From Gloeomargarita sp. SKYG116 (GTDB lineage: Bacteria > Cyanobacteriota > Cyanobacteriia > Gloeomargaritales > Gloeomargaritaceae): a DNA stretch of 64,000 nt. A program made the translations under genes and the position numbers. Below the pieces are notes generated by a model. The model was not told the origin of the DNA. It did not search any database and worked only from the letters and a program-made list of their open reading frames with translations. The stretch is from the NCBI GenBank assembly GCA_025056115.1, contig JANWVM010000004.1, positions 1 through 64,000 of the forward strand, given 5' to 3'. Every line of letters starts with the position of its first letter. Position 1 is the first letter of the stretch. Of this stretch, positions 1 through 64,000 are shown piece after piece.

Positions 1-1061
1 GGACAGGGACGAAATTGATGCTCGGGGTCTTCAGCATTGATACGACATTCAATCGCATGGCCACGCCAGGTAATGTCTGATTGGCGAAACGGTAGGGGTT
101 CTCCCTGGGCAATGCGAATTTGCAGGGCAATTAAATCCAAACCTGTAATCATTTCCGTCACCGGATGTTCCACCTGAATACGAGTGTTCATTTCCATGAA
201 ATAAAAGCGCCCGTGCTTATCCACCAAAAATTCCACTGTGCCAGCACCGACATAGCCAATCGCCTGGGCAACCCGCACCGCTTGGCGACCCATCTCTTCC
301 CGTAATTCTGGGGTTAGTACCGGGCTGGGGGCTTCTTCCAAGAGCTTCTGATGCCGCCGCTGCACCGAACAGTCCCGCTCTCCTAGATGAACCACATTGC
401 CATACTGGTCCGCCAGGATTTGAATTTCTACATGACGCGGGCGTTCGATGAACTTTTCTAGATAGACTCCCGAATTGCCGAATGCTGCTTCTGCCTCTCC
501 TTGCGCCGCTAAAAACGCTCGTTGGAAGTCTTCTGGCTGCCGCACGACGCGCATTCCTCGACCGCCGCCGCCGGCTGTCGCCTTAATAATGACTGGGAAG
601 CCGATGTCATGGGCCACCCGCAACGCTGTCGTTTCGTCGGTTAGTAACCCTTCACTTCCGGGAATCACTGGTACGCCTGCCTGTTGCATCGTGCGTTTAG
701 CGTTGGATTTGTCACCCATCGCGCGAATGGCCTGGGGCGTGGGGCCGATGAAAATAATGTCATGGTCGGCGCAAATTTCCGCAAACCGCGCGTTTTCCGC
801 TAGAAACCCATAGCCTGGATGAATGGCAGTTGCATTACGGGTCAAGGCAGCAGCAATGATGTTGGGGATATTGAGATAACTTTTGGCGCTAGGGGCTTCC
901 CCTACACACACCGTTTCATCCGCCAGTTGCACATGCAAGCAAGGCCGGTCTACTGTGGAATGCACCGCCACCGTCTTGATGCCCAATTCCACGCAGGAGC
1001 GTAAGATGCGCACCGCAATTTCGCCCCGGTTCGCAATGAGTAACTTGGAGATAGTTGCCAT
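1..1061 (-). CDS. accC: Acetyl-CoA carboxylase, biotin carboxylase subunit (partial, C-terminus beyond the window)
   Basis: Biotin carboxylase carries out the ATP-dependent carboxylation of biotin on BCCP, the first step of fatty-acid synthesis, in the cytosol. Reading the minus strand from an ATG at 1061 gives the family N-terminus ([15 protein letters not shown]). It continues into the biotin-carboxylase N-domain, the ATP-grasp glycine loop (GGGGRGMR), the [12 protein letters not shown] stretch and [15 protein letters not shown] with the active-site Glu and Arg residues, and ends in [13 protein letters not shown] at the window edge. About 353 of the usual 450 residues are present, with no internal stop seen. 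The gene is alone here; a tRNA-Leu lies 81 nt upstream. Identification is very secure. Confidence 0.96.
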
Positions 1062-1142
1062 CGTAACCGCCGAAATTTAGGTTTTCATCCTACCATCCAC
1101 GTGGCCCTATCCCCATTCCCATCGTCGTTTGCGTGTTCCGTA

Positions 1143-1226
1143 TGGGCAGAGCGAGACTCGAACTCGCAAGGTGTTGCCACCGGCAGATTTTGAGTCTGCT
1201 GCGTCTACCAATTCCGCCATCCGCCC
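1143..1226 (-). tRNA. tRNA-Leu (anticodon CAA)
   Basis: The minus strand folds as an 84-nt class II tRNA. The acceptor GGGCGGA pairs with TCTGCCC through one G-T wobble. The anticodon stem GCAGA/TCTGC encloses loop CTCAAAA, giving anticodon CAA. A long variable arm and a T-arm with GTTCGAGTC follow. CCA is not encoded; the discriminator base is A. The CAA anticodon decodes UUG. Confidence 0.96.
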
Positions 1227-1613
1227 AAAGAACTACCATACCATAAGCTAAATACTTATTTTAACCCAACGACTCATGGGCCTTGACTAGGCAAGTACAC
1301 GCCTGATACTGATTGTGAGTGCTAGGGTTGAGCTGCTAAATCTACCAAGTTCTTAGCTGATAAGGTAACACCTGCGCCTTATTCTGGTCAGAGTGCCTGT
1401 TATAGCTGAGTCATCTGTGCTTGTCCTGTCTTAGGGTCGCAGGGCGCAGCGCTGTCCTTGGTTTTTCGCTCATCTTTCTGACGAACTGCAGCAGCTTAGC
1501 TGTATTGCGTTGTCTAGACCCATGTCCGTCGAGATTGCTTGTCACCAGCGCGTCTCTGGTTTCACTTTAGACCCAGTACAAGCGCCTGTATTGCCATTTC
1601 CATATTTCGCTAA
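1227..1613. other. 387-bp gene-free spacer between two tRNA genes
   Basis: No coding sequence with plausible codon use or a ribosome-binding site is visible on either strand. The only recognisable structure is the 104-bp inverted-repeat element at 1401-1504. The remaining parts (1227-1400 and 1505-1613) show nothing I can name. The spacer lies upstream of tRNA-Leu and downstream of tRNA-Gly, both on the minus strand, so it could hold the tRNA-Leu promoter and the tRNA-Gly transcript end. Confidence 0.7.
1401..1504 (-). repeat. MITE-like inverted-repeat element, copy A (104 bp)
   Basis: This stretch matches the reverse complement of 37901-38004 without gaps, 82 of 104 positions by hand count. 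Its core, around 1436-1450 (GTCGCAGGGCGCAGC), is identical in both copies. The ends form a 10-bp imperfect terminal inverted repeat (TATAGCTGAG against TACAGCTAAG, 8 of 10). Both ends carry TA, as expected of elements that target TA dinucleotides. It contains no open reading frame of note. The strand is given relative to copy B. Confidence 0.75.
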
Positions 1614-1684
1614 AGCGGGCAGCGGGAATCGAACCCGCGACAACAGTTTGGAAGACTGTGGTTTTACCACTAAACTATGCCCGC
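1614..1684 (-). tRNA. tRNA-Gly (anticodon UCC)
   Basis: The minus strand folds as a 71-nt tRNA. The acceptor GCGGGCA pairs with TGCCCGC. The anticodon stem ACAGT/ACTGT encloses loop CTTCCAA (anticodon TCC). The T-arm is GCGGG-TTCGATT-CCCGC. The discriminator is T and no CCA is encoded. A TATACT box 11 nt upstream of the 5' end is a good -10 candidate. The DUF4129 gene starts divergently 23 nt away. Confidence 0.96.
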
Positions 1685-1707
1685 ACTGAGACTCTAGTAT
1701 AGTCAAT

Positions 1708-2307
1708 ATGGCTCGATTTGGCACCATGCAGGCGTCTCATCAGCAGACCAACTGGACTTGGCAAATTCAGTTGTGGCAACAAGAATTCCAGGAGTGGTGG
1801 GAATGGACACTGCAACAACTGGGTAAACAACTGCCGAATCTCGATGGCATTAATGTACCGCCTTTGTATTTGCAAATTCTACTGTGGCTGCTCCTGGGAG
1901 TTGTTGGGATATGGCTGGGTTCACGCTTAATACAGGCGTTGCGGGGTTATCGGTGGCGCTGGTGGCCTTGGCCTGCGAGGCGTCTTTTGTCATCGCCCCA
2001 TGTTTCACGGGCAGCATCATCCTGGCTGGAAACAGCCCATGCCTATCGAGAACAAGGAAATTACACTGAAGCGGTACGTTGTTTGTACTTTAGCCTGCTG
2101 GAGTATCTGGATCAACGCTGGGGCATTCGTCCGTTAGCCAGCCGCACTGATGGCGAATATCGCCGACTTACTCAGCATTTGTGGCCCCAGGAAAGCTATG
2201 ATCGGCTCTGGCAAGCCCATGAACGGATTTGCTTTAACCAGGACACCATTTCAGCGGCGCAATGGCAAATCTACTGGCAGGCCTACCAACGGGTGGTGAA
2301 CGAGTGA
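1708..2307 (+). CDS. DUF4129 membrane protein coupled to chlD
   Basis: This 199-residue protein has a polar, Trp- and Gln-rich N-terminus, one clear membrane helix at about residues 51-76 ([21 protein letters not shown]), a basic stretch ([14 protein letters not shown]), and a cytosolic C-terminal domain at about 105-195. Its [27 protein letters not shown] and [10 protein letters not shown] parts fit the DUF4129 family, whose biochemical role is unknown. The stop TGA at 2305-2307 overlaps the likely GTG start of chlD (GTGA), so the two are probably co-translated. A second ATG at 1726 is an alternative start. The family call is fairly secure; I claim no function beyond the link to chlD. Confidence 0.8.
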
Positions 2308-4238
2308 CCTTTCCCTTGAGTGCCGTTATAGGGCAGGAACGGGTGAAGCTGGCCCTGCTCCTGGGGGCAGTGGATATGGGCATTGGAGGCATCTTGCTAG
2401 CGGGAGCCAAAGGAACTGCCAAATCTGTACTGGCGCGGGCGATCCATGCGTTGTTGCCCCCTATTGAAGTGGTGCGCGGTTCCCCTTACCAGGACGACCC
2501 CCAGCACCCGCAAGAGTGGCCGTTTCCCCAGGCTCAGGTGCAGACCCAAGTCATCACGCCCCCGTTTGTGCAGATTCCGCTGGGGGTGACGGAAGACCGG
2601 CTGGTAGGGGCGATTGATGTAACCGCTTCGCTCAAACAGGGCACGGCAGTGTTTCAACCCGGACTTCTCGCCCAGGCCCACCGGGGCATTTTGTATGTGG
2701 ATGAATTGAACCTGCTCGACGATGGCGTGGTCAACATCTTGTTAACGGTGTTGGCCGAGGGAGTAAACCGGGTGGAACGGGAAGGCATGAGCGTTGTCCA
2801 TCCCTGTCGTCCATTGCTGATTGCCACCTACAACCCCGAGGAAGGAGAAATCCGTAACCACCTACGCGACCGGTTCGCCATCCAATTGAGCATGACGCCG
2901 CTGGCGGACCTGAACGAACGGGTTGCAGCCGTGACCCAAGCGATTCGCTATGGGGATGACCCACTCGGACTCTGGGCGGAACACGAGGCAGAAATTGAGG
3001 CGCTGCGGACGCAACTACTCCTGGCGCGGGAATGGTTGCCCACGGTGACCCTGACCAGGGAGCAAATGGCTTATCTGGTGGAGGAAGCGCTGCGGGCGGG
3101 CGTCCAGGGCCATCGGGGCGAACTCTTTGCGGCACGAGTGGCTCGCGCCCATGCGGCTTTCTGGGGGCGCAACCAGGTGAACGCTGAGGATTTACGAGTG
3201 GCCGTGGAATTGGTGATTGTGCCCCGCGCGACCACGATTCCCCAAACCCCAGCGCCGCCCCCCCCACCCCCGCCGCAACCCCCAGCCAACGAGACACCCG
3301 AAACAGAAGACCAGGAGCCGCAAGAGCCAACCGACGCTCCTAGCATCCCAGAAGAATTTGTGTTTGACCCGGAAGGTGTGATTCTCGACCCCAACCTGCT
3401 GGACTTTGCCCAGAAATGTCGCCCCCGCGCCCGCGCCGGTCAACGCAATCAAACCCTGTCCCAAACCCGCGGGCGTTATGTCAAACCCGTGTTGCCCCAG
3501 GGTCCCCATCCCCGGATTGCGGTTGATGCCACACTACGGGCGGCAGCTCCCCACCAGAAACGCCGGCGCCAGGCCCAGCCCCATAAAAAAGTCGTGGTCA
3601 CCGCTGACGATGTGCGGGCTAAACGCCTGGTGCGCAAGGCGGGGGCGTTGATTATTTTTGTGGTGGATGCATCGGGTTCAATGGCGCTCAACCGGATGCA
3701 GGCAGCTAAGGGCGCTGTTTTGCGCTTACTCACCGAAGCCTATCAAAACCGCGACCAGGTGGCCCTGATTCCATTCCGGGGTGAACAGGCGGAAGTGCTG
3801 TTGCCCCCTACCCGTTCCATTGAAGCTGCCCGGCGTCGGCTCGACCAACTGCCCTGTGGCGGCGGGTCCCCCTTGGCGCATGGGTTAACGCAGGCGGTGC
3901 GCGTGGGATTAAACGCTCGGCAGAGCGGCGATATCGGCCAGGTGATTGTGGTAGCAATTACCGATGGACGGGGCAATGTGCCACTGGCGCGCTCGTTGGG
4001 TCAACCCGTGGACCCCCAGGTGGACATCAAAGGTGAACTGCTCGATATTGCCGCCAAGATGCGCGCGCTGGACTTTCGCCTGCTGGTCATCAACACGGAA
4101 AACCGGTTCGTTTCCACAGGTTTTGCCAAGGAACTGGCCGAAAAAGCTGGGGGGAATTATTACCACCTGCCGCGGGCTAATGAACAAGCGCTCGCCCAGG
4201 TCACCCAAAACGCTCTGAAAACGCTACGCCAGGGTTAG
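2304..4238 (+). CDS. chlD: Magnesium chelatase subunit D
   Basis: ChlD forms the AAA+ motor with ChlI that drives ChlH to insert Mg2+ into protoporphyrin IX, committing it to chlorophyll. Visible in order are an N-terminal AAA+ module with the altered Walker A typical of D subunits (GAKGTAKS), [11 protein letters not shown] and [12 protein letters not shown] Pro- and Glu-rich linker (about 325-360) follows. The C-terminal von Willebrand A domain has the MIDAS motif DASGSMA and a downstream ITDGRGN. I chose GTG 2304 because [10 protein letters not shown] is the family N-terminus and GTGA overlaps the upstream stop. An ATG at 2262 would add 14 residues inside the upstream gene. The length of 644 aa is normal. 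The 3' end overlaps the convergent glycosyltransferase by 4 nt. Confidence 0.95.
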
Positions 4239-5380
4239 GTGCTGCTTTGCAACAGTCCCCCCGGTTGAATCTCCAGCCAGCGACCCCGCCAGTACACCCG
4301 TCGTCCCACGGCTCCAGCCAGCCACACGCCAAAACTTAAAACATCCCGCAGCGGCAAGGCCCACAACCAGCGGTACAGCCCTGGACACCGGAACACGTGA
4401 ATGGCTGTTACAGCCTGTGCCAAACGCAGCGCATACATTCCCAGCACCAGTAGGACTGCCCAGCCTGCCCCCTGGCTCACGAGCAGTAGTAAAACCCCGT
4501 ACACCAGCCCAAACGTCGCCCCCAGGCCGTAGTATTGCCAGCCCCGGTTCATACGAATGGTTCTGGCCCAGCGCAATTCCCGTTGCAGCACTTGCCCCAC
4601 CGACTCCCGGCCACAGCAGTTATCCAGGACATAGGGCGACATCTCGACTCGGAATCCCGCCGCCCGCGCCAGCCGCCCCATGTGGAAATCCGAACCAATG
4701 CGATTGACAACTTGTTCCAGACCCCCCCAGGCCCGCACGACATCCTTGCGCGTGGCAATGGTCGGCCCCAGGGCATAGCGCAACCCCCCATCCAGCGCCC
4801 GTCCCAGCAAAAAGGCCGGCAAAAACTCCACACACCGGTTGAGAGACGCCAACGCTGCCCCCAAAAACTGCGGGTGATGGTCCATGTAGCCACAAGTCAC
4901 CAAACCAATTTCCGGTTGATGCAAGGGGGCGGTCACGGTGGCTAAATAATCCGGCGTCACCCGGATATCGCTGTCGGCAAACACCACCATTTCATAGCGA
5001 GCCGCCTGCAACAGATGGATCAGATTACTGACTTGATAGTTCACGCCGTAGATGTGTAAACCGTAAATCAGGCGCACGTGGGGATAGATGACTAAAAGTT
5101 CGCGTAGCAAAGGAACAGCCGGATCATCCGGTTCCATGACACCGAAAATCACTTCGTACTGGGGATGACGTTGCTGACAAAATGAACGCCAATTTTCGGC
5201 TGCACCTTCGTCCAACCCCCGCACTGGGATCAGTAACGAAACTCCCGCCGGTTTTTCTGGTAATACCAAGCCTGTTTGTTCACGGGCAAACGCCAGCCCA
5301 ACCCAGCTATTAAACAGATAAAAAATTGCACTACAAATAACTAACAATGTTAATACAATTTGTACGCTTAATACCAGCAT
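4235..5380 (-). CDS. HpnI/ceramide-glucosyltransferase-like glycosyltransferase (GT21)
   Basis: This 381-aa membrane-anchored glycosyltransferase has an N-terminal helix (residues 4-32), a GT-A catalytic domain and C-terminal hydrophobic helices from about 285. It shows the GT21 signatures: D136/D138 in FADSDIR, D231 in IGSDFHMG and the RELRW motif at 267-271 ((Q/R)xxRW). Bacterial members near this group include HpnI, which transfers N-acetylglucosamine to bacteriohopanetetrol, so a hopanoid or glycolipid substrate is likely. No other hpn gene is nearby, so the substrate is inference. The gene is convergent with chlD (4-nt overlap) and divergent from desC. Confidence 0.75.
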
Positions 5381-5491
5381 AGGCGGTCATGGAGTTTACC
5401 TTTGGCTTCAGGGTATCATGGGCGGGTCAGGTACGGTCGCACCGTCGAGATTCTGTGATAAAGTAAGCAAGGTTGATTTCAGGTTCGCAAT

Positions 5492-6310
5492 ATGACAACG
5501 ACGACAGCGCCGCGTTTGCCGCTGGACTGGGTAACGATTTTTTTCATCGGAGCGATTCACTTGGGTGCGCTTCTTGCTTTTGTCCCAGGGATGACCAACT
5601 GGAGTGCGGTGGGAGTGATGTTGATTTTGTACTTCATCACGGGGGGCTTGGGCATCACGTTGGGATTTCACCGGCTCATTACCCATCGCAGTTTTGAAGT
5701 GCCCAAAGGGTTGGAGTATTTTCTAGCGTTTTGCGGAACGTTGGCCTGTCAAGGAGGACCGATTGATTGGGTAGGGTTGCATCGGTTGCACCATTTGCAT
5801 TCAGACCAGGAAGGCGACCCCCATGATTCCAACCGGGGTTTCTGGTGGAGCCACATGGGCTGGATGTTACACCATTTGCCCCAGGATCAAGAGATTCCCA
5901 AATACACCAAAGATATCAATCAAGACGGGGTGTATGTGTTTTTGCAGAATTGGATGTTGCCCTTGCAAGTGGGGTTGGGATTACTGTTGTTTGCCCTAGG
6001 GGGATGGCCTTGGGTGGTTTGGGGTATTTTTGTGCGCTTGGTTTTCGTCTATCACGCGACTTGGTTTGTTAATAGCGCCACGCACAAATATGGCTATCGC
6101 ACCTATGAAACCCAAGACCGTTCAACCAATTGCTGGTGGGTGGCGTTGCTGGCCTTTGGCGAAGGGTGGCATAACAATCACCATGCGTTTCCCCATTCGG
6201 CGCGGCACGGATTGCGCTGGTGGGAAATTGATGCGACATGGATGATGATCTGGGCGTTGCAAAAACTGGGATTGGCCACGAAAGTACGCCTGGTCAACGG
6301 GCCAGCCTGA
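5492..6310 (+). CDS. desC: Acyl-lipid/acyl-CoA Δ9 desaturase
   Basis: This 272-aa membrane di-iron enzyme introduces the Δ9 double bond into stearoyl chains of membrane lipids. All three histidine boxes are present: HRLITHR, HRLHHLHSD and HNNHH. They are spaced by hydrophobic segments in the normal desaturase order. Length and order match cyanobacterial DesC. A set of four packed genes on the same strand follows 59 nt downstream. A weak -10-like sequence lies upstream at about 5458-5466, but no clear -35 was seen. In cyanobacteria such genes help adjust membrane fluidity to temperature; nothing in the sequence shows that control here. Confidence 0.93.
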   Translation: MTTTTAPRLPLDWVTIFFIGAIHLGALLAFVPGMTNWSAVGVMLILYFITGGLGITLGFHRLITHRSFEVPKGLEYFLAFCGTLACQGGPIDWVGLHRLHHLHSDQEGDPHDSNRGFWWSHMGWMLHHLPQDQEIPKYTKDINQDGVYVFLQNWMLPLQVGLGLLLFALGGWPWVVWGIFVRLVFVYHATWFVNSATHKYGYRTYETQDRSTNCWWVALLAFGEGWHNNHHAFPHSARHGLRWWEIDATWMMIWALQKLGLATKVRLVNGPA

Positions 6311-6369
6311 CCGGTCAATGTCCCCTGCCCGGTGTGTTATGGTGACTACAGCGAGCAGTAAGGGAGACG

Positions 6370-6645
6370 ATGCACGCGCTGTCGCTGCCGACGTGGGTGA
6401 TCCACATTGCCAGTGTGCTGGAGTGGGGGACGGCGATGGCTCTGTTTTGGCAATACGGCTGGCGCACGTTCACCTGGGCGATGATTCCGGCGCTGGGGGG
6501 AGCCATGTGCGCGATTACCTGGCACTTTTTTGACAATGACCCGGCACTGAGGTGGTTGGTCACGGGGCAAGCGGGGTTGACGTTGCTCGGGAATTGTGCG
6601 CTCTGGTGGGCCGCCTGGAATTTAATGCGCACTGCCAAGCCATGA
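6370..6645 (+). CDS. DUF2499 small membrane protein
   Basis: This 91-residue, very hydrophobic protein has about three membrane helices. Its N-terminus, ALSLPTWVIHIASVLEWGTAM, and the DNDPALRWLVTGQAGLTLLGN segment are typical of DUF2499, a family found in cyanobacteria and plants. The biochemical function is unknown to me. Its TGA overlaps the ATG of the next gene (ATGA at 6642-6645), the DUF3593 protein. The two families therefore look like a co-translated pair and possibly a membrane complex. Confidence 0.88.
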   Translation: MHALSLPTWVIHIASVLEWGTAMALFWQYGWRTFTWAMIPALGGAMCAITWHFFDNDPALRWLVTGQAGLTLLGNCALWWAAWNLMRTAKP

Positions 6646-6929
6646 CGGAGAACCTGCTGTTTGCGCTGTCGCTGTTTCCGTACCTGGGGTTTCTCTGGTG
6701 CCTGCACCGGGCCAAAGCGCCGCGCGGGATTCTGGTGGGGTTTGGACTAACGTTGCTGTTTGTCGCCATTAGCATCCCGGCGGGTGTGGCGGCGCAACGT
6801 TGGTATGGCCGGTCGCTGGCGGATGTGGACTGGTTACACGGGGGAGCGGAGTTTTGGTTGACAGTGGCGAATGCCGGTTTGGTGCTCGGGCTGCGGCGGG
6901 CGCTGCGGCAAAAGGCGGAAACGACATGA
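6642..6929 (+). CDS. DUF3593 small membrane protein
   Basis: This 95-residue protein has three predicted membrane segments (LLFALSLFPYLGFLW, LVGFGLTLLFVAISIPAG and a third near the C-terminus). The N-terminal FALSLFPYLGFLWCLHRA pattern fits DUF3593, a cyanobacterial and plastid family without an assigned function. The ATG at 6642 is chosen because ATGA overlaps the DUF2499 stop; a longer frame from 6552 would run inside that gene. Its own stop overlaps the ATG of the following epimerase, again as ATGA. The chain of overlaps suggests one transcript from 6370, or from desC. Confidence 0.85.
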   Translation: MTENLLFALSLFPYLGFLWCLHRAKAPRGILVGFGLTLLFVAISIPAGVAAQRWYGRSLADVDWLHGGAEFWLTVANAGLVLGLRRALRQKAETT

Positions 6930-7936
6930 CCGGTGTCATTTGGGTCACGGGAGCGGCGGGGTTTATCGGGTTTCATTTCGCGCGGGCGTTGCTCGACCAG
7001 GGGCGACGGGTCATCGGCATTGACAATCTCAATCCCTACTACGATGTGCAACTCAAACGGGACCGCTTGCAGCAATTGAAAAATGACCCCAATTTTGTGT
7101 TTGTGCATTTAGATTTGGCCGACCGCGCGGGGGTGGAACAACTCTTTGCCCAATTTCCGCCGGAAATCGTGGTGCATTTGGCGGCGCAGGCGGGGGTGCG
7201 CTATTCCCTAGACCATCCCCACACCTACGTCGAAAGCAATGTAGTCGGGTTTCTCCATATCTTGGAAGGCTGTCGCCATCAGCGGGTGAAACATCTGGTG
7301 TTTGCGTCATCTAGTTCCGTTTATGGGCTGAATACCAAGATGCCTTTTTCAGTCAAAGACAACGTGGACCACCCGATTAGCCTGTATGCAGCGACGAAAA
7401 AAGCGAATGAATTGATGGCCCACACCTACAGTTATTTGTTTAATTTGCCGGTGACGGGACTGCGATTTTTTACGGTTTACGGCCCCTGGGGACGCCCGGA
7501 TATGGCCTTGTTCAAATTCACCCGCGCCATTTTAGAAGGCCAGCCCATTGATGTCTATAACCACGGCCAGATGGAACGAGACTTTACCTACATTGATGAT
7601 GTGGTGCAGGGAATGTTGGGTGTGCTGGAGCAAATTCCCACGCCAAACCCAGGACTAACGGATTTCCACCCAGGGGTGAGTGTGGCGCCTTACCGGCTCT
7701 ACAACATCGGCAACCACCGGCCCGTGAAATTGCTGTATTTTATCGAAGTGCTCGAGCAGGCGTTGGGACGCACGGCAATTAAAAATTTCTTGCCCCTGCA
7801 ACCGGGGGATGTGCCGGCCACCTACGCCGATATTGCTGATTTAACTGCAGCGGTGGGATTTCTCCCCCATACCCCCATCGAGGAAGGCATTCCCAAATTT
7901 GTAGCCTGGTATCGGGATTATTACCGCATTTCCTGA
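6926..7936 (+). CDS. NAD-dependent sugar epimerase (UDP-glucuronate 4-epimerase type)
   Basis: This 336-aa extended SDR enzyme has the NAD-binding GAAGFIGFH motif at the N-terminus. It also has the NPYYDVQLKRDRL loop typical of UDP-glucuronate epimerases, the SSSSVYG active-site serine segment and YAATKKANE (YxxxK). It would interconvert UDP-glucuronate and UDP-galacturonate for surface polysaccharide. The start at 6926 is set by ATGA overlap with the DUF3593 stop. The stop TGA shares its last base with the next ATG (TGATG at 7934-7938), so the downstream glycosyltransferase is co-translated. That context supports polysaccharide or glycolipid synthesis. Confidence 0.88.
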   Translation: MTGVIWVTGAAGFIGFHFARALLDQGRRVIGIDNLNPYYDVQLKRDRLQQLKNDPNFVFVHLDLADRAGVEQLFAQFPPEIVVHLAAQAGVRYSLDHPHTYVESNVVGFLHILEGCRHQRVKHLVFASSSSVYGLNTKMPFSVKDNVDHPISLYAATKKANELMAHTYSYLFNLPVTGLRFFTVYGPWGRPDMALFKFTRAILEGQPIDVYNHGQMERDFTYIDDVVQGMLGVLEQIPTPNPGLTDFHPGVSVAPYRLYNIGNHRPVKLLYFIEVLEQALGRTAIKNFLPLQPGDVPATYADIADLTAAVGFLPHTPIEEGIPKFVAWYRDYYRIS

Positions 7937-9036
7937 TGCGTATTGTCTTTGTTGTCACTCGGGGAGATGCGATTGGCGGCGCACAAATTCATGTGAAAGA
8001 TTTGGCCATCCATTTGCGAAAAATCGGCCACACCGTAATGGTCGTTTCTGGCGCCGGGGAACCCTTCCAGCAATTACTAGCCCAACACACAATTCCCCAT
8101 CACGTCCTGCGGGAACTGGTGCGACCACTCCATCCCTGGAAAGATGTCCAAGCCTACTGGATACTCCAGCAATTGTTAGGGCAATTACAACCGGATGTGG
8201 TCTCCATTCACTCCAGTAAAGCGGGGATTCTGGCGCGGTTGGTCTGCTATCAACGCCGGATTCCCTTTGTGTTTACGGTGCATGGGTGGTCGTTCGGGAT
8301 GCCCAGCCGGTTGGCCTTTTTTTATCGTTGGCTGGAACGACGATTTGCAGCGATCACACCCAAAATCATTTGTGTAGCAGAGGCCATCCGAAAGCAGGGA
8401 ATCGCTATTGGCATTGCACCAGCAAAGCTGGTCACCATTTACAACGCCATGCCGGATATTCACCCAGAACTGCGGGCGCAACCAGGGCAAGGTCCACCCG
8501 TGCGCATTATGACCGTGGGACGCCTGGAACCCCAAAAAGCCCACGCTGATTTACTGCAGGCGGTCGCGCAATTAGCAAACCCCAAGGTGCGGGTGGACAT
8601 CGTCGGCGATGGTCCCTTGCGTGAGGACTTGCAGCAGTTGGCGTCGGCGTTGGGTTTGCAGGAGCAAGTCACGTTTTGGGGCTATCGCCCGGATGTGGCG
8701 CGTTTGCTGGCCCAGGCCCATATCTTTGCCCTGATTTCCCACTGGGAAGCGTTTCCGCGTTCAACGCTAGAAGCCATGCGCGCTGGGTTGCCGGTGGTGG
8801 TTTCGGATGTCGGGGGCGCTGCCGAGGCCGTCGTTCCAGGAGTCACAGGGTACGTGATTCCGCCGGGTGACCAGGAACAACTTGTGCAGTGTTTGCAGCG
8901 GTTGGTTCAAGACCCCATCCATCGCCAGCAATTAGGGAATGCCGGACGCCAGCGCTACGAAGCCCTATTTACGTTTGAGCGACTGTTGCAGGAGACCCTA
9001 ACGGTGTATGCCCAGGTGACGGGACTTAGCCCATGA
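7936..9036 (+). CDS. Family 4 glycosyltransferase
   Basis: This 366-aa GT-B retaining glycosyltransferase has an N-terminal acceptor-binding Rossmann fold with the glycine loop GDAIGGAQIHV. Its C-terminal donor domain starts near VRIMTVGRLEPQKAH and holds the E-x7-E motif of GT4 (EAFPRSTLE). The donor and acceptor cannot be read from the sequence. Immediate coupling to a UDP-uronate epimerase makes a uronic-acid-containing glycan plausible. The 3' end overlaps fabG on the other strand by 11 nt. Confidence 0.88.
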   Translation: MRIVFVVTRGDAIGGAQIHVKDLAIHLRKIGHTVMVVSGAGEPFQQLLAQHTIPHHVLRELVRPLHPWKDVQAYWILQQLLGQLQPDVVSIHSSKAGILARLVCYQRRIPFVFTVHGWSFGMPSRLAFFYRWLERRFAAITPKIICVAEAIRKQGIAIGIAPAKLVTIYNAMPDIHPELRAQPGQGPPVRIMTVGRLEPQKAHADLLQAVAQLANPKVRVDIVGDGPLREDLQQLASALGLQEQVTFWGYRPDVARLLAQAHIFALISHWEAFPRSTLEAMRAGLPVVVSDVGGAAEAVVPGVTGYVIPPGDQEQLVQCLQRLVQDPIHRQQLGNAGRQRYEALFTFERLLQETLTVYAQVTGLSP

Positions 9037-9766
9037 CCAAGCCGCCATCGACGTGAAACACCTGGCCGGTGATGTAGCGCGCCGCTGGATGCAAGCCCAA
9101 AAAGGCCACCAGACCCGCCACTTCTTCCGGTTCGCCAAAGCGCCCCAACGGGATTAACTTGAGCCATTCGTCCTTTTTCAGTTCCGCTGTCATTTCTGTA
9201 GCAATAAAGCCGGGCGCCACCGCATTGACTGTAATCCCCCGGGAGGCGTACTCCTTGGCGACGGTGCGGGTGAGTCCGATGACGCCGGCTTTCGCAGCGC
9301 TGTAGTTGACCTGGCCAGGGTTGCCCATGACACCAGCGATTGAGGTGATGTTGATAATCCGGCCTGATTTTTGCCGCATCATGACCTTAACTGCCGCTCG
9401 GGTGCAGTAGAACACGCCGTGCAGGTTGAGGTTGATGACCGCGTGCCAGTCTTCATCCTTCATGCGCACCAGCAAGCCATCGCGGGTGATGCCGGCATTG
9501 TTGACGAGGACATCGACTCGCCCCCACTGCTCCGTAACCCGCTGGAACAAGGTTTCCACCTGGTCGGGCTGGGAAACGTCCGCTTGGACGAGCAACGCCT
9601 GGCCCCCACAGCGTTCCACTTCCTGGGCGACTGTTTCCGCCTCTGTGGCCGAGCGATGAAAATTCACCACCACCCGCGCCGGATGAGCGGCAAACGCCAA
9701 AGCTGTTGCCCGGCCAATACCCCGCGATGCGCCCGTAATCACCACAACGGGTAAATCCTCTGCCAT
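9026..9766 (-). CDS. fabG: 3-oxoacyl-[acyl-carrier-protein] reductase
   Basis: This 246-aa classical short-chain dehydrogenase carries out the NADPH-dependent reduction of β-ketoacyl-ACP in fatty-acid elongation. It shows the cofactor motif TGASRGIGRA, the NNAGITRDGLLVRM segment that is highly typical of FabG, the catalytic Ser in NITSIAG, YSAAKAG (YxxxK), and the C-terminal ITGQVFHVDGGLVM. The length is standard. It is transcribed alone and overlaps the convergent glycosyltransferase by 11 nt. Confidence 0.96.
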   Translation of the reverse strand: MAEDLPVVVITGASRGIGRATALAFAAHPARVVVNFHRSATEAETVAQEVERCGGQALLVQADVSQPDQVETLFQRVTEQWGRVDVLVNNAGITRDGLLVRMKDEDWHAVINLNLHGVFYCTRAAVKVMMRQKSGRIINITSIAGVMGNPGQVNYSAAKAGVIGLTRTVAKEYASRGITVNAVAPGFIATEMTAELKKDEWLKLIPLGRFGEPEEVAGLVAFLGLHPAARYITGQVFHVDGGLVMG

Positions 9767-9804
9767 CCGTACTCCTGAACCTGAGCGTCCTGATTATCCC
9801 ACAG

Positions 9805-11106
9805 TTAGGACGACTTGGGTTTGGCAGCTACTTTTTGGATTAGCTCCATGATCTGTTGATACATCGCCTGGTCGCCCCGGTGCTCAAACAAGGATGCCGC
9901 CTTGCGAAAGTCTGCCAGCGCTTCCCGCTGGTTCCCGAGCCGCAGTCGCGCCAGGCCGCGGTTGAGGTAGGCATCGGCAAAATTGGGGTCGAGACGCAGG
10001 GTGCGGTTGTAGTCCTCGATTTCCCCTAGCACGTCGCCCAGGTCAAACCGTGCCGTCGCCCGGTTGTAATAAGCCACCGCGTAATCGGGGTTGATGCGAA
10101 TCGCTTCGGTGTAGTCCTCAATCGCTCCGGCCACATCCCCCAGGTCAAACCGGGCATTTCCCCGCTTGCTATAGACCTCTGCGAGGTTGGGGTCCAGTTC
10201 CAAGGCTTTGGTGTAGTCGGCAATGGCCTCCTGCAACCGGTTCAGGCTATGGTAGGCGAACCCGCGATTGCTGTAACCCCGCGCGTCGTCGGGATTGAGT
10301 TGAATCGCCTTGGTATAGTCCGCCAGCGCCCCTTCCTTGTCACCCGTCATAAACCGCGCAATCCCTCGGTTGTAATAGGCCTCGGCAAAATCAGGGTTAA
10401 ACCGGATTGCCTCGGTATAGTCCTCGATTTCCCGCTGCACCTGACCCAGTTCCCCATAGGCCACCCCCCGGTTGTAGTAGGCTTCGGCCAGGGTGGGATT
10501 CAACCGCAGGGCTTCGTTGTAATCCTGTAACGCCTCCTGGATTTGTCCGAGTTCAAAGTAGGCGCTTCCTCGCTTGTTGTAGGCTTCGGCGAATTCTGGG
10601 TTGTACTGCAACGCCTGGTTCAAGTCCGCCAGCGCTGCCGCATATTGTTCCAAACCCAAGTAGGCCACTCCCCGGTTGTAGTAGGACTTGGCATCTTCGG
10701 GTTGCAACGCCAGGGCTGCCGTGTAGTCAGCAATCGCCTGGGTGTAGTTTTTCAGCATCAGGTGGGCAAATCCCCGGTTGCCGTGGGCCTTGGGGTCGTG
10801 GGGGCGCAGTTGAATCGCCTGGGTGTAATCGGCAATTGCTCCCTCGTAGTCCCCCACCATGAAGCGGGCAATTCCCCGGTTGTAATAAGCCTCGCCGAAC
10901 TGGGGGTCAATTTGCAGGGCGCTGGTGTAATCGCGAATCGCTCGCTCGTAATCACCGATCATGAAATGGGCAAACCCGCGATTATTAAACGCCTTGGCAT
11001 CCCCCGGATTGACTTGCAGCGCCTGGGTATAGTCCAGAATCGCTCCTTGGTAATCCCCTCGTCGCGCCTTATCAAAAGCCCGGATGAAGAAATTTTCGAC
11101 AATCAT
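9805..11106 (-). CDS. TPR protein with twelve tandem repeats
   Basis: This 433-aa protein consists almost entirely of twelve consecutive 34-residue tetratricopeptide repeats, most with the pattern AxAYYNRGxARxxLGDxxxAIxDYTxAIxLNPD. No signal peptide or membrane helix is visible. A short charged C-terminal tail (QIMELIQKVAAKPKSS) follows. Such arrays act as protein-binding scaffolds; the partner is unknown. The repeats are so alike that DNA segments recur every 102 bp, which makes the locus prone to repeat-number change. A 235-bp spacer separates it from the divergent pentapeptide gene. Confidence 0.9.
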   Translation of the reverse strand: MIVENFFIRAFDKARRGDYQGAILDYTQALQVNPGDAKAFNNRGFAHFMIGDYERAIRDYTSALQIDPQFGEAYYNRGIARFMVGDYEGAIADYTQAIQLRPHDPKAHGNRGFAHLMLKNYTQAIADYTAALALQPEDAKSYYNRGVAYLGLEQYAAALADLNQALQYNPEFAEAYNKRGSAYFELGQIQEALQDYNEALRLNPTLAEAYYNRGVAYGELGQVQREIEDYTEAIRFNPDFAEAYYNRGIARFMTGDKEGALADYTKAIQLNPDDARGYSNRGFAYHSLNRLQEAIADYTKALELDPNLAEVYSKRGNARFDLGDVAGAIEDYTEAIRINPDYAVAYYNRATARFDLGDVLGEIEDYNRTLRLDPNFADAYLNRGLARLRLGNQREALADFRKAASLFEHRGDQAMYQQIMELIQKVAAKPKSS

Positions 11107-11341
11107 CGTGGGCAGCCCGGTAAATGATGAACCCTTGGCGGCACCAACCCCTGATAACCTACGGAATCGAGGTATCAGCAGACTGGTTTTGACCTCAACG
11201 CGGGAACCAAGCCTGGTTCATTTCCATCTTAAATCCCTGCTTTCCCCCTAATGGAACCTGGCCCCGTCTCTAACGTCAACCACAACAGAGTAGTGGGTAG
11301 ATTCGATCGATAGAGGGAGAAAAACAAAAGGTGGTGATTGT
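11107..11341. promoter_or_regulatory. Divergent intergenic region (TPR gene / pentapeptide gene)
   Basis: This 235-bp non-coding spacer lies between two divergently transcribed genes and must contain both promoters. I see no convincing -35/-10 pair on either strand. Close to the pentapeptide gene a purine-rich stretch (GAGGGAGAAAAAC) is followed by GGTGGTGA, the probable ribosome-binding site, before ATG 11342. No inverted repeat or open frame of note was seen. Confidence 0.4.
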
Positions 11342-11791
11342 ATGGGAATCAAGCTACCAATCCTCACACTTTCGCTATTAGCCCTGATGACCTGGCCGGC
11401 ACAGGCTGCTGAACCCGAACACGTGCGTCAACTCCTGCGGACGAACAAGTGCATTGATTGCGACCTGCGGGAAGCCGACCTGCGGCGCATGGAACTACGC
11501 AATGCGGATTTATCCGGTTCCGACCTGAGCCGCGCCAATTTGGAGGGAGCCGATTTGAGCGGAGCCAACCTGCGCAATACGGACCTGCGCCGGGCCAACT
11601 TCCGCAACGCCAACCTCCGCTATGCGGACCTGCGGGGTGCGGATATTCGAGGGGCAGATTTTACAGGCGCGAACCTGACGGGCACCGAGTTGGAAGATAG
11701 TATCCGGCCCCGAGGGTTTATCGAAATTCCTGGGCGACCAACGCTGCGACAAATACTGCCACCGGTGCGCCGGCCACGGTTCCTGCCCTAG
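11342..11791 (+). CDS. Secreted pentapeptide-repeat protein
   Basis: This 149-aa protein has an N-terminal signal peptide (hydrophobic core about 5-20, cleavage likely after AQA). A short segment with a CIDC motif follows, then about 14 pentapeptide repeats of the A(D/N)L(S/R)X type (residues 40-110) and a basic, proline-rich tail. The repeats fold as a right-handed quadrilateral β-helix. With a signal peptide it should sit in the periplasm or thylakoid lumen, where cyanobacteria have several such proteins of uncertain role. The CxxC just before the helix could form a disulfide. It is not obviously co-transcribed with neighbours. Confidence 0.87.
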   Translation: MGIKLPILTLSLLALMTWPAQAAEPEHVRQLLRTNKCIDCDLREADLRRMELRNADLSGSDLSRANLEGADLSGANLRNTDLRRANFRNANLRYADLRGADIRGADFTGANLTGTELEDSIRPRGFIEIPGRPTLRQILPPVRRPRFLP

Positions 11792-11852
11792 ACTTGCAGC
11801 AAACCCCCACCTGTGCGACCATGAAGTTACACCGGCCAAGCGAGGTTTGGCC

Positions 11853-12743
11853 ATGGAATGGCGCGATCAAATTGGCCAGTACATTGCTCAAGGCGTTCAA
11901 TGGGCGTTGCAAGGTGAGGGGTCTAGTGCGTTAGCTGCCCTGCAACAGGCCTTGGCACTGCAACCCCAGCAGGCCGAAATCCACTTGTTACAAGCCCTGA
12001 TTTACGTTCAGCAGGAAAAATACCCAGAAGCGTTAGCTGCCTGTCAACGGGCGCTTTTTCTCGATGAACAGTTGACAGAGGCTTTGCTGTTGCGGGGCTA
12101 CCTCTACTGTCGCGGGAAAAAGGCCAGCGCTGCTCTAGCTGATTTAGACCAGGTGCAGGGGTTGCGTCCGCGCTGGTGGCCGGTTTACCTCATCCGCGCT
12201 TGGGTTTACAGTCGTTTAGACCGCTGGGAAGATGCGGAGCGGGATTTACAGACAGCCCTGCGGCTAGAACCGGGGAACGCGGAAATTTACTACAACCTGG
12301 GATTGGTGTATCAGGCGCTGGGACGCAAGGAGGCCGCGTTGGAGTATTGGGAGCAGGCGTTGCAATGGCAACCCAACTTCCCAGAAGCCCATGCGCAACG
12401 AGCTGCTGTTTACGGGGAAATGAAAGACTACGCGCGCAGCCTAGCAGAATATGACCAGTGGTTACGCAGCCAACCCGACAACCCCCGCGCTTATTACGGA
12501 CGGGGCCGGGTCCGGGCTGCCAGTGGCGACCGGGAGGGGGCGATTCAGGATTTTAGCCGCGTGGTAGCGCTAAACCCGAACTACGGGGAAGCTTGGTTAC
12601 AAAGGGGCCTGGCCTACTCGGTGCTGGGACAAACGGAAGCTGCCCTGGCCGATGCCCATCGCGCCGCCCAAATTTTCCACCAACAGGGGAACACCACCGC
12701 TTATCATCGCGCGCGCGGCTTGGTGGCCTATTTGCAAAAATGA
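11853..12743 (+). CDS. TPR protein coupled to rqcH
   Basis: This 296-aa protein contains about eight tetratricopeptide repeats, with no signal peptide or membrane helix. I chose ATG 11853, which has GAGG 7 nt upstream; an in-frame TTG at 11847 would leave no room for that site. Its stop overlaps the ATG of rqcH (ATGA at 12740-12743), so the two proteins are made together. A role linked to ribosome quality control is possible but is inferred only from this coupling. The repeats are more divergent than those of the 12-repeat protein at 9805-11106. Confidence 0.85.
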   Translation: MEWRDQIGQYIAQGVQWALQGEGSSALAALQQALALQPQQAEIHLLQALIYVQQEKYPEALAACQRALFLDEQLTEALLLRGYLYCRGKKASAALADLDQVQGLRPRWWPVYLIRAWVYSRLDRWEDAERDLQTALRLEPGNAEIYYNLGLVYQALGRKEAALEYWEQALQWQPNFPEAHAQRAAVYGEMKDYARSLAEYDQWLRSQPDNPRAYYGRGRVRAASGDREGAIQDFSRVVALNPNYGEAWLQRGLAYSVLGQTEAALADAHRAAQIFHQQGNTTAYHRARGLVAYLQK

Positions 12744-14539
12744 ACCTACAACCCTGTGACCTGACCACCCTGGTCGCTGTCTGCCAGGAATTGCGCCGGG
12801 ACTGGCTGCCTGCTCGCTTGGAACGGGTGATTCAGACGGATAAACACCACCTGTATCTAGGTTTGCGCACCTGGGAACGGCGGGGTTGGTTGTTGTTATC
12901 GTGGCATCCCCAGGCAGCTCGCCTGCACCAGAGCGACGGCCCACCGGATATGCCGGACACGTTTACATTCAGTCAACAACTCTGGCACCAACTGGGACAG
13001 TTAGCGCTGACCGACCTGCGGTTGCTCGACCCCTGGGAACGGGTGGTGGATTTTTCTTTTGCACCCCGTCCAGGCGACGCTCCCCGCTGGCACTTGTACT
13101 TGGAAGTGATGGGCCGCTACAGCAATGCCATCCTTACCCAAGCCGACGGCACCATTGTCACCTGCGCGCACCAGGTCAGTCCCCAGGAGTCGCGCGTCCG
13201 TCCCTTGCAAACGGGTACGCTTTACCAACCGCCGCCGGCTCTCACCCAAACCATCCCCCGCTGGGACGAACCGTTTGAGCAGTGGCAACAGCGGCTAAAT
13301 TTACTCCCCATTCCCCTCCATCGCGCCCTGCTGGAGAATTACCGGGGCTTGAGTGTCAAGCTGGTGCGGGAAATGGGCGCCCAACTCCACCTCGACCCAG
13401 CAACCCCTGTCCAGCACCTGACGCCTGAGCAATGGCAACACCTGTGGGACCTGTGGCAGACCTGGCTGCGAGCGTTACGGGATGGTCAATTTGCACCTGG
13501 TTTGACGGATCAGGGTTATACAGTCCTCGGTTGGGGTGTCACGCAACCCTTCCCCAGCGTCAGCCAGGTACTGCAACAGTACTACCATCAGCATTTAACG
13601 GCGCAAGCCCTGCAACACCAACGCCAGCATTTGCAACAAAAACTGCGCCACCAACAACAGAAACTCCAGCAGAAAATCCAGATTTTTCAGGACAAATTAA
13701 AGGAGGTCACCCAAGCAGAAACCTATCGCCAGCGGGCGGACTTGCTCATGGCTCATTTGCACTGCTGGTCGCCAGGGATGACCGAAGTGCAAGTGCCGGA
13801 TTTTGTCACCAACACCCTGATCACCATCCCGATTGCGCCCGACAAAACTGCCCTGCAAACGGCCCAGGATTTATACAAGCAATATCAAAAATTGAAACGA
13901 GCCAAGGCCACGGTTGAACCGCTGCTGGAGGAAATCAAAACCCAAATTGCGTACTTGGAAGCTATCGAAACCCAAGTGGAGCAACTCGAAGCGGCGACGC
14001 CCGAAAACGCCCTGGCCCTGTTATCAGAGATTTACAGCGAATTAGCCCAACAGGGATACGACTGGCAACCGGCCACCTATCGCCCCCGTGGTCGCTCAAC
14101 TGCCATTCCTTTCCTAACCTTCACCAGTCCGGGGGGTTATCCCATCTACGTGGGCCGCAACAATCGCCAGAATGAAGCCCTGACCTTCACCTACGCCGGC
14201 GACTACGATTGGTGGTTTCATGCTCAGGAGATTCCGGGAAGTCATGTGCTGTTGCGATTGCCTGCCGGTGCGCCGCTTGAGGAAGCTGACATGCAGGCTG
14301 CTGCTGACATCGCTGCTTACTACAGCCGTAGCCGCCACAGCCAACAAGTGCCAGTGGTTTACACGCGCGCCCGCTACGTCCAGCGTCTCAAGGGCTATCC
14401 CCCCGGCACCGTTCAGTACCGGCACGAACAGGTCACCTGGGGCTATCCCGCGCAAGCGCCCATCACCCAATCAACCTGGCAATATCCCCAGCAGCAACAA
14501 TCCCAGCGCCAGCCACGTCAAAAAGCACCAGCGGGTTAA
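12740..14539 (+). CDS. rqcH: RqcH/NFACT-family ribosome quality-control protein
   Basis: RqcH binds stalled 50S-peptidyl-tRNA complexes and directs C-terminal tailing of the stuck peptide. This 599-aa protein has the family layout. The NFACT-N domain covers about 1-260 and a long Gln- and Lys-rich coiled coil about 285-450. The NFACT-R/DUF814 domain at about 465-570 contains YPIYVGRNNRQNEALTF and DWWFHAQEIPGSHVLLR. The start at 12740 comes from the ATGA overlap with the TPR gene. At the position of the DR motif, needed for tRNA handling in B. subtilis RqcH, I read E100-R101 (PWERVVDF). The tail is a Gln- and Pro-rich extension. The 3' end overlaps convergent cobD by 69 nt. Confidence 0.88.
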   Translation: MNLQPCDLTTLVAVCQELRRDWLPARLERVIQTDKHHLYLGLRTWERRGWLLLSWHPQAARLHQSDGPPDMPDTFTFSQQLWHQLGQLALTDLRLLDPWERVVDFSFAPRPGDAPRWHLYLEVMGRYSNAILTQADGTIVTCAHQVSPQESRVRPLQTGTLYQPPPALTQTIPRWDEPFEQWQQRLNLLPIPLHRALLENYRGLSVKLVREMGAQLHLDPATPVQHLTPEQWQHLWDLWQTWLRALRDGQFAPGLTDQGYTVLGWGVTQPFPSVSQVLQQYYHQHLTAQALQHQRQHLQQKLRHQQQKLQQKIQIFQDKLKEVTQAETYRQRADLLMAHLHCWSPGMTEVQVPDFVTNTLITIPIAPDKTALQTAQDLYKQYQKLKRAKATVEPLLEEIKTQIAYLEAIETQVEQLEAATPENALALLSEIYSELAQQGYDWQPATYRPRGRSTAIPFLTFTSPGGYPIYVGRNNRQNEALTFTYAGDYDWWFHAQEIPGSHVLLRLPAGAPLEEADMQAAADIAAYYSRSRHSQQVPVVYTRARYVQRLKGYPPGTVQYRHEQVTWGYPAQAPITQSTWQYPQQQQSQRQPRQKAPAG

Positions 14540-15466
14540 CCCCAGGGCCTGGTGGATGATGGCAGGTGTAATCGGACGCAGGGGGTCGCCCAGTTGCGGT
14601 TTGACCTTGACCATGCCCCGGTAGCGATTGACGCCGCCCATTCGTACCCCCAGCGCTGCTGCGTAACAACATTCGCTCCAGCCGGCATTCGGGCTAGGGT
14701 CGTGGGGGGCATCCCGGCAACAAATTCGCCAGACGTAGCGCGGTCGGCCCGACAGCACAGCTATCGAGAAAACCACTAACCGGCAAGGCAACCACGTGAG
14801 TCCGTCTTCTAACCGAGCGCTGGCCCACCCCAGGTGCGTGTACGGCGGCGTGCGATACCCCACCATCGAATCCAACGTGCTGGCCGCCTTGTAGGCCAAG
14901 GCCCATACGGCTGGGGATGGCCCCACGATGGCCCCCACGAACGCATAGAACAAGGGCGCCATTACCCCGTCCGTCGCATTTTCGCTCACCGTCTCCAACA
15001 CCGCCCGGAGGACTTCCGACTCGGATAATTCCTCCGTATCCCGTCCCACATACTGACTCAACACACGCCGCGCTTGCGCTAAATCCCCCGCTTGTAACGG
15101 TTCGAGGACTTCTAGCGCTGCCCGTCGTAAACTACGCCCAGCGAAACAACTGGCTAACAGGATGGTTTCCCAGATAACCGCTATTGCCGGCCCTATCCGC
15201 TGTGCAACGACCAACCCCCCGAGCGTCGCACCGACGGTTAACGCCACGGTCAGAACCACCAGCCCGACCCCAGCGAGTTTTTCCTGGAACCCTGGCCACT
15301 TGTGCGCCCACACCCACCGGCAGTAGCGGTCAATTCCCCAGCCCATCACCTGCACGGGATGCACCCACTGGGGCGGGTCGCCGATGCAATAGTCTAAGAG
15401 TGCCGCTCCTCCCAGCACAACAAAACATGCAAGTTCTATAGCCCAGCCAGTCATCCTTCGGGGCAC
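14471..15466 (-). CDS. cobD: Adenosylcobinamide-phosphate synthase (CobD/CbiB)
   Basis: This 331-aa integral membrane enzyme attaches the aminopropanol arm to cobyric acid in cobalamin synthesis. Family signatures include the N-terminal LDYCIGDPPQWVHPVQVMG, the central VLETVSENATDGVMAPLFYAFVG, AYKAASTLDSMVGYRTPPYTHLGWASARLEDGLTWLP and the C-terminal PNAGWSECCYAAALGVRMGG. The first Met or Met5 could be the start. The last 23 codons lie antisense to the end of rqcH. The organism therefore probably makes a cobamide, which is relevant to the BtuFCD-like system at 53-58 kb. Confidence 0.93.
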   Translation of the reverse strand: MPRRMTGWAIELACFVVLGGAALLDYCIGDPPQWVHPVQVMGWGIDRYCRWVWAHKWPGFQEKLAGVGLVVLTVALTVGATLGGLVVAQRIGPAIAVIWETILLASCFAGRSLRRAALEVLEPLQAGDLAQARRVLSQYVGRDTEELSESEVLRAVLETVSENATDGVMAPLFYAFVGAIVGPSPAVWALAYKAASTLDSMVGYRTPPYTHLGWASARLEDGLTWLPCRLVVFSIAVLSGRPRYVWRICCRDAPHDPSPNAGWSECCYAAALGVRMGGVNRYRGMVKVKPQLGDPLRPITPAIIHQALGLTRWCFLTWLALGLLLLGILPG

Positions 15467-15513
15467 TTTTTGGCACGATCAATTTACCCTCACCCTAACC
15501 TTTGAGTTAGCTA

Positions 15514-16149
15514 ATGACCAGTGCAACCCGCATCACGATTAACCCAATGACCCTGGCGCAGGGGACGGCGTTTCTTACTCAAAAAGACCCTATACTGGCC
15601 CAGGTGTACGCGCAGGTACAAATGCCGCCGCTGTGGTTACGCCCACCCGGATTAGCCACCCTGGTGCAAATCATCCTAGAACAGCAAGTTTCTTTATCAT
15701 CGGCGCGCGCTATCTTCAACCGTTTACAGGCCCTTTGTCAACCCTTTTCTGCTGACCAATTGTTGGCCTTAACTCCTGAACAATGGCGTATCTGTGGGGT
15801 GAGCCGGCCTAAACAAATTTACATCTGTCACTTGGCTACCGCTGTTTGTGAACAACGTCTGGACTTAGATGCGCTCAGTGATTGCGATGACCAACAGGTT
15901 TATGAACAATTGACGCGAATCCGGGGAATTGGTGCGTGGACAGCTAACATTTACTTACTGATGGCGTTAGGGCGTCCTGATGTCTGGCCGAGCGGTGATT
16001 TAGCCTTGGAATTAACAGTTAAAAAACTCTATCAACTACCTGAGCGATTGCCGGCACGGGCCTGGCTGGAGGTAACGGAACCCTGGCGACCTTGGCGGGC
16101 TGTCGCAGCGCGTCTATTGTGGCAGTATTATCTCCAGGTTTTGCGTTAA
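15514..16149 (+). CDS. DNA-3-methyladenine glycosylase II (AlkA-like, HhH-GPD)
   Basis: This 211-aa base-excision repair glycosylase removes alkylated bases. It has the EQQVS motif of the AlkA group (IILEQQVSLSSA). The helix-hairpin-helix is LTRIRGIGAWTANIYLLMALGRPDVWPSGD, with the catalytic Asp in SGDLAL. The N-terminal TBP-like domain of E. coli AlkA is absent, as in many short bacterial AlkA enzymes. It is divergent from cobD. Its stop overlaps the convergent permease stop by 4 nt at TTAA. Confidence 0.9.
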   Translation: MTSATRITINPMTLAQGTAFLTQKDPILAQVYAQVQMPPLWLRPPGLATLVQIILEQQVSLSSARAIFNRLQALCQPFSADQLLALTPEQWRICGVSRPKQIYICHLATAVCEQRLDLDALSDCDDQQVYEQLTRIRGIGAWTANIYLLMALGRPDVWPSGDLALELTVKKLYQLPERLPARAWLEVTEPWRPWRAVAARLLWQYYLQVLR

Positions 16150-16997
16150 TTGGCTGTTTTTAATCGCCAGATTAGCAACACCAAAACAACAGTAAACAAT
16201 ACTACTGCTGCCGCCGCTGCATATCCCAAATCAAATTGATTAAATGCCTGGTCATAGATGTAGTAAACGAGGATATTGGTGCGGTTGAGTGGGCCGCCGC
16301 CAGTCATCACATAAACCGGTTCAAAATTGCGCAGTGTAAACAAAGTTGTCGTTACGGTAACTAAAACCAAGGTTGGTTGCAGGTTGGGCAGCGTAATGTA
16401 CCAAAAGCGTTGCCAGGCATTGGCGCCGTCTAATAAAGCTGCTTCGTATTGCGTGGAGGGAATTGTCTGCAATCCAGCCAGGAACACCACCAGATTAAAC
16501 CCCAATTGGTGCCAAACACTCACTGTAATTAAGGCCACCATTGCCCCCCACGGTTCACTGAGCCAGGGGATATTGAGATGGAGTAACTGGTTCAATGGCC
16601 CCTGGGTTTGAAACAACCAGCGAAATGCCAAACCTGCGGCAACCAAGGAAATAATGGAGGGCATGAAATAAAGCAATCGCCATAGACCACGACCAGGTAA
16701 ATTTTGGTTCAATATCACGGCTAATAACAAGGGTAAAACAACTGCTGGAATCACCGTTCCCAAGGTGTAAATCAGTGTATTGACGAGTACTTGCCCAAAA
16801 TCCGGGTCGCTCCACAGGCGTGCATAATTAGCCAAACCCACCCAATAACTGCCACTGCGGGTTAAACTTCCTTGGGTGAAACTCAATCCCAATAAAAAAA
16901 TCATCGGCCAAAAGGTAAATAATCCCAGAATGATCAAGGCCGGCGCTAATAATAGCCAGGGGAGAAACAGGGAGTGAATCATTGTGTCTATGGACAA
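16146..16997 (-). CDS. ABC transporter permease, MalF/UgpA type
   Basis: This 283-aa protein has six predicted membrane helices and the cytoplasmic EAA loop of carbohydrate permeases (YEAALLDGANAWQRFWYITLPNLQP). It also has the N-terminal GLFTFWPMIFLLGLSF and the C-terminal TGGGPLNRTNILVYYIYDQAF typical of MalF/UgpA-like subunits. It would pair with a MalG-like permease, a solute-binding protein and an ATPase to import a sugar or similar solute. None of these is within the window, so the transporter must be assembled from scattered genes. The start could be Met1 or Met6. It is divergent from pcrA. Confidence 0.88.
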   Translation of the reverse strand: MSIDTMIHSLFLPWLLLAPALIILGLFTFWPMIFLLGLSFTQGSLTRSGSYWVGLANYARLWSDPDFGQVLVNTLIYTLGTVIPAVVLPLLLAVILNQNLPGRGLWRLLYFMPSIISLVAAGLAFRWLFQTQGPLNQLLHLNIPWLSEPWGAMVALITVSVWHQLGFNLVVFLAGLQTIPSTQYEAALLDGANAWQRFWYITLPNLQPTLVLVTVTTTLFTLRNFEPVYVMTGGGPLNRTNILVYYIYDQAFNQFDLGYAAAAAVVLFTVVLVLLIWRLKTAN

Positions 16998-17051
16998 ATG
17001 ACAGAAGTCCTAATGCTAAAATACCATCCGACGCTTCCGCACTTTCCCCCT

Positions 17052-19370
17052 ATGGACGACTTTCTCCTGGCAGGTCTGAATACGGCGCAACGACGGGCGG
17101 TTCAACATTTTTGCGGTCCACTACTGGTTGTGGCAGGTGCTGGTTCTGGCAAGACCCGTACCTTGACCTACCGCATTGCCTACCTATTGGAACATTATCG
17201 CGTTGACCCAGAGAACATCCTGGCAGTGACCTTTACCAATAAGGCAGCTAGGGAAATTAAAACGCGGATTGAAGATTTGCTAGCGCGACGCTTGGCGCAA
17301 CAGGCGGGTGAGGATTTTTCCCGATTATCGGCTGCACGTCAAAACCAATGGCGCTCCCAAGTTTATCAACAGTTCACCCGTTATTTGTGGATGGGAACGT
17401 TTCATGGCTTATGTGCCCGCATCCTACGCTATGACATTGAAAAGTACCAAGATGAGCAAGGGCGAAAATGGACAAAAAATTTTACGATTCTGGATGAAAG
17501 CGATGCTCAAACCCTGATCAAAAAAATTGTTACTGAAGAAATGAATTTAGATGAAAGAAAGTTTGAGCCACGCCAGGTACGCTACACCATTAGCCGCATC
17601 AAAAACCAGGGCAAAACGCCGAGTCAATACGAGCGAGAAGAACCCAATTATCGAGGGCGTGTAATCGCAGAAGTTTACAGTCGTTACCAGCAAGAGTTGG
17701 CTAAAAATAACAGCTTAGACTTTGATGATTTACTCCTAGTGCCTGTGCGTTTATTCCGTCAAAATGAACAGGTGCTGGCCTACTGGCATCAGAAATTTCG
17801 CCACATTGCCGTTGATGAATACCAAGATACCAATCACACTCAGTACGAATTCATCCGGTTACTAGTAACTCAGGGTGCTGATATTCAGGATGTGGTGTGG
17901 GACAATCGCTCCATTTTTGTAGTGGGGGATGCCGACCAGTCCATCTATCGTTTCCGGGGCGCTGATTTTACTATCTTGATGAATTTCCAAAATGACTTTG
18001 GCGACCGCCTGCCCGATGACGACACCCGCACCATGGTGAAGCTGGAAGAAAACTATCGCTCGGTAGCCAACATTTTGGAGGCAGCCAATCACCTGATTCA
18101 ACACAACCAAGAACGCATTGACAAGGTACTCCGGCCTACCCGTGAAGCGGGTCATAAAATTTACACCTTTGAGGCCACGGATGAGCGGGATGAAGCCGAT
18201 TACGTTCTGCGGCAGTTGCGACGTTTACGCCAGCAGCATCCTGAGTACACCTGGCAGAGTTTTGCCATTTTGTATCGCACCAACGCCCAATCGCGCGTCC
18301 TGGAAGAAGTGCTGGTTCAGGGGAATATCCCTTACCGGGTGGTGGGAGGTATGCGTTTCTATGACCGCAAGGAAATCAAGGACGCCTTGGCCTATTTGCG
18401 CTTGTTAGTCAACCCTGCTGACGACATCAGTTTGTTGCGGATTATCAACACACCGAAACGGGGTTTGGGTAAGGCCACGTTAGACCAAATAACGCAGTTA
18501 GCTGCTGAGCAAAACTGTCCACTTTGGCAGGTGATAACGGCTGTTGAGCAACTGACGTTTTGTAAAGGCCGCGCCCTCAAAGGCATTCAGGAGTTTGTGC
18601 AACTGATCGAGCGGTGGCAACAAGAACTGGACCAGAAAACGGCGCCGGAGATTATCCAGGGCATTTTGGCTGAGTCGGGCTACCGGCGGGAGTTGGAACT
18701 GGAAGGAACGGATGAAGCGCTCGAACGGTTGCAGAATTTGCAGGAGCTGGTCAATGCGGCGATTCAATACGGGGAAGAAAATGAGGACACGTCGCTAGCA
18801 GGTTTCCTGGCAAATGCGTCCCTGGCATCCGATGTGGACGACTTGCAAGAGGGAGTGGACCGGGTCACGCTGATGACGCTGCATGCGTCCAAGGGGTTGG
18901 AATTTCCGGTCGTGTTTCTGGTGGGATTGGAGCAGGGTTTATTCCCGAATTTCCGGTCGCTGCATGACCCAGTGGCGCTGGAAGAGGAACGTCGCCTGTG
19001 TTACGTGGGCATGACGCGGGCCAAGGAACGGCTGTTTCTCACCCATGCCACATCCCGGCGGCTCTACGGCAACCAGCGGGAACCGGCCATCGCCTCCATG
19101 TTTTTGCAGGAGATACCCCCGCACGTGGTGGAGATGGACCGAGGCCGGTTTGGGCTACCCGCGCCAAACCCCACATCTAAACCCAGAAGCAAAAACACCC
19201 ACCGCTGGCAAGTTGGGGACCGCTGCCTGCACCAGACCATTGGTGTGGGGAAAGTCGTGGCGGTTTCAGACGACGCCAAGCGCCCTTTCCTGTTTGTCCG
19301 GTTCGAAAACCGGTTCACGCTCCACCTGATTGACCCCCGCAGGGAGAAACTGATTCCCCTGGAGGACTAG
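17052..19370 (+). CDS. pcrA: UvrD/PcrA-type 3'-5' DNA helicase
   Basis: This 772-aa superfamily 1 helicase acts in repair and in clearing replication forks. It shows the Q motif LNTAQRRAV, Walker A AGAGSGKT, TFTNKAAREI (Ia), DEYQDTN (II), GDADQSIYRFRGA (III), YRTNAQSRVLEE (IV), TLHASKGLEFPVVF (V) and CYVGMTRAKERL (VI). A C-terminal PcrA-type Tudor-like domain (VGDRCLHQTIGVGKVVAV) follows. ATG 17052 is chosen because MDDFLLAGLNTAQ is the normal N-terminus; the frame extends to 16974 inside the divergent permease. The 3' end overlaps convergent prk by 4 nt. Confidence 0.95.
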   Translation: MDDFLLAGLNTAQRRAVQHFCGPLLVVAGAGSGKTRTLTYRIAYLLEHYRVDPENILAVTFTNKAAREIKTRIEDLLARRLAQQAGEDFSRLSAARQNQWRSQVYQQFTRYLWMGTFHGLCARILRYDIEKYQDEQGRKWTKNFTILDESDAQTLIKKIVTEEMNLDERKFEPRQVRYTISRIKNQGKTPSQYEREEPNYRGRVIAEVYSRYQQELAKNNSLDFDDLLLVPVRLFRQNEQVLAYWHQKFRHIAVDEYQDTNHTQYEFIRLLVTQGADIQDVVWDNRSIFVVGDADQSIYRFRGADFTILMNFQNDFGDRLPDDDTRTMVKLEENYRSVANILEAANHLIQHNQERIDKVLRPTREAGHKIYTFEATDERDEADYVLRQLRRLRQQHPEYTWQSFAILYRTNAQSRVLEEVLVQGNIPYRVVGGMRFYDRKEIKDALAYLRLLVNPADDISLLRIINTPKRGLGKATLDQITQLAAEQNCPLWQVITAVEQLTFCKGRALKGIQEFVQLIERWQQELDQKTAPEIIQGILAESGYRRELELEGTDEALERLQNLQELVNAAIQYGEENEDTSLAGFLANASLASDVDDLQEGVDRVTLMTLHASKGLEFPVVFLVGLEQGLFPNFRSLHDPVALEEERRLCYVGMTRAKERLFLTHATSRRLYGNQREPAIASMFLQEIPPHVVEMDRGRFGLPAPNPTSKPRSKNTHRWQVGDRCLHQTIGVGKVVAVSDDAKRPFLFVRFENRFTLHLIDPRREKLIPLED

Positions 19371-20371
19371 ACCGCCGCTGGCAAGGGACTGTGCTGAGAG
19401 CGAATGTACTGGTACATCGCCCGCATCTTCAGCCCCACCAGCACTTGGAACAAACCCGTGCCGTTGTTCGAGCCAGGGTATTCGGGATGCTTGCGCAGGA
19501 GTTCGGTAAGTTCGCCGTAGTGCTGGGTGGACGTGTTGCTGAGGTGTTGTTCGATGTAAATCAGTTCTTCCAACTTGTCAAATTGCCCGTCCACCTCTAG
19601 CACCGACACCGGATGGCCGTAGTACTCGTCAGGGCCGTAAAACAGGCGAATCCCTGGATAAGAGCAGGTCAGCTTGCGACCACAGGGAATCCAGGTGATG
19701 GTCGAGCCTTCGTCGAACAGATAGACGGGACTGAACCCAGGCCGACCTTCTTTCTGTATCATCCGCACCCGCAGAATTTTGCGTTCCGTATCGTTAGGAA
19801 TCAATTGGGTCGGGAGAATTTGAATCACCACATCGGCGTATTGTTTTTGGGGGTCAATGTAGGCCATAAAGTCGGGACGACGGGCTTCAATGGAACGAAT
19901 AACATCCTCGTAGGTATGCCCCCGCTCAGCCATGTCCCGCTGGATTTTCCAAGCGATTTTTACCGCGTCGTCCAAGTCAAGATAAACGCCAAAATCCACG
20001 AGGTTCCGTACCCGTTCATCGTAGAAAGGATGCAACCCCTCAATCACGACAATGGGACGGGGATAAACGGTTTCCGGCGGGTCAATCGTACCGGTCTCGT
20101 GGTTGTAGATGGGCTTTTCGATAGGTTTGCCCTCTTTGAGCGCCTTGATCTGCTCGTACATCAAGTCAAAGTTGTTCGCTTTCGGGTTGAGGGCCGTCAC
20201 GCCCGCAATCTTGCGCTGCTTGCGGTCCATGCTGTGATAGTCATCCAGACAGATGACAGTCATCAAGTCGGCCCCGAACAAATCCGTCAGACGACGCAAG
20301 AAGGTGGATTTCCCACAACCGGAGTCTCCTGCCACCCCAATGACGACAATCGGCTCTGAACGATTGGACAT
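19367..20371 (-). CDS. prk: Phosphoribulokinase
   Basis: PRK phosphorylates ribulose 5-phosphate to ribulose 1,5-bisphosphate in the Calvin cycle. This 334-aa protein has the P-loop GDSGCGKST, with Cys19 inside it and Cys41 in VICLDDYHS. These form the pair oxidised when thioredoxin and CP12 switch the enzyme off. A second Cys pair lies in WIPCGRKLTCSYPG. VVIEGLHPFYDERVR and the conserved C-terminal segment NNGTGLFQVLVGLKMR are also present. It is transcribed alone from a good σ70-type promoter at 20401-20429. The 3' end overlaps pcrA by 4 nt. Confidence 0.97.
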   Translation of the reverse strand: MSNRSEPIVVIGVAGDSGCGKSTFLRRLTDLFGADLMTVICLDDYHSMDRKQRKIAGVTALNPKANNFDLMYEQIKALKEGKPIEKPIYNHETGTIDPPETVYPRPIVVIEGLHPFYDERVRNLVDFGVYLDLDDAVKIAWKIQRDMAERGHTYEDVIRSIEARRPDFMAYIDPQKQYADVVIQILPTQLIPNDTERKILRVRMIQKEGRPGFSPVYLFDEGSTITWIPCGRKLTCSYPGIRLFYGPDEYYGHPVSVLEVDGQFDKLEELIYIEQHLSNTSTQHYGELTELLRKHPEYPGSNNGTGLFQVLVGLKMRAMYQYIRSQHSPLPAAV

Positions 20372-20636
20372 AATTTGTCGTGAAAATTACTGATGCGACG
20401 ATTGTAACAGAAGGTGCAACCGCTCACAACACCGAATTTTCCCGTCGGGGATCAGCGGTTCCATTTTCCGAAGGGGATGCTATAGTTTATAAATGCAGTC
20501 TCCGTGCTTGGTGCAAAAAAATGCCGATGGCATGTCGGTTAGCAGGGCTGTGGTACCTAGAAACCAAGTTGGAGAAGCGGCGGGAATCGGACCCCGGCCT
20601 GTTTTGGCATGACCGTTGTGAAGCGCCTAGTCCCCG
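20372..20636 (+). promoter_or_regulatory. 265-nt leader upstream of the DHS-like gene
   Basis: The spacer is shared by the prk promoter (minus strand) and the leader of the DHS-like gene. On the plus strand TATAGT at about 20481 followed by TATAAAT is a strong -10 candidate, so an untranslated leader of 150 nt or more is possible. Short inverted repeats (TGCC/GGCA near 20522-20532 and GGG/CCC near 20582-20594) could form hairpins. A small open frame (20380-20640) shows no recognisable protein and I do not call it a gene. I cannot match the leader to a known riboswitch. Confidence 0.35.
20401..20429 (-). promoter_or_regulatory. Predicted σ70-type promoter of prk
   Basis: On the minus strand TTGTGA (20424-20429) and TACAAT (20401-20406) are separated by exactly 17 nt. 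Transcription would begin around 20394, leaving a 5' leader of about 25 nt before ATG 20371. No clear Shine-Dalgarno is present in that leader. Confidence 0.6.
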
Positions 20637-21746
20637 ATGACCTTCCCCGTGGAAGGTGAAGCGATTGTCGTTGCACCGGAAATTTTTGCTTTGGGACTAG
20701 GAGGCAAAGAAATGGAACGTCGTGAATTGTTGCAGAAGACAGTTGAGGCGATTGACATTAAACAATTTGACGTGGTGGGCCTGGTCGAGGCAATGGCGCA
20801 GATGGCGTTTCAGGCGCGCAACCTGGGACGGGCTGCCCAAATTTACGACCGGATGATCCAGGACCCGGACTGCACCATCATCCTGTGTTTGGCGGGGTCG
20901 CTGTTTAGTGCCGGACTCAAGCAGGTAGTGGTGGATTTGATCACTCACAACATGGTGGATGTGATAGTTTCCACCGGCGCCAACATCGTGGATCAGGATT
21001 TCTTTGAAGCGCTGGGGTTCCGGCATTATGTGGGCGACCCGCTGGCGGATGATGAACTGCTGCGCCAGCACCAGATTGACCGCATCTACGACACCTACAT
21101 TGATGAGCGGGAGTTGCGGGTGTGCGACCACGTGATCGCTGAAATTGCCGATGGCCTGGAGCCGCGCCCCTACTCGTCGCGGGAATTTATTGAGCAGATG
21201 GGGTTGTACCTAGAACGGCGGGGGGTGACCGAACCATCAGTGGTGCTGGCGGCCTATCGGCACCAGGTGCCCATCTTTGTGCCGGCGTTTAGCGACTGCT
21301 CGGCGGGGTTTGGCCTGGTCTATCACCAGTGGTACTCCCCCGACCGGCACGTGACGATTGACTCGGTGCGGGATTTCCGGGAACTCACCCAGTGCAAACT
21401 GGCCAGCCCAGCGACGGGTTTGGTGATGATTGGGGGCGGCGTGCCCAAAAACTTTGCCCAGGATACGGTGGTGGCGGCGGAACTGCTGGGGTTTGAAACG
21501 GCGATGCACCGCTATGCCATCCAGATTACGGTGGCGGATGAGCGGGATGGGGCGCTGTCGGGTTCCACGCTGCGGGAAGCCCATTCCTGGGGCAAGGTGG
21601 ATATGAGCACCGAGCAGATGGTGTTTGCGGAAGCAACGCTGGCGTTCCCGTTGCTGGCGGGCTATGTCTATGGCAAGGGTCACTGGCGCCACCGGCAACC
21701 CCGCAAACTCGCCCAGTTGTTCCAGCGGCAATTGGCGGTTGTCTAG
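20637..21746 (+). CDS. Deoxyhypusine-synthase-like enzyme (probable homospermidine synthase)
   Basis: This 369-aa NAD-dependent aminobutyl transferase belongs to the DHS family. Characteristic parts are CLAGSLFSAGLKQVVVDLITHNMVDVIVSTGAN, the VFVPAFSDCSAGFGL-like segment and SWGKVD, which holds the active-site lysine. Bacteria lack eIF5A, and bacterial DHS homologues studied so far make homospermidine, so a polyamine role is likely. The start is uncertain. ATG 20637 has no Shine-Dalgarno, whereas ATG 20712 has AGGAGG 7 nt upstream and would give 344 aa. A 265-nt spacer with a promoter-like -10 precedes the gene. Confidence 0.85.
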   Translation: MTFPVEGEAIVVAPEIFALGLGGKEMERRELLQKTVEAIDIKQFDVVGLVEAMAQMAFQARNLGRAAQIYDRMIQDPDCTIILCLAGSLFSAGLKQVVVDLITHNMVDVIVSTGANIVDQDFFEALGFRHYVGDPLADDELLRQHQIDRIYDTYIDERELRVCDHVIAEIADGLEPRPYSSREFIEQMGLYLERRGVTEPSVVLAAYRHQVPIFVPAFSDCSAGFGLVYHQWYSPDRHVTIDSVRDFRELTQCKLASPATGLVMIGGGVPKNFAQDTVVAAELLGFETAMHRYAIQITVADERDGALSGSTLREAHSWGKVDMSTEQMVFAEATLAFPLLAGYVYGKGHWRHRQPRKLAQLFQRQLAVV

Positions 21747-21748
21747 GG

Positions 21749-22921
21749 CTAAATCCAACTGGGCAACCAAAAGCGCCAGCGCCAGGCAGTGGGGGTCAAG
21801 GGCAACCCCAGGTACACGGGCAACCAAAAAGCGAGGGCGATAGCTGGTAAAGCGAGCAAGGCCCCCGTGACTCGCTGGTAACCTCGTTGCCAAAGGGTGA
21901 CCAGCCCCCACGCCAGCACCACACACCCAAACACCAGCGCCGGCAGGTAGTGATAGAGAAAAACGCACCGCCGGATGAGCGCCCAGGGCAGCCACTGGAG
22001 CAGGTAGTTCCCTAGGGCAAATTGCAGCGTCCAGGGGCAATCCCGCCGCCGGAGCTGGGGCAGGGAAAAAAGCACCGCTGCCAAAACCAGCCACCAGAGC
22101 ACGGGGTTGCCCATTGCCTGGACATGGGTGACCCAGCCGTCGTGGCTCTGGTAGTAGTAACTCAGCGGGCGCAGCATCAAAGGCCACGACCACCACGCTG
22201 AACAGTAGGGATGCACGTCTGGCCCGGAGCCAATGCGGGTATGGGCGCTGAGCATGTCGCGATGTAGGGCCAGCAAATCTCGCTCTGGATTTTGCCGCAG
22301 GTGGGGCCACCAAGTGAGCAGATACGTTGCCAGGGGAAGCAGGAACAGCCCTAGCACCAGGGGAACCCAACGCCAGCGCAATTTCATGGCAGCTAGGAGA
22401 CCCCCAAACCAGTAGGCTAAGCCATTCCATTTCACTGCGGCACTCGCGCCCAGAAACACCCCCGCCCAGACCTGCCGGCGCAACACCAGCCATTGCCCCA
22501 ATAGCCCCAGCGCCATCAAATGCACATTGATCAGGGCGTAGCGGGATTCCACCAACAACAGTCCATCCGTTGCCACCAGATAACCGGCGACCAACGCCAA
22601 CCAGCGGTGTCGGCTCAGCTCGTAGGCCAGCAATCCGGTGAGCAAAGGAATCGCAGAACCCACCAGGGCATTCATCCAGCGATACCCCCAGGCGTGAAAG
22701 CCCCCCCCGGCGATATAAATCCCCAGCGCAATCAGGTATTTCCCCAGTGGCGGGTGCCCGTCGAAAAAGGGAATGTTCTGCAAATAGTTGTGGGCGAACT
22801 TAGCAAAATAGACTTCATCAAAGACAAACTCGTCGAAGCGTCCCAAGCCCCAAAACCGCAATCCTAAACTCATGCCCCAGATGGCACCCCACAGGGACCA
22901 GTAACCCCAGCGTTTACCCAT
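21749..22921 (-). CDS. PMT-family (GT39) dolichyl/polyprenyl-phosphate-mannose mannosyltransferase-like protein
   Basis: This 390-aa polytopic membrane glycosyltransferase has about ten hydrophobic segments. The N-terminal periplasmic loop holds the Asp-Glu pair of the GT-C fold ([14 protein letters not shown]) and [14 protein letters not shown], both characteristic of the PMT family. It probably transfers a sugar from a lipid-linked donor to a protein or glycan on the periplasmic side; the substrate is unknown. The start overlaps the end of lysS by 8 nt, so it is the last gene of DUF3110-lysS-PMT. Confidence 0.88.
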
Positions 22922-24416
22922 GCTCCGGCTTGAGCAGCGGGAAGGGAATCACCTCGCGAATACTAGCCGCATCCGTCACCAGCATCACCCAGCGGTCAAT
23001 GCCCAGGCCCATGCCCCCCGTTGGCGGCATCCCATACTCCAGCGCGGTCAAGAAATCTTCATCGACCCCGTGCGCTTCCAGGTCGCCAGCAGCTCTACGG
23101 GCAGCCTGCTGTTCAAAACGCTCGCGCTGGTCAATGGGGTCAGTCAATTCTGAAAAGCTATTGGCCAACTCTCGTCCCGCAATGAACAACTCAAAGCGCT
23201 CGACCAATCCCGGTTGGGTGCGGTGTTTTTTCGCCAGGGGAGAAACCTCCACCGGAAAATCCAGCACAAACGTGGGCTGCACCAAATCCACCTCGCAAAA
23301 CTCTTCAAACAAGGCATTCAACAAGCGCCCCAAACTGTCATGTTCATCGGCGTTGATTAACCCACATTGCTGCGCCGCTTTTTGCCCCTGCTCTAGCGTG
23401 TCAAACTTGTAGAAATCCCAGCCCGTTTTGTCTCGCACTAAATCCACCATCGTCACCCGGCGCCAGGGCGGCGTCAAATCAATCGCTTGCCCTTGGTAGG
23501 TCAACTGCAACGTGCCCAGCAATTCCTGCGTGACCGTCGTGATCAAATCTTCAGTTAATTGCATCATGTCGGTGTAGTCGGCGTAGGCTTGATAGACCTC
23601 GATGGACGTGAATTCGGGGTTATGGCGTGTGGACACTCCTTCATTGCGAAAAATGCGCCCCAGTTCGTACACCTTTTCAAATCCCCCCACCACCAGCCGT
23701 TTCAGGTGCAACTCCGTGGCAATGCGCAGATACAGGTCCATATCCAGCGCGTTGTGATGGGTGATGAACGGGCGGGCTTCAGCACCACCGGCCTGGGGTT
23801 GCAACACGGGCGTTTCCATTTCCAAAAAACCCCGTTCATCCAAGTACCGGCGCGTCAATTGCACCAATTTCGCTCGCTTGCGGAAAATGTCACGAACGTC
23901 GGGATTGACAATCAAATCCACGTAGCGCTGGCGATAGCGTTTTTCCACATCCGTCAACCCATGCCACTTATCCGGCAACGGCAACAGGGATTTGGTGAGC
24001 AGTTCATAGCGCTGGACATAGACCGATAACTCGCCTTTTTCCGTGCGTTTGATTGTGCCTTCTGCGCCGAGAAAATCCCCCACATCGGTCCATTGCTTGA
24101 GTTGCTCAAACGCCGCCTCTCCCATGCCGGCTTGGATGCGCTGTTTTTCCAAATACAACTGAATCGTGCCGTGTTCATCCCGCAGGGTAAAAAAGGCAAG
24201 TTTCCCAAACACCCGTCGCGCCATGATCCGACCAGCCACACGAACGGTCGTTGCTACTTCTCCCCCGGGCGCTAGGTCGTGGTATTGCTTTTGCAGTTCG
24301 ACTGTGTGGTGGGTGCGCTCGTAGCGATAAGGATAGGGATTAACACCGGCCTGTCGCCATTGGTGAGCTTTTTCCAGGCGTTGCTGGCGCAGTTCCTCCC
24401 CCGGGCGATGGGTCAT
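22914..24416 (-). CDS. lysS: Lysyl-tRNA synthetase (class II)
   Basis: This 500-aa class II aminoacyl-tRNA synthetase charges tRNA-Lys. It has an N-terminal OB-fold anticodon-binding domain (about 55-150, [26 protein letters not shown]). The catalytic core has motif 1 ([16 protein letters not shown]), motif 2 ([14 protein letters not shown]) and motif 3 ([10 protein letters not shown], usually GxGIDRL). The length is normal. The ATG lies 3 nt after the DUF3110 stop, and its own end overlaps the mannosyltransferase start by 8 nt, implying one transcript. Confidence 0.97.
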
Positions 24417-24419
24417 GGT

Positions 24420-24764
24420 CTACAGCAAACGCTCTAGGCGGCGGCGAATTTCGTCCAACCCATCGTCAGCAGGCGTGGGTTGCCAATCCGTGCGCTCGAC
24501 ATTCTGTTCTGGGGGCAGCAGCAACGTTCCGGCTGGCACCAGCTGATAGTGAAACCCGTGTTCTTCGCAAAACTGGCGAATTTCTTCAGGGTCAATCGCT
24601 TCGACCGTCGGTACCGGAAAATCCTGGGCTTCCAAATAGTCGGCAAACCGCAGGGCGTCGTCCCGGTCTTCAAACATCAAAATCGTGTCTTCGCCTTGCA
24701 ATTTCAGGCTGTGAATCCCCTCGTTGTCTGTACCCGGATTGTAGATTAGGACGTACACCTGCAT
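24420..24764 (-). CDS. DUF3110 protein
   Basis: This small acidic soluble protein of 114 aa starts MQVYVLIYNPGTDNEGIHSL and continues with VLMFEDRDDALRFADYLEAQDFPVPTVEAI-like sequence. That pattern is typical of DUF3110, a cyanobacterial and plant family without an assigned function. I chose the Met at 24764; an upstream in-frame Met at 24791 would add nine residues that do not match the family pattern. It is the first gene of the DUF3110-lysS-PMT run and ends 3 nt before lysS. Confidence 0.85.
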   Translation of the reverse strand: MQVYVLIYNPGTDNEGIHSLKLQGEDTILMFEDRDDALRFADYLEAQDFPVPTVEAIDPEEIRQFCEEHGFHYQLVPAGTLLLPPEQNVERTDWQPTPADDGLDEIRRRLERLL

Positions 24765-24833
24765 CGTTGCTGACCACCCCGCTATCTCCACAATGCACTT
24801 ATTGTAAACAAAAAACTAAACGGGGCATGACTC

Positions 24834-26000
24834 CTACGCTCGCCAGAACTCGACCAAGCGGGGCATCACCTGCTCAGCCGCCACCACCACACTGTAGTGA
24901 CCGGTGCCGTGACAGGTCAAGGTTTGCGCCTGGGGAAACAGCGCCTTCAAGGCGGCCTGCTCAGCGGGGGTAAAGGTGGTGTCGTTATCCGCCTCGACGA
25001 GCAAAACCGGGCGCTTGGGGTCGTTGAGGTCTTGGCTCCGCAACCGGTAACGCTGGAAAAAGTCCGCCACCACCCGGCAGTTGAGATGGATGAATTCCGT
25101 CTTGCCCGTGCCTTGCAACACTTCCCGGAAGTAGGCTCGCCAAAATTCCTGGTTTGGTATGGCGGTCAAGTGTTTCCGGGCAATTCGCTCGTAAATCTGG
25201 TTAGCCATCTCAGCCGCTGACATCCCTTGTAGTTGCCGTTCCGCTTGCCGCGCTTGCTTCACTCGTTCCTGTCCCGGCGCGCCTACACCCGTATGGGAAA
25301 GCACCAGCTTATCCACCAGCACTGGATATTGCTGCAGGAACGCCAGCGCGATCAGGCCCCCCAGCGAATGCCCCACCAGATGCACCCGCCTGAGTTGCTC
25401 CTGTCTCAGTAGCTGGCGCAGTCCCTCCACCAGTTGTTCCACTCGCGTCGCCGCTGGATAGGTGGGCGCTAGAACCCGAAAATCCCCTTGCCAGGCGTGC
25501 AGATAGGCAAACCACATCTCACCCCAATGCACGGTTCCAGGGAGAAACAGGATGGCCTGAGCACCTGCCCCTCCCACCCAGTAGCGCCACGTCAAGCCAG
25601 CAACTGACACGGTGCGACGCGCAAAATTCTGCCGCACTTGGGCCAACAACTCGGCCAACGTCCGGTCGGGCAGCGATAAGTGCTGGTAAGGTGGGGTTAA
25701 CGCTGGCGCTGGGCAGGGGGGAACCGTCAACAGGGGCTTAGCGCTGGTATCGGCATCGGCTGGCGAGTCTTCCCGACACAGGGTCAACATCCCCTCCTCC
25801 TCCACCAAAATGCAAAACCGCCCATCAGCCTGATACTGTTCTGCCAGGGCCACCGCTTCATCCCGCAAATGACCGCTAAAGGATTGTCCCTTGCGCAACC
25901 GGTGATGTTGAAACGTGAAATATACGCCTTGATGATAGGGAATCCCTTGCACCTCCAGTTCACTGACGTGGATCACCAGAACTGGGGAAGTAGTGGTCAT
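24834..26000 (-). CDS. α/β-hydrolase with an extra N-terminal domain
   Basis: This 388-aa protein has two parts. Residues 1-80 (VLVIHVSELEVQGIPYHQGVYFTF...CILVEEEGMLTLCRE) form a small β-rich domain I do not recognise, joined by a Pro/Ala linker (about 80-105). Residues 130-388 are an α/β-hydrolase with nucleophile Ser212 in GHSLGG, an acid in EADNDTTF and the catalytic His in HGTGHYSV. It could be an esterase, lipase or peptidase-like enzyme; the substrate is unknown. Its ATG overlaps the stop of the PP2C gene (ATGA, 25997-26000), tying it to a signalling operon. Confidence 0.85.
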   Translation of the reverse strand: MTTTSPVLVIHVSELEVQGIPYHQGVYFTFQHHRLRKGQSFSGHLRDEAVALAEQYQADGRFCILVEEEGMLTLCREDSPADADTSAKPLLTVPPCPAPALTPPYQHLSLPDRTLAELLAQVRQNFARRTVSVAGLTWRYWVGGAGAQAILFLPGTVHWGEMWFAYLHAWQGDFRVLAPTYPAATRVEQLVEGLRQLLRQEQLRRVHLVGHSLGGLIALAFLQQYPVLVDKLVLSHTGVGAPGQERVKQARQAERQLQGMSAAEMANQIYERIARKHLTAIPNQEFWRAYFREVLQGTGKTEFIHLNCRVVADFFQRYRLRSQDLNDPKRPVLLVEADNDTTFTPAEQAALKALFPQAQTLTCHGTGHYSVVVAAEQVMPRLVEFWRA

Positions 26001-26890
26001 CCTTTCCCTGCTGACGCCGGCGGTTGTACTTGCATCTTAACCAGAACAACAGTGATGTTGTCGTGGCCGTTGAGTTCGTTGGCGAGGTCGATCAATTGGC
26101 GCGTGGCCGCCTGCAGGTGAATCAATCCCGCCTGGGGTAATAACAGCGGCTTGAGATACTGCTGCCAGTGGTTCTCCACCAGCCCGTTATCCGATAACCC
26201 GTCCGAACACAGCAGCAACACCGTGTCCTCGGTAATGGTGAAGTAGTCCACGTCCACCTCGAGGGTCTGTTCATGACGGGGACCCAGCGCTTGGGTCAAC
26301 TGGTAGGCATCGGGACGGCTATAGGCAATCGCCGGGTCCGTGCCCCGTTGAATCTCCCACTGCCCCACCTCGTGGTCGAGGGTAAGCTGCTTTAAGCCTT
26401 CCGACTGGGTAATTCGGTAGGCCCGGCTGTCCCCTACATGGGTCACCGCCACTTGGTTATCCTGTACCAGTACTGCCACCAGCGTCGTCCCCATCCGGCC
26501 CTTACCCCGGCGGTACTCTTCCTCATTGCGCAGGTAAATCGCTTGGTTGGCGACCCCAACGCCCGCGTGAATTACATCCGGCCCTGGCAATTCGCCTTCT
26601 GTCCAGTGCTCTAGCAGGTACGTGGCCAGCTTGTGAGTGGCTAACTGGCTCGCCTCATCCCCGCCCGCATGACCCCCCATGCCATCGCAAAGAATATACA
26701 GCCCTTTGCCCTGCACCACTTCCCCTTGGGGACTGAGCCGGCGCTGGATTACCGTATGGGCATAGAAATAATCCTGGTTGTACTCCCGCTGACAGCCGAC
26801 ATCCGTAAGTCCCGCAACCTCCAAATTCACCAATCGGGGCGGCGCTTGCGTGGTTAGCAGATCATTCGACATGGGTGGGGCGGTTTCCAT
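25997..26890 (-). CDS. PP2C-type serine/threonine protein phosphatase
   Basis: This 297-aa PPM-family metal-dependent phosphatase shows its motifs in order: GLTDVGCQREYNQDYF, LYILCDGMGGHAGGDEAS with the metal-binding Asp-Gly pair, GMGTTLVAVL-like sequence (RMGTTLVAVLV), VTHVGDSRAYRI, LLCSDGLSDNG and LNGHDNITVVLV with the C-terminal metal Asp. It would dephosphorylate Ser/Thr on partner proteins. It starts 3 nt after the FHA gene and its stop overlaps the hydrolase start. An FHA partner next door suggests phospho-dependent signalling; no Ser/Thr kinase is in the window. Met7 at 26872 is an alternative start. Confidence 0.93.
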   Translation of the reverse strand: METAPPMSNDLLTTQAPPRLVNLEVAGLTDVGCQREYNQDYFYAHTVIQRRLSPQGEVVQGKGLYILCDGMGGHAGGDEASQLATHKLATYLLEHWTEGELPGPDVIHAGVGVANQAIYLRNEEEYRRGKGRMGTTLVAVLVQDNQVAVTHVGDSRAYRITQSEGLKQLTLDHEVGQWEIQRGTDPAIAYSRPDAYQLTQALGPRHEQTLEVDVDYFTITEDTVLLLCSDGLSDNGLVENHWQQYLKPLLLPQAGLIHLQAATRQLIDLANELNGHDNITVVLVKMQVQPPASAGKG

Positions 26891-26893
26891 ACC

Positions 26894-27265
26894 TCAATCC
26901 TGCTGTAGCAAAAATGTGACCTTGTCCTCCTTCCCCAGGGCAATCCAGTCCCCCGCCTTCAGTGGGTAGCGTTGCCCCACCCGTAACCGCTGCCCGTTAA
27001 CATAGGTGCCGTTGGTGCTGCCCATGTCTTCAATCGCCACCTGATTGTCTTGCAGGATGAGACGGGCGTGGATACGCGAGACAATATCGGAATCAGGAAA
27101 GCCAGCCACATCAATGTCCGGCGGCAAATGATCGTTGGGTTTGCCAACTAACAGAACATTCCGGTGTAAAGGTATCGGCACGACTGTCCCTGTCCGCACA
27201 TGCACCAACCGTGGCTGATGGGTCTGGAGTGGGGTTAGGGAATCAGGCTGGGTCGGCTGGGACAT
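26894..27265 (-). CDS. FHA-domain protein
   Basis: This 123-aa protein is essentially one forkhead-associated domain, a phosphothreonine-binding module. The signature residues are there: a Gly-Lys near the front (LLVGKPNDHLPPDIDVAGFPD), SRIHARL and MGSTNGTYVNGQRL. I use the Met at 27265 (MSQPTQP); eight more residues are possible from 27289. It ends 3 nt before the PP2C gene, so the FHA protein may bring the phosphatase or hydrolase to phosphorylated targets. The histidine kinase gene ends 65 nt upstream on the same strand. Confidence 0.92.
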   Translation of the reverse strand: MSQPTQPDSLTPLQTHQPRLVHVRTGTVVPIPLHRNVLLVGKPNDHLPPDIDVAGFPDSDIVSRIHARLILQDNQVAIEDMGSTNGTYVNGQRLRVGQRYPLKAGDWIALGKEDKVTFLLQQD

Positions 27266-27330
27266 AACCGTTCGCTGCCACGTCAGCAAAGGTGCTCATC
27301 ATTTCAATCTTAGTGGGCTATTTTAACATT

Positions 27331-29553
27331 TCAGCGGGCGACATCAGGATTGAGAGGTAAAATCACCCGAAATTGCGTTTGTCCCCGCCCGCTATCAGCG
27401 GTAATCGTTCCCCCCAGATGGGCCACCAGCCGTTGCACCAGGGCCAATCCTAATCCCATGCCCCCCTGTTGCCAAGGGTCGCTGCGCGGCACGCGGTAAA
27501 ACCGTTCAAAAATCAACCCCAACTCCGAGGGGGGAATCTCCACGCCGGTATTGGTCACCTCTAGCTGCCAGAAATCGCCCAATTTGCGGGTACTTAAATT
27601 AATCGCGCCACCGCTAGGGGTGTACTTGATCGCGTTGGTCAACAACTCCACCACTACCCGTTCCAAGCTAAATGCATGCACACTGATCTGGGTCAATTCA
27701 GGGTCGAGGGTATAGGTGAGTCCCACATTTTTCTGCTCGGCCTGGGGTTGAAACCGGCTCACCATCACCGGCACCCACTGGCGTAAATCCAAAGTCACCC
27801 GCGGCAGGCTGGGCCGGGTGCTGTCTAATTGTCGCAGGTGCAATAAGTCCTGAATCAGTTGGGCCTCCCGTTCGTACTCCCGCTCCAGAATCTCCAGATA
27901 TTGCAAAAGTTTCGCCGATTTCCCAGTGGTGCCGACTCCCTTGCGCAAGGACAACCCCAGCATCTTCAGGGCCAGTTTCATATTGGACAAGGGGGTGCGT
28001 AACTCGTGAGAAACAGTGCTCAAAAAATCATCCTTGAGCCGGTGCAACCGTTCCAACTCCAACACCTGCGCCCGCGATTGCTGGTACAACCGCGCCTGGC
28101 GGATGGCAATCGCACATTGATTCGCTACATGGGGGACTAACTCCACGGATACACCGATTTGGGGTCGGGTCAGAGCCACGCCTAATTCCCCAATCACCCC
28201 CTGGTCATCCATGATCGGCGCAATCACCATCTGGCCTCCGGCGACCCGAAACTGGGCATAGACCGGCGGCAACACTTCCACCGGTGGGTGACGCCACACC
28301 TGGCCGTCCAAGAGCCGGTCGTACAGTTCCCGATATTGCCGTAATTGAATTTGCGTGCCGACCGTTGAAGGAATATCGCTCTGGGCCAGGTACTCGTAGG
28401 CAATCACCGCCTGCATTTGCGCTTCGTCGTACAGGGCGGCCCAGCAATAATCGGCTTTCAAGGTTTGCCCTAGACAATCCAAAGCCGTGCGGAAAATCTG
28501 TCCCTCATCCAAGCTCCGGCGCACCTGTTCCGTGACCGTGTACAGCACCTGAGCCGCATCCAACGCCTGTCGCAACTCCTGAGTACGTTCCGCCACTTGC
28601 ATTTCCAGGGTGCTATTGAGGGTGCGCAGTTGTTGCACTAGCTGGGCTTGCTCGATGCCAATCCCCAACTGCACCGCCAGCCGCTCCACGAATTGTCGCT
28701 CTGAGGTCGTCCAAGCCCGCCCCCGCAAGCCGTCTGCCGCCACCAAAATGCCCCACAACCGTTCTCCCTGGCGAATTGGCGTTAGGAGCACCGACCTGAC
28801 CCCAATAGCCCGCCACTGTTCCCACCAGGGCGTATGACTGGCGCTGGCTTCTATATCAGTGATAGTCACAGATTCACCTCGATACAAGCGCGCAACGAGT
28901 TCTCCCTGGGTCAACTGCCACCGCTGGCCCAACAGGGAACGACCGGTCAAGGCCGTTGCTTCATGCACCACCTCGGCCCATCCCTCGAGTCCCAGCCGGC
29001 AGACCCACACCCGCTCCACCTGCAAGCACAAGCGAATTTCGGTCACCGCTGTTTGCAGAATCGTTCCCAGTTCCAGCGACCGGTGAATGCGACTGGCGAC
29101 CTCGCCTAGTAAATGCTCGCGTTTGACCTGTTCCCGCAGCGAGTCCTCCAGTTGCCGGTGCCGGTTGATTTCCCGAAAAGTCACCACCATTCCCTGTCCC
29201 GGCGCCGCCAGGGGCGTGAGGGTAGCCGACAAGTAATCCAACCCGTCTGGGCGCACCAAGCGGGTATCGCGGGGCAACCCCGTTGTCACTGCCTGTTGCA
29301 ACACCTGCTGCATCAAATCGGCTAGCACCTGTTCCTGCTGGGGATGAGACAGGCGCAACACCTCCGGCAGGGGTCGCCCCACCGCCTGTTCAGTAGTCAA
29401 TCCCGTCAGTTGTAACGCCGCCCGGTTAATGGCCGTCACCCGCCCTTCCCCATCCGTCACAATCACCCCATCGGCAATGCTATTGAGCACGGTCACCAAC
29501 CATTCCTGGGATAATTGCTCCGGTGAAATCGCCTGGGGGGATGAAGCAAACAT
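27331..29553 (-). CDS. Hybrid-free sensor histidine kinase (PAS-GAF-GAF-HisKA-HATPase)
   Basis: This 740-aa soluble kinase has no membrane helix. It has a PAS domain (about 18-130), a first GAF domain (about 160-305), a coiled coil, a second GAF domain (about 345-490), a HisKA domain with the H-box VSHELRTPLSNMK near residue 515, and an ATPase domain with N-box LLTNAIKYTPSGG and G-box GGMGLGLALVQ. Neither GAF has the bilin-binding Cys-His pair of cyanobacteriochromes at the expected site, so light sensing through a bilin is unlikely. No response regulator is adjacent. A TATAGT box lies about 25 nt upstream of the start. Confidence 0.92.
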   Translation of the reverse strand: MFASSPQAISPEQLSQEWLVTVLNSIADGVIVTDGEGRVTAINRAALQLTGLTTEQAVGRPLPEVLRLSHPQQEQVLADLMQQVLQQAVTTGLPRDTRLVRPDGLDYLSATLTPLAAPGQGMVVTFREINRHRQLEDSLREQVKREHLLGEVASRIHRSLELGTILQTAVTEIRLCLQVERVWVCRLGLEGWAEVVHEATALTGRSLLGQRWQLTQGELVARLYRGESVTITDIEASASHTPWWEQWRAIGVRSVLLTPIRQGERLWGILVAADGLRGRAWTTSERQFVERLAVQLGIGIEQAQLVQQLRTLNSTLEMQVAERTQELRQALDAAQVLYTVTEQVRRSLDEGQIFRTALDCLGQTLKADYCWAALYDEAQMQAVIAYEYLAQSDIPSTVGTQIQLRQYRELYDRLLDGQVWRHPPVEVLPPVYAQFRVAGGQMVIAPIMDDQGVIGELGVALTRPQIGVSVELVPHVANQCAIAIRQARLYQQSRAQVLELERLHRLKDDFLSTVSHELRTPLSNMKLALKMLGLSLRKGVGTTGKSAKLLQYLEILEREYEREAQLIQDLLHLRQLDSTRPSLPRVTLDLRQWVPVMVSRFQPQAEQKNVGLTYTLDPELTQISVHAFSLERVVVELLTNAIKYTPSGGAINLSTRKLGDFWQLEVTNTGVEIPPSELGLIFERFYRVPRSDPWQQGGMGLGLALVQRLVAHLGGTITADSGRGQTQFRVILPLNPDVAR

Positions 29554-29758
29554 CTGTTCCTAAATTGCCGAGATGAGAAATACTATATCGCTATCGTTCA
29601 TGGCGTGCATATTTTTGACCAACTTCAGTACCGATTTCTGGTAACTGACCTGCCTGCCGCGGCCCGCAAGACGCATGAACGCTGTGGGAGCTTGCCACCT
29701 TGACTTTAACGTAGCATGCCGGTCTATGGGGCCGCAAATGGGCAGGACACCGGCCCTG

Positions 29759-30469
29759 TCAATCTGTGAATAAGGTCCCTGCCGCTTGACCGGTCAATGC
29801 CCCCCATGCCTCCCGCGCTGCTGCCTGTTGAGCTGCTTTAACTGATTCTCCCTGACCAACCCCCACCAGTTGGTCTTGGACGTACACCCGCGCCATGAAT
29901 CGTTCCGGCGTCCCCACTAGGGCTTCGGTTTGATAAATGGGCAGGCTGCGGTAATGGGCCTGGGTCCACTCCTGCAACGCATTTTTGTAATTCAAACGGG
30001 CGGGGTCTCGGCGGACACGCTCAGCTTCCTGGCGCCAGTAGGGGTAAAAGCCAGGTTGCAGCGCTGTTAATTCCCGTTTGCTGAGGTAAATCGCGCCAGT
30101 GACCGCTTCTAGCACATCAGCTAACCACAGCCCTGGCGTTCCCAGCCGTTGTCCTACCAGCACTAGCTCCGCCAGACCATAACCCTGGGCAATGTGCCGT
30201 AACAGCCGGTTACTGACCAGCACCGACCGCAAAGCTGTGTATTCTCCCACCGATTGACCAGGATAATGCTGCCACAGGAAATCCGCTGCCAGCAGCCGCA
30301 GCACCCCATCCCCCACAAACTCGAGGGCTTCGTAATGGCGCTGGGGGTCAAAACTGGGGTGGGTGAGGGCCTGGTCCAGCAACACCCAATCCACCCCTTG
30401 CGGGTCCACGCCGAGCCGTTGCAGCAGTTTGTGCAATTGTTGTTGTCGTTGTGACCCTACTAGCACCAT
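29759..30469 (-). CDS. rnc: Ribonuclease III
   Basis: RNase III cleaves double-stranded RNA in rRNA and mRNA processing. The catalytic domain has the signature segment as HYEALEFVGDGVLRL (usually NERLEFLGDAVL), with its acidic residues intact. The second acidic cluster is ADVLEAVTGAIYL. A double-stranded RNA-binding domain at about 160-230 follows (YKNALQEWTQAHYRSLPIYQTEALVG, GQGESVKAAQQAAAREAW). At 236 aa it has normal length. The ATG at 30469 is chosen; two in-frame GTG codons (30475, 30472) are alternatives. It is the last gene of an arsA-AKR-rnc run, starting within about 10 nt of the reductase stop. Confidence 0.93.
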   Translation of the reverse strand: MVLVGSQRQQQLHKLLQRLGVDPQGVDWVLLDQALTHPSFDPQRHYEALEFVGDGVLRLLAADFLWQHYPGQSVGEYTALRSVLVSNRLLRHIAQGYGLAELVLVGQRLGTPGLWLADVLEAVTGAIYLSKRELTALQPGFYPYWRQEAERVRRDPARLNYKNALQEWTQAHYRSLPIYQTEALVGTPERFMARVYVQDQLVGVGQGESVKAAQQAAAREAWGALTGQAAGTLFTD

Positions 30470-30478
30470 CACCACTCG

Positions 30479-31444
30479 CTAGAAATTCCACATAATGGCT
30501 CCCGGCGGGATCAACTCGTTGACCGGGCGACTAATTTCATCCAACTCCGCCAGGGTTTCCGGTCGCAGGCGCACGTGCAAAGCCGGCAAATTTCCCAGCA
30601 CTTGTTCCCGGTTGCGCACCCCCACAATGGCGCAGGTTTGGGGTTGATGCAATAGCCAAGCCAAGGCCAGATTCGCCAGGGAAATGTGATACGCCTCCGC
30701 AATGGGTCGCATGTGCGCCAGCGCTGCTTGTGCCCGTTGGTAAAGCTCCCCTTGAAACAAAATATTTTTGGCGCGCACATCATCGGGGGGAAATTGGTGA
30801 TTGAGGGTGAATTTACCCGTCAGTAACCCCTGCGCTAGAGGTGAATAGGCCAGCACAGAAATGCCCTGTTCCACGCAGTAGGGTAACAAATCCCTTTCCA
30901 CCACCCGCCAAAACAGGGAATAGGGGGGCTGTACACTGTCAATCGGGCCGTACTGTTGGGCTTCTTGCAGTTGCGCCAGGGAAAAATTCGACACGCCAAT
31001 CGCGCGGATTTTTCCTGCTTCTTTCAGCTTCACCAAGGCCCGCATGGTTTCGGCAATCGGCACGACCGGGCTTTTCCAAGAACCACTCGGCCAGTGAATT
31101 TGATACAGGTCAATCACATCCACCTGCAAGCGCTTGAGGGAATTTTCACAGGCCTGTATCACCTGGTCATAGGCCAAATGGTTGGCAAATACTTTGGTGG
31201 CAATCACTACCTGGTGCCGGTAATTCTTAATCGCTTGCCCCACCAGTTCTTCGCTGTAACCATCCCCATAAATTTCTGCTGTGTCAATGGTGGTAATGCC
31301 CCGGTCCAAAGCGGTTTGGATGGCGGCAATGATTTCCTGGTCGTCAATGCCAACCCAACCCCGTTTCCCGGCCTGCCACGTGCCGATGATTAAGGGCGTC
31401 ACTTGCACCTCACTTTTGCCAAGGGGAACGTGGGGAATGTTCAA
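30479..31444 (-). CDS. Aldo/keto reductase
   Basis: This 321-aa NADPH-dependent (β/α)8-barrel oxidoreductase keeps the catalytic tetrad: Asp and Tyr in [10 protein letters not shown], Lys in VIATKVF and His in YQIHWPSG. The cofactor-binding C-terminal segment reads [15 protein letters not shown]. Substrate preference cannot be read; the family includes YajO/general-stress type reductases. The start overlaps the ArsA-like gene by 4 nt (31441-31444), and rnc follows almost immediately. Confidence 0.93.
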
Positions 31445-32634
31445 GCGGTGACCACCTCCGCCCAGGGGAATTCAATGCGTAGATAATCGTTGTCCATACT
31501 CGCCTTGCGGGGTTGCAGGCCAGCTAGCGCCTGGGGTAAGACTAGGTTGCGCCGGTGATTACCAATGCGAATGTTGAGTTCATCCCCAGTTTTCGTCAGT
31601 TGAATGTGTTCTTTGGGCACACCTGGTAAATACAGTTCTAAGCAATATCCGTGGGCGGTTTCACTCACCTTGACAGTCTGTTCTTGGTAGTAGATTTGGG
31701 TGGGGTCTTCGTCGGGATAGAGGGTCTGTTTCAGGCGTTCCAAAGCTGCTAAGCCGCACAATTCTTCGGGATAGAGCGGCACTTCCTTGACTGGTAACGG
31801 ATGAAAACTGTCGTGAATTTCTTGCCGGTAACGGTTTTGGCTAACCAGCCATTGGTGGAAAAAGGGGTCTTGAATAGTCGGCGGTAAAACGCGGTTAATA
31901 ATGACCAAATCCGTCGCCACGTTATAGAGACTTAGATAGGCGTGCGCCCGCAGCGATTCTTTGATCACCATCTTTTCAGGGTTGGTGACCAGCCGTACTG
32001 AGGTCACAGTGTTATCGGTTAATACCCGTTCCAATTGTTCAATTTGCTCGTAAAACTCGTAGGGGGCATCCATTACTTCTTGATCTGGCAGGGAAAACCC
32101 CATCACCCGCTTGAATAGGGGTTCAAACACTGGCGTCAGCACCTTGGCCATTCCCTGGAGAGGCTTGTAGAAGCGGCGCATGTACCATCCTGCCACTTCG
32201 GGAATGCTTAGTAGTCGCAGCGCCGTGCCCGTGGGAGCCGAATCAATAATCAATACGTCGTACAGTCCTTCGTCATAGTGGCGTTTGACCCGCACCAGGG
32301 CAAAAATTTCATCCATCCCCGGCAAGACCGCCAGTTCTTCCGCCTGCACGCCATCGAGGCCCCGCGCCTGCAATACTTCGGTCACATACCGCTTGACAGC
32401 GCCCCAGTTAAGTTCTAATTCCCGCAGCGCATCTAACTCTGCACCCCACAAATTTGGGGAAATCTGGCGGGGGTCGTGGTCCAGCGGTTGGTCAAAACTG
32501 TCCGCCAGGGAGTGGGCTGGGTCAGTGCTCAACACCAAGGTGCGGTAGCCTAGCTCCGCGCAACGCAACCCAGTCGCCGCCGCTACCGACGTTTTGCCTA
32601 CACCGCCTTTGCCGGTCATCAATAACAACCGCAT
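31441..32634 (-). CDS. ArsA/Get3-family ATPase with C-terminal Hsp20-like domain
   Basis: This 397-aa protein has the deviant Walker A of the ArsA/Get3 group (GKGGVGKTS), the switch I motif [10 protein letters not shown] and [14 protein letters not shown]. The C-terminal 90 residues ([47 protein letters not shown]) form an α-crystallin/Hsp20-like β-sandwich, a known fusion in photosynthetic bacteria. The family binds client proteins or oxyanions. No arsenic-resistance genes are nearby, so a chaperone-like or targeting role is more likely than arsenite export. It is first in arsA-AKR-rnc, 50 nt below the HAS-barrel gene. Confidence 0.88.
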
Positions 32635-32684
32635 CGCCTGGCCTCATGCCCCTTGTAACTAGGATAACGTTTGGGAATGGGGCA

Positions 32685-33341
32685 TTAAGCCCAGTGTTCT
32701 TGGTAGGCGCACTGGTCAAGGATAGCCCGCAACCGGTCGTAGTCGTCCTTGAGCAGAAGGCTGAGTTTACGACCTGCCTGGACCAACCACTGGCTATCCG
32801 CTCCCCGAATCTGGTAGATGTAACGCAAGACAGCGCCCACCAGATTGTCCACCGGCGCACCCGCCAGTTGCAAGAGCGTCCGGAGAAATTCCAACTGCTC
32901 GCTAAAGGCAATCACTTCCGCGGGGCTGCACTGATAGACGGCTTGGTGAATCTGGGGTGGCCGGGGGGGCAAGTACTGGTAACAAACGCGGCTATTGGGC
33001 GGCTGAAACCCGACAATGGCGGCTCGAAATTCGGTTTTCAACATGGCAAAAATCTGGGGCTGTTGTTCCCGCAGTTCGTCCAGGGACAACCCCAGGGCGC
33101 GCGTGCGATGGACTTGGTCAATGGGACTGGCGCTGACGTGATAGACCACGGCGTAAATCTGGTTGTGGGTCTCGTTGTCTTCGGCGCGCACCCAGCACCC
33201 AAACGGCGGCATGGCCGGAAAATCCAATACCGGCGGTTCCAGGCACTGGGCGCAAAATTCCGTGGTGCTCGTGGCAATGACCTCCGCCAGATGCTGGGGG
33301 TGACGAGATGACTGGGAGGCAGCAGGGGAAGGAAGGCGCAT
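32685..33341 (-). CDS. HAS-barrel domain protein
   Basis: This soluble protein of about 218 aa has an N-terminal β-barrel region (LAEVIATSTTEFCAQCL, GCWVRAEDNETHNQIYAVVYHVSASPIDQVHRTRALGL). It resembles the HAS-barrel found at the front of HerA helicases and ATP-synthase subunits. A helical C-terminal half (SPAEVIAFSEQLEFLRTLLQLA) follows. There is no ATPase domain. The function is unknown; related proteins are widespread in cyanobacteria. Two starts are possible: 33341, just after the infB stop, or 33359, overlapping infB by 14 nt. It probably shares the infB transcript. Confidence 0.7.
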   Translation of the reverse strand: MRLPSPAASQSSRHPQHLAEVIATSTTEFCAQCLEPPVLDFPAMPPFGCWVRAEDNETHNQIYAVVYHVSASPIDQVHRTRALGLSLDELREQQPQIFAMLKTEFRAAIVGFQPPNSRVCYQYLPPRPPQIHQAVYQCSPAEVIAFSEQLEFLRTLLQLAGAPVDNLVGAVLRYIYQIRGADSQWLVQAGRKLSLLLKDDYDRLRAILDQCAYQEHWA

Positions 33342-33345
33342 GGCG

Positions 33346-35964
33346 TCAAGTCGTGGCACCAGTCAGTTTGCGTCGTTGCGTGACCCGCACGTAGGCTTCA
33401 ATGATGTCTTTCTCTTGCCAGTCCTGGAAATCTTGGCAACCGACGCCACACTCAAACCCAGCGGCCACCTCCCGCACATCGTCCTTGAGCCGGCGCAACG
33501 AATCCAGCGTGCCTTGCCAAATCACCTGCCCATGGCGCCGCACCCGCATCAGACAGTGGCGCTGCAATTTCCCTGACAGCACATAACACCCGGCCACCAC
33601 GCCCTTGGCTAACCGGAATACCGCACGTACTTCCGCCTGCCCCAGGGGTTCTTCCACCAATTCCGGCTCTAGCAACCCCTCCATAGCCGCCTGGATGTCC
33701 TCCAGGAGGTTGTAGATGATGTTGTACTCGCGAATATCGACGCCAGCCGCATCGGCGGCTTTACGAGCGCCCGGCGCCAAAGTGGTATTGAAGCCTACAA
33801 TGACGGCTTTGCTGGCTGCGGCCAGGTCCACGTCGGTTTCGGTGATTTCTCCCGGCGCCGCCAACAGAATTCCCAGTTGCACCTCCTGCTGTGGCAGTTG
33901 CTTCAGAGCGTTGACAATGGCCTCGACTGACCCTTGCACATCGGCCTTGATAATCAGGTTCAGTTCCTTGAGTTGACCTTCGTGAGCCTGTTGCGAGAGG
34001 GTTCCCAAGGTAATTTGCCGCTGCGCTAACTGCCGGTTGCGTTCCTGCTGGGCGCGTTCGGCGGCGATGGCCCGGGCCTGTTTTTCGTCGGCATAGACTT
34101 CAAATTCATCCCCTGCTACCGGCACCTCGGTAAGTCCCCACACCTCGACCGCGGAAGAGGGAGGTGCGACGTCCAGCCGTTGCCCCCGGTCATCCACCAT
34201 GGCCCGTACCTTGCCAAACACCGCACCGGCGACCAACGCATCCCCTACCCGCAATGTACCGTTCTGGACCAGCAAGGTTGCCACTGGCCCCCGTGAACGG
34301 TCCAGGTGCGCTTCGATGACAGTGCCCTTGGCGGGGCGGTCGGGGTTGGCATACAGGTCAGACACCTCGGCCACCAGTAGGATCATCTCCAGTAGGGTGT
34401 CCAGGTTTTGCCCCTTGAGGGCGCTGACCGGCACCATGATTGTGTCGCCGCCGTATTCTTCCGCCACGAGGCCGTGGTTCATCAACTCGGTTTTCACCCG
34501 CTCTGGCTGCGCCCCTTCCTTGTCTATCTTGTTGATGGCAACAATGATGGGCACTTTAGCGGCTTGGGCGTGGCGAATGGCTTCAATGGTCTGGGGTCGC
34601 ACACCGTCGTCTGCCGCTACGACCAGAATGGCAATATCGGTCACTTTGGCCCCTCGCGCCCGCATGGCAGTGAAGGCTTCGTGACCCGGCGTATCTAGGA
34701 AAACAATGCGTTTGGTGGTGCCTTCGTGGGGAACATCCACGTGATACGCCCCAATATGCTGGGTAATCCCTCCGGCTTCGCCTGCTGCCACCCGCGTCTT
34801 CCGAATCGCATCCAGTAGCGTGGTTTTACCGTGGTCCACGTGCCCCATCACCGTTACCACCGGCGGGCGCCGCTGCAGGTTCTCCAAATCTGCCGCTTCT
34901 AGCATTTCGGTTTCCTTGCGGGCAGCGGTGCTAGTATCCGTTTCCGACGTGATCACCTCCACCCCTAACTCTCGACAAACCAGTTCAATGGTGGGTAAGT
35001 CGAGGGTTTGGGTGACCGTGACCATCTTGCCCTTGAGAAACAGGATTTTAATCACTTCCGTAGCGGGCACAGCCAATTGTTCGGCCAGTTGTTGAACAGT
35101 TAAGCTGCCAGTGACTTCCAGAAATTCTGGCTTGGTGGGTTCTGGTGGCGGAGGTTCCGCAACACGGGGGGTCACAGGTTCTGGACGCCGGGGCCGCTGG
35201 TTGCGTTGCTGCGGTTTGACTGTGACGGGACTAGCCGGTTTGGGTTTGGGCGGGCGCATGAGATAAATACTGGCCGTGCTGTGGGCAGGGTCGGGACTGC
35301 TGCTGGTGCTGGTTTCCAGTTCCAACAGGTCCAAGTCATCGTCTTCATCGAAATCCCGTCCCCGCTGCCGCCGCTTGTTCTTGAGGCCAGCGCTGGGTTT
35401 GATGCGTTCTTCATCAGCTAGTTCCTGCTCACGGCTCTTGCGTTTCGGGGGCGCTTTGCTCTCCGTTTTGGCCTTGGGCGGAAACAACACCACTTCCACC
35501 GTACTGGGTTCCGGTTCTGGGCGGACAGGCGGTGGTGGCGGTTCCCGGCGCACGGGAGCTTCTGGTTTACGAGGCGGTTCCGTGGTCTTTAGAACCGGAC
35601 GCTGGGGCGGGGTGGGGCGAGGCGTTTCCCGGCGCGGCGGCGCTTCTGGTTTACTGGGTGTTGGCGTGGGTGCCACTGGCGTTTCAGTTTTCTGCCGGTA
35701 GCTGTAACTCCGGATTTGCAATTCCTTACTTTTCGGTGGCGTTGGTTCTGGGGGTTTGGCCGCCGCCTGACGAGGTAAAGGACGCGGTGTGCCAGGGCGA
35801 TGCTGCTGGGCGGCTTGCCGAATCCGTTCCGCATCTTGCTCACTAATCGTGCTGCTACAGGTCTTGTAAGGCACCTGCAAACGGTCACACAGTTCCAACA
35901 CCGATTTGTTATCCAAATTCAGCTCGCGCGAGAGGTCGTAGATGCGGATACGGTCGTTACTCAT
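33346..35964 (-). CDS. infB: Translation initiation factor IF-2
   Basis: IF-2 is the GTPase that places fMet-tRNA on the 30S subunit. This 872-aa protein has an IF2-N domain ([26 protein letters not shown]), a long Pro-, Lys- and Arg-rich variable region (about 70-290) and a second IF2-N. The GTPase domain contains [31 protein letters not shown] and SALKGQN. Domains II-IV end with [18 protein letters not shown] use Met at 35964; the track from 35979 would add MLCWG, unlike the family. The HAS-barrel gene follows directly. rbgA is divergent, 65 nt away. Confidence 0.96.
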
Positions 35965-36029
35965 GCCCCAACAAAGCAAAATAATAGATCAGCACAGAAT
36001 CAGGCTTTTGTCTATTGTAAATCCTGGTC

Positions 36030-36878
36030 ATGCAGTTGCCCCCCTTGCAGTGGTATCCCGGTCACATGGCGCGGGCAGTCAAAGCCCTGAACGAGCACCT
36101 GCAACGGGTGGATGTGGTCATCGAAGTCCGGGACGCCCGCATTCCCGCCAGCAGCACCCATCCCCTATTGCAGCAATTGGCTGCCAATGGCCTAGTGGTG
36201 TTGAACCGGCGCGACCAAATTCCCGCCCTGATTGGGAAGCAGTGGCTACAGGTGCTGAGTACCCCCGAACGACCCGCCATTCTCACTGACGCTCGCTGCG
36301 GCCAGGGACTCGGGCAACTCCGGCGCGCTTTAGCGCAGGTTGGCGAGCAAGTCAATCAACGACGACAACGGCGGGGGATGCTCCCACGAGCTGTACGAGT
36401 AGCAGTGGTGGGTTGTCCCAATGTCGGCAAGTCAGCTTTAATTAATCGCCTGCTCGGACGCCGAGTCACCCCTAGCGCCGCCAAAGCCGGGGTCACACGA
36501 CAATGTCAGTGGGTGCGCATTGGCAGCGATTTGGAATTACTGGATACTCCTGGCATCCTGCCCCCGCGGTTAGACGACCAGCAGGCCGCCGTCCATCTAG
36601 CCATTTGCGATGACATCAGCGAAGCCGTGTACGACCCCTATCTGATTGCCCTAGCGCTCCTAGAACGCCTCTGGCAGCTACCTCCCTCGGCTCGCACTCC
36701 CCCCGACAGTCTCCAACAACGCTACCACCTCGACCCCCAAGCCCACACGCCCGCAAGTTACCTGGCCGCCCTTGCCGAACAAAAATGCCGGGGTGACCTG
36801 CACCGCAGCGCCCAGATGGTCTTGCAGGACTTTCGCCACGGCGTCCTCGGCCAAATTGCCCTGGAATTGCCCCCCTAA
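36030..36878 (+). CDS. rbgA: Ribosome-assembly GTPase RbgA/YlqF
   Basis: This 282-aa circularly permuted GTPase acts late in 50S subunit assembly. The G motifs come in permuted order: G4 as NRRD (usually NKxD), then G1 GCPNVGKSALIN, a G2 threonine in GVTRQCQW and G3 DTPGILPP. The N-terminal WYPGHMARAVK is the family hallmark. The C-terminal ANTAR-like helical domain is present. The Lys-to-Arg change in G4 is conservative. The 3' end overlaps convergent cobW-type gene by 4 nt; infB is divergent upstream. Confidence 0.93.
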   Translation: MQLPPLQWYPGHMARAVKALNEHLQRVDVVIEVRDARIPASSTHPLLQQLAANGLVVLNRRDQIPALIGKQWLQVLSTPERPAILTDARCGQGLGQLRRALAQVGEQVNQRRQRRGMLPRAVRVAVVGCPNVGKSALINRLLGRRVTPSAAKAGVTRQCQWVRIGSDLELLDTPGILPPRLDDQQAAVHLAICDDISEAVYDPYLIALALLERLWQLPPSARTPPDSLQQRYHLDPQAHTPASYLAALAEQKCRGDLHRSAQMVLQDFRHGVLGQIALELPP

Positions 36879-37864
36879 ACCAAACAGGCATGCACATCCC
36901 GCAACAGGGAATCCCGATCCAGGTTTTGCCCAATAAACACCAACTGATTTTGGGGGGGAATGGGCCGGTCATCCACGTCTAAACTGTAACGCTTCCCGCT
37001 CAGTTGAAACACATAGCGCAGCGTACTCCGGTCAAACCATAAAATCCCCTTGGCGCGAAACACATTCGTTGGCAGTTGGTCCGTCAGGAAAAACTGAAAT
37101 TTCTCCAGATTAAAGGGGCGATCACTGGTAAACGATACGGCCACAAAACCATCATTCTCCAGGTGATGGGAATGGTGGTGATGATGGTCGTGGTCATCAT
37201 GGTCGTGGTGGTGGTGCGGTGTGGCCAACAACCGGTCATGGGGCGATTCCACACCCAAAATCAGGGGCAATGGCACCTTTCCGTAGGTCATCGTCAAAAT
37301 TCGGGCGCCGGCTTTCATCTCGCGAATACGTTGGCTCAACTCCTGCACCCGCTCCGGCGTCACCAAATCCACTTTGTTTATCAAGATAATGTCCCCATAG
37401 GTCAGTTGACTCAACGCCGCCTCACTGTTGAATAAATCCGGAGCAAAGGCCGACGCATCCACCACCGTCAAAATGGAATCGAGCCGAGTTAAATCCCGCA
37501 ATTCTGTTCCCAAAAATGTCAAAGCAATGGGCAAGGGATCGGCCACCCCTGTCGTTTCCACGACCAGATAATCCACCCGTTCGCTCTGCTCCAACACCCG
37601 ATAAACCGCATCCACTAAACTGTCATTGATGGTGCAACAGATGCAGCCATTGCTCAGTTCAATCATTCCCTCGTCCACCGAGACGAGCAACTGGCTGTCA
37701 ATGTTAATGTCGCCAAACTCATTCACCAGCACCGCCACCTTCAAATCCTGCCGGTTGTGCAAAATATGGTTGAGCAAGGTCGTTTTGCCGCTGCCCAAAA
37801 ACCCCGTAATGATTGTGACCGGCAACCCCCGTTTCGGCAAGGCCACATCCATTCCTTCGGTCAT
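36875..37864 (-). CDS. CobW/COG0523 GTPase, probable zinc chaperone
   Basis: This 329-aa GTPase of the COG0523 family delivers metal to client proteins. It has Walker A GFLGSGKTTL, the metal-binding CxCC motif at residues 74-77 (NGCICCTI), the Walker B region VVETTGVADP and the base-recognition motif INKVD. A very His- and Asp-rich loop (about 215-235) and a CobW C-terminal domain follow. The palindrome at 37878-37892 in its promoter looks like a Zur/Fur site, so I favour a zinc-homeostasis role over cobalamin. Met5 (37852) is an alternative start. The 3' end overlaps rbgA by 4 nt. Confidence 0.9.
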   Translation of the reverse strand: MTEGMDVALPKRGLPVTIITGFLGSGKTTLLNHILHNRQDLKVAVLVNEFGDINIDSQLLVSVDEGMIELSNGCICCTINDSLVDAVYRVLEQSERVDYLVVETTGVADPLPIALTFLGTELRDLTRLDSILTVVDASAFAPDLFNSEAALSQLTYGDIILINKVDLVTPERVQELSQRIREMKAGARILTMTYGKVPLPLILGVESPHDRLLATPHHHHDHDDHDHHHHHSHHLENDGFVAVSFTSDRPFNLEKFQFFLTDQLPTNVFRAKGILWFDRSTLRYVFQLSGKRYSLDVDDRPIPPQNQLVFIGQNLDRDSLLRDVHACLV

Positions 37865-37877
37865 CGTCCATCACCCA

Positions 37878-37892
37878 TGATAATGATTCTCA
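37878..37892 (-). promoter_or_regulatory. Candidate Zur/Fur operator upstream of the CobW gene
   Basis: On the minus strand the sequence is TGAGAATCATTATCA, a 15-bp palindrome (7-1-7) with a single mismatch. It closely resembles Fur-family sites (TGATAAT-N-ATTATCA), including those bound by Zur. It sits 13 nt upstream of the CobW start codon and covers the predicted -10 (37880-37885). Binding there would block transcription. Which metal regulator acts is inference, based on the COG0523 product. Confidence 0.6.
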
Positions 37893-37908
37893 CCGTATTG
37901 TATGTCTA
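37880..37908 (-). promoter_or_regulatory. Predicted CobW-gene promoter with -35 inside a repeat element
   Basis: On the minus strand TAGACA (37903-37908) and CATTAT (37880-37885) are spaced by exactly 17 nt. The -35 box lies inside the terminal inverted repeat of MITE-like copy B, while the -10 lies inside the candidate Zur/Fur palindrome. The leader would be short, about 10 nt to the first ATG, which makes Met5 (37852) attractive as the real start. Confidence 0.45.
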
Positions 37909-38004
37909 AGCCGCTTCAGTTTGTCAGAGAGATGAAAGACAAACCAAGGGCGGGGCTGCGCCCTGCGACTCCAAGACATGACACGAACAGACGGCTTAGC
38001 CATA
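37901..38004 (+). repeat. MITE-like inverted-repeat element, copy B (104 bp)
   Basis: This copy matches copy A (1401-1504, opposite orientation) at 82 of 104 positions without gaps. The ends TATGTCTAAG and, reversed, TATGGCTAAG match at 9 of 10. The copy lies between the CobW promoter and the end of the CheA-like gene, so it also occupies the region where the chemotaxis transcript should end. A GC-rich centre (GGGCGGGGCTGCGCCC) can form a hairpin. No coding capacity. Confidence 0.78.
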
Positions 38005-38024
38005 GATTGTAGGTTACATGTGGT

Positions 38025-41000
38025 CTAGTTCGTTGGCGCGACTAGCCGTTCCCCTTGCAATAGACGCCGGGCCGCTTCCAGCAATGTTTCCTCAAGGTAG
38101 GGCTTGGTAAAGTAAGCGCTGGCCCCTAGTTGGATTGCCATTTGCCGGTGCCGCTCGGCCCCGCGCGACGTGAGCATGGCAATCGGCAAGTCCTTCAACT
38201 TCGGGTCGCGACGCACCTTGGAAAGTAATTCCAGCCCGTCCATGCGCGGCATTTCGATATCACAGAAGATCAGGTCGCAGGGCAACCCATCCTGTAATTT
38301 TTCCCAGGCTTCCAGGCCATCCCGCGCTTGCTCGACGCGGTAGCCCTTGTTGCTGAAGGTCATGGACAACATCTCCCGCACGGTAATCGAATCGTCCACA
38401 ATCAGCACCGTCGGTTCATCAGTGGTTTCCGGTTCAATCACCGTTGGCGCTCCCCACAGCGGCATACTGGGCGGCGGTAATTGCCCCAGCGCCAAATCCA
38501 CCAACTCCAGCACATCAGCAATCATCATGATCCGGCCATCCCCTAGGATTGTCGCCCCTGCAATCCCCAGCGGTTTCGGCACAGGGCCGCTCAGTTGTTT
38601 GATCACCACTTCCTGCTCGCTTAGCACCTGGTCCACCTGGAAGGCCACATACCGCCCCAAGCTATGGACGACCACCACCGCCATGCCCTCTTGAGTGCTC
38701 GTGCCATAGATATTGCCCCGCCCTAGGAGCCGCCCGTAGTGCAACAATTCGCTCAACTGCCGCAAGGGGATGCGTTGACCGGCCCACTCTAGCAGCGGTT
38801 TGCCGTCCGGCCCTAAGCTCACCATCTCCGGCGTGACCTCAACCGGCACATCTGCCACCCCATCCATCGGGAATGCCACCCGCGCGTGACTGACCAAGCA
38901 GGGCAACGACTTGGAAATACTCAGCGTCAACGGCAGGCGAATCGTGAAGGTTGTACCCTTGCCGATTTCTGAATCCACGACCACCGTGCCGCGAATTTCT
39001 GCCAGGTTCTTGCGCACCACATCCAGACCCACGCCCCGGCCAGCAAACTCATCTGCCTGGTCCTTGGTGCTAAATCCCGGCATAAACAGCAGTTGATAAA
39101 TATCCTGCTTGCTCATAGCCTGGGCCTGTTCGGCTGTGATCAACCCCCGTTCAATCGCCTTGGCCTTCACCCGGTCCGGGTTGATCCCTACCCCGTCGTC
39201 GCTGACTGTGATCACCGTCTGGTTGCCCTGATAGCCAGCTCGGATTACAATCCGACCGGTTGGCGATTGTCCGGCGGCTGTCCGCTGCGCAGGTGTCCCA
39301 ATCCCATGCACAATGGCGTTGTTCACTAGATGGGTCATCGGGTCCACCAGCTTTTCCAGGATCATCTTGTCAATCAGCGTTTCCCGGCCCTGAATCTCTA
39401 ATTTCACCTGTTTGCCGCACTTGAGGGCCACATTGCGTACTGCCCGCGGCAACCGGTCGGTCACCCGTGAGAAGGGTTCCATCCGGGCGCTATTGATGCC
39501 CTCCTGTAAACCAGTCGTGATTCGTTGGAAACTGCGGGCAACCTCATCAATAGCTTCCACCATGAACTCAATATCCGCTGCTGCTTCCCGCACCCGCAGC
39601 ACCCGCTCCGCAATCTCCTGCGACAAGACATGGAACCCTGTAAACCGGTCCATCTCCAGCGCGTCAAATTCGGCACCCGTGCTGTGTTGCCCCCCTGCCT
39701 CTGCGGCTGGGAAACTGGCTCCGCGAGTAGCGCTCAAGGCCCCTTCGAGCAACGACCGCTCATACAAATCCTGCATCCGTTGACTCAGGTCATTTAACTG
39801 GTGGGCCTGGTGGAGCAAATTCTCCAAAAACTGGCGCAACCGGCTCTGGTCTTCGTTGAGGGTATTCCGAGAAACCACCAGCTCCCCAATCAGGTTGCTC
39901 AAGTTATCCAGTTGTCGCACCGGCACACGCATGGTCTGCTCACCCAAGGCCACTGGGCTACTGCGTTCTTCTGCCGTTACCGGCGCCGGTTCAGCCGTCA
40001 AACCGAGCGAGGGGTCTGGGGTCGCCAGTTGTTGAGCCAGCGTCTCCAAATCTGGTACATCGTCAGGCACATCAACTGTCTCTAGCAACTGTTCCAGGTC
40101 GTTGAGGTCTTCGGCAGAGGTGGCTACTGTCGCCGAGGGTGATTCAGATTCACGCTCGAGCAGCGTCTCCGCATCGGACAAATCGAAATCCCAGTCGTCG
40201 GCCCATTCCGTGGTTGTGGCTGCCGCCAGGTCATCCAAGTTGGTTAATTCCTGCTCGACATCCCAATCGGTCAGTTCAGTCGCCGCTGGTATGGCCGCCA
40301 TATCCGCCTGGTCTGACTGCTCCGGCTGAGCGAACGTCCCTAAGGCTGCCTCTAGCTCTGCCGTCATGTCCCCCAGTAATCCTGCCGTATCCGCCGTCAG
40401 CTCTGTGGATACAGTCGTCGCCTCCTCAACCAGACCAGAAGCGCTTAAGTCAGGGGATTCCAAGTCAGCGAGTGCATCAATCTCACCCAAATCTGGGCCG
40501 GACTCCACGTGCAATTCTTCAAAACCCATCTCAACTTCTGCTGTCCAATCTAATTCTGCTGCCCCTGCAGACGTCGTGTCCTCTTCCCAGGGTGTATCTG
40601 CCGCCAAATTCGTTTCTCCCAGGGGCGCTGGCCTATCTCCGGACTGGCCCAATTCCTCCAAATCTTCCAAGTCTGCCAACTCTGCTTCACCCAAATCCAG
40701 CTCTGCAAACGTGGCTGTCATTTCTGCGGCTAAATCCAGCTCCTCAAAGGTTGTTTCTAGCTCGGTTGTGAGCATTGCTTCAGCGCCTAAATCAACCGGC
40801 AATTCCCCTGCATCAGTCCCTTGCCAATCGTGCCAGTCGGTTAGCTCACTCACTTCATCCAGGTCTGCCTCTGCCAATAACTCTGAGGCTTCTACCGGGG
40901 GCTGGTCTGGGGCTGCTTCTGCATCCAGCGGCTCCATCTGAGACAGGGCTTCTAATGCCGCGGCTTCCGTGTCCATCCGCAATGACCAGTCTTCCGACTC

Positions 41001-41771
41001 AGGCGCCGGTTGTGCTTCCGCCAGCGTGAATAATTCTGCCAATTCCTCCAGAGCCCCCACGTCCTCTACTGGTGGTGTGGCTTCTAGGGGTTGAGCGGCT
41101 GGAGTCGCCCCTGGCTCCAGGGCAAACAACTCAGCGAGAGAAGCCAACTCTTCAGGAGTCTGGGCCGGTGCGTCGGCTGCTGTGGCTGCTGCCTCTTCTG
41201 GAACATCCAAACCAGCAAACAATTCTTCCAGATTCAGTTCTGCCGCCTCCGCCGCCGCAGTGGGTTCAGGAGCGACTTCAGAAGGAGCTGCCATCGTTTC
41301 TGCACTCTCCCAGGTCGCCATGACCGCCTCGCCATGGACGGCAATTTGTAACAGGGCCTCCAGTTGAATAAAAGCCGGTTCATGCGCTAGGACAACCTGC
41401 TGGCCCATTTCAAAGGGCAAATCCCCCGTTTGTTCCACCTGCTGAATTAAGGTTTCCAGCGCCCCCAATCCCTGCCGGAACAAATCAATAACTTCCGAAC
41501 TCAACTGCACAGGTCGTTGCTGCTCACAGTCCCGCAGGATTTTGAAGCAGTCTTCCAAACGCAAGGCCAGTTGCCGCACCCCCTCGAGGTCGAGCATGGC
41601 AGCTCCCCCTTTGATGGAATGGGCCGCGCGAAACCAATCAGCTACCTGCTCCCACGCCTGGAAAGGCTGTTGTTGCTCCAAAACGGCTATCGCCTGCCGC
41701 AGCGTTGCCAAATGCTCTTGGGCCTCCTGGAGGAAGTAGCCGAGAATCCGTTGGTATTGTTCGGCATCCAT
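38025..41771 (-). CDS. CheA-type hybrid histidine kinase (PilL/PixL/HmpE class)
   Basis: This 1248-aa kinase is the core of a pilus-motility chemosensory array. It has an Hpt domain with His51 (AAHSIKGGAAML), a very acidic Ala-, Glu- and Leu-rich low-complexity region (about 160-620), and a dimerisation segment (LSNLIGELVVSRNTL). A CheA-type ATPase follows, with HLVNNAIVHGIGTP, VSDDGVGINPDRV and GRGVGLDVVRKNL, then a CheW-like domain. A C-terminal receiver has its Asp in LIFCDIEMPRMDG. It begins 18 nt below the MCP gene, with GGAG 7 nt before ATG. It is the last gene of REC-CheW-MCP-CheA. Which response (phototaxis or other) it serves is not visible. Confidence 0.92.
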   Translation of the reverse strand: MDAEQYQRILGYFLQEAQEHLATLRQAIAVLEQQQPFQAWEQVADWFRAAHSIKGGAAMLDLEGVRQLALRLEDCFKILRDCEQQRPVQLSSEVIDLFRQGLGALETLIQQVEQTGDLPFEMGQQVVLAHEPAFIQLEALLQIAVHGEAVMATWESAETMAAPSEVAPEPTAAAEAAELNLEELFAGLDVPEEAAATAADAPAQTPEELASLAELFALEPGATPAAQPLEATPPVEDVGALEELAELFTLAEAQPAPESEDWSLRMDTEAAALEALSQMEPLDAEAAPDQPPVEASELLAEADLDEVSELTDWHDWQGTDAGELPVDLGAEAMLTTELETTFEELDLAAEMTATFAELDLGEAELADLEDLEELGQSGDRPAPLGETNLAADTPWEEDTTSAGAAELDWTAEVEMGFEELHVESGPDLGEIDALADLESPDLSASGLVEEATTVSTELTADTAGLLGDMTAELEAALGTFAQPEQSDQADMAAIPAATELTDWDVEQELTNLDDLAAATTTEWADDWDFDLSDAETLLERESESPSATVATSAEDLNDLEQLLETVDVPDDVPDLETLAQQLATPDPSLGLTAEPAPVTAEERSSPVALGEQTMRVPVRQLDNLSNLIGELVVSRNTLNEDQSRLRQFLENLLHQAHQLNDLSQRMQDLYERSLLEGALSATRGASFPAAEAGGQHSTGAEFDALEMDRFTGFHVLSQEIAERVLRVREAAADIEFMVEAIDEVARSFQRITTGLQEGINSARMEPFSRVTDRLPRAVRNVALKCGKQVKLEIQGRETLIDKMILEKLVDPMTHLVNNAIVHGIGTPAQRTAAGQSPTGRIVIRAGYQGNQTVITVSDDGVGINPDRVKAKAIERGLITAEQAQAMSKQDIYQLLFMPGFSTKDQADEFAGRGVGLDVVRKNLAEIRGTVVVDSEIGKGTTFTIRLPLTLSISKSLPCLVSHARVAFPMDGVADVPVEVTPEMVSLGPDGKPLLEWAGQRIPLRQLSELLHYGRLLGRGNIYGTSTQEGMAVVVVHSLGRYVAFQVDQVLSEQEVVIKQLSGPVPKPLGIAGATILGDGRIMMIADVLELVDLALGQLPPPSMPLWGAPTVIEPETTDEPTVLIVDDSITVREMLSMTFSNKGYRVEQARDGLEAWEKLQDGLPCDLIFCDIEMPRMDGLELLSKVRRDPKLKDLPIAMLTSRGAERHRQMAIQLGASAYFTKPYLEETLLEAARRLLQGERLVAPTN

Positions 41772-41789
41772 GGCTTAGCTCCTATCGCA

Positions 41790-44093
41790 CTAGAGGGGTT
41801 CAGTCGTGCCTAAGCGGAACCGTTCGACCGACGCTTGTAAGCCCCGCGAGACTTCCACGAGATTTTGCAGCGACACGGACACCCGCTGGGCCTCTTGGGA
41901 CGTTTCCTGGGCGGTGAGTTCCACCGACTGCATCACCTGGGTCACATTCCGGGACACCTCCGTCTGGCGCACCGTATCAGCCGTGATGGATTGCACCAGG
42001 TCATCAATTTGTTTCGATACCTGGATGATTTCCTCCAGCGCCCGCTTGGCCTGTTCTGCCACTCGCGTCCCCCGGATCACCGCCTGCGTTCCTTCCTCCA
42101 TCGCTGTCATCACCAGGCCAGTTTCACTCTGGATTTGCAACACAATTTGTTCGATTTCCTTGGAGGCGCGGCTGGTCCGGTCGGCCAACTGCCGTACTTC
42201 GTCCGCCACAATCGCAAACCCCCGGCCCGCTTCTCCGGCTTTAGCCGCCTCGATACTGGCGTTCAGCGCTAATAGGTTGGTCCGTTGGGCAATCTGACCA
42301 ATCGAGTTGACAATCTTGTTAATTTCCTGGGACGACTCGGCGAGGCGCTTGACCTTGCGGGTAGTTTCGGCAACCGACTCGCGAATGCTCTGAATCCCGG
42401 CCACAGTTTGGTCCACTGCTTCACCACCGCGGATGGCGGCTGCGGAGGCCTTGCGGGCGACCTCTGCTGCTTCCCGGGCACTCTCAGCCACCCGCTGAAT
42501 CGAGTCGGTCATCATCTGCACCGAATTGAGCGTGCTTGCCAGTTCCTGCGCCTGACGCAAGGCATTGGAGGATAACTCCCGTGCAAAATATTCACTGTCC
42601 ATCGCTCCCCGCCCTACCTGCAAGGCTGAGGTTTTCACCTGTTGCACAATCTGGCGAATGTTCTGGATGATGAGGTTAAACGAATCCGCCACGGCTCCCA
42701 GAATATCTGCCGATACTTCAGCTTGCACTGTCAGGTCGCCCCGCGCTGCCCCCTCCACGTCATCCAGCAACCGGATCACCTGCCGCTGTAAATCTTCCCG
42801 CGAGCGTTCGACCTCTTCCGCTGTTGCCTGCAATTGCTGGAACCGCTCCCGAATCTGGGCCAACATCTGGTTAAACACCACCGCTGCTTCGGTGAATTCG
42901 TCCTGACCCACCACGCTCAAAGCCGACTGAAACTCGCCCCGCCCCAGCGCCTCACAACTCAAGCGCAGTTCTTCACAAAATTGCCGCACCCGCTGGGTTT
43001 TTACGCTGCCGCTCCCACCACTTAACGCCACAGCCGCCCCGCCGCCTACTAACGCCGCTAACACTGCACCTGCCGTTTTATTGGGCGACAGGAATGCCAC
43101 GCCACCTGCCAGCGCAGCTACGACTGCGCCAGTTACCCAGGACTGGGGAATTCCCCGACCAGACTTGTATGTGGAACTAATGGGCAAAGGCGCAGAGCTG
43201 ACTGGAGCAGTTGCGGAAGTTGCCGACTGTTTGAGTCCTGGACGGGTTACCGCTGGCTCAGACGGAGGCGTTAGGACGTCGGTATTCCCCAACGGTCCCG
43301 TAAGAGGTTCCTCCGCGGTCAAGGTCGCCTCTTGAAAACTAAACAACCCCAATTCATCGGCAGGGTTAGATTGGCTACGCTGACCTCCGTCCATCAGCAC
43401 TGTATCAGCAGTATCGGCAACCCCCATCTCCTCATCGCTCATTTCTGGGAGGGCGCTAATTTCTTCCGTTTCTGGTCTGGCGAAGGGGGGGGTGGTTCGC
43501 GAGAAAATCAGCGTGCGGTCACGACTGGTAGAACTGTCCGGGTCATCATCGGCATTATCCACGTTATCCGCATGACCAGTATCTGCTGTATCGCTAGGGA
43601 ATTCCTCAGCGACCGCAAAGGGATTTTCGACTGCTTCTTCCACATCAGCGAGGGGATCGGCCATTGGCTGCTCAAAAACCCAGGTTGCGTCATCAGATAC
43701 ATCGGGCACAGTTCCAGTTTCGGCTTCCAGGTCACTCACCAGGAAAGGATTCGTCATCGCCTCGCTGTCTGACGGCTCCGCATCTGCCGCTCCCCCCTCC
43801 GTCATGACTGTGTCCTGCTGACCCAAGAACTGCTCCACATCATTGATACCATTGCGAGCGTATTGCACTAACTCCGGGTCATCGGTCAACGTTAATACCC
43901 GCTGGTAGTGTTGCCTGGCTTGCGCGTAGTTTTGCGTACACAGGTAAATGTGCCCCCGCAACAGGTGAAGATTGGGTACATCGTCATGTTCTTGCAGCAG
44001 CGCATCAGCAATGCGGGCGGCTTCCGCGTAATCACCACTGATGTAAGCGCCAGTGGCCCGCTCGTAATCGCTGAGATAATTACTAGTTGCCAT
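41790..44093 (-). CDS. Methyl-accepting chemotaxis protein with N-terminal TPR (PilJ-like)
   Basis: This 767-aa chemoreceptor has N-terminal tetratricopeptide-like helices (about 1-95, [24 protein letters not shown]), a long acidic disordered stretch (about 100-300), and two close hydrophobic helices (about 315-355). A HAMP-like region and the MCP signalling domain follow, with hairpin tip [36 protein letters not shown]. The loop between the two helices is only a few residues, so it has no periplasmic ligand-binding domain and the input is probably cytoplasmic. ATG 44093 has AAGGAG upstream. CheW lies upstream and CheA downstream on the same strand. Confidence 0.92.
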
Positions 44094-44207
44094 GACCCAG
44101 TCTCCTTCTAGCGGGGTTCATTTTAGGCAAGGGTGGGGGTAAGAGTAAACGGCATACTTAATTTATACCCTGCTCAACGCTTTTTGCTCAATCATCTTGC
44201 CTAGTCT

Positions 44208-44714
44208 CTAGGCTGCTGCTAACCACAAACGGGAATCTACAAGCATTTTTGGTTTGAGCAAACGCACAACCGATTCCGCCTCGCCCACAACCCATTCCCC
44301 TTGTACAAGCGTTTTCAGCGGCCCATCCAAACTCAAGGGTGGTCGCAATTGCTGAATGTCCAAAAATTCCGCACCAATGACACGTTCCACCGCCAAACCA
44401 CAAGTCACGCCGCCATCAGCCACGACAATAACTGATAATTCTGGGCGATTGGTGTTCACTGGCGACAGTCCCAAAAACTGGCTCAAATCACCGACCCAGA
44501 TCACTTGACCTCGCCAGTTGTACACTCCCAAAACCACTGGCGGCACGTTCGGGACAGGGCTAATCCGGTCAGGACTAATCCCCGCCACCTCTTGGACACC
44601 CATCGCTGGCAAGGCAAATTCTTCTCCCGACGTTAGAACAAAGCGCAAATAAAGCTCGCCCTGTACCCCGATGCTTTTTTCTATTTCCCCAAAACCACTG
44701 GTTGCTTCAACCAT
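44208..44714 (-). CDS. CheW-type coupling protein (PilI-like)
   Basis: This 168-aa CheW-fold adaptor links chemoreceptor and kinase. It reads LYLRFVLTSGEEFALPAMGVQEVAGISPDRISPVPNVPPVVLGVYNWRGQVIWVGDLSQFLG, the normal CheW sequence up to the conserved NWRG turn. I use Met at 44714 (MVEATSG), which overlaps the end of the response-regulator gene by 8 nt; the frame could extend to 44759 within that gene. It is followed by the MCP gene after 114 nt. Confidence 0.9.
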   Translation of the reverse strand: MVEATSGFGEIEKSIGVQGELYLRFVLTSGEEFALPAMGVQEVAGISPDRISPVPNVPPVVLGVYNWRGQVIWVGDLSQFLGLSPVNTNRPELSVIVVADGGVTCGLAVERVIGAEFLDIQQLRPPLSLDGPLKTLVQGEWVVGEAESVVRLLKPKMLVDSRLWLAAA

Positions 44715-45096
44715 GGGCCGACTCCCGCGCCGTTCGCAACAAATGCCGCACCGTCCCAATCAAGTCCTGGGGTTCAAAAGGTTTAACGATATAGGCATCG
44801 GCTCCCTGCTTGAGGCCCCAGTGCTTGTCAAAGGTTTCCCCTTTCGATGAACACATCAGCACCGGAATTTTGCTGGTCTGGGGATAGCTGCGCAGTTGCC
44901 GCACCAGTTGATAGCCGTTCATGCGGGGCATGACCACATCCATCACCACCAGATCGGGAATCTGCCCCCCTTTGACCATCTCAAAAGCCTCATACCCATC
45001 AGCAGCTTCAATCACCTGCAGACCCTCGCGCTGGAGCAACGCCACAATCATCTCGCGCTGGGTTTTTTGATCCTCGACGACCATTACGGTTGCCAT
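44707..45096 (-). CDS. Single-domain response regulator (PilH-like)
   Basis: This 129-aa CheY/PilH-type receiver domain has the acidic pair in VMVVEDQKTQ, the phospho-acceptor Asp in PDLVVMDVVMPRMNGYQ, a Ser in MCSSKG and the Lys in IVKPFEP. There is no output domain. ATG 45096 has GGGAGAGG a few bases upstream and is preferred over Met at 45129. It is the first gene of the chemosensory operon; a PatA-type PilG partner is not in the window. Confidence 0.92.
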   Translation of the reverse strand: MATVMVVEDQKTQREMIVALLQREGLQVIEAADGYEAFEMVKGGQIPDLVVMDVVMPRMNGYQLVRQLRSYPQTSKIPVLMCSSKGETFDKHWGLKQGADAYIVKPFEPQDLIGTVRHLLRTARESAHG

Positions 45097-45151
45097 TGCC
45101 TCTCCCTGGCCCCAGTTGTATGCCCCCATTCTACACGGTTTAACGGTTTTC

Positions 45152-45904
45152 TCAACCCTCTTGGGCTACCACATCCACCCAAGCGGCTTCCCGTTGGGGC
45201 ATCACCAAGGGCAAGCGCAGCGGCGGCGATTCCTGCAAAGCGTCAGATTTTTGGGGAAGCGTATGCACCAAATCCTCCAGCGGGCGGGGAATGACCATAA
45301 TCGCGTGCAATTCGCCGATACGATTGGCGGCTTCCATGCCAGCATCAATGGCGATCGTGACATCGGCAACCCGGCCCCGGATGATGACCGTACACAATCC
45401 CCCACCCGTTTGGTCATAACCTACCAGATGCACATCGGCGGCCTTGAGCATGGCATCGGCGGCCCCTACCAGCGCCGGAAAGCCCCGTGTTTCCAGTAAT
45501 CCCACGGCTTGGCCGTTTTCGGGATCGGGGGTACCCAACCGCGCCAGCACCGCCATGGTGGGACTGATGGGCAAGACCCGTTCCAAGTCGGCAGACGGGC
45601 GGGGCAAAACCAAACTGGAAACGTGCTGACCAAAGGTTTCCGCGGCTTCTATCCCCGCTTGCACGGCCAAGCGCACCGACGCAATGTCCCCCCGCACCAC
45701 CGCTGTGCAATAACCACTCCCCGTTTTTTCATAGCCCACCAGATGCACACCGGCGGATTTGAGCATCATGTCGGCAATCCCCACCACCGCCGGAAAACTC
45801 TGGGCCGAAACCAACCCCAAAGCCATCCCCTCGTAAGGATGGGACGGGGCGAGCGTCGCCAGATGGAGTTGGGTCGTCGTGGTCGTGGCTGGGGTAACCG
45901 TCAT
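45152..45904 (-). CDS. ccmO: Carboxysome shell protein CcmO (tandem BMC)
   Basis: This 250-aa protein contains two bacterial-microcompartment domains in tandem, at about 25-110 (GMALGLVSAQSFPAVVGIADMMLKSAGVHLVGYEKTG) and 130-215 (GQAVGLLETRGFPALVGAADAMLKAADVHLVGYDQTG), with a short variable tail. This is the layout of CcmO, a β-carboxysome shell component. Met at 45904 is used because the longer frame from 45952 adds residues unlike the family. It stands apart from any ccmKLMN cluster, as ccmO does in several cyanobacteria. The response-regulator gene follows 55 nt downstream. Confidence 0.92.
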   Translation of the reverse strand: MTVTPATTTTTQLHLATLAPSHPYEGMALGLVSAQSFPAVVGIADMMLKSAGVHLVGYEKTGSGYCTAVVRGDIASVRLAVQAGIEAAETFGQHVSSLVLPRPSADLERVLPISPTMAVLARLGTPDPENGQAVGLLETRGFPALVGAADAMLKAADVHLVGYDQTGGGLCTVIIRGRVADVTIAIDAGMEAANRIGELHAIMVIPRPLEDLVHTLPQKSDALQESPPLRLPLVMPQREAAWVDVVAQEG

Positions 45905-46002
45905 AGGCAGGGGTAAGGATGCTAATCCTACTCTAGCGGTAAAGCCCAACAACCGTCCCCCCCATCACGATTGGCATTGGTGTAGGTAGGGATAAGCACT
46001 CT

Positions 46003-47511
46003 TTACCGCCGTCGCCACCACACCACCGCAGCCGTCACCAGCGCGCCTCCAGGCAACCCCACCAGCGCCAGCAAACTCACCGATGTCGCCAGTGGCCTCG
46101 AAATGTTCAACCGGCGGTTGGTCGGGTCCTTGGGACGGATGGACAGGGGTTGATTGTCTTGACCGGCCAGCCAACTGACGCTGTTGAGAAAAATATCCCC
46201 ATTGCGTTGCAAGTTGAACAACCCATCACCCGCAAAGTCCGAGTCGCCAATCACGACGAGTCGTCCCTTGCCCTTGGTCACCGCCACACCGACTGGCAAC
46301 GGCCCTTCCCGGTCCTGCTGCGGGTCAAAAAAGGGTTCTTCTCGGGTATTGCGTTCAGCCCAAATGCCCCGACCCGTCAAGAACAAGGGCACACCATTTT
46401 TCTCCCCTTCCCCCACCAAATCCACCGGCTGGGCAATGGGAAACAGCGCCAAACTCTGGCCAAAATCCCGAGTAATCGGATGGTCTGCATAACGGGTGGT
46501 CACCGCCACACCGCGTCCGGCCCCCTGGATGATTTCGGTTTGGGAGACAATGATCCGCCCGTCTAATTTCACCCCAACCTGTTGCAACAACGGTCCCAGG
46601 CCCCGGTCATTGCGTTCCGGCTCTAGGGGGTCGAGCAGGAGCAATAACCCACCCCCTTGCTGCACGAAAGTTTGCAAAGCCTTGACTTCCGGCTCCAAAA
46701 ACGGCTGCTGCGGCCCGGCGACGACGACCACCTTGGTGCCTTGGGGAATTTGCGGCGTTTCCGTCAGGTTCAGCGGCTGCACCTCAAAATTGCGCGCCTG
46801 CAAGACTTGTTTTGCCTGGGAAAAACCTGCCCGTTGCCCTGGCTGCACTGGCTCCAGCGACCGTTCCCCATGCCCCTGGATAAACACCACCTTGCCCTGG
46901 TTGGGTTGGGTCAACCGGAAGATGGCATTGCTCAAGTTCGACTCATTCAGTTGCTCTCGCAGGCGCTCGCGGCGTTGCCCGCTCTCTAGGTACACCTCGC
47001 CAAACCCCTGCACCCCAAACTGCTGGGCTAGCACCGGATTGCGGCGGGGGTCAATCACTTCATAGGTCAACTGGCCCTGGGATGCCCGCCGGTAGTTCTC
47101 CAGCAACTGGCGCGCCGCCTGGTTAATCTGCTGGTCAAAAATAATCACCCGCACCGGCGCTTTCAGGTTCTGCATCAGGCGTTCGGATTCCGGGGCCAAC
47201 GTAAACCGCTGGTTCGCACTCACATCCACCTTGGCGGGGTACTGGGCGGCCAAGAAATTCACCAGCCCCAAAATCACCAGCACCGCCAGGGTACGCAACA
47301 GGACATTGCCCCCCACCTCCAATGCCCGCCGGTCCCACAGGGGCAACCGGAACAGAGCATAGCCTAGCAGCGCAATTCCCGCTCCTAGCACCAGGCCGCC
47401 CCAGGGGGGATTTTTCGGCCCCACGACGACTAGCACCACGCCCGCTGTCACCAGGGCCACGCCCAACCACGTCGGCCAATAGTTACGGACAAACTTGGTC
47501 ACGCCCTGCAT
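46003..47511 (-). CDS. GldG-like ABC-transport auxiliary protein
   Basis: This 502-aa protein has three N-terminal membrane helices (about 15-95), a large periplasmic region of the GldG/ABC_transp_aux type (SANQRFTLAPESERLMQNLKAPVRVIIFDQQ at about 110-140; VFIQGHGERSLEP; RLVVIGDSDFAGDGLF at about 420), and a C-terminal helix. In Bacteroidetes GldG works with GldF and GldA in gliding. Cyanobacteria carry the same trio without a settled function. The gene follows the permease gene after 3 nt and closes the three-gene operon. Confidence 0.88.
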   Translation of the reverse strand: MQGVTKFVRNYWPTWLGVALVTAGVVLVVVGPKNPPWGGLVLGAGIALLGYALFRLPLWDRRALEVGGNVLLRTLAVLVILGLVNFLAAQYPAKVDVSANQRFTLAPESERLMQNLKAPVRVIIFDQQINQAARQLLENYRRASQGQLTYEVIDPRRNPVLAQQFGVQGFGEVYLESGQRRERLREQLNESNLSNAIFRLTQPNQGKVVFIQGHGERSLEPVQPGQRAGFSQAKQVLQARNFEVQPLNLTETPQIPQGTKVVVVAGPQQPFLEPEVKALQTFVQQGGGLLLLLDPLEPERNDRGLGPLLQQVGVKLDGRIIVSQTEIIQGAGRGVAVTTRYADHPITRDFGQSLALFPIAQPVDLVGEGEKNGVPLFLTGRGIWAERNTREEPFFDPQQDREGPLPVGVAVTKGKGRLVVIGDSDFAGDGLFNLQRNGDIFLNSVSWLAGQDNQPLSIRPKDPTNRRLNISRPLATSVSLLALVGLPGGALVTAAVVWWRRR

Positions 47512-47514
47512 CGC

Positions 47515-48321
47515 CTACGCCCTCTGGAACCGCAAGCCATCCACCCACTGCACCGTCAAAAACAACCCCAGCACTACGTAACTCAAAAACACGACGATGC
47601 TGGTGCTGCTGACCGACCCCTGGATCAAGCTGGTGTAGTTTTGCAACAGGGAAAAGTGGCGCAAGATGTTGGCTAACCAACCCCCCGTGCGGTCGGCAAT
47701 CGCTTGCAAAATCCACAGCAACAGAATCAACCCAAACGTACCCACTGCTGCCAATAGCGTGCTCTCGGTGGTGGCGGAAATAAACAACCCCAAGGACAAA
47801 ATCGCCGCCGCCAGTAGCACCAGTGCCCCATGCCCTAACAGAATCAACCCAAAAGAAAAGGGCGGTTCCGACTGGAGTAACGTCAAACTTTCATAGAACA
47901 AAATGGGCAGCAGCAATGTAATAAAAAACGTCAAAACCCCCGCCAGTTTGCCAATCGCCACCATAGTGGTAGTAATGGGGGATGTGGCCAACAATTCCAA
48001 CGTCCCCTGCTGGCGTTCCTGGGCAAATAAATTCATAGAAAGCAGGGGCAACACAAACAGCGATAGCGACCCCAATACTCCCAGATAATTCTCCAGAATC
48101 ACGGCTGGGACATCCACCGGCGGCGCACCCAATCCCGCTTGACCTTGCAAATCCTGAGCGGCGACATTGGCCTGCACGGCATTGAACAAGATGATGTAAA
48201 ACACCCCGGCGACAAACCAGTACACCCCGGCAATGACGTAGTTCAGGGACGTAGCAAAATACCCCTGTAATTCCTTGCGGTAAATCGCGACGAAATTGGC
48301 CCAAATCGTGCGCACGTTCAT
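47515..48321 (-). CDS. ABC-2 type permease, GldF-like
   Basis: This 268-aa integral membrane protein has six hydrophobic segments and a cytoplasmic N-terminus (MNVRTIWANFVAIYRKELQGYFATSLNYVIAG). It also has the LSMNLFAQERQQGTLELLATSPITTTMVAIGKL loop that is highly typical of ABC-2 permeases paired with GldA/GldG. It lies between the ATPase gene (44 nt upstream) and the GldG-like gene (3 nt downstream), so the three make one transporter. The cargo is unknown. Confidence 0.9.
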   Translation of the reverse strand: MNVRTIWANFVAIYRKELQGYFATSLNYVIAGVYWFVAGVFYIILFNAVQANVAAQDLQGQAGLGAPPVDVPAVILENYLGVLGSLSLFVLPLLSMNLFAQERQQGTLELLATSPITTTMVAIGKLAGVLTFFITLLLPILFYESLTLLQSEPPFSFGLILLGHGALVLLAAAILSLGLFISATTESTLLAAVGTFGLILLLWILQAIADRTGGWLANILRHFSLLQNYTSLIQGSVSSTSIVVFLSYVVLGLFLTVQWVDGLRFQRA

Positions 48322-48365
48322 CCCCGCAACTCCGGCGTCTATCCTACCACAGGTCAGGGAATTTC

Positions 48366-49322
48366 CTATTCATCCGTGTCTGCATCTACCGTTTCTTCAA
48401 CCGTTGTCAGTTGCAAAAACACGTCCTCCAAGGTGGCCCGCCGCCGGTTCATTTCGTAGAGTCGCAACCCCGATTGCACCACCAGCGCGGTTAACTCCGG
48501 CCCAATATCGGTGTTGCCTTCAGTGCTGACCGTCACCACATGGCTATCGCCCTGGCTTTGGGTTTGCACGCCCTTGACCCCCGTCCACTGGGATAAGGCC
48601 GCCAGCAAGGGTTGCACCTCTCCCGCCACCTTTAACTCATACTGGGTACGGTTATCCGAACGGTTCACCAGTTGGTCAATGGTATCGGTCGCCACCACTC
48701 GCCCCTTGTGGATGATTACCACCCGGTTGCAGGTCATGCTGACTTCTGGCAGGATGTGGGTTGACAGAATAATCGTATGGTCGCCCGCCAGGCTTTTGAT
48801 CAAATGCCGCACCTCAATAATTTGCTTGGGGTCAAGTCCCACCGTTGGCTCGTCCAGGATGATCACAGGCGGGTCGTGGACAATGGCTTGTGCGATGCCG
48901 ACCCGTTGCCGAAACCCCTTAGATAATTTGCGGATCAACTGGTGTCGCCGTTCGGTTAACCCGCAGCGCTGGATAGCCCAGTCCACCCGCTTGGCCCGGT
49001 CGCCGGCGCTGACCCCTTTGATACGAGCCACAAAGTGCAAAAATCCCTCCACCGTCATTTCCCGGTACAGGGGGGGTGTTTCTGGCAAGTAACCAATCCG
49101 CCGGCGCACCTCTAGCGAATCGTCCAACACGTCGTAACCGGCAATTTTCGCCGTACCGCTGCTCGGGGGCATGTAGCCGGTGAGCATCCGCATGGTGGTA
49201 GTTTTTCCCGCCCCATTCGGCCCCAGAAATCCCAAAATCTCCCCCTTTTCCACAGTGAAATTCAGGTCATCAACCGCCAGCGTCGAGCCGTAGCGCTTGG
49301 TCAGATGCTCAACCGTAATCAT
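48366..49322 (-). CDS. ABC transporter ATP-binding protein, GldA-like
   Basis: This 318-aa ATPase has Walker A GPNGAGKTT, the Q-loop GYLPETPPLYREM, an altered signature LSKGFRQRVGIAQ, Walker B VIILDEPTVGLDP and the H-loop STHILPEV. A C-terminal extension (about 220-318) fits the GldA/NatA class. I chose Met at 49322 (MITVEHLTKRYG); the open frame continues 46 codons upstream with sequence unlike ABC proteins. It drives the GldF/GldG-like partners immediately downstream. Confidence 0.93.
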   Translation of the reverse strand: MITVEHLTKRYGSTLAVDDLNFTVEKGEILGFLGPNGAGKTTTMRMLTGYMPPSSGTAKIAGYDVLDDSLEVRRRIGYLPETPPLYREMTVEGFLHFVARIKGVSAGDRAKRVDWAIQRCGLTERRHQLIRKLSKGFRQRVGIAQAIVHDPPVIILDEPTVGLDPKQIIEVRHLIKSLAGDHTIILSTHILPEVSMTCNRVVIIHKGRVVATDTIDQLVNRSDNRTQYELKVAGEVQPLLAALSQWTGVKGVQTQSQGDSHVVTVSTEGNTDIGPELTALVVQSGLRLYEMNRRRATLEDVFLQLTTVEETVDADTDE

Positions 49323-49356
49323 AGGTGCGGTGGCAACGTCTTCAGGGTCTATTATT

Positions 49357-50280
49357 TCACGTGGCTGGCGCAGCGACGCCAATTTCCTGCAGGCGCTGGT
49401 GCAAATACTCCCCAGCCGTGATGCGACCAAAACGAGCATCCCCACCCGTGCGGGCGACACAGGCCGGCAATGGCGTCAACTCCACCTCGGGTCGGGGATG
49501 GACGAAAAACGGCAACGAGTAGCGCGAGACATTCTGACCAGTGGGATTCATCACGCGATGGGTCGTGCTGCGCAGGAGTCCATTGGTCAACCACTGCAAC
49601 ATGTCGCCGCTATCCACCACCAGCGCTTCCGGCAGCACGGGCACTGGCCACCAGGTACCATCCCGCTGCTGGAGTTCGAGTCCCTCACTGGTCGCGCCGC
49701 ACAGGATGGTGATCAGGTTAATGTCCGTGTGGGGCGCTGCTCGCAGGATGCCAGGGGGTAATCCCGCCGGTAGGGGTGGGTAATGCGCCAAGCGCAACAA
49801 GGTGTCGCCGCCCCGCACCAGGTTGGGTAAAAAGTCCAGCGGCTGGTCGAGATACAGGGAAATCGCCTGGAGTAACTGCTCGGCGCATTGGTCTAAAGCG
49901 GCATACAGGCGGGTCAGGATGGGTGCCACATCCGGCAATTCCTGGGGCCAGAGATTGTTGGTGCGCCCAATGTGCCAAAACTCTTTCCAGTCGGGCAGGG
50001 GATGACCTTGGGCGTGTTCTTGCCCTAACGACACATACCCCCGTTGCCCGTGCCATTCGGGCTTGGCGTAGCGCTGTTTTTGGGCCAGGGGCAACGCAAA
50101 CAAGCCAACGACCTGTTCATAGGCAGCCGCCAGTAGGTCGGGCGTCAGACCATGGTCAACTAGAACGAAAAAGCCCACCTTCTCCAGCGCTTGACCCACT
50201 TGCCAGACAAATTCATGATGTTGGGCGGGCGTCCCCTGCGTCCAATCGGCCAGGCTCACCACAGGCAACGCGGTTGTCAT
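49357..50280 (-). CDS. 2-oxoglutarate/Fe(II)-dependent dioxygenase, isopenicillin-N-synthase-like
   Basis: This 307-aa soluble enzyme has an N-terminal DIOX-N domain (VGQALEKVGFFVLVDHGL). The Fe(II) site comes from His and Asp in APHTDINLITIL and His in STTHRVMNPTG. The 2-oxoglutarate-binding Arg-x-Ser is in RYSLPFFVHP. The substrate is unknown; such proteins are common single genes in cyanobacteria. It precedes the GldA-like gene by 34 nt on the same strand and could share its transcript. It is divergent from ilvB. Confidence 0.9.
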   Translation of the reverse strand: MTTALPVVSLADWTQGTPAQHHEFVWQVGQALEKVGFFVLVDHGLTPDLLAAAYEQVVGLFALPLAQKQRYAKPEWHGQRGYVSLGQEHAQGHPLPDWKEFWHIGRTNNLWPQELPDVAPILTRLYAALDQCAEQLLQAISLYLDQPLDFLPNLVRGGDTLLRLAHYPPLPAGLPPGILRAAPHTDINLITILCGATSEGLELQQRDGTWWPVPVLPEALVVDSGDMLQWLTNGLLRSTTHRVMNPTGQNVSRYSLPFFVHPRPEVELTPLPACVARTGGDARFGRITAGEYLHQRLQEIGVAAPAT

Positions 50281-50387
50281 TGGCCCTTAACCCATCTCCC
50301 CCTCCCCCTTTCAGCATAGATAAGCCGTGGCCGGTCAACGCTTAAAAATTCTTAAATTTTTTCGACTAGTTTGGCCGTTTTGTACCC

Positions 50388-50416
50388 TGGACAAGGGTAA
50401 AATCGGTCGTTACACT
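50388..50416 (+). promoter_or_regulatory. Predicted σ70-type promoter of ilvB
   Basis: TGGACA (50388-50393) and TACACT (50411-50416) are spaced by exactly 17 nt in the 179-bp spacer between the dioxygenase and ilvB genes. Transcription would start near 50423, leaving a leader of about 37 nt rich in T and A. I see no leader peptide or attenuator. Confidence 0.55.
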
Positions 50417-50459
50417 AAGGAAACACAACCGTTTTGTAATTTTTGCAACTGTTATTGCC

Positions 50460-52319
50460 TTGTTGACCAGTACGACGACCTCCGCGGCTGCGACGACTGC
50501 GCCGGCTAGTGCTGAAACGACTCCCCGCCGTTGCACAGGCGCTTACGCTCTGATTGATAGCCTGTACCGGCACGGTGTGCGGCATATTTTTGGGTATCCT
50601 GGCGGCGCTATTTTACCGGTCTATGACGAACTCTACCGCTGGGAAGCTGAAGGCAAGATGCAGCATATCCTGGTGCGGCACGAGCAGGCGGCGGGACACG
50701 GGGCAGACGGCTATGCGCGGGCGACGGGAAAGGTGGGGGTCTGTTTTGGGACGTCGGGGCCGGGGGCGACAAATCTGGTAACGGCAATTGCCACGGCGCA
50801 CATGGACTCCATCCCCATGGTAGTGATCACCGGGCAGGTGCGGCGGTCGGCCATTGGTAGTGATGCGTTCCAAGAGACGGACATTTTTGGGATTACGTTG
50901 CCGATTGTTAAGCATTCCTATGTGGTGCGCGACCCCCGCGATATGGCCCGGATTGTGGCGGAAGCGTTTTACATTGCCAGTACGGGGCGCCCAGGACCCG
51001 TGTTGATTGACATTCCCAAGGATGTGGGGGAAGAGCAGTTTGACTATGTGCCGGTCATGCCGGGGCAGGTGAAGTTGCCGGGGTACCGGCCCACGGTGAA
51101 AGGGAATCCGCGCCAGATTGCCCAGGCGAGCCGACTATTGCTAGAAGCGAAACGGCCCTTGCTGTACGTGGGGGGTGGGGCGATTGCGGCAGGCGCGCAC
51201 CGGGAAATTCAGCAATTGGCGGAGTGGTTCCAGATTCCCGTGACCACGACTTTGATGGGTAAGGGCGCGTTTGACGAGCAGCACCCGTTGTCGGTGGGAA
51301 TGCTAGGGATGCACGGGACGGCCTACGCCAACTTTGCCGTGAGCCAGTGCGATTTGTTGATTGCGTTGGGGGCACGGTTCGACGACCGGGTGACAGGGAA
51401 ACTGGCGGAATTTGCTCCCCATGCCAAGGTGATTCATGTGGACATTGACCCGGCGGAAGTCGGGAAGAATCGCCCGCCCGATGTGCCGATTGTGGGGGAT
51501 GTGCGGCAGGTGCTGGTGGATTGGTTGCAGTATTTGCAGACTGGGCCGCAGCCTGATCCTGAGCGCACGAAGCCCTGGTTAGCCCAGATTGCCGCCTGGC
51601 GCCAGGATTACCCGCTGGTGGTGCCCCGGGAAGGGGAATGGCTCTCGCCCCAGGAAGTAATTGTGACGTTGGGACAACTGGCGCCCGATGCCTACTACAC
51701 GACGGATGTGGGCCAGCATCAGATGTGGGCGGCTCAGTTTTTGAACTGCGGTCCCCGGCGGTGGATTTCCAGTTCCGGCTTAGGGACGATGGGGTTTGGG
51801 TTGCCGGCGGCGATGGGCGTCCAAGTGGCCCTACCGGATGCCCAAGTCATTTGCATTAGCGGCGATGCCAGTGTGCAAATGAACATCCAAGAGCTAGGGA
51901 CACTGGTGCAGTACCAATTGCCCGTGAAGACAGTGATTATCAACAACTTCTGGCAGGGGATGGTGCGCCAGTGGCAGGAAGCGTTTTACCAGGAGCGCTA
52001 CGCCCACTCGGCCATGGAAGCGGGAATGCCAGATTTTGTGAAGCTGGCGGAAGCGTATGGGGTCAAGGGGATGCTGGTGCGGCGGCGAGATGAACTGGAA
52101 TCGGCGCTCAAAGAAATGCTGGCGCATCCGGGGCCGGTTTTGATGGATGTGCATGTGAATCCCACGGAGAATTGCTACCCCATGGTGAAGCCGGGGCATA
52201 GTAATGACCAGATGTTTGGGTTGCCGGAGCGCCCGCGCCAGCGCACGGAATGTCCCGCTTGTAGTGCCCCCATTCAAAGTGAGTTTCGCTTTTGTCCGGC
52301 CTGCGGGCATCGGTTGTAA
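50460..52319 (+). CDS. ilvB: Acetolactate synthase, large subunit, with C-terminal zinc ribbon
   Basis: This enzyme condenses pyruvate to acetolactate in branched-chain amino-acid synthesis. The 619-aa protein has the ThDP-binding N-domain with the catalytic Glu ([20 protein letters not shown]), the FAD/central domain and the ThDP-Mg domain ([17 protein letters not shown], then [13 protein letters not shown]). No ATG lies before the conserved [15 protein letters not shown], so the start must be TTG (50460 or 50463) with no clear Shine-Dalgarno. The last 25 residues carry C598-x2-C601 and C612-x2-C615, a zinc ribbon not part of the core enzyme. The small subunit ilvN is not in the window. Confidence 0.93.
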
Positions 52320-52342
52320 GAGTTTCACGGGAAACCACTTTG

Positions 52343-52364
52343 TGCAGACTCATCAGACTCTGCA
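52343..52364 (+). terminator. Hairpin after ilvB (possible terminator)
   Basis: TGCAGA and TCTGCA enclose a further pairing (CTC-ATCA-GAC, one mismatch) to give a compact hairpin 24 nt after the ilvB stop. There is no T-run after it. A smaller hairpin (GTTTC-ACGG-GAAAC) lies just before it. It may end the ilvB transcript or act as a processing site. Confidence 0.35.
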
Positions 52365-52419
52365 GTACCAGGAAGCAGTTAGCTAAACTGTGGGAATAAA
52401 ACAAAACGAGTACTGCGTC

Positions 52420-52833
52420 ATGACTCTGCGACGGGCTTGCTTGCAGATTCTGCTAACGGCGATGGGATGGAGTGCTGTGCTGAACCCAGCAATGGCGCAA
52501 CCGCCCTGTCCCCTGTGGCAAGCAGGTATCACCGAATTCTCTCGCGCCTGTCTCCTCGCACAGTTGGCCGGTCCCCCTGCTGTAGATGAAGACCCTATCA
52601 CCACAGTGGTCACCCGCACGCCGCGCCGAGTGGATGATTCGCCCGCATCGGTGACAGTCATTGACCGCAAGCGCATTGAACGCAGCAATTCGCAAACGCT
52701 CCGGGATGTGTTCCGTTATGAGCCAGGGGTGTCGGTGCGACAGTCATTTTTCTACGACTCATGGGACATCAATGTGCGGGGTATCGGGGGCAGGCGCGTA
52801 CTGCGGCTGATTGATGGCATTCGCTTACCGTAA
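52420..52833 (+). pseudogene. Truncated TonB-dependent receptor (N-terminal remnant)
   Basis: This 137-aa frame has a signal peptide (MTLRRACLQILLTAMGWSAVLNPAMAQ), the segment CPLWQAGITEFSRACLLAQ, a TonB-box-like TTVVTRTPRR and the first half of a plug domain (SPASVTVIDRKRIERSNSQTLRDVF). It stops right after DGIRLP. The intact receptor at 53915 matches along the whole length and continues for over 600 residues from the same point. No barrel sequence follows; instead 53 nt on lies the inverted-repeat copy C. I judge it a decayed paralogue, although a short secreted product is possible. Confidence 0.85.
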
Positions 52834-52886
52834 GCTCATCTGGTAATAGTTCTCCCAGGCTTCTGCGGGTTTGACGATAGTTGCTC

Positions 52887-52962
52887 TACAGCTAAGTAAC
52901 CTTCAACAGGGGGACTTTGCCCTGCGACCCGCTGGACAACAAGCGTGGATAACTTGGCTGTA
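52887..52962 (+). repeat. MITE-like inverted-repeat element, copy C (76 bp, internally deleted)
   Basis: The ends TACAGCTAAG and, reversed, TACAGCCAAG match at 9 of 10. The core GCCCTGCGACCC and the right arm (ACAAGC..GAT.ACT..GCT.TAA) align with copies A and B with a single 1-nt gap, while about 28 bp of the left interior is missing. It sits 53 nt after the truncated receptor and 5 nt before the predicted -35 of the uptake operon. Confidence 0.68.
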
Positions 52963-52967
52963 ATTTA

Positions 52968-52996
52968 TTGCTTTTGAATTTTATTTTCAATAAACT
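52968..52996 (+). promoter_or_regulatory. Predicted promoter and FurA-like box of the uptake operon
   Basis: TTGCTT (52968-52973) and TAAACT (52991-52996) are spaced by 17 nt. Over the spacer and -10, 52977-52995 matches the published Anabaena FurA consensus (AAATAAATTCTCAATAAAT, from memory) at 14 of 19 positions. Two nested inverted repeats are visible: TTTATTG/CAATAAA (52964-52994) and TTGAA-7-TTCAA (52974-52990). Repression by Fur under iron-replete conditions is the natural reading, but it is inference. Confidence 0.5.
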
Positions 52997-53029
52997 GGGG
53001 TTAGGTTACGACATAAGGAGTCAATAGTG

Positions 53030-53872
53030 ATGCGGCTTTGGGTGCGGCGTGGGGCGCTGGCGCTGGGGATACTGTTGGCAAGTGCGACAGTAGCTTGGGC
53101 GCAACCCTATCGGCGGGTAGTGGCGCTGACGTCGTTAACGGCGGATATTTTGCACCGCTTAGATGGGCAACGGCTGGTGGGGGTGCCGGGAAGTTCCCTG
53201 CTGGAAAAGCAGCCGGAATTGGCGCGTTTACCCAAGGTGAGTGAAGGACGGGTGCAGCCAAATTTAGAGCGGATTGTAGCCCTGAAACCCGATGTGGTCA
53301 TTGGTGCAAGTCTTTTTCATGAACCGACGGCTAATCGCTTGCAATCTTTAGGCATTGCCACGCACTTAGTGGATGTGCGGCGCTGGGAAGACCTGGAAGC
53401 GGTGACGCGCCAGTTGGCTCAGTTGACGGCAACCAACCCAGACCCCTTGCTCCGGCTGTTTCGTTCCCTGAATGCCCCCAAACCAGCGCGGGCGCGCGAG
53501 GTGTTGGTTCTAGTCAGCGAACGTCCTATCTTGACACCAAATCGCGATAGCTGGGCGGGTTCCATGCTGGAGCGGTTTCACCTGCGGAACCTGGCGGCGG
53601 ATTTACAGGGACGTTCCCCGATCGCAGGTTATGTCACCCTGTCGCCGGAGCAGGTGTTGCGCTTGGACCCGGAGGTGCTGATTGTGGTGGGGGGACCCGG
53701 TGAGAATCCCTTGCCCCGCTGGCAATCCCAGTCGTTTTGGCGGCGGTTAAAGGCGGTACGACAAGGGGAGGTGTATGCCTTGGATTACTACGGACTGGTG
53801 AATCCGGGAAGTGTCGAAGCTATTCGGCAAGCAGCGCTGCGCCTACAGGCGATTGCCCAGGGACGGCGTTAA
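53030..53872 (+). CDS. Periplasmic metal-chelate-binding protein (BtuF/FecB type)
   Basis: This 280-aa class III solute-binding protein has a signal peptide (about 1-24, cleaved after AWA), then RRVVALTSLTADILHRL, LARLPKVSEGRVQPNLERIVALKPDVVIG and the long backbone-helix layout of the BtuF/FhuD/FecB group. It would deliver a cobalamin- or siderophore-like ligand to the permease at 56211. ATG 53030 has AAGGAG 9 nt upstream; a GTG 3 nt earlier is less likely. It is first in the operon binding protein-receptor-permease-ATPase. Confidence 0.87.
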   Translation: MRLWVRRGALALGILLASATVAWAQPYRRVVALTSLTADILHRLDGQRLVGVPGSSLLEKQPELARLPKVSEGRVQPNLERIVALKPDVVIGASLFHEPTANRLQSLGIATHLVDVRRWEDLEAVTRQLAQLTATNPDPLLRLFRSLNAPKPARAREVLVLVSERPILTPNRDSWAGSMLERFHLRNLAADLQGRSPIAGYVTLSPEQVLRLDPEVLIVVGGPGENPLPRWQSQSFWRRLKAVRQGEVYALDYYGLVNPGSVEAIRQAALRLQAIAQGRR

Positions 53873-53914
53873 GTTTCCATTTTCCCATTCGTTCAACAGG
53901 TGGAGGAGTGTGCA

Positions 53915-56200
53915 ATGCCTATCAAACGTTATGGATGGACGGGTGCATTTCTCTTGTGGGGCGTGATGCTCAGCCCGGCATTGGCCCAAAAATCCTGTCC
54001 AGTCTGGGAAGAAGGAGTGGCGGAGTTTTCCCGCCATTGTTTGCTGGCGCAAGCGGAAACGCCACCGGCGCGAGACAGCCGCACGGCGCAAGCGGAGGAC
54101 ATCGAAATTACCGTCACGGGAACGCGCACGCCCCGGGAGGTGCAGGAATCGCCCAGTTCGGTGACGGTGATTGACCGCCAGGAAATCGAGCAAAACAATG
54201 TGCAAACGCCGCAGGATTTGTTGCGCTACCAGCCGAATGTGTCGGCGCCCTTTTCATCCCGCTATGGCACGTTGAACTTCAATATCCGGGGGTTAGAAGG
54301 CAACCGGGTGCTGCTGCAAGTCGATGGCATTCGCCTGCCAGGGGAGTTTGAACTGGGGCCGATTCGCATCGGGCGCGATTTTGTGGATTTGAGTACGCTC
54401 AAGCAGGTGGAAATTCTCAAAGGGCCAGGGTCAGCGCTGTACGGGTCGGATGCGCTAGGGGGTGTGGTGTCGTTCATCACCATTGACCCAGAGGACTTGC
54501 TGGCGATTACAGGACGAGATACCTACTTTCAGGTGTTCCCCAACTACGCCAGCGCTAATTCCGCGAGTAACCAGCGGGGAGCTGTGGCGTTTCGCAGTGG
54601 GCCGGTCTCAGGGGTGGCGCTCTACACCCGGCGAGATTTCCGTGAGCCGAATCGCTTGGGGGACTCCCGCTTCCATGACCGGCAATCGGGTGAGAGCAAT
54701 AACTTCTTTGGCAAGGTAGTGTTCCAAGTGGGGGACGGCCGCAAGCTCAAACTCACAGGGGATTTCCTAGACCGGCCACTGACCACCCGGTTCGCGCAGG
54801 CTAACATCCTTGAAGAAACTCGGGCGCGGGCTGTCCAGCGCTTTCGCTCGCAGGTGCGCACTCAACGCCAGCGGGTGAGCCTGGAATACGATTTCCAAAA
54901 TCCCGAAACCAGTTGGCTGCAGTCGGCTAGGGTGCTGCTGTACTACCAAAATACGGAAGTGCCCGAAAACACGTTTGAAGACCGGGGGCGGTTTATTCGC
55001 CAGTCCACGGGGAATTTCCTGGAGCGCATCGCCGGGGCCAGTGTGCAGTTTTCCAGCCCGTTTCGCACGGGGGCAGCGGAACACTTGTTGACCTATGGGG
55101 TAGATTTTTCTATCCAGCGCAACGAACGCCCGCGCGACAAGATTCAAATCGACCGGGTGACGGGAGCGGTGACCCGTGAGCGCATCCCCGAAAATTTCCC
55201 ACTCAAAGATTTTCCTGATTCGGACACCCTGCGGTTGGGGATTTTTGTGCAGGATGAGATTCAGATTGGCGAGAGCCTGAGTTTGATTCCGGGGCTGCGC
55301 TTTGACTTTTACCGGTTGACGGCTAATCCGGACCGGGATTTCCTGCGTAACTTGCCGGCAGGGATTCGCACGTCCAACTTTGAAGCCACCAGTTTTTCAC
55401 CGCGCTTGGGGCTGGTCTGGCGGTTTGCGCCGGGGTTTAATCTTTTTGCCCAATACGCCCGTGGGTTCCGCGCCCCAACCTACGATGAAATCAACAGCGG
55501 CTTTGCCAACACGGTAACGTTTCCGGCCTACTATGTGGAACCCAATCCCGACCTGAAAGCAGAAACCAGTGACGGTTTTGAATTAGGGTTTCGGGGGCGC
55601 TCGGAGCGGGGACGGTTTACCTTGGCGGCCTTTTACAACTCCTACCGCAATTTCATCGAGAAATTTGCCTTTGTGGGGACGACGACTTTACCGGGGATTC
55701 GTGGTCCGGTGTTGCGTTTTCAATCGCGCAATGCGGCACGGGCGCGCATCTATGGCGTGGAATTCAGCGGCGAGTACCGGTTTCTAGATAACCCCTTTGG
55801 CCTGAGTGTGTTTGGGTCACTGGGCTATGCGGTGGGGGACGACTTGACGAACGACCGGCCCCTCGTCACGGTGGACCCGTTTAAAGCAGTCGCGGGATTG
55901 CGGTTCCGGGGCCAGGAGGACCGCTGGGGTGTGGAACTGGTGGGGACCTTTGTGGGTCGCCCGCGCGTGCCTGATCCAGATGTCTTTCTAGTCCCTCGGG
56001 GCTACACCCGTTTGGATTTGTTGGGCTACGTACGGATTACGCCACTGGTGTCCTTGAATCTGGGGATTTTTAATCTCACCAACACCAAATACTTTGAGTA
56101 CGCCGATTTGCGCAATTTCCCCCGCGCCGATGCGTTTCGGGTGGACCGCCTGGCCCAGCCAGGAACCAATATCTCGGTGGGGATTAACTGGCAGTTCTAG
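53915..56200 (+). CDS. TonB-dependent outer-membrane receptor
   Basis: This 761-aa receptor has a signal peptide (cleavage after ALA), a short N-terminal segment with two Cys (CPVWEEGVAEFSRHC), and a TonB box (EITVTGTRTP at about 70-80). The plug domain follows (SPSSVTVIDRQEIEQNNVQTPQDLLRYQPNV through KGPGSALYGSDALGGVVSF), then a 22-strand β-barrel. The barrel includes the family hallmark FAQYARGFRAPTYDEIN and ends in the terminal aromatic residue (INWQF). ATG 53915 has GGAGGAG upstream. The ligand is unknown: heme, a siderophore or cobalamin would all fit. It lies 42 nt after the binding-protein gene. Confidence 0.93.
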   Translation: MPIKRYGWTGAFLLWGVMLSPALAQKSCPVWEEGVAEFSRHCLLAQAETPPARDSRTAQAEDIEITVTGTRTPREVQESPSSVTVIDRQEIEQNNVQTPQDLLRYQPNVSAPFSSRYGTLNFNIRGLEGNRVLLQVDGIRLPGEFELGPIRIGRDFVDLSTLKQVEILKGPGSALYGSDALGGVVSFITIDPEDLLAITGRDTYFQVFPNYASANSASNQRGAVAFRSGPVSGVALYTRRDFREPNRLGDSRFHDRQSGESNNFFGKVVFQVGDGRKLKLTGDFLDRPLTTRFAQANILEETRARAVQRFRSQVRTQRQRVSLEYDFQNPETSWLQSARVLLYYQNTEVPENTFEDRGRFIRQSTGNFLERIAGASVQFSSPFRTGAAEHLLTYGVDFSIQRNERPRDKIQIDRVTGAVTRERIPENFPLKDFPDSDTLRLGIFVQDEIQIGESLSLIPGLRFDFYRLTANPDRDFLRNLPAGIRTSNFEATSFSPRLGLVWRFAPGFNLFAQYARGFRAPTYDEINSGFANTVTFPAYYVEPNPDLKAETSDGFELGFRGRSERGRFTLAAFYNSYRNFIEKFAFVGTTTLPGIRGPVLRFQSRNAARARIYGVEFSGEYRFLDNPFGLSVFGSLGYAVGDDLTNDRPLVTVDPFKAVAGLRFRGQEDRWGVELVGTFVGRPRVPDPDVFLVPRGYTRLDLLGYVRITPLVSLNLGIFNLTNTKYFEYADLRNFPRADAFRVDRLAQPGTNISVGINWQF

Positions 56201-56210
56201 ATAGATAGGA

Positions 56211-57188
56211 ATGAAAGCACGGCCAGTAGCGGGATTGCTAGGATTGACGGCGCTGCTGGGGGGCATCGGTCTCCTGGCGCTCCGGCTCGGTTCGGTGCCG
56301 TTGACGACGTCCCAAGTGGTGCAGGCACTTTTGCGACAGGGCGAAGAACTCCCCCAAACCATTCTCTGGGAACTGCGGTTGCCGCGGGTGCTGCTCGGGA
56401 TGGCAGTAGGGGCAGCTCTGGGAACCGCTGGCGCACTGATGCAAGGGATGTTGCGCAACCCCCTGGCAGACCCCTATTTGCTGGGCATTGCGGCAGGCGC
56501 GGGACTGGCAGCCGTCATTCCCATCGTGCAGGGCGTGGCCTTGGCTTGGGTGCCGTTAGTGGCGTGGGTCGGCAGTGTGGCAACCGCGCTGCTGGTGTAC
56601 GCCTTGGCCTGGCAACCGGGCCAGTTGTCAGTGACGCGCTTGATTTTGGCGGGGGTTGCTGTCAGCGCGTTCCTAGGGTCGGTCACCACCATCCTACTGT
56701 TGTTTGCCGACGACCGGGTGCAAATTGCCCTGAACTGGCTGGTGGGGAGTCTCAACGCCCGGGGCTGGGAAGAAGTGCAGGCGGTTGCCTTACCTATCGT
56801 GATGGGACTGCTGGCGGCCTGGCCCTGGGGACGGACGCTGGACATCTTGGGATTGGGCGATGAACGGGCCATGAGCTTGGGCCTTTCGTTGACTAAGGTG
56901 CGCTTGGCAGTTGGACTCACGGCGACGTGGCTCACAGCAGCAGCAGTAAGCGTCAGTGGCTTGATTGGGTTTGTGGGGTTGATGGTGCCGCATCTGGTAC
57001 GTCTGTTGGGCGTGCAGACCTATCGCTGGTTGATTCCCTGGGCGGCAGTGATGGGGGCCCTGGTGCTAACCACCGCCGATACGCTAGCCCGCTTGGGACG
57101 TATCGAACTACCGGTGGGGGCGATGACCGCCCTGATGGGAGCACCATTTTTTATCACTCTGCTGTACCGGCGGTCAGGGGGTGCCTAG
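56211..57188 (+). CDS. FecCD/BtuC-type ABC permease
   Basis: This 325-aa integral membrane protein has about ten helices. It shows the signature segments of the family: LRLPRVLLGMAVGAALGTAGALMQGMLRNPLADPYLLGIAAGAGL, WLVGSLNARGWEEV, VSVSGLIGFVGLMVPHLVRLL and the C-terminal LPVGAMTALMGAPFFITLLYRR. It moves the chelate handed over by the binding protein across the inner membrane. It begins 10 nt after the receptor stop; the ATPase starts 2 nt after its own stop. Confidence 0.94.
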   Translation: MKARPVAGLLGLTALLGGIGLLALRLGSVPLTTSQVVQALLRQGEELPQTILWELRLPRVLLGMAVGAALGTAGALMQGMLRNPLADPYLLGIAAGAGLAAVIPIVQGVALAWVPLVAWVGSVATALLVYALAWQPGQLSVTRLILAGVAVSAFLGSVTTILLLFADDRVQIALNWLVGSLNARGWEEVQAVALPIVMGLLAAWPWGRTLDILGLGDERAMSLGLSLTKVRLAVGLTATWLTAAAVSVSGLIGFVGLMVPHLVRLLGVQTYRWLIPWAAVMGALVLTTADTLARLGRIELPVGAMTALMGAPFFITLLYRRSGGA

Positions 57189-57190
57189 CG

Positions 57191-57979
57191 ATGTCAGGAC
57201 CCATCTTGGCGGCAGTGGGAGTTTCAGGGGGTTATCAGCCCAGGCAACCCGTGGTCCAAGGGATTGACTTGGAAATCTACCCAGGAGAATGGCTGACGCT
57301 AGTAGGCCCAAATGGCTCGGGCAAATCCACCCTGCTGCGGTTACTCAGCCGTTTGCTGGTGCCCAGCCAGGGAGCAGTTTTTCTGCATGGACGCAGGTTA
57401 GGGGACTATAGTGCCCGGGAATTGGCTCGACATCTGGCTCTACTGCCGCAGTCACCTTTACTGCCAGCGGGTCTCACCGTGCGGGAGACAGTGAGTCTGG
57501 GGCGCCATCCCTATCAACCGTGGTGGCAATGGGACCTAGATGCCGCCAGTCAAACCCAGGTGAACCGGGCGCTGGCGCAAATGGAACTGTTGCCCTGGCA
57601 AGACCGGCCCGTGAGCGAGCTATCGGGGGGCCAACGCCAGCGGGTGTTTTTGGCCCTGGCCCTTGCCCAAGACCCCAAAATTCTCCTGCTCGATGAACCA
57701 ACCACCTTTTTGGACCTGCACTACCAGCTTTCTCTGCTCCAACAACTGCGCCGGCTACAGCAGGAACAGGAATTGACCCTGGTGGTGGCGCTGCACGATT
57801 TGAACCTGGCGTTGCGCTACAGCGACCGGGTGGGACTCCTGCAGCAGGGACGATTGCGGGCGATGGGGGATCCCCAGGAAGTTCTCAAGCCAGCTCACCT
57901 GCAAGAGGTCTTCGGCATTGCTGCACACGTGTTGGATACTCCTGTAGGTCCCCAGATTGTGCCTTTACACCCCCTGTAG
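57191..57979 (+). CDS. FecE/BtuD-type ABC ATPase
   Basis: This 262-aa ATPase has Walker A GPNGSGKST, Q-loop LPQSPLLPAGLTVRETVSLGRHPY (typical of iron-chelate ATPases), signature LSGGQRQRVFLALALAQ, Walker B ILLLDEPTTFLDL and switch His in VVALHDLNLALRY. Met at 57191 is used; the open frame from 56927 lies inside the permease gene. It powers the permease. Its 3' end overlaps the convergent DUF3386 gene by 15 nt. Confidence 0.94.
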   Translation: MSGPILAAVGVSGGYQPRQPVVQGIDLEIYPGEWLTLVGPNGSGKSTLLRLLSRLLVPSQGAVFLHGRRLGDYSARELARHLALLPQSPLLPAGLTVRETVSLGRHPYQPWWQWDLDAASQTQVNRALAQMELLPWQDRPVSELSGGQRQRVFLALALAQDPKILLLDEPTTFLDLHYQLSLLQQLRRLQQEQELTLVVALHDLNLALRYSDRVGLLQQGRLRAMGDPQEVLKPAHLQEVFGIAAHVLDTPVGPQIVPLHPL

Positions 57980-58588
57980 CAATGCCAGGTTGTTGAAGGT
58001 CAATTCGTGCTCTTGCCGCGTGCCGTTTTGCTCTTGCACCGAGCGTCGCCGGGTGACTGTCCAGTAGTCGCCCACTTGACCATGCTCATCCCAGAACTGG
58101 AAGCGCATCCCTGGCACCGTAGCCCAGTAGGTCTTTGCCATGGAGCCTTCGGGCGTTTCGTGAAACTCCTCCACGTGAATTTCAATCGTGTGCGGCCCTA
58201 GATGACGATAGACCATGGTGATGTGATTGTCTTTGAGATGATAACGGTTTGTCACATCCCCCACTTGCACTAGCACTTCTTGGGAGCCATCCGGTTGCAC
58301 CGCGCCGTAGTTGAACACATGACCGTCATGTTCTTTCTCAAAGGGTCGCCGTCCCAGGTGGGTGATGATTTCCCACATCTGCTGCTCCACCCACTTGCGG
58401 ATGGCTTCGTCGGCAATCCCCGTCACCGTATATTTCAGGTTTTTATCCACCGTCACTTCACCCGTTGCGCGACCCAGGCTCCCCTGGTATTGCACCTGGG
58501 CTTGGTAGCCGGGAAACTCTGGTCCCCAGGTGTAACGGTGTTCATAGGCCGCCCGGAAAAAGTCTTGCGCTGGCACCATCGTTTGCAT
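57965..58588 (-). CDS. DUF3386 protein
   Basis: This 207-aa soluble protein starts MQTMVPAQDFFRAAYEHRYTWGPEFPGYQAQVQYQ and is rich in β-strands, matching DUF3386, a cyanobacterial family without a known function. ATG 58588 has AGGAGG nine nt upstream, a strong site. It sits between the ABC genes and exbBD, on the opposite strand to the former and the same as the latter, with no overlap with exbD. A link to metal uptake is suggested only by position. Confidence 0.8.
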   Translation of the reverse strand: MQTMVPAQDFFRAAYEHRYTWGPEFPGYQAQVQYQGSLGRATGEVTVDKNLKYTVTGIADEAIRKWVEQQMWEIITHLGRRPFEKEHDGHVFNYGAVQPDGSQEVLVQVGDVTNRYHLKDNHITMVYRHLGPHTIEIHVEEFHETPEGSMAKTYWATVPGMRFQFWDEHGQVGDYWTVTRRRSVQEQNGTRQEHELTFNNLALLQGV

Positions 58589-58657
58589 CGAACTTGCCCT
58601 CCTAAATAGAGTATTAACCCCTCAACCGTTCTCCTCTCTGCTCACCTTACCAACTCC

Positions 58658-59080
58658 CTAGCGCGAATGACGAGCCTCTAGGGGTCGGGTTGCCATTGCC
58701 ACTTGCAGGTCAGGAATCTGGCGTAGTTGGTCCAACACCCCCACCACCTGCCCGTGGGACACCCGCGCATCCGCCCGTAAGAGCACCACCAGCCGGTTAC
58801 CCTGGGCCTGCAATGCCCGCAGTCGTGGCGTCAATTCCTCGCCAGCCAGCCGTTGCCCCTGCAAAAACAGCGTCCCGTTTTGGGTCAACGTCAGAGTGAC
58901 GGTCTGAGTCTTTTGCACCCGCGTCGTTGCCGCCTGGGGTAATTGCACCTCTAGGCCCTCGGCTCGGGTCAAAAACACCGACGCGATGATGAAAAACGCC
59001 AGCACTGAAAACACTACATCAATCATCGGGACGATGTTGACCTCTGGCGGCGTCTCGCCCTCGTCATCGAGTGGAAACAC
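58658..59080 (-). CDS. exbD: ExbD/TolR-type energy-transducing protein
   Basis: This 140-aa protein has a short cytosolic N-terminus (MFPLDDEGETPPEVNIVPMID), one membrane helix (about 18-40) with the essential Asp at its start (PMIDVVF), and a periplasmic domain with the ALRAQGNRLVVLLRADARVSHGQVV pattern typical of ExbD/TolR. With ExbB it forms the proton-driven motor that energises TonB. The start overlaps exbB by 17 nt. Confidence 0.93.
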   Translation of the reverse strand: MFPLDDEGETPPEVNIVPMIDVVFSVLAFFIIASVFLTRAEGLEVQLPQAATTRVQKTQTVTLTLTQNGTLFLQGQRLAGEELTPRLRALQAQGNRLVVLLRADARVSHGQVVGVLDQLRQIPDLQVAMATRPLEARHSR

Positions 59081-59738
59081 GGCTCAATTCCTCCAACTGA
59101 TGCGCCTCAAACCATTCGGCATAAATTAATTCCAAATGTCCCATCACCTCCTGCAACAACGTCAATTGCCGCCGGTAAAAACTGCGAAACAAACTTGCCA
59201 GCACCAGGGTGACAATCGCCACTACCAGGCCAATGACCGTCGAAATCAATGCTTCACTCACCCCACCGGTGACCTCCAGTGCCCGCGTTCCCCCGATATT
59301 TCCCAGCGACAGGGATGAAAACGCCCGAATCAGTCCCGTGACTGTCCCTAACAACCCGAGCAACGGCGCCACCGTCACCGTCGTATCCAGTAACGTTTGA
59401 AACCGGCGCAACCGGGGCAATTCTCGCTGGGCAGCACTGAGCAGGGCAATCCGAAACCGCTCAGGAGGAAGCAACTTACCGTCCGTCGCCGCTGCTGTCA
59501 ACGCCCGTTCCCATACTCGCACCCAGGGCACCTGGGCAAACTGCCTGGCCTGTTGCTGAATCCAATCGGGGCCTTTTTCGTAAGCTGGCAATAATTCCGC
59601 TAGTGCTCGCCCCTGCGCCCGTTGCAATCGCCACCAAAACCAGAACCGCTCCCCCGCGCAAGCGACCACCAGTACAGATAGCGCCAGCAACGGATAAACA
59701 ACTATCCCGCCAGCAGCTAAAAACTGACTCGGCTGCAT
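59064..59738 (-). CDS. exbB: ExbB/TolQ-type energy-transducing protein
   Basis: This 224-aa protein has three membrane helices: about 8-30 (IVVYPLLALSVLVVACAGERFWFWWRLQ), 115-140 (LLDTTVTVAPLLGLLGTVTGLIRAF) and 155-185 (GVSEALISTVIGLVVAIVTLVLASLF), all in family consensus. It forms the pentameric proton channel around ExbD. Met at 59738 is preferred over 59792. A strong promoter (59764-59792) lies directly upstream. tonB is divergent, so motor and TonB come from one 127-bp spacer. Confidence 0.94.
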   Translation of the reverse strand: MQPSQFLAAGGIVVYPLLALSVLVVACAGERFWFWWRLQRAQGRALAELLPAYEKGPDWIQQQARQFAQVPWVRVWERALTAAATDGKLLPPERFRIALLSAAQRELPRLRRFQTLLDTTVTVAPLLGLLGTVTGLIRAFSSLSLGNIGGTRALEVTGGVSEALISTVIGLVVAIVTLVLASLFRSFYRRQLTLLQEVMGHLELIYAEWFEAHQLEELSRVSTR

Positions 59739-59763
59739 TTTGGCATCGTCACCACTGGGAGAT

Positions 59764-59792
59764 AGAATACCGTTATCGCAAGTAAATGTCAA
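59764..59792 (-). promoter_or_regulatory. Strong predicted σ70 promoter of exbBD
   Basis: On the minus strand a perfect TTGACA (59787-59792) and TATTCT (59764-59769) are separated by exactly 17 nt. The -10 lies in an interrupted palindrome GATA-9-TATC (59761-59777) that could be a Fur-family operator, although its inner half-sites are weak. The -35 is about 50 nt upstream of ATG 59738. Confidence 0.6.
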
Positions 59793-59865
59793 TTAAAATA
59801 GGGCTAAGGTGGAAAGGATTGACGCCGCTTGGCCAATTTTGAGCATGGTGGAGTAGAGAATAACG

Positions 59866-60738
59866 ATGTTGATTCGCACTAAGGAATTGCCATCCGAATC
59901 CCATCTTGGGGCTTGGTTGCTGCTCTCGGTTCTGGCCCACGCAGCGCTGGTACTGACCTTGGCGCTGGGCTGGTGGGACCGGTGGCGCGAGTCCACCGAA
60001 GAAACCTATGCCCCAGTGCAACTGATCATCGAAGAACCGGAGCCTGCGCCGCCACCGCCGGTAGCTCGACAACCCATGACACCAGCAATCCGGCCTTCAC
60101 CACAACCAGTCGTACAGGCCACCCCTGGCCCCCCTCGCGTGCGTGTGACCAGCTCCCAACCCCAGTCCATCACAACAGCGCCGGTGCAGAACTTCTCTGC
60201 TCCTCCCGCTGCGCCACCGGTTTCGGAACCGCGCCCTACGCCTGCAACACCATCCCGCGCCCGTCGCCCGGCAGTAGCTGCGCCTGGGGAAGGTCAAGAA
60301 GCCGTAGGTCCCGCGCTGGTTGGCAATGGTTCCGTTCCTGCTGCAGGTGGGTCTGCGCCAGCCCCGGGTTCAGGAACAACGACGGCGGAAGCCCCGGCAA
60401 CGGTGGCAGCGACACCGGCACCCCCAGCTCCTAAGGAATCCGGCGCCTCAGAACCCCGTGAAACTGGGCCTGCGGTTGCGGTTGCGCCTGTGACCTGTCT
60501 GCGTTGTCCCCAGCCCCCCTATCCAGCCCATCTACGGCAGCAAGGGATTGAAGGTCGCGTGGCTTTGACGATTGATGTCGGTCCCGATGGCCGGGTAACG
60601 GCGGTGAGCCTGCGTCAATCTAGTGGGTCGCCCCAGTTAGACGAAGTAGCGATCCAGTCGGTGTGGCGCTGGCAATTTACCACCAGTCCCCAGGGACGCC
60701 AGGGGATGAACGTTTCCGTGCGCTTTCAACTACGTTAA
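59866..60738 (+). CDS. tonB: TonB protein
   Basis: This 290-aa protein has an N-terminal membrane anchor (about 14-36, LGAWLLLSVLAHAALVLTLALGWW) and a long Pro- and Ala-rich periplasm-spanning linker (about 55-205). The C-terminal TonB domain reads CPQPPYPAHLRQQGIEGRVALTIDVGPDGRVTAVSLRQSSGSPQLDEVAIQSVWRWQF. Two Cys (CLRC) precede this domain. It couples the ExbBD motor to the receptor at 53915. GGTGGAG lies about 14 nt before ATG 59866. Divergent from exbBD. Confidence 0.93.
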   Translation: MLIRTKELPSESHLGAWLLLSVLAHAALVLTLALGWWDRWRESTEETYAPVQLIIEEPEPAPPPPVARQPMTPAIRPSPQPVVQATPGPPRVRVTSSQPQSITTAPVQNFSAPPAAPPVSEPRPTPATPSRARRPAVAAPGEGQEAVGPALVGNGSVPAAGGSAPAPGSGTTTAEAPATVAATPAPPAPKESGASEPRETGPAVAVAPVTCLRCPQPPYPAHLRQQGIEGRVALTIDVGPDGRVTAVSLRQSSGSPQLDEVAIQSVWRWQFTTSPQGRQGMNVSVRFQLR

Positions 60739-60752
60739 GCTATGGCTTGGTC

Positions 60753-60782
60753 GCTTGCAGTGGCTACAGAACGCTGGCAAGC
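60753..60782 (+). terminator. Hairpin after tonB (possible terminator)
   Basis: GCTTGC (60753-60758) and GCAAGC (60777-60782) form a 6-bp stem extended by CAG/CTG pairing with one bulge, 15 nt after the tonB stop. There is no T-run. The spacer up to argZ (60919) otherwise holds only weak promoter-like sequence (TAGAAT near 60881). Confidence 0.3.
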
Positions 60783-60918
60783 AGAGAGGTCGGCGCGATG
60801 GGGAGGCTCCTTAAAACGTAGCATTTGATACAAGCTTGGTTGGTCAGAACGTGGCATGGTTACTCCCATTGCCAAAGACCAGTAGAATACAACTGACTTT
60901 GCACCGTTGGTTGGGGTT

Positions 60919-63003
60919 ATGAAACGTCTGCGTTACTTGATGTGCCCGCCGGATCACTACCAGGTGAATTACGTCATCAACCCCTGGATGGAGGGCAATG
61001 TCCACCGATCGTCTCAGCCGCAGGCGGTGGCCCAGTGGCAACGGTTGTACCAAATCGTGAAACAGTATGCTGATGTGGAACTCGTGACCCCAGCGCCGGG
61101 TTGGCCGGACATGGTGTTTACTGCTAATGCAGGCTTGGTCGTCAACCAGCAGGTAGTCTTGAGCCGTTTTTATCATCCGGAGCGCCAGGGAGAACAGCCT
61201 TATTTTCGGGAGTGGTTTCAGGCCCAGGGGTATCAGGTGCTGGAGTTGCCGGAGGGCATTGCGTTTGAGGGGGCCGGCGATGCCTTGTTGGACCGGGGTG
61301 CGGGTTGGCTGTGGTGTGGTTACGGGTTTCGCACCATGCTGGAAGCCCATCCTTATCTAGCTAAGTGGCTGTCGCTAGAGGTTTTATCCCTGCACTTGAT
61401 TGACAAGCGTTTTTATCACTTAGACACCTGTTTTTGTCCCTTGAGCGATGGGTATTTGTTGTACTATCCACCCGCCTTTGATACCTACTCCAATCATTTA
61501 ATTGAGCGGCGTATTCCCCCCGAAAAACGCATTCCTGTCAGCGAGGCTGATGCTATTCGCTTTGCCTGTAACGCGGTGGAAATTAATCGCGTGATTATCG
61601 CCAACCAGATGAGTACATCGTTGCAAGAACGATTGCAACAAGTGGGCTTTACGGTCATCACGACGGATTTGAGTGAATTTATCAAAGCAGGGGGCGCAGC
61701 CAAGTGTTTGACATTGCGTTTAGATGAACCAGTGGCAGCCGTACCGGCGATGGCGGAGGTGACAAAACGACTGGTATCGCTGCGGGGACATTTGGTGGAT
61801 AGCAACCTGTTGACCGAAGCGCTAGACCGGATTACCGATGGGGGCGGTAGTTTCCAAATCGAACGGTTGCACTTGGGGGCGCACCGGCCTGACCCTTCGG
61901 AGATTCAACTATGGGTCTCTGCGCCGACGGAAGCCGTTTTGGACGATATTTTGAATAATTTGATTGACCTAGGAGCGCGCCTGGCCGATGGTATGGAAAC
62001 GCCGGTGCGGTTGGAACCGGTTACGCAAGCGGGAGTGGCGCCCGATGATTTTTATGTCACCACCATTTACCCCACCGAAATCTACCACCAAGACCGCTGG
62101 ATACGGGTGCAAAAACAGCGCATGGACGCGGTGATTGTGGTGGAGGGCCTGACAGCGACTTGCCGGCTGCTGCGGGATTTACAGGTGGGTGACTTGGTCG
62201 TGTGCGGTGTAGATGGCATCCGGACATTGCACAAACCAACCCAGGAGCGCGGTCAAGAGTTTGGCTTCATGGAGTCGGGTGTGTCCAGCGAGCGGCGGGT
62301 GGAGTTGGTGGTGGAGGAAATCGCCTGGGAACTGCGGCGTATCCGGGAACGGGGTGGCAAAACCGTGGTGGTTGCTGGGCCAGTCACGATTCATACAGGT
62401 GGGGGACCACACCTGGCAACGCTGATCCGCGAGGGCTACGTGCAGGCGCTACTGGGGGGAAATGCCATTGCCGTTCATGATTTGGAGCAGAGCCTGTATG
62501 GTACGTCCCTGGGGGTTGACCTGGCGCGCGGGCGAACGGTTAAGGGGGGACACCGGCATCATCTCAAAACCATCAATCTCATCCGGCGGTACGGCAGCAT
62601 CCGGGCAGCGGTGGAGGCGGGAGTGATCAAGTCGGGGATTTTCTACGAGTGCATTCGCCGGGGTGTGCCATTTTCCTTGGCTGGTTCGATTCGAGATGAT
62701 GGCCCCTTGCCGGAAACCCGCATGGATTTGCTCCAGGCCCAAGCCGAATATGCCCAGTTAATTGAAGGCGCGGACATGATCCTGATGCTCTCCACCATGT
62801 TGCATTCGATTGGGGTGGGCAACATGACGCCGGCGGGTGTGAAATTGATCTGCGTGGACATCAATCCGGCGGTGGTGACCAAGTTGGCAGACCGAGGTTC
62901 GTTGGAATCGGTGGGGGTGGTGACCGATGTGGGGTTGTTCCTGAGCTTACTGGTGCGGCATTTGCAGCAGTTAGGGCAACCCTACCACCTCAGGGCAGCT
63001 TGA
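60919..63003 (+). CDS. argZ: Arginine dihydrolase / AgrE bifunctional enzyme
   Basis: This 694-aa cyanobacterial enzyme turns arginine into ornithine, CO2 and two NH3 (N-terminal guanidine-modifying domain, about 1-270); the C-terminal domain (about 285-690) resembles ornithine cyclodeaminase and can make proline. The catalytic residues sit one position before those of the studied enzymes: N70 (FTANAG), E117 (FEGAGD), H167 (YHLDT) and C263 (GGAAKCL). The C-terminal part has VVVAGPVTIHTGGG and IKSGIFYECIRRGVPFSLAGSIRDDGPLPET. ATG 60919 is used instead of GTG/ATG 60907. It breaks down cyanophycin-derived arginine. It is monocistronic by position. Confidence 0.93.
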   Translation: MKRLRYLMCPPDHYQVNYVINPWMEGNVHRSSQPQAVAQWQRLYQIVKQYADVELVTPAPGWPDMVFTANAGLVVNQQVVLSRFYHPERQGEQPYFREWFQAQGYQVLELPEGIAFEGAGDALLDRGAGWLWCGYGFRTMLEAHPYLAKWLSLEVLSLHLIDKRFYHLDTCFCPLSDGYLLYYPPAFDTYSNHLIERRIPPEKRIPVSEADAIRFACNAVEINRVIIANQMSTSLQERLQQVGFTVITTDLSEFIKAGGAAKCLTLRLDEPVAAVPAMAEVTKRLVSLRGHLVDSNLLTEALDRITDGGGSFQIERLHLGAHRPDPSEIQLWVSAPTEAVLDDILNNLIDLGARLADGMETPVRLEPVTQAGVAPDDFYVTTIYPTEIYHQDRWIRVQKQRMDAVIVVEGLTATCRLLRDLQVGDLVVCGVDGIRTLHKPTQERGQEFGFMESGVSSERRVELVVEEIAWELRRIRERGGKTVVVAGPVTIHTGGGPHLATLIREGYVQALLGGNAIAVHDLEQSLYGTSLGVDLARGRTVKGGHRHHLKTINLIRRYGSIRAAVEAGVIKSGIFYECIRRGVPFSLAGSIRDDGPLPETRMDLLQAQAEYAQLIEGADMILMLSTMLHSIGVGNMTPAGVKLICVDINPAVVTKLADRGSLESVGVVTDVGLFLSLLVRHLQQLGQPYHLRAA

Positions 63004-63078
63004 TGGGCTGGCTTGCCAGTGGTGGCTGTGACGTGTTTAATAGCTAAATCAGTGACAATTGCAGGTGAGTAAACAGGT

Positions 63079-64000
63079 GTGTCCAACCAGAATTTCAGGC
63101 GGCAGTTGAAAATAGAGGCCGAAAAATGGCGCCAGGAGGGATTAATTTCCCAGGAGACATGGCAACAACTCGTCACGCGCTATCAACTTGACCAACGCAC
63201 CCCAGAACCACCAATTTTCAGTGCCATTTTATATGCCACCGGCGGAATTTTAATTGGTTTAGCAGTCATTACCTTCGTCGCAGCTAACTGGCAGAACCTC
63301 GACAGGATTACCAAACTCATTTTGCTGATTGCCCTCCTGGTTGTCACTAACACATTGGGATTTTATTTATGGCAGCACACGAGTTCCTTGCGGCGTTTGG
63401 GTCAAGGGATACTCCTGACAGCCGGTTTGGTTCTAGGAGCCGTGATTGCCCTCGTCGCCCAAACGTTTAATCTCAGTGGACCCTGGTACGGTCTGTTCTT
63501 CGCCTGGAGCCTAGGGGTGTTGGTTATGGGCATCAGCTTGCGATGGCAACCCCTGGGGATGATGGGTTTCGTCCTCCTGCTGTTGGGCTACATCGGCTAC
63601 CTCACCATGAGGGATGCATCGTCAGAAGTCAATCTATTGGCGGAAGGAATGCCCTATTTTGCGATTCTGTTTGTGCCGCTGGCCTACTGGTTCAACTCAC
63701 GGGCCATTTTTGTGGTCATCACGCTGCTGTGGTTATTGAGTGTAGGGAAAGCGCTTGCCGGGCCATTGGCATTGCCGTTGCCAGCCATAATTCTGTGGGG
63801 ATATGGAGAGAGTTGGCAACTTGACCGGCTGGCTAATCGCCTATTCCCGACTGCGGGCACCCTGCAACCCGTCGCGCGAGCGATGAGTGTGGTGCTGCTT
63901 AGCCTGGGTCTGTTCATTTACTCTTTTCAATTCAGTTGGGATGGGTTGAGTAGAGAGGTATCCCGAAACAAATACGTTGGCCCCTTGCTGCTCATCTTAG
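63079..64000 (+). CDS. DUF2157 membrane protein (partial, C-terminus beyond the window)
   Basis: From GTG 63079 the frame stays open to the window end (307 codons). The cytosolic N-terminus (FRRQLKIEAEKWRQEGLISQETWQQLVTRYQLD) matches the DUF2157 start domain. It is followed by many membrane helices (AILYATGGILIGLAVITFVAANWQ, LILLIALLVVTNTLGFYLW, ILLTAGLVLGAVIALVAQTFNLSGPWY and more). The function is unknown. The GTG has only a weak GAGT/CAGG purine stretch upstream, so an alternative start a few codons away is possible. The gene is 75 nt downstream of argZ on the same strand. Confidence 0.82.
   Translation, partial: MSNQNFRRQLKIEAEKWRQEGLISQETWQQLVTRYQLDQRTPEPPIFSAILYATGGILIGLAVITFVAANWQNLDRITKLILLIALLVVTNTLGFYLWQHTSSLRRLGQGILLTAGLVLGAVIALVAQTFNLSGPWYGLFFAWSLGVLVMGISLRWQPLGMMGFVLLLLGYIGYLTMRDASSEVNLLAEGMPYFAILFVPLAYWFNSRAIFVVITLLWLLSVGKALAGPLALPLPAIILWGYGESWQLDRLANRLFPTAGTLQPVARAMSVVLLSLGLFIYSFQFSWDGLSREVSRNKYVGPLLLIL

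Follow-up and report, generated by a model that had tools for sequence, protein, structure and literature searches.

The window, by which we mean the whole stretch of 64,000 nucleotides that was analysed, holds three short elements lying between genes: copy A separates tRNA-Leu from tRNA-Gly, copy B has a CobW-type GTPase on one side and a CheA-type kinase on the other, and copy C is bordered by a truncated TonB-plug fragment and, on its other side, a periplasmic binding protein. The features of the three copies are the following:

1401..1504, + strand: MITE copy A, 104 bp with both terminal TA counted; the element proper covers 1403-1502
1401..1426, + strand: left terminal region of A, transposase-end-like (TATAGCTGAG...TTGTCC; by end comparison)
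1479..1504, - strand: right terminal region of A (TACAGCTAAG...CGTCA, reading inwards; by end comparison)
1434..1463, + strand: 30-bp shared core in A, diverged, with 2 mismatches to the pattern
37901..38004, - strand: MITE copy B, 104 bp, again counting the two TA; the site is empty in the relative G001, with a single TA
37942..37971, - strand: 30-bp shared core in B, with 1 mismatch
52887..52962, - strand: MITE copy C, 76 bp, with an internal deletion; most of the right-hand arm is gone
52901..52930, - strand: what remains of the shared core in C, with GGGTCGCAGGGC retained and the other bases diverged (by direct reading)

The sequence-only reading of this DNA had given these coordinates exactly, and its placement of all three copies between genes holds, as does its count of 82 identical positions out of 104 when A and B are aligned without gaps in opposite orientations. 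It was also right in that A and B have TA at both ends and possess terminal inverted repeats, which are imperfect and 10-11 bp long. As for C, which had been said to keep both its ends and its core, the ends are indeed kept, and the core only in part. When the window was searched with a profile built from 17 copies located elsewhere, with A and B excluded, the three copies were recovered with E-values of 4.9e-28 (A), 1.2e-26 (B) and 9.3e-6 (C), the next match in the window standing at 6.4 and the best one in the reversed window at 3.2. The truncated TonB-receptor plug fragment (PF07715) adjoining C, at 52390-52833, looks like a decayed duplicate, because it is approximately 67% identical to the start of the receptor at 54122-54334.

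The family had been described as having three copies, which is the count of the window and not of the genome. In the host genome (G000; 2.37 Mb in 258 contigs), 43 matches were obtained by BLAST with copy A, and a family model at E<=1e-3 gave at least 123 matches there and at least 115 in the closest relative, G001, both being lower bounds from the scoring of the best 150 candidates. The further genomic copies whose search had been proposed therefore number more than 100 in the host alone. Weaker matches to the model were found in G002 (27), G004 (30), G005 (48) and G006 (3), and none in G003 or in G007, which belongs to another genus; across 59 genomes, the BLAST matches of copy A were confined to the same genus. 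In addition, a paired-end pattern, TATAGCYRAGYN{60,90}GCTATA, matched 32 times, with 0 matches in the reversed control. The members of the family, here called alpha, thus have terminal inverted repeats and are dispersed, non-coding and present in high copy number.

The alpha copies have in common ends of approximately 26 bp, composed, reading inwards, of TATAGCTAAGC, nine variable positions (N9) and TTGTCA. The sequence-only reading had advised looking for an IS630-type transposase with the same end sequence, and one was found in the same genome: an IS630-family element of 945 bp (L029:1556-2500), whose ends are of the TATAGCTAAGC type (TATAGCTAAGCTGACAAAGGTTGACA and TATAGCTAAGCCGTTTAAGATTGTCA), and whose open reading frames match PF01710 HTH_Tnp_IS630 (2.6e-14), PF13358 DDE_3 (4.8e-38) and the NCBIfam model transpos_IS630. 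A second IS630-family copy with alpha-like ends is present on contig C55 of the host. The alpha consensus ends agree with the IS end at 22 of 26 positions, a score reached by none of the 3877 TA-starting 26-mers of the window; the left end of C is a weak match (14/26), and 117 of the same 3877 reach that value. Likeness to the IS is limited to the outer 29 bp or so, and, since these terminal bases alone match, the body of the alpha element is not IS-derived; an interior produced by deletion of the IS, usual though not universal for MITEs, is thus not what alpha has. There is also a second MITE family, of approximately 103 bp (TATAGCTAAGCACAGAATG...), with the same end as alpha and a different interior.

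In the host-genome IS copy with matching ends, ORFA and ORFB lie in different frames with an A8 run between them (L029 near 2100), and its activity would therefore need frameshifting, slippage or another copy. The transposase frame is split too in a copy of the TATAGCTAAAA type (L133), and such split frames could be due to slippage or to decay. In G002, a complete relative of the transposase, of 300 amino acids (L117:1075-1977), lies between similar, matching ends. Judging from these sequences, transposases of the L029 type probably move alpha, and may still be able to do so in this strain. L029 is itself a nested insertion hot spot: two different IS630-type elements lie near each other (572-1421 and 1556-2500, with TATAGCTAAAA and TATAGCTAAGC ends, respectively), and the second of them adjoins both a truncated alpha MITE and, at its opposite end, a MITE of the second family.

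Empty sites in relatives, whose search had likewise been proposed, were sought by fusing the flanks of each element with one TA and using the product as a query. Four clean pairs of filled and empty sites were obtained, each with one TA when empty and two when filled. The first is copy B itself, for which G001 has the exact empty site, ATTG-TA-GTGTAGG; the second is an alpha copy that lies within the gene for an IS630 transposase (L076:12836-12938, empty in L116 and L142, TTGGC-TA-AA); and the other two belong to the second, sister MITE family (L110:7946-8048 and L080:7859-7961). Insertion therefore duplicates the TA. Moreover, G002-G006 also lack B in the orthologous spacer. For A, the relatives show no cleanly readable empty site, because its flanks are rearranged and separated there. 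Nor does G001 offer one for C, since C is present at the same place, inside a block that is 98.5% identical, and the spacer corresponding to C in G003 fails to align. For most of the other spacers, compared with G001 by global alignment at approximately 80% gene identity, the exact junctions are too diverged to be read.

The block surrounding C deserves description in its own right. It spans 50800-56100 of the window, that is, at least 5.3 kb at 98.5% identity to G001, compared with a median near 80% in other aligned stretches and about 80% for typical genes, and contains the end of an acetolactate synthase gene, the TonB-plug fragment, the periplasmic binding protein and a hemoglobin/transferrin-type TonB receptor. 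It is likely, from this identity, that it represents a recent exchange between species, and C was probably carried along with it, given the length and identity of the surrounding block. At another place, one TA has received two insertions, an alpha MITE in the host genome (L014:1501) and an IS630-type element in G001 (L087:3104), the adjoining flank being 97.5% identical; these are independent insertions at one site.

We regard it as almost certain that A, B and C belong to a type-I, non-coding MITE family moved in trans, at TA, by a transposase of the IS630/Tc1-mariner type, as the sequence-only reading had suggested. Observed are the copy number (above 100), the shared ends, the TA duplication at empty sites, the absence of B from its site in relatives and the IS630 element with the same ends, and all of them support this explanation. 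As to the mechanism, the transposase would recognise in trans the ends of approximately 26 bp at both sides of the roughly 100-bp elements, excise the element and paste it into a TA, which would thereby be duplicated. The interior was not inherited from the IS, and holds instead a 30-bp palindromic core common to other MITE families of the genus.

This core, the central 30 bp of the element, reads GGGTCGCAGGGCRCNGCCCCGNCCTTGGTT. Allowing up to 3 mismatches, its pattern was found 30 times in the host genome, 14 in G001, 28 in G002, 51 in G004 and 2 in G005; the 52 cyanobacterial genomes searched outside the genus had no occurrence, and the reversed control was 0 everywhere. G005, a member of the genus with 3.05 Mb, combines these 2 core matches with its 48 model matches at E<=1e-3, and carries a related but diverged family. 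Among 84,980 species genomes, a collection which may omit the genome of the window and those near it, a close exact form of the pattern was found only in Gloeomargaritales cyanobacterium VI4D9 (OV696605.1), a member of the genus, and it is by kinship with this relative that the window is assigned to Gloeomargarita. In G002 and G004, the core lies in the middle of MITE families with other ends. The beta family has the layout TATAGCAATCCTAAATGAGAATGGAACAG-core-CTGGGGAATTTCTGTT...AGGATTGCTATA and TATAGCAATC ends, the gamma family has the layout GGGCACCTCTATAAATTCAAAGTTAG-core-CTGGGTAATATGGG...AAATAGAGGTTCCC and the ends GGGCACCTCTAT and GGGCACCTCT, and a third core-bearing type, delta, is characterised by GGCAATCACACCTGAATTG.

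The arms of these families were grouped by single-linkage clustering at a score threshold over 170 distinct contexts. Five contexts join a beta left arm to a gamma right arm (L1xR2) and eight a gamma left arm to a beta right arm (L2xR1), as in L171, L214, L217 and L223, these counts being approximate because of the single-linkage threshold and because typing by regular expressions leaves 76 of the 170 contexts untyped on both sides. In such hybrids within G004 and G002, each arm is near the consensus of its own family, the left and right families being mixed, which, from the sequences, reads as recombination at the core. Two further observations concern core-bearing elements. In G002 and G004, core units of approximately 82-139 bp form tandem arrays of 3-4 copies (L152, L156, L172, L188, L194, L213, L215 and L221). 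Furthermore, in some gamma or delta elements the core palindrome is partly or wholly deleted (L118:920, L160:762 and L201:731), a loss which fits palindrome deletion, as expected.

On this basis, it is proposed that the core is an independent module, swapped throughout Gloeomargarita among MITE families that use different transposases, the difference in transposases being read solely from the differing end sequences. Exchange of arms at the core, by recombination or template switching, would build new families round a constant centre, and the core may have a common function, such as the binding of a host factor; for this proposal as a whole, we hold belief and doubt to be about evenly balanced. 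A different account of the core alone, which leaves the mobility of alpha untouched, is that it is what remains of one old family whose arms have diverged past recognition, with no exchange of parts. An ancestral family of this kind is plausible because G004 also has alpha-type ends (L168, near 2902) and G005 has ends related to them (L151). Nevertheless, when the two species groups are compared position by position, identity falls sharply at both borders, from 77% in the core to 27% in the left arm and 26% in the right arm, which is the level of chance, and the arms in G004 and G002 are close to their family consensus and yet mixed, so that we hold the old-family account to be unlikely, without being negligible.

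The other two alternatives bear on the mobility of alpha itself. The elements could be a family of structured non-coding RNAs or regulatory sites at fixed places, an alternative which the sequence-only reading had kept beside the MITE, since the terminal repeats allow them to fold, and the core contains a short hairpin with inner stem pairs conserved in 92-95% of distinct cores. Nearly all the changes in this hairpin are one-sided, four cores having G-C in place of C-G at one pair, and its structure is only suggested because two-sided changes are few. The alternative found no support: the Rfam matches are tRNAs only, with none for the element; the covariation term of the consensus is near zero (-0.34 kcal/mol), and both partners have changed in four pairs, of which two belong to the terminal repeats; and copies sit in transposase genes and beside each other's ends, with the TA duplicated, at sites that vary between species and, for B, are empty in relatives. 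We consider it very improbable.

BIME/REP and REPIN repeats are mosaic, palindromic, short and intergenic. That alpha belongs with such self-mobile palindromic repeats, moved by a RAYT (Y1) transposase instead of IS630, would suit short, palindromic, intergenic and highly repeated elements with a small hairpin as core, but is scarcely credible, since those repeats have other ends and another target behaviour, whereas alpha matches IS630 ends across 26 bp and duplicates TA on insertion, a behaviour not known from REPINs.

The IS630-driven MITE, as the best explanation of alpha, can be set beside known systems. Like those type I bacterial MITEs that IS630/Tc1-mariner elements mobilise in trans, alpha is approximately 100 bp long and non-coding, with terminal inverted repeats matching an IS, TA duplication and more than 100 copies; it differs from them in that its interior is no internally deleted IS and its core is common to MITE families with other ends. 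Within cyanobacteria, ISY100 (ISTcSa) of Synechocystis PCC 6803, of the IS630/Tc1-mariner family, has been seen to duplicate TA in vitro (PMC2170065), and is likened to alpha by family and target alone, being a complete IS that encodes its transposase. The type II MITEs of Anabaena sp. 90, with 147 complete or partial copies of 77-541 bp, are also cyanobacterial and mostly intergenic (PMC3542288), but they are without an end-matching IS, which alpha has. As regards the core, highly conserved domains are common to unrelated SINEs and DNA transposons, such as the V domain in MER6, and, like the core, they are short conserved modules amid otherwise unrelated parts (PMC6887750). Those domains belong to animal retroposons and DNA transposons, whereas the core is bacterial, 30 bp long and palindromic, so that this is an analogy and implies no relationship.

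The literature search found no paper on MITEs, transposases or mobile repeats of Gloeomargarita. Among living cyanobacterial lineages, this genus is usually named as the closest to plastids, a kinship which makes the alpha family useful, even as one more IS630-driven case. By mechanism, we conclude with high confidence, alpha is an ordinary IS630 MITE, and what is unusual is the constant core amid different ends. This shared core is the weightier result, since MITE families are normally defined by their ends, and it raises the question of why a 30-bp palindrome alone should be retained. A constant centre with exchangeable ends, in one genus so far, offers a testable route to new MITE families. 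Moreover, the modular core, if true, would be a bacterial counterpart to the conserved central domains of SINEs.

Follow-up and report, generated by a model that had tools for sequence, protein, structure and literature searches.

A COG0523 gene and its upstream region

The window, meaning the whole stretch of 64,000 nucleotides analysed here (G000:C203:1-64000), comes from the 2.37-Mb genome, in 258 contigs, of a Gloeomargarita-type cyanobacterium and was compared with six genomes of the same genus (G001-G006). Two neighbouring minus-strand genes are of concern, a histidine kinase gene and, downstream of it, a gene for a CobW-like GTPase; the features in and around the gap between them are listed in Table 1. 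The GTPase matches the Pfam models cobW (PF02492, 191.7 bits) and CobW_C (PF07683, 78.5 bits), each above its cut-off, and carries the CICC motif (of the CxCC type) and the His-rich loop that an earlier note on this DNA had described. It scores under the NCBIfam cut-offs for true CobW (TIGR02475, 190.2 against 332.1 bits) and for ZigA (221.3 against 600). Domains, motifs and sub-cut-off scores together indicate a COG0523 protein and not the CobW of the cobalamin pathway. Genes of this type are predicted to lie downstream of Zur sites in cyanobacteria (PMC2770081), and the Zur regulon described for Anabaena includes some of them (PMC6103462, PMC10957091).

Table 1. Coordinates of genes, predicted regulatory sites and mobile-element parts in the window
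Feature	Position	Strand	Basis or remark
COG0523-type G3E GTPase gene (CobW-like, 329 aa)	36875..37864	-	CICC motif, His-rich loop, Pfam domains
Zur-type operator (predicted)	37878..37892	.	plus strand TGATAATGATTCTCA; towards gene TGAGAATCATTATCA; best site in genome, conserved in relatives
CATTAT, candidate -10 of the earlier note (4/6)	37880..37885	-	sequence match; inside operator
TACAAT, alternative candidate -10 (5/6)	37897..37902	-	its TA is the target duplication; adjoins operator in 5/6 relatives
TA target-site duplication, gene-proximal	37901..37902	.	empty-site comparison, family ends
IS630/Tc1-type miniature inverted-repeat element, 100 bp	37903..38002	.	44 family matches, 30-copy alignment, partner elements L194 and L200
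TAGACA, candidate -35 of the earlier note (5/6)	37903..37908	-	sequence match; last six bases of element; in 1/30 copies
CTGACA, alternative candidate -35 (5/6)	37922..37927	-	19 nt from TACAAT; exact in 19/27 recognised copy ends
Terminator-like hairpin and T-rich tail within element	37937..37964	-	reads towards COG0523 gene
TA target-site duplication, kinase side	38003..38004	.	empty-site comparison
CheA-type hybrid histidine kinase gene (Hpt, HATPase, CheW, receiver), upstream neighbour	38025..41771	-	Pfam

A Zur-type box and its distribution

The predicted operator is palindromic (7-1-7, a single pair being mismatched) and lies 13 nt ahead of the ATG at 37864, just as had been noted before. 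When the genome is scanned with TGATAATNATTATCA this site ranks best, with one mismatch, and with TGAKAATNATTMTCA it is the sole perfect match, followed by two further sites at one mismatch; the reversed TGAKAATNATTMTCA, used as a control pattern, has no site within one mismatch in this genome. Over all seven genomes TGAKAATNATTMTCA has 30 sites with no more than one mismatch and the reversed control has 8, and with such a background a single box site requires support. One site with a single mismatch (C181:10135) belongs to the His-rich znuA-type gene of the window's genome. No zinc gene was recognised beside C203:72436 (one mismatch, at the end of an ORF which, by its look, we take to be signal-peptidase-like) or beside C247:52025.

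Two sets of comparisons bear on the age and the nature of the box. The first is the locus itself: in each of the six relatives the box comes immediately after the end of the kinase gene, differs from the degenerate pattern at no more than one position and precedes the COG0523 gene, and the mobile element is absent there. The palindrome is therefore present in every one of these element-free relatives of the same gene order, the comparison that the earlier note had proposed. The second is the znuA-type family (PF01297), of which each of the seven genomes encodes two proteins, one of them His-rich. The His-rich genes have an upstream box with 0-2 mismatches in 7/7 genomes, and their non-His-rich paralogues in 0/7, where the best sites within 450 bp have 4-5 mismatches. 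On these two grounds we regard the operator as ancestral and very probably as a binding site of Zur, and the earlier placing of the CobW-like protein in a zinc (Zur-type) regulon is supported by the pattern across genomes. It is very unlikely that the site is a Fur (iron) box instead. Fur and Zur boxes do look alike within the family, and two other Fur-family proteins are encoded besides the candidate described next, one of them with its best PDB matches to Fur, but the split between znuA-type genes and paralogues speaks for zinc, and so do the COG0523 genes of Anabaena, which are reported as Zur targets (PMC10957091, PMC6103462).

The three Fur-family proteins of the window's genome are L071, L072 and L073. 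The candidate regulator is L072, which has 131 aa and two CxxC pairs. Of the PDB chains with a named function, the zinc regulator FurB (2o03) gives its highest score, 66.1 bits, and only 7ne9 (94.3 bits), which is named by family alone, ranks above it; the best matches of L071 and L073 are Fur and PerR, respectively. All three stay below the curated NCBIfam cut-offs, and the Zur model gives L072 38.8 of 167 bits, less than the 82.8 from a Fur model. Given the FurB match on one side and these scores on the other, L072 is likely rather than proven to be the Zur of this genome.

Similar boxes also occur outside the genus. Among 76 usable loci (out of 79) of COG0523 genes in wider cyanobacteria, 20 have a box with at most 2 mismatches within 300 bp upstream and 56 do not; the controls gave 0/76 downstream and 0/76 for the reversed pattern. 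In G007, which is of the same family, the one copy examined has no box, the best site in 400 bp (L045/L075) having 6 mismatches. In Anabaena sp. PCC 7120, boxes of the same 7-1-7 kind are described before genes for zinc-binding proteins and COG0523 genes in the Zur regulon (znuABC; alr1197, all1751, all4722) (PMC6103462). The difference is that here one putative target promoter bears a mobile-element insertion that touches its core.

Other boxes in the genus may be mentioned here. In L034 and L036, CAATGAGAATCATTATCATTG forms a 10-1-10 palindrome by eye, and the CAAT of TACAAT may thus be conserved as the outer arm of a longer operator. Upstream of the znuA-type genes (L187-L193), most promoters have another box-like stretch, aaacgattatcatt, no more than about 25 bp beyond the first, again by eye. 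A perfect Zur-type box lies at about 1501-1515 in L216 and L224, from G001 and G003, before the gene for a small Cys-containing protein, presumably DsrE-like. There the box occupies the spacer and -10 of a putative TTGACG-17-TATCAT pair (spacing by eye), which gives an example in this genus of a predicted promoter covered by a Zur box; no such pair is seen at the COG0523 gene. Taken together, these sites would extend a Zur regulon (COG0523 gene, znuA-type gene and, in two relatives, the small DsrE-like protein) to the genus Gloeomargarita. This genus contains the closest known relatives of plastids. A copy of the element family is also found about 150 bp upstream of this box in G001. MITEs near other Zur boxes were considered as a pattern, but the G001 case stands by itself, a case in G005 fell inside an ORF and was dropped, and the number was too small for a claim.

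A TA-flanked element inserted at the promoter edge

The element has imperfectly inverted ends (TGTCTAAGCCG / CGGCTTAGCCA) and no gene inside, and an Rfam search of the whole window returned two tRNAs only, with no match within the element. The window's genome holds 44 matches to the family at E<=10 (43 at E<=0.001) and G001 holds 42, while G003 and G006 have none. The 7, 20 and 10 matches in G002, G004 and G005 are solely to a hairpin core of 27-31 bp. This core (37947-37975; like GGGCGGGGCTGCGCCCTGCGACC) recurs there in repeats with different surroundings (L156-L179), so that it seems to be common to several small-repeat families. The 30 aligned family copies terminate in TATAGCTAAGC. A second copy in the window, at 1401-1499, is 81% complementary to the first and sits between tRNA genes at 1143-1226 and 1614-1684.

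As to its origin, 2 of the 11 transposase loci examined (L194 and L200) have an IS630-type (DDE_3) transposase between like ends. ISY100 of Synechocystis, an IS630/Tc1-mariner element with inverted ends, inserts at TA and duplicates it (PMC2170065), and the elements here resemble it in target, duplication, ends and transposase type. The ends of the window family share only the outer ~10-11 bp with L194 and L200. In both of these the transposase is split between two frames, overlapping or adjacent, which could reflect frameshifted expression or decay.

The relatives provide empty sites for comparison, in 6/6 cases from other species and not from strains. If the element and one TA are taken out of the window sequence, ...CCTACAATCTACAATACGGTGAGAATC is left, and the G001 counterpart reads ...CCTACACTACAATGAGAATC; from this comparison the gene-side TA is the TA of TACAAT. 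In 5/6 relatives the last T of TACAAT is shared with the box (G003 reads CTCAAT), whereas the window has five extra bases between TACAAT and the box. The distance from the kinase stop to the box is a few tens of bases in the relatives, and the insertion has put ~100 bp between the kinase gene and the promoter core while leaving the operator untouched. The box and TACAAT thus predate the element. A mobile element does sit where a -35 would lie, but it did not build the promoter.

The insertion can be read as a clear case from nature of an event type that is already known, in which the operator was kept and the DNA upstream of it replaced. Correia elements of Neisseria target TA. These and other promoter-bearing MITEs are small inverted repeats beside genes, with sigma-70-like promoter sequence in their ends (PMC10969869); the window element is similar, being TA-flanked and ending in a candidate sigma-70-like half. 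Correia elements carry tested promoters, whereas the promoter of the window element is a sequence match only, and this copy has lost the TATA of its family (it reads CATA). That the ends of MITEs and IS elements can add promoter parts is already known from the same source (PMC10969869). A literature search of one collection, on mobile elements or zinc in Gloeomargarita and on MITEs together with Zur, gave nothing on this site among the matches listed.

Candidate promoters and the possible effect of the insertion

The palindrome and the repeat are not due to chance; the -35/-10 pair is little more than chance would give. The earlier note had taken TAGACA, in the terminal repeat of the element, and CATTAT, in the operator, as the two halves of a promoter, and its letters and distances are correct: the spacer of 17 nt is 37902-37886 on the minus strand. 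It is doubtful, however, that this exact sigma-70 pair is the promoter, with its -10 within the operator and a start ~10 nt before the ATG. Under the rule of the tool used, it is the sole pair of at least 9/12 with a spacing of 16-18 nt in the region (one such pair, where shuffles of the 221-bp region contain 0.2 on average), and an element-borne -35 of at least 5/6 exactly 17 nt before CATTAT arises in just 0.6% of shuffled ends and in 1/30 copies. On the other hand, CATTAT is only a 4/6 match and is replaced by GATTAT or GGTTAT in two relatives (L037, L035), TAGACA is private to the window copy, two bases away from the TAGCTA of the family, the pair was chosen post hoc among several, and the leader would be very short. 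CTGACA-19-TACAAT scores higher (10/12, with a long spacer), as does TAGACA-20-TATCAT (10/12, against 9/12 for TAGACA-17-CATTAT), and the emptied site already contains TAGACC-17-TACAAT and TCTACA-16-TATCAT at 9/12 each. TAGACA-17-CATTAT is thus one of several weak candidate promoters, and a weakly supported one.

The ease with which such pairs arise can be put into numbers. With the flank fixed and the element end shuffled by mononucleotides, 72% of the sequences yield at least one pair of >=9/12 at 16-18 nt, and 25 of the 29 other copies give some 9/12 pair when their ends are placed on the window flank. The count is lower if the -35 has to be element-borne: a match of >=5/6 at 16-18 nt from any -10 occurs in 6.3% of shuffles and in 4/30 copies. 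The pairs in the relatives score 8-9/12, and with no better than this the ancestral promoter may do without any -35.

The position of the element is certain, and its use as a -35 is plausible. If TACAAT is the -10, the spacer and the -35 are wholly element DNA; if it is CATTAT, this applies to the -35 only. The explanation we favour, and hold to be reasonably probable as a whole, is that an IS630/Tc1-type MITE invaded an ancestral Zur-repressed COG0523 promoter, giving a hybrid promoter with an element-borne -35 and reduced read-through. The comparison with the relatives covers its first step, in which operator and TACAAT are ancestral and the element inserted between TA dinucleotides at the promoter edge. 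Zur loaded with Zn would then block RNA polymerase at the operator, as at znuA. The polymerase would use TACAAT (or CATTAT) as -10 and make its -35 contacts on element DNA (CTGACA or TAGACA), so that the present promoter would be a hybrid of mobile and ancestral parts. The hairpin of the element would in addition cut read-through from the kinase gene, and the COG0523 gene would consequently lean more on its own Zur-controlled start.

It is also possible, though unlikely, that the element is neutral, and that the ancestral core (TACAAT and operator) is independent of a -35 and works as before. In the relatives TACAAT pairs with no -35 above 4/6, candidates at the 9/12 level are common in shuffles, as given above, and the element ends show no bias to face gene starts (11/25 for the CTGACA end and 10/26 for the other end, by a crude ORF-based call on 30 copies, 3 copies inside ORFs being excluded). 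Against this, everything that would serve TACAAT as spacer and -35 region has been replaced, which is seldom without effect, and CTGACA and TAGACA are both 5/6 matches. The missing bias also argues against the word "recruited" in the earlier note, which implies use or selection. Since the ends do not prefer gene starts, an outward promoter function of the family is treated here as hypothetical.

Another reading, quite unlikely in our view, makes termination the main effect, with the hairpin and its T-rich tail stopping read-through from the kinase gene. One terminator-like site is found on the gene strand, at 37964-37947, against a mean of 0.0 in shuffles; it lies between the kinase stop and the COG0523 promoter, and no such hairpin is visible in the short gap of the relatives. 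The predicted structure is a modest one, though, with a stem of 6 pairs, an interrupted T tail, and a z of only -1.93 for the fold of the whole element.

A bolder form of the hybrid-promoter explanation sees the family as a portable half-promoter, made of CTGACA, 17 nt and a TATA that joins the element's own TA to the duplicated target TA. The end towards CTGACA is recognised in 27/30 copies; in these TATA follows 17 nt on in 16/27, and both motifs are present in 12/27. Each insertion would set a -35 and the first four -10 bases before whatever follows, and here the target TA would itself have opened a -10 linked to the operator, so that a single insertion would have swapped the upstream part of a promoter under zinc control and kept the control by the repressor. 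We offer this reading, with both of these details, tentatively and as rather improbable. In hybrid promoters of the IS6/IS26 family, the IS end supplies the -35 and resident DNA the -10; the resident half differs here in that it keeps a repressor operator. Should the present -35 indeed come from the element, the locus would be a natural, datable rewiring of the strength of a metal-controlled promoter with its control unbroken, and six element-free orthologous promoters are available for comparison.
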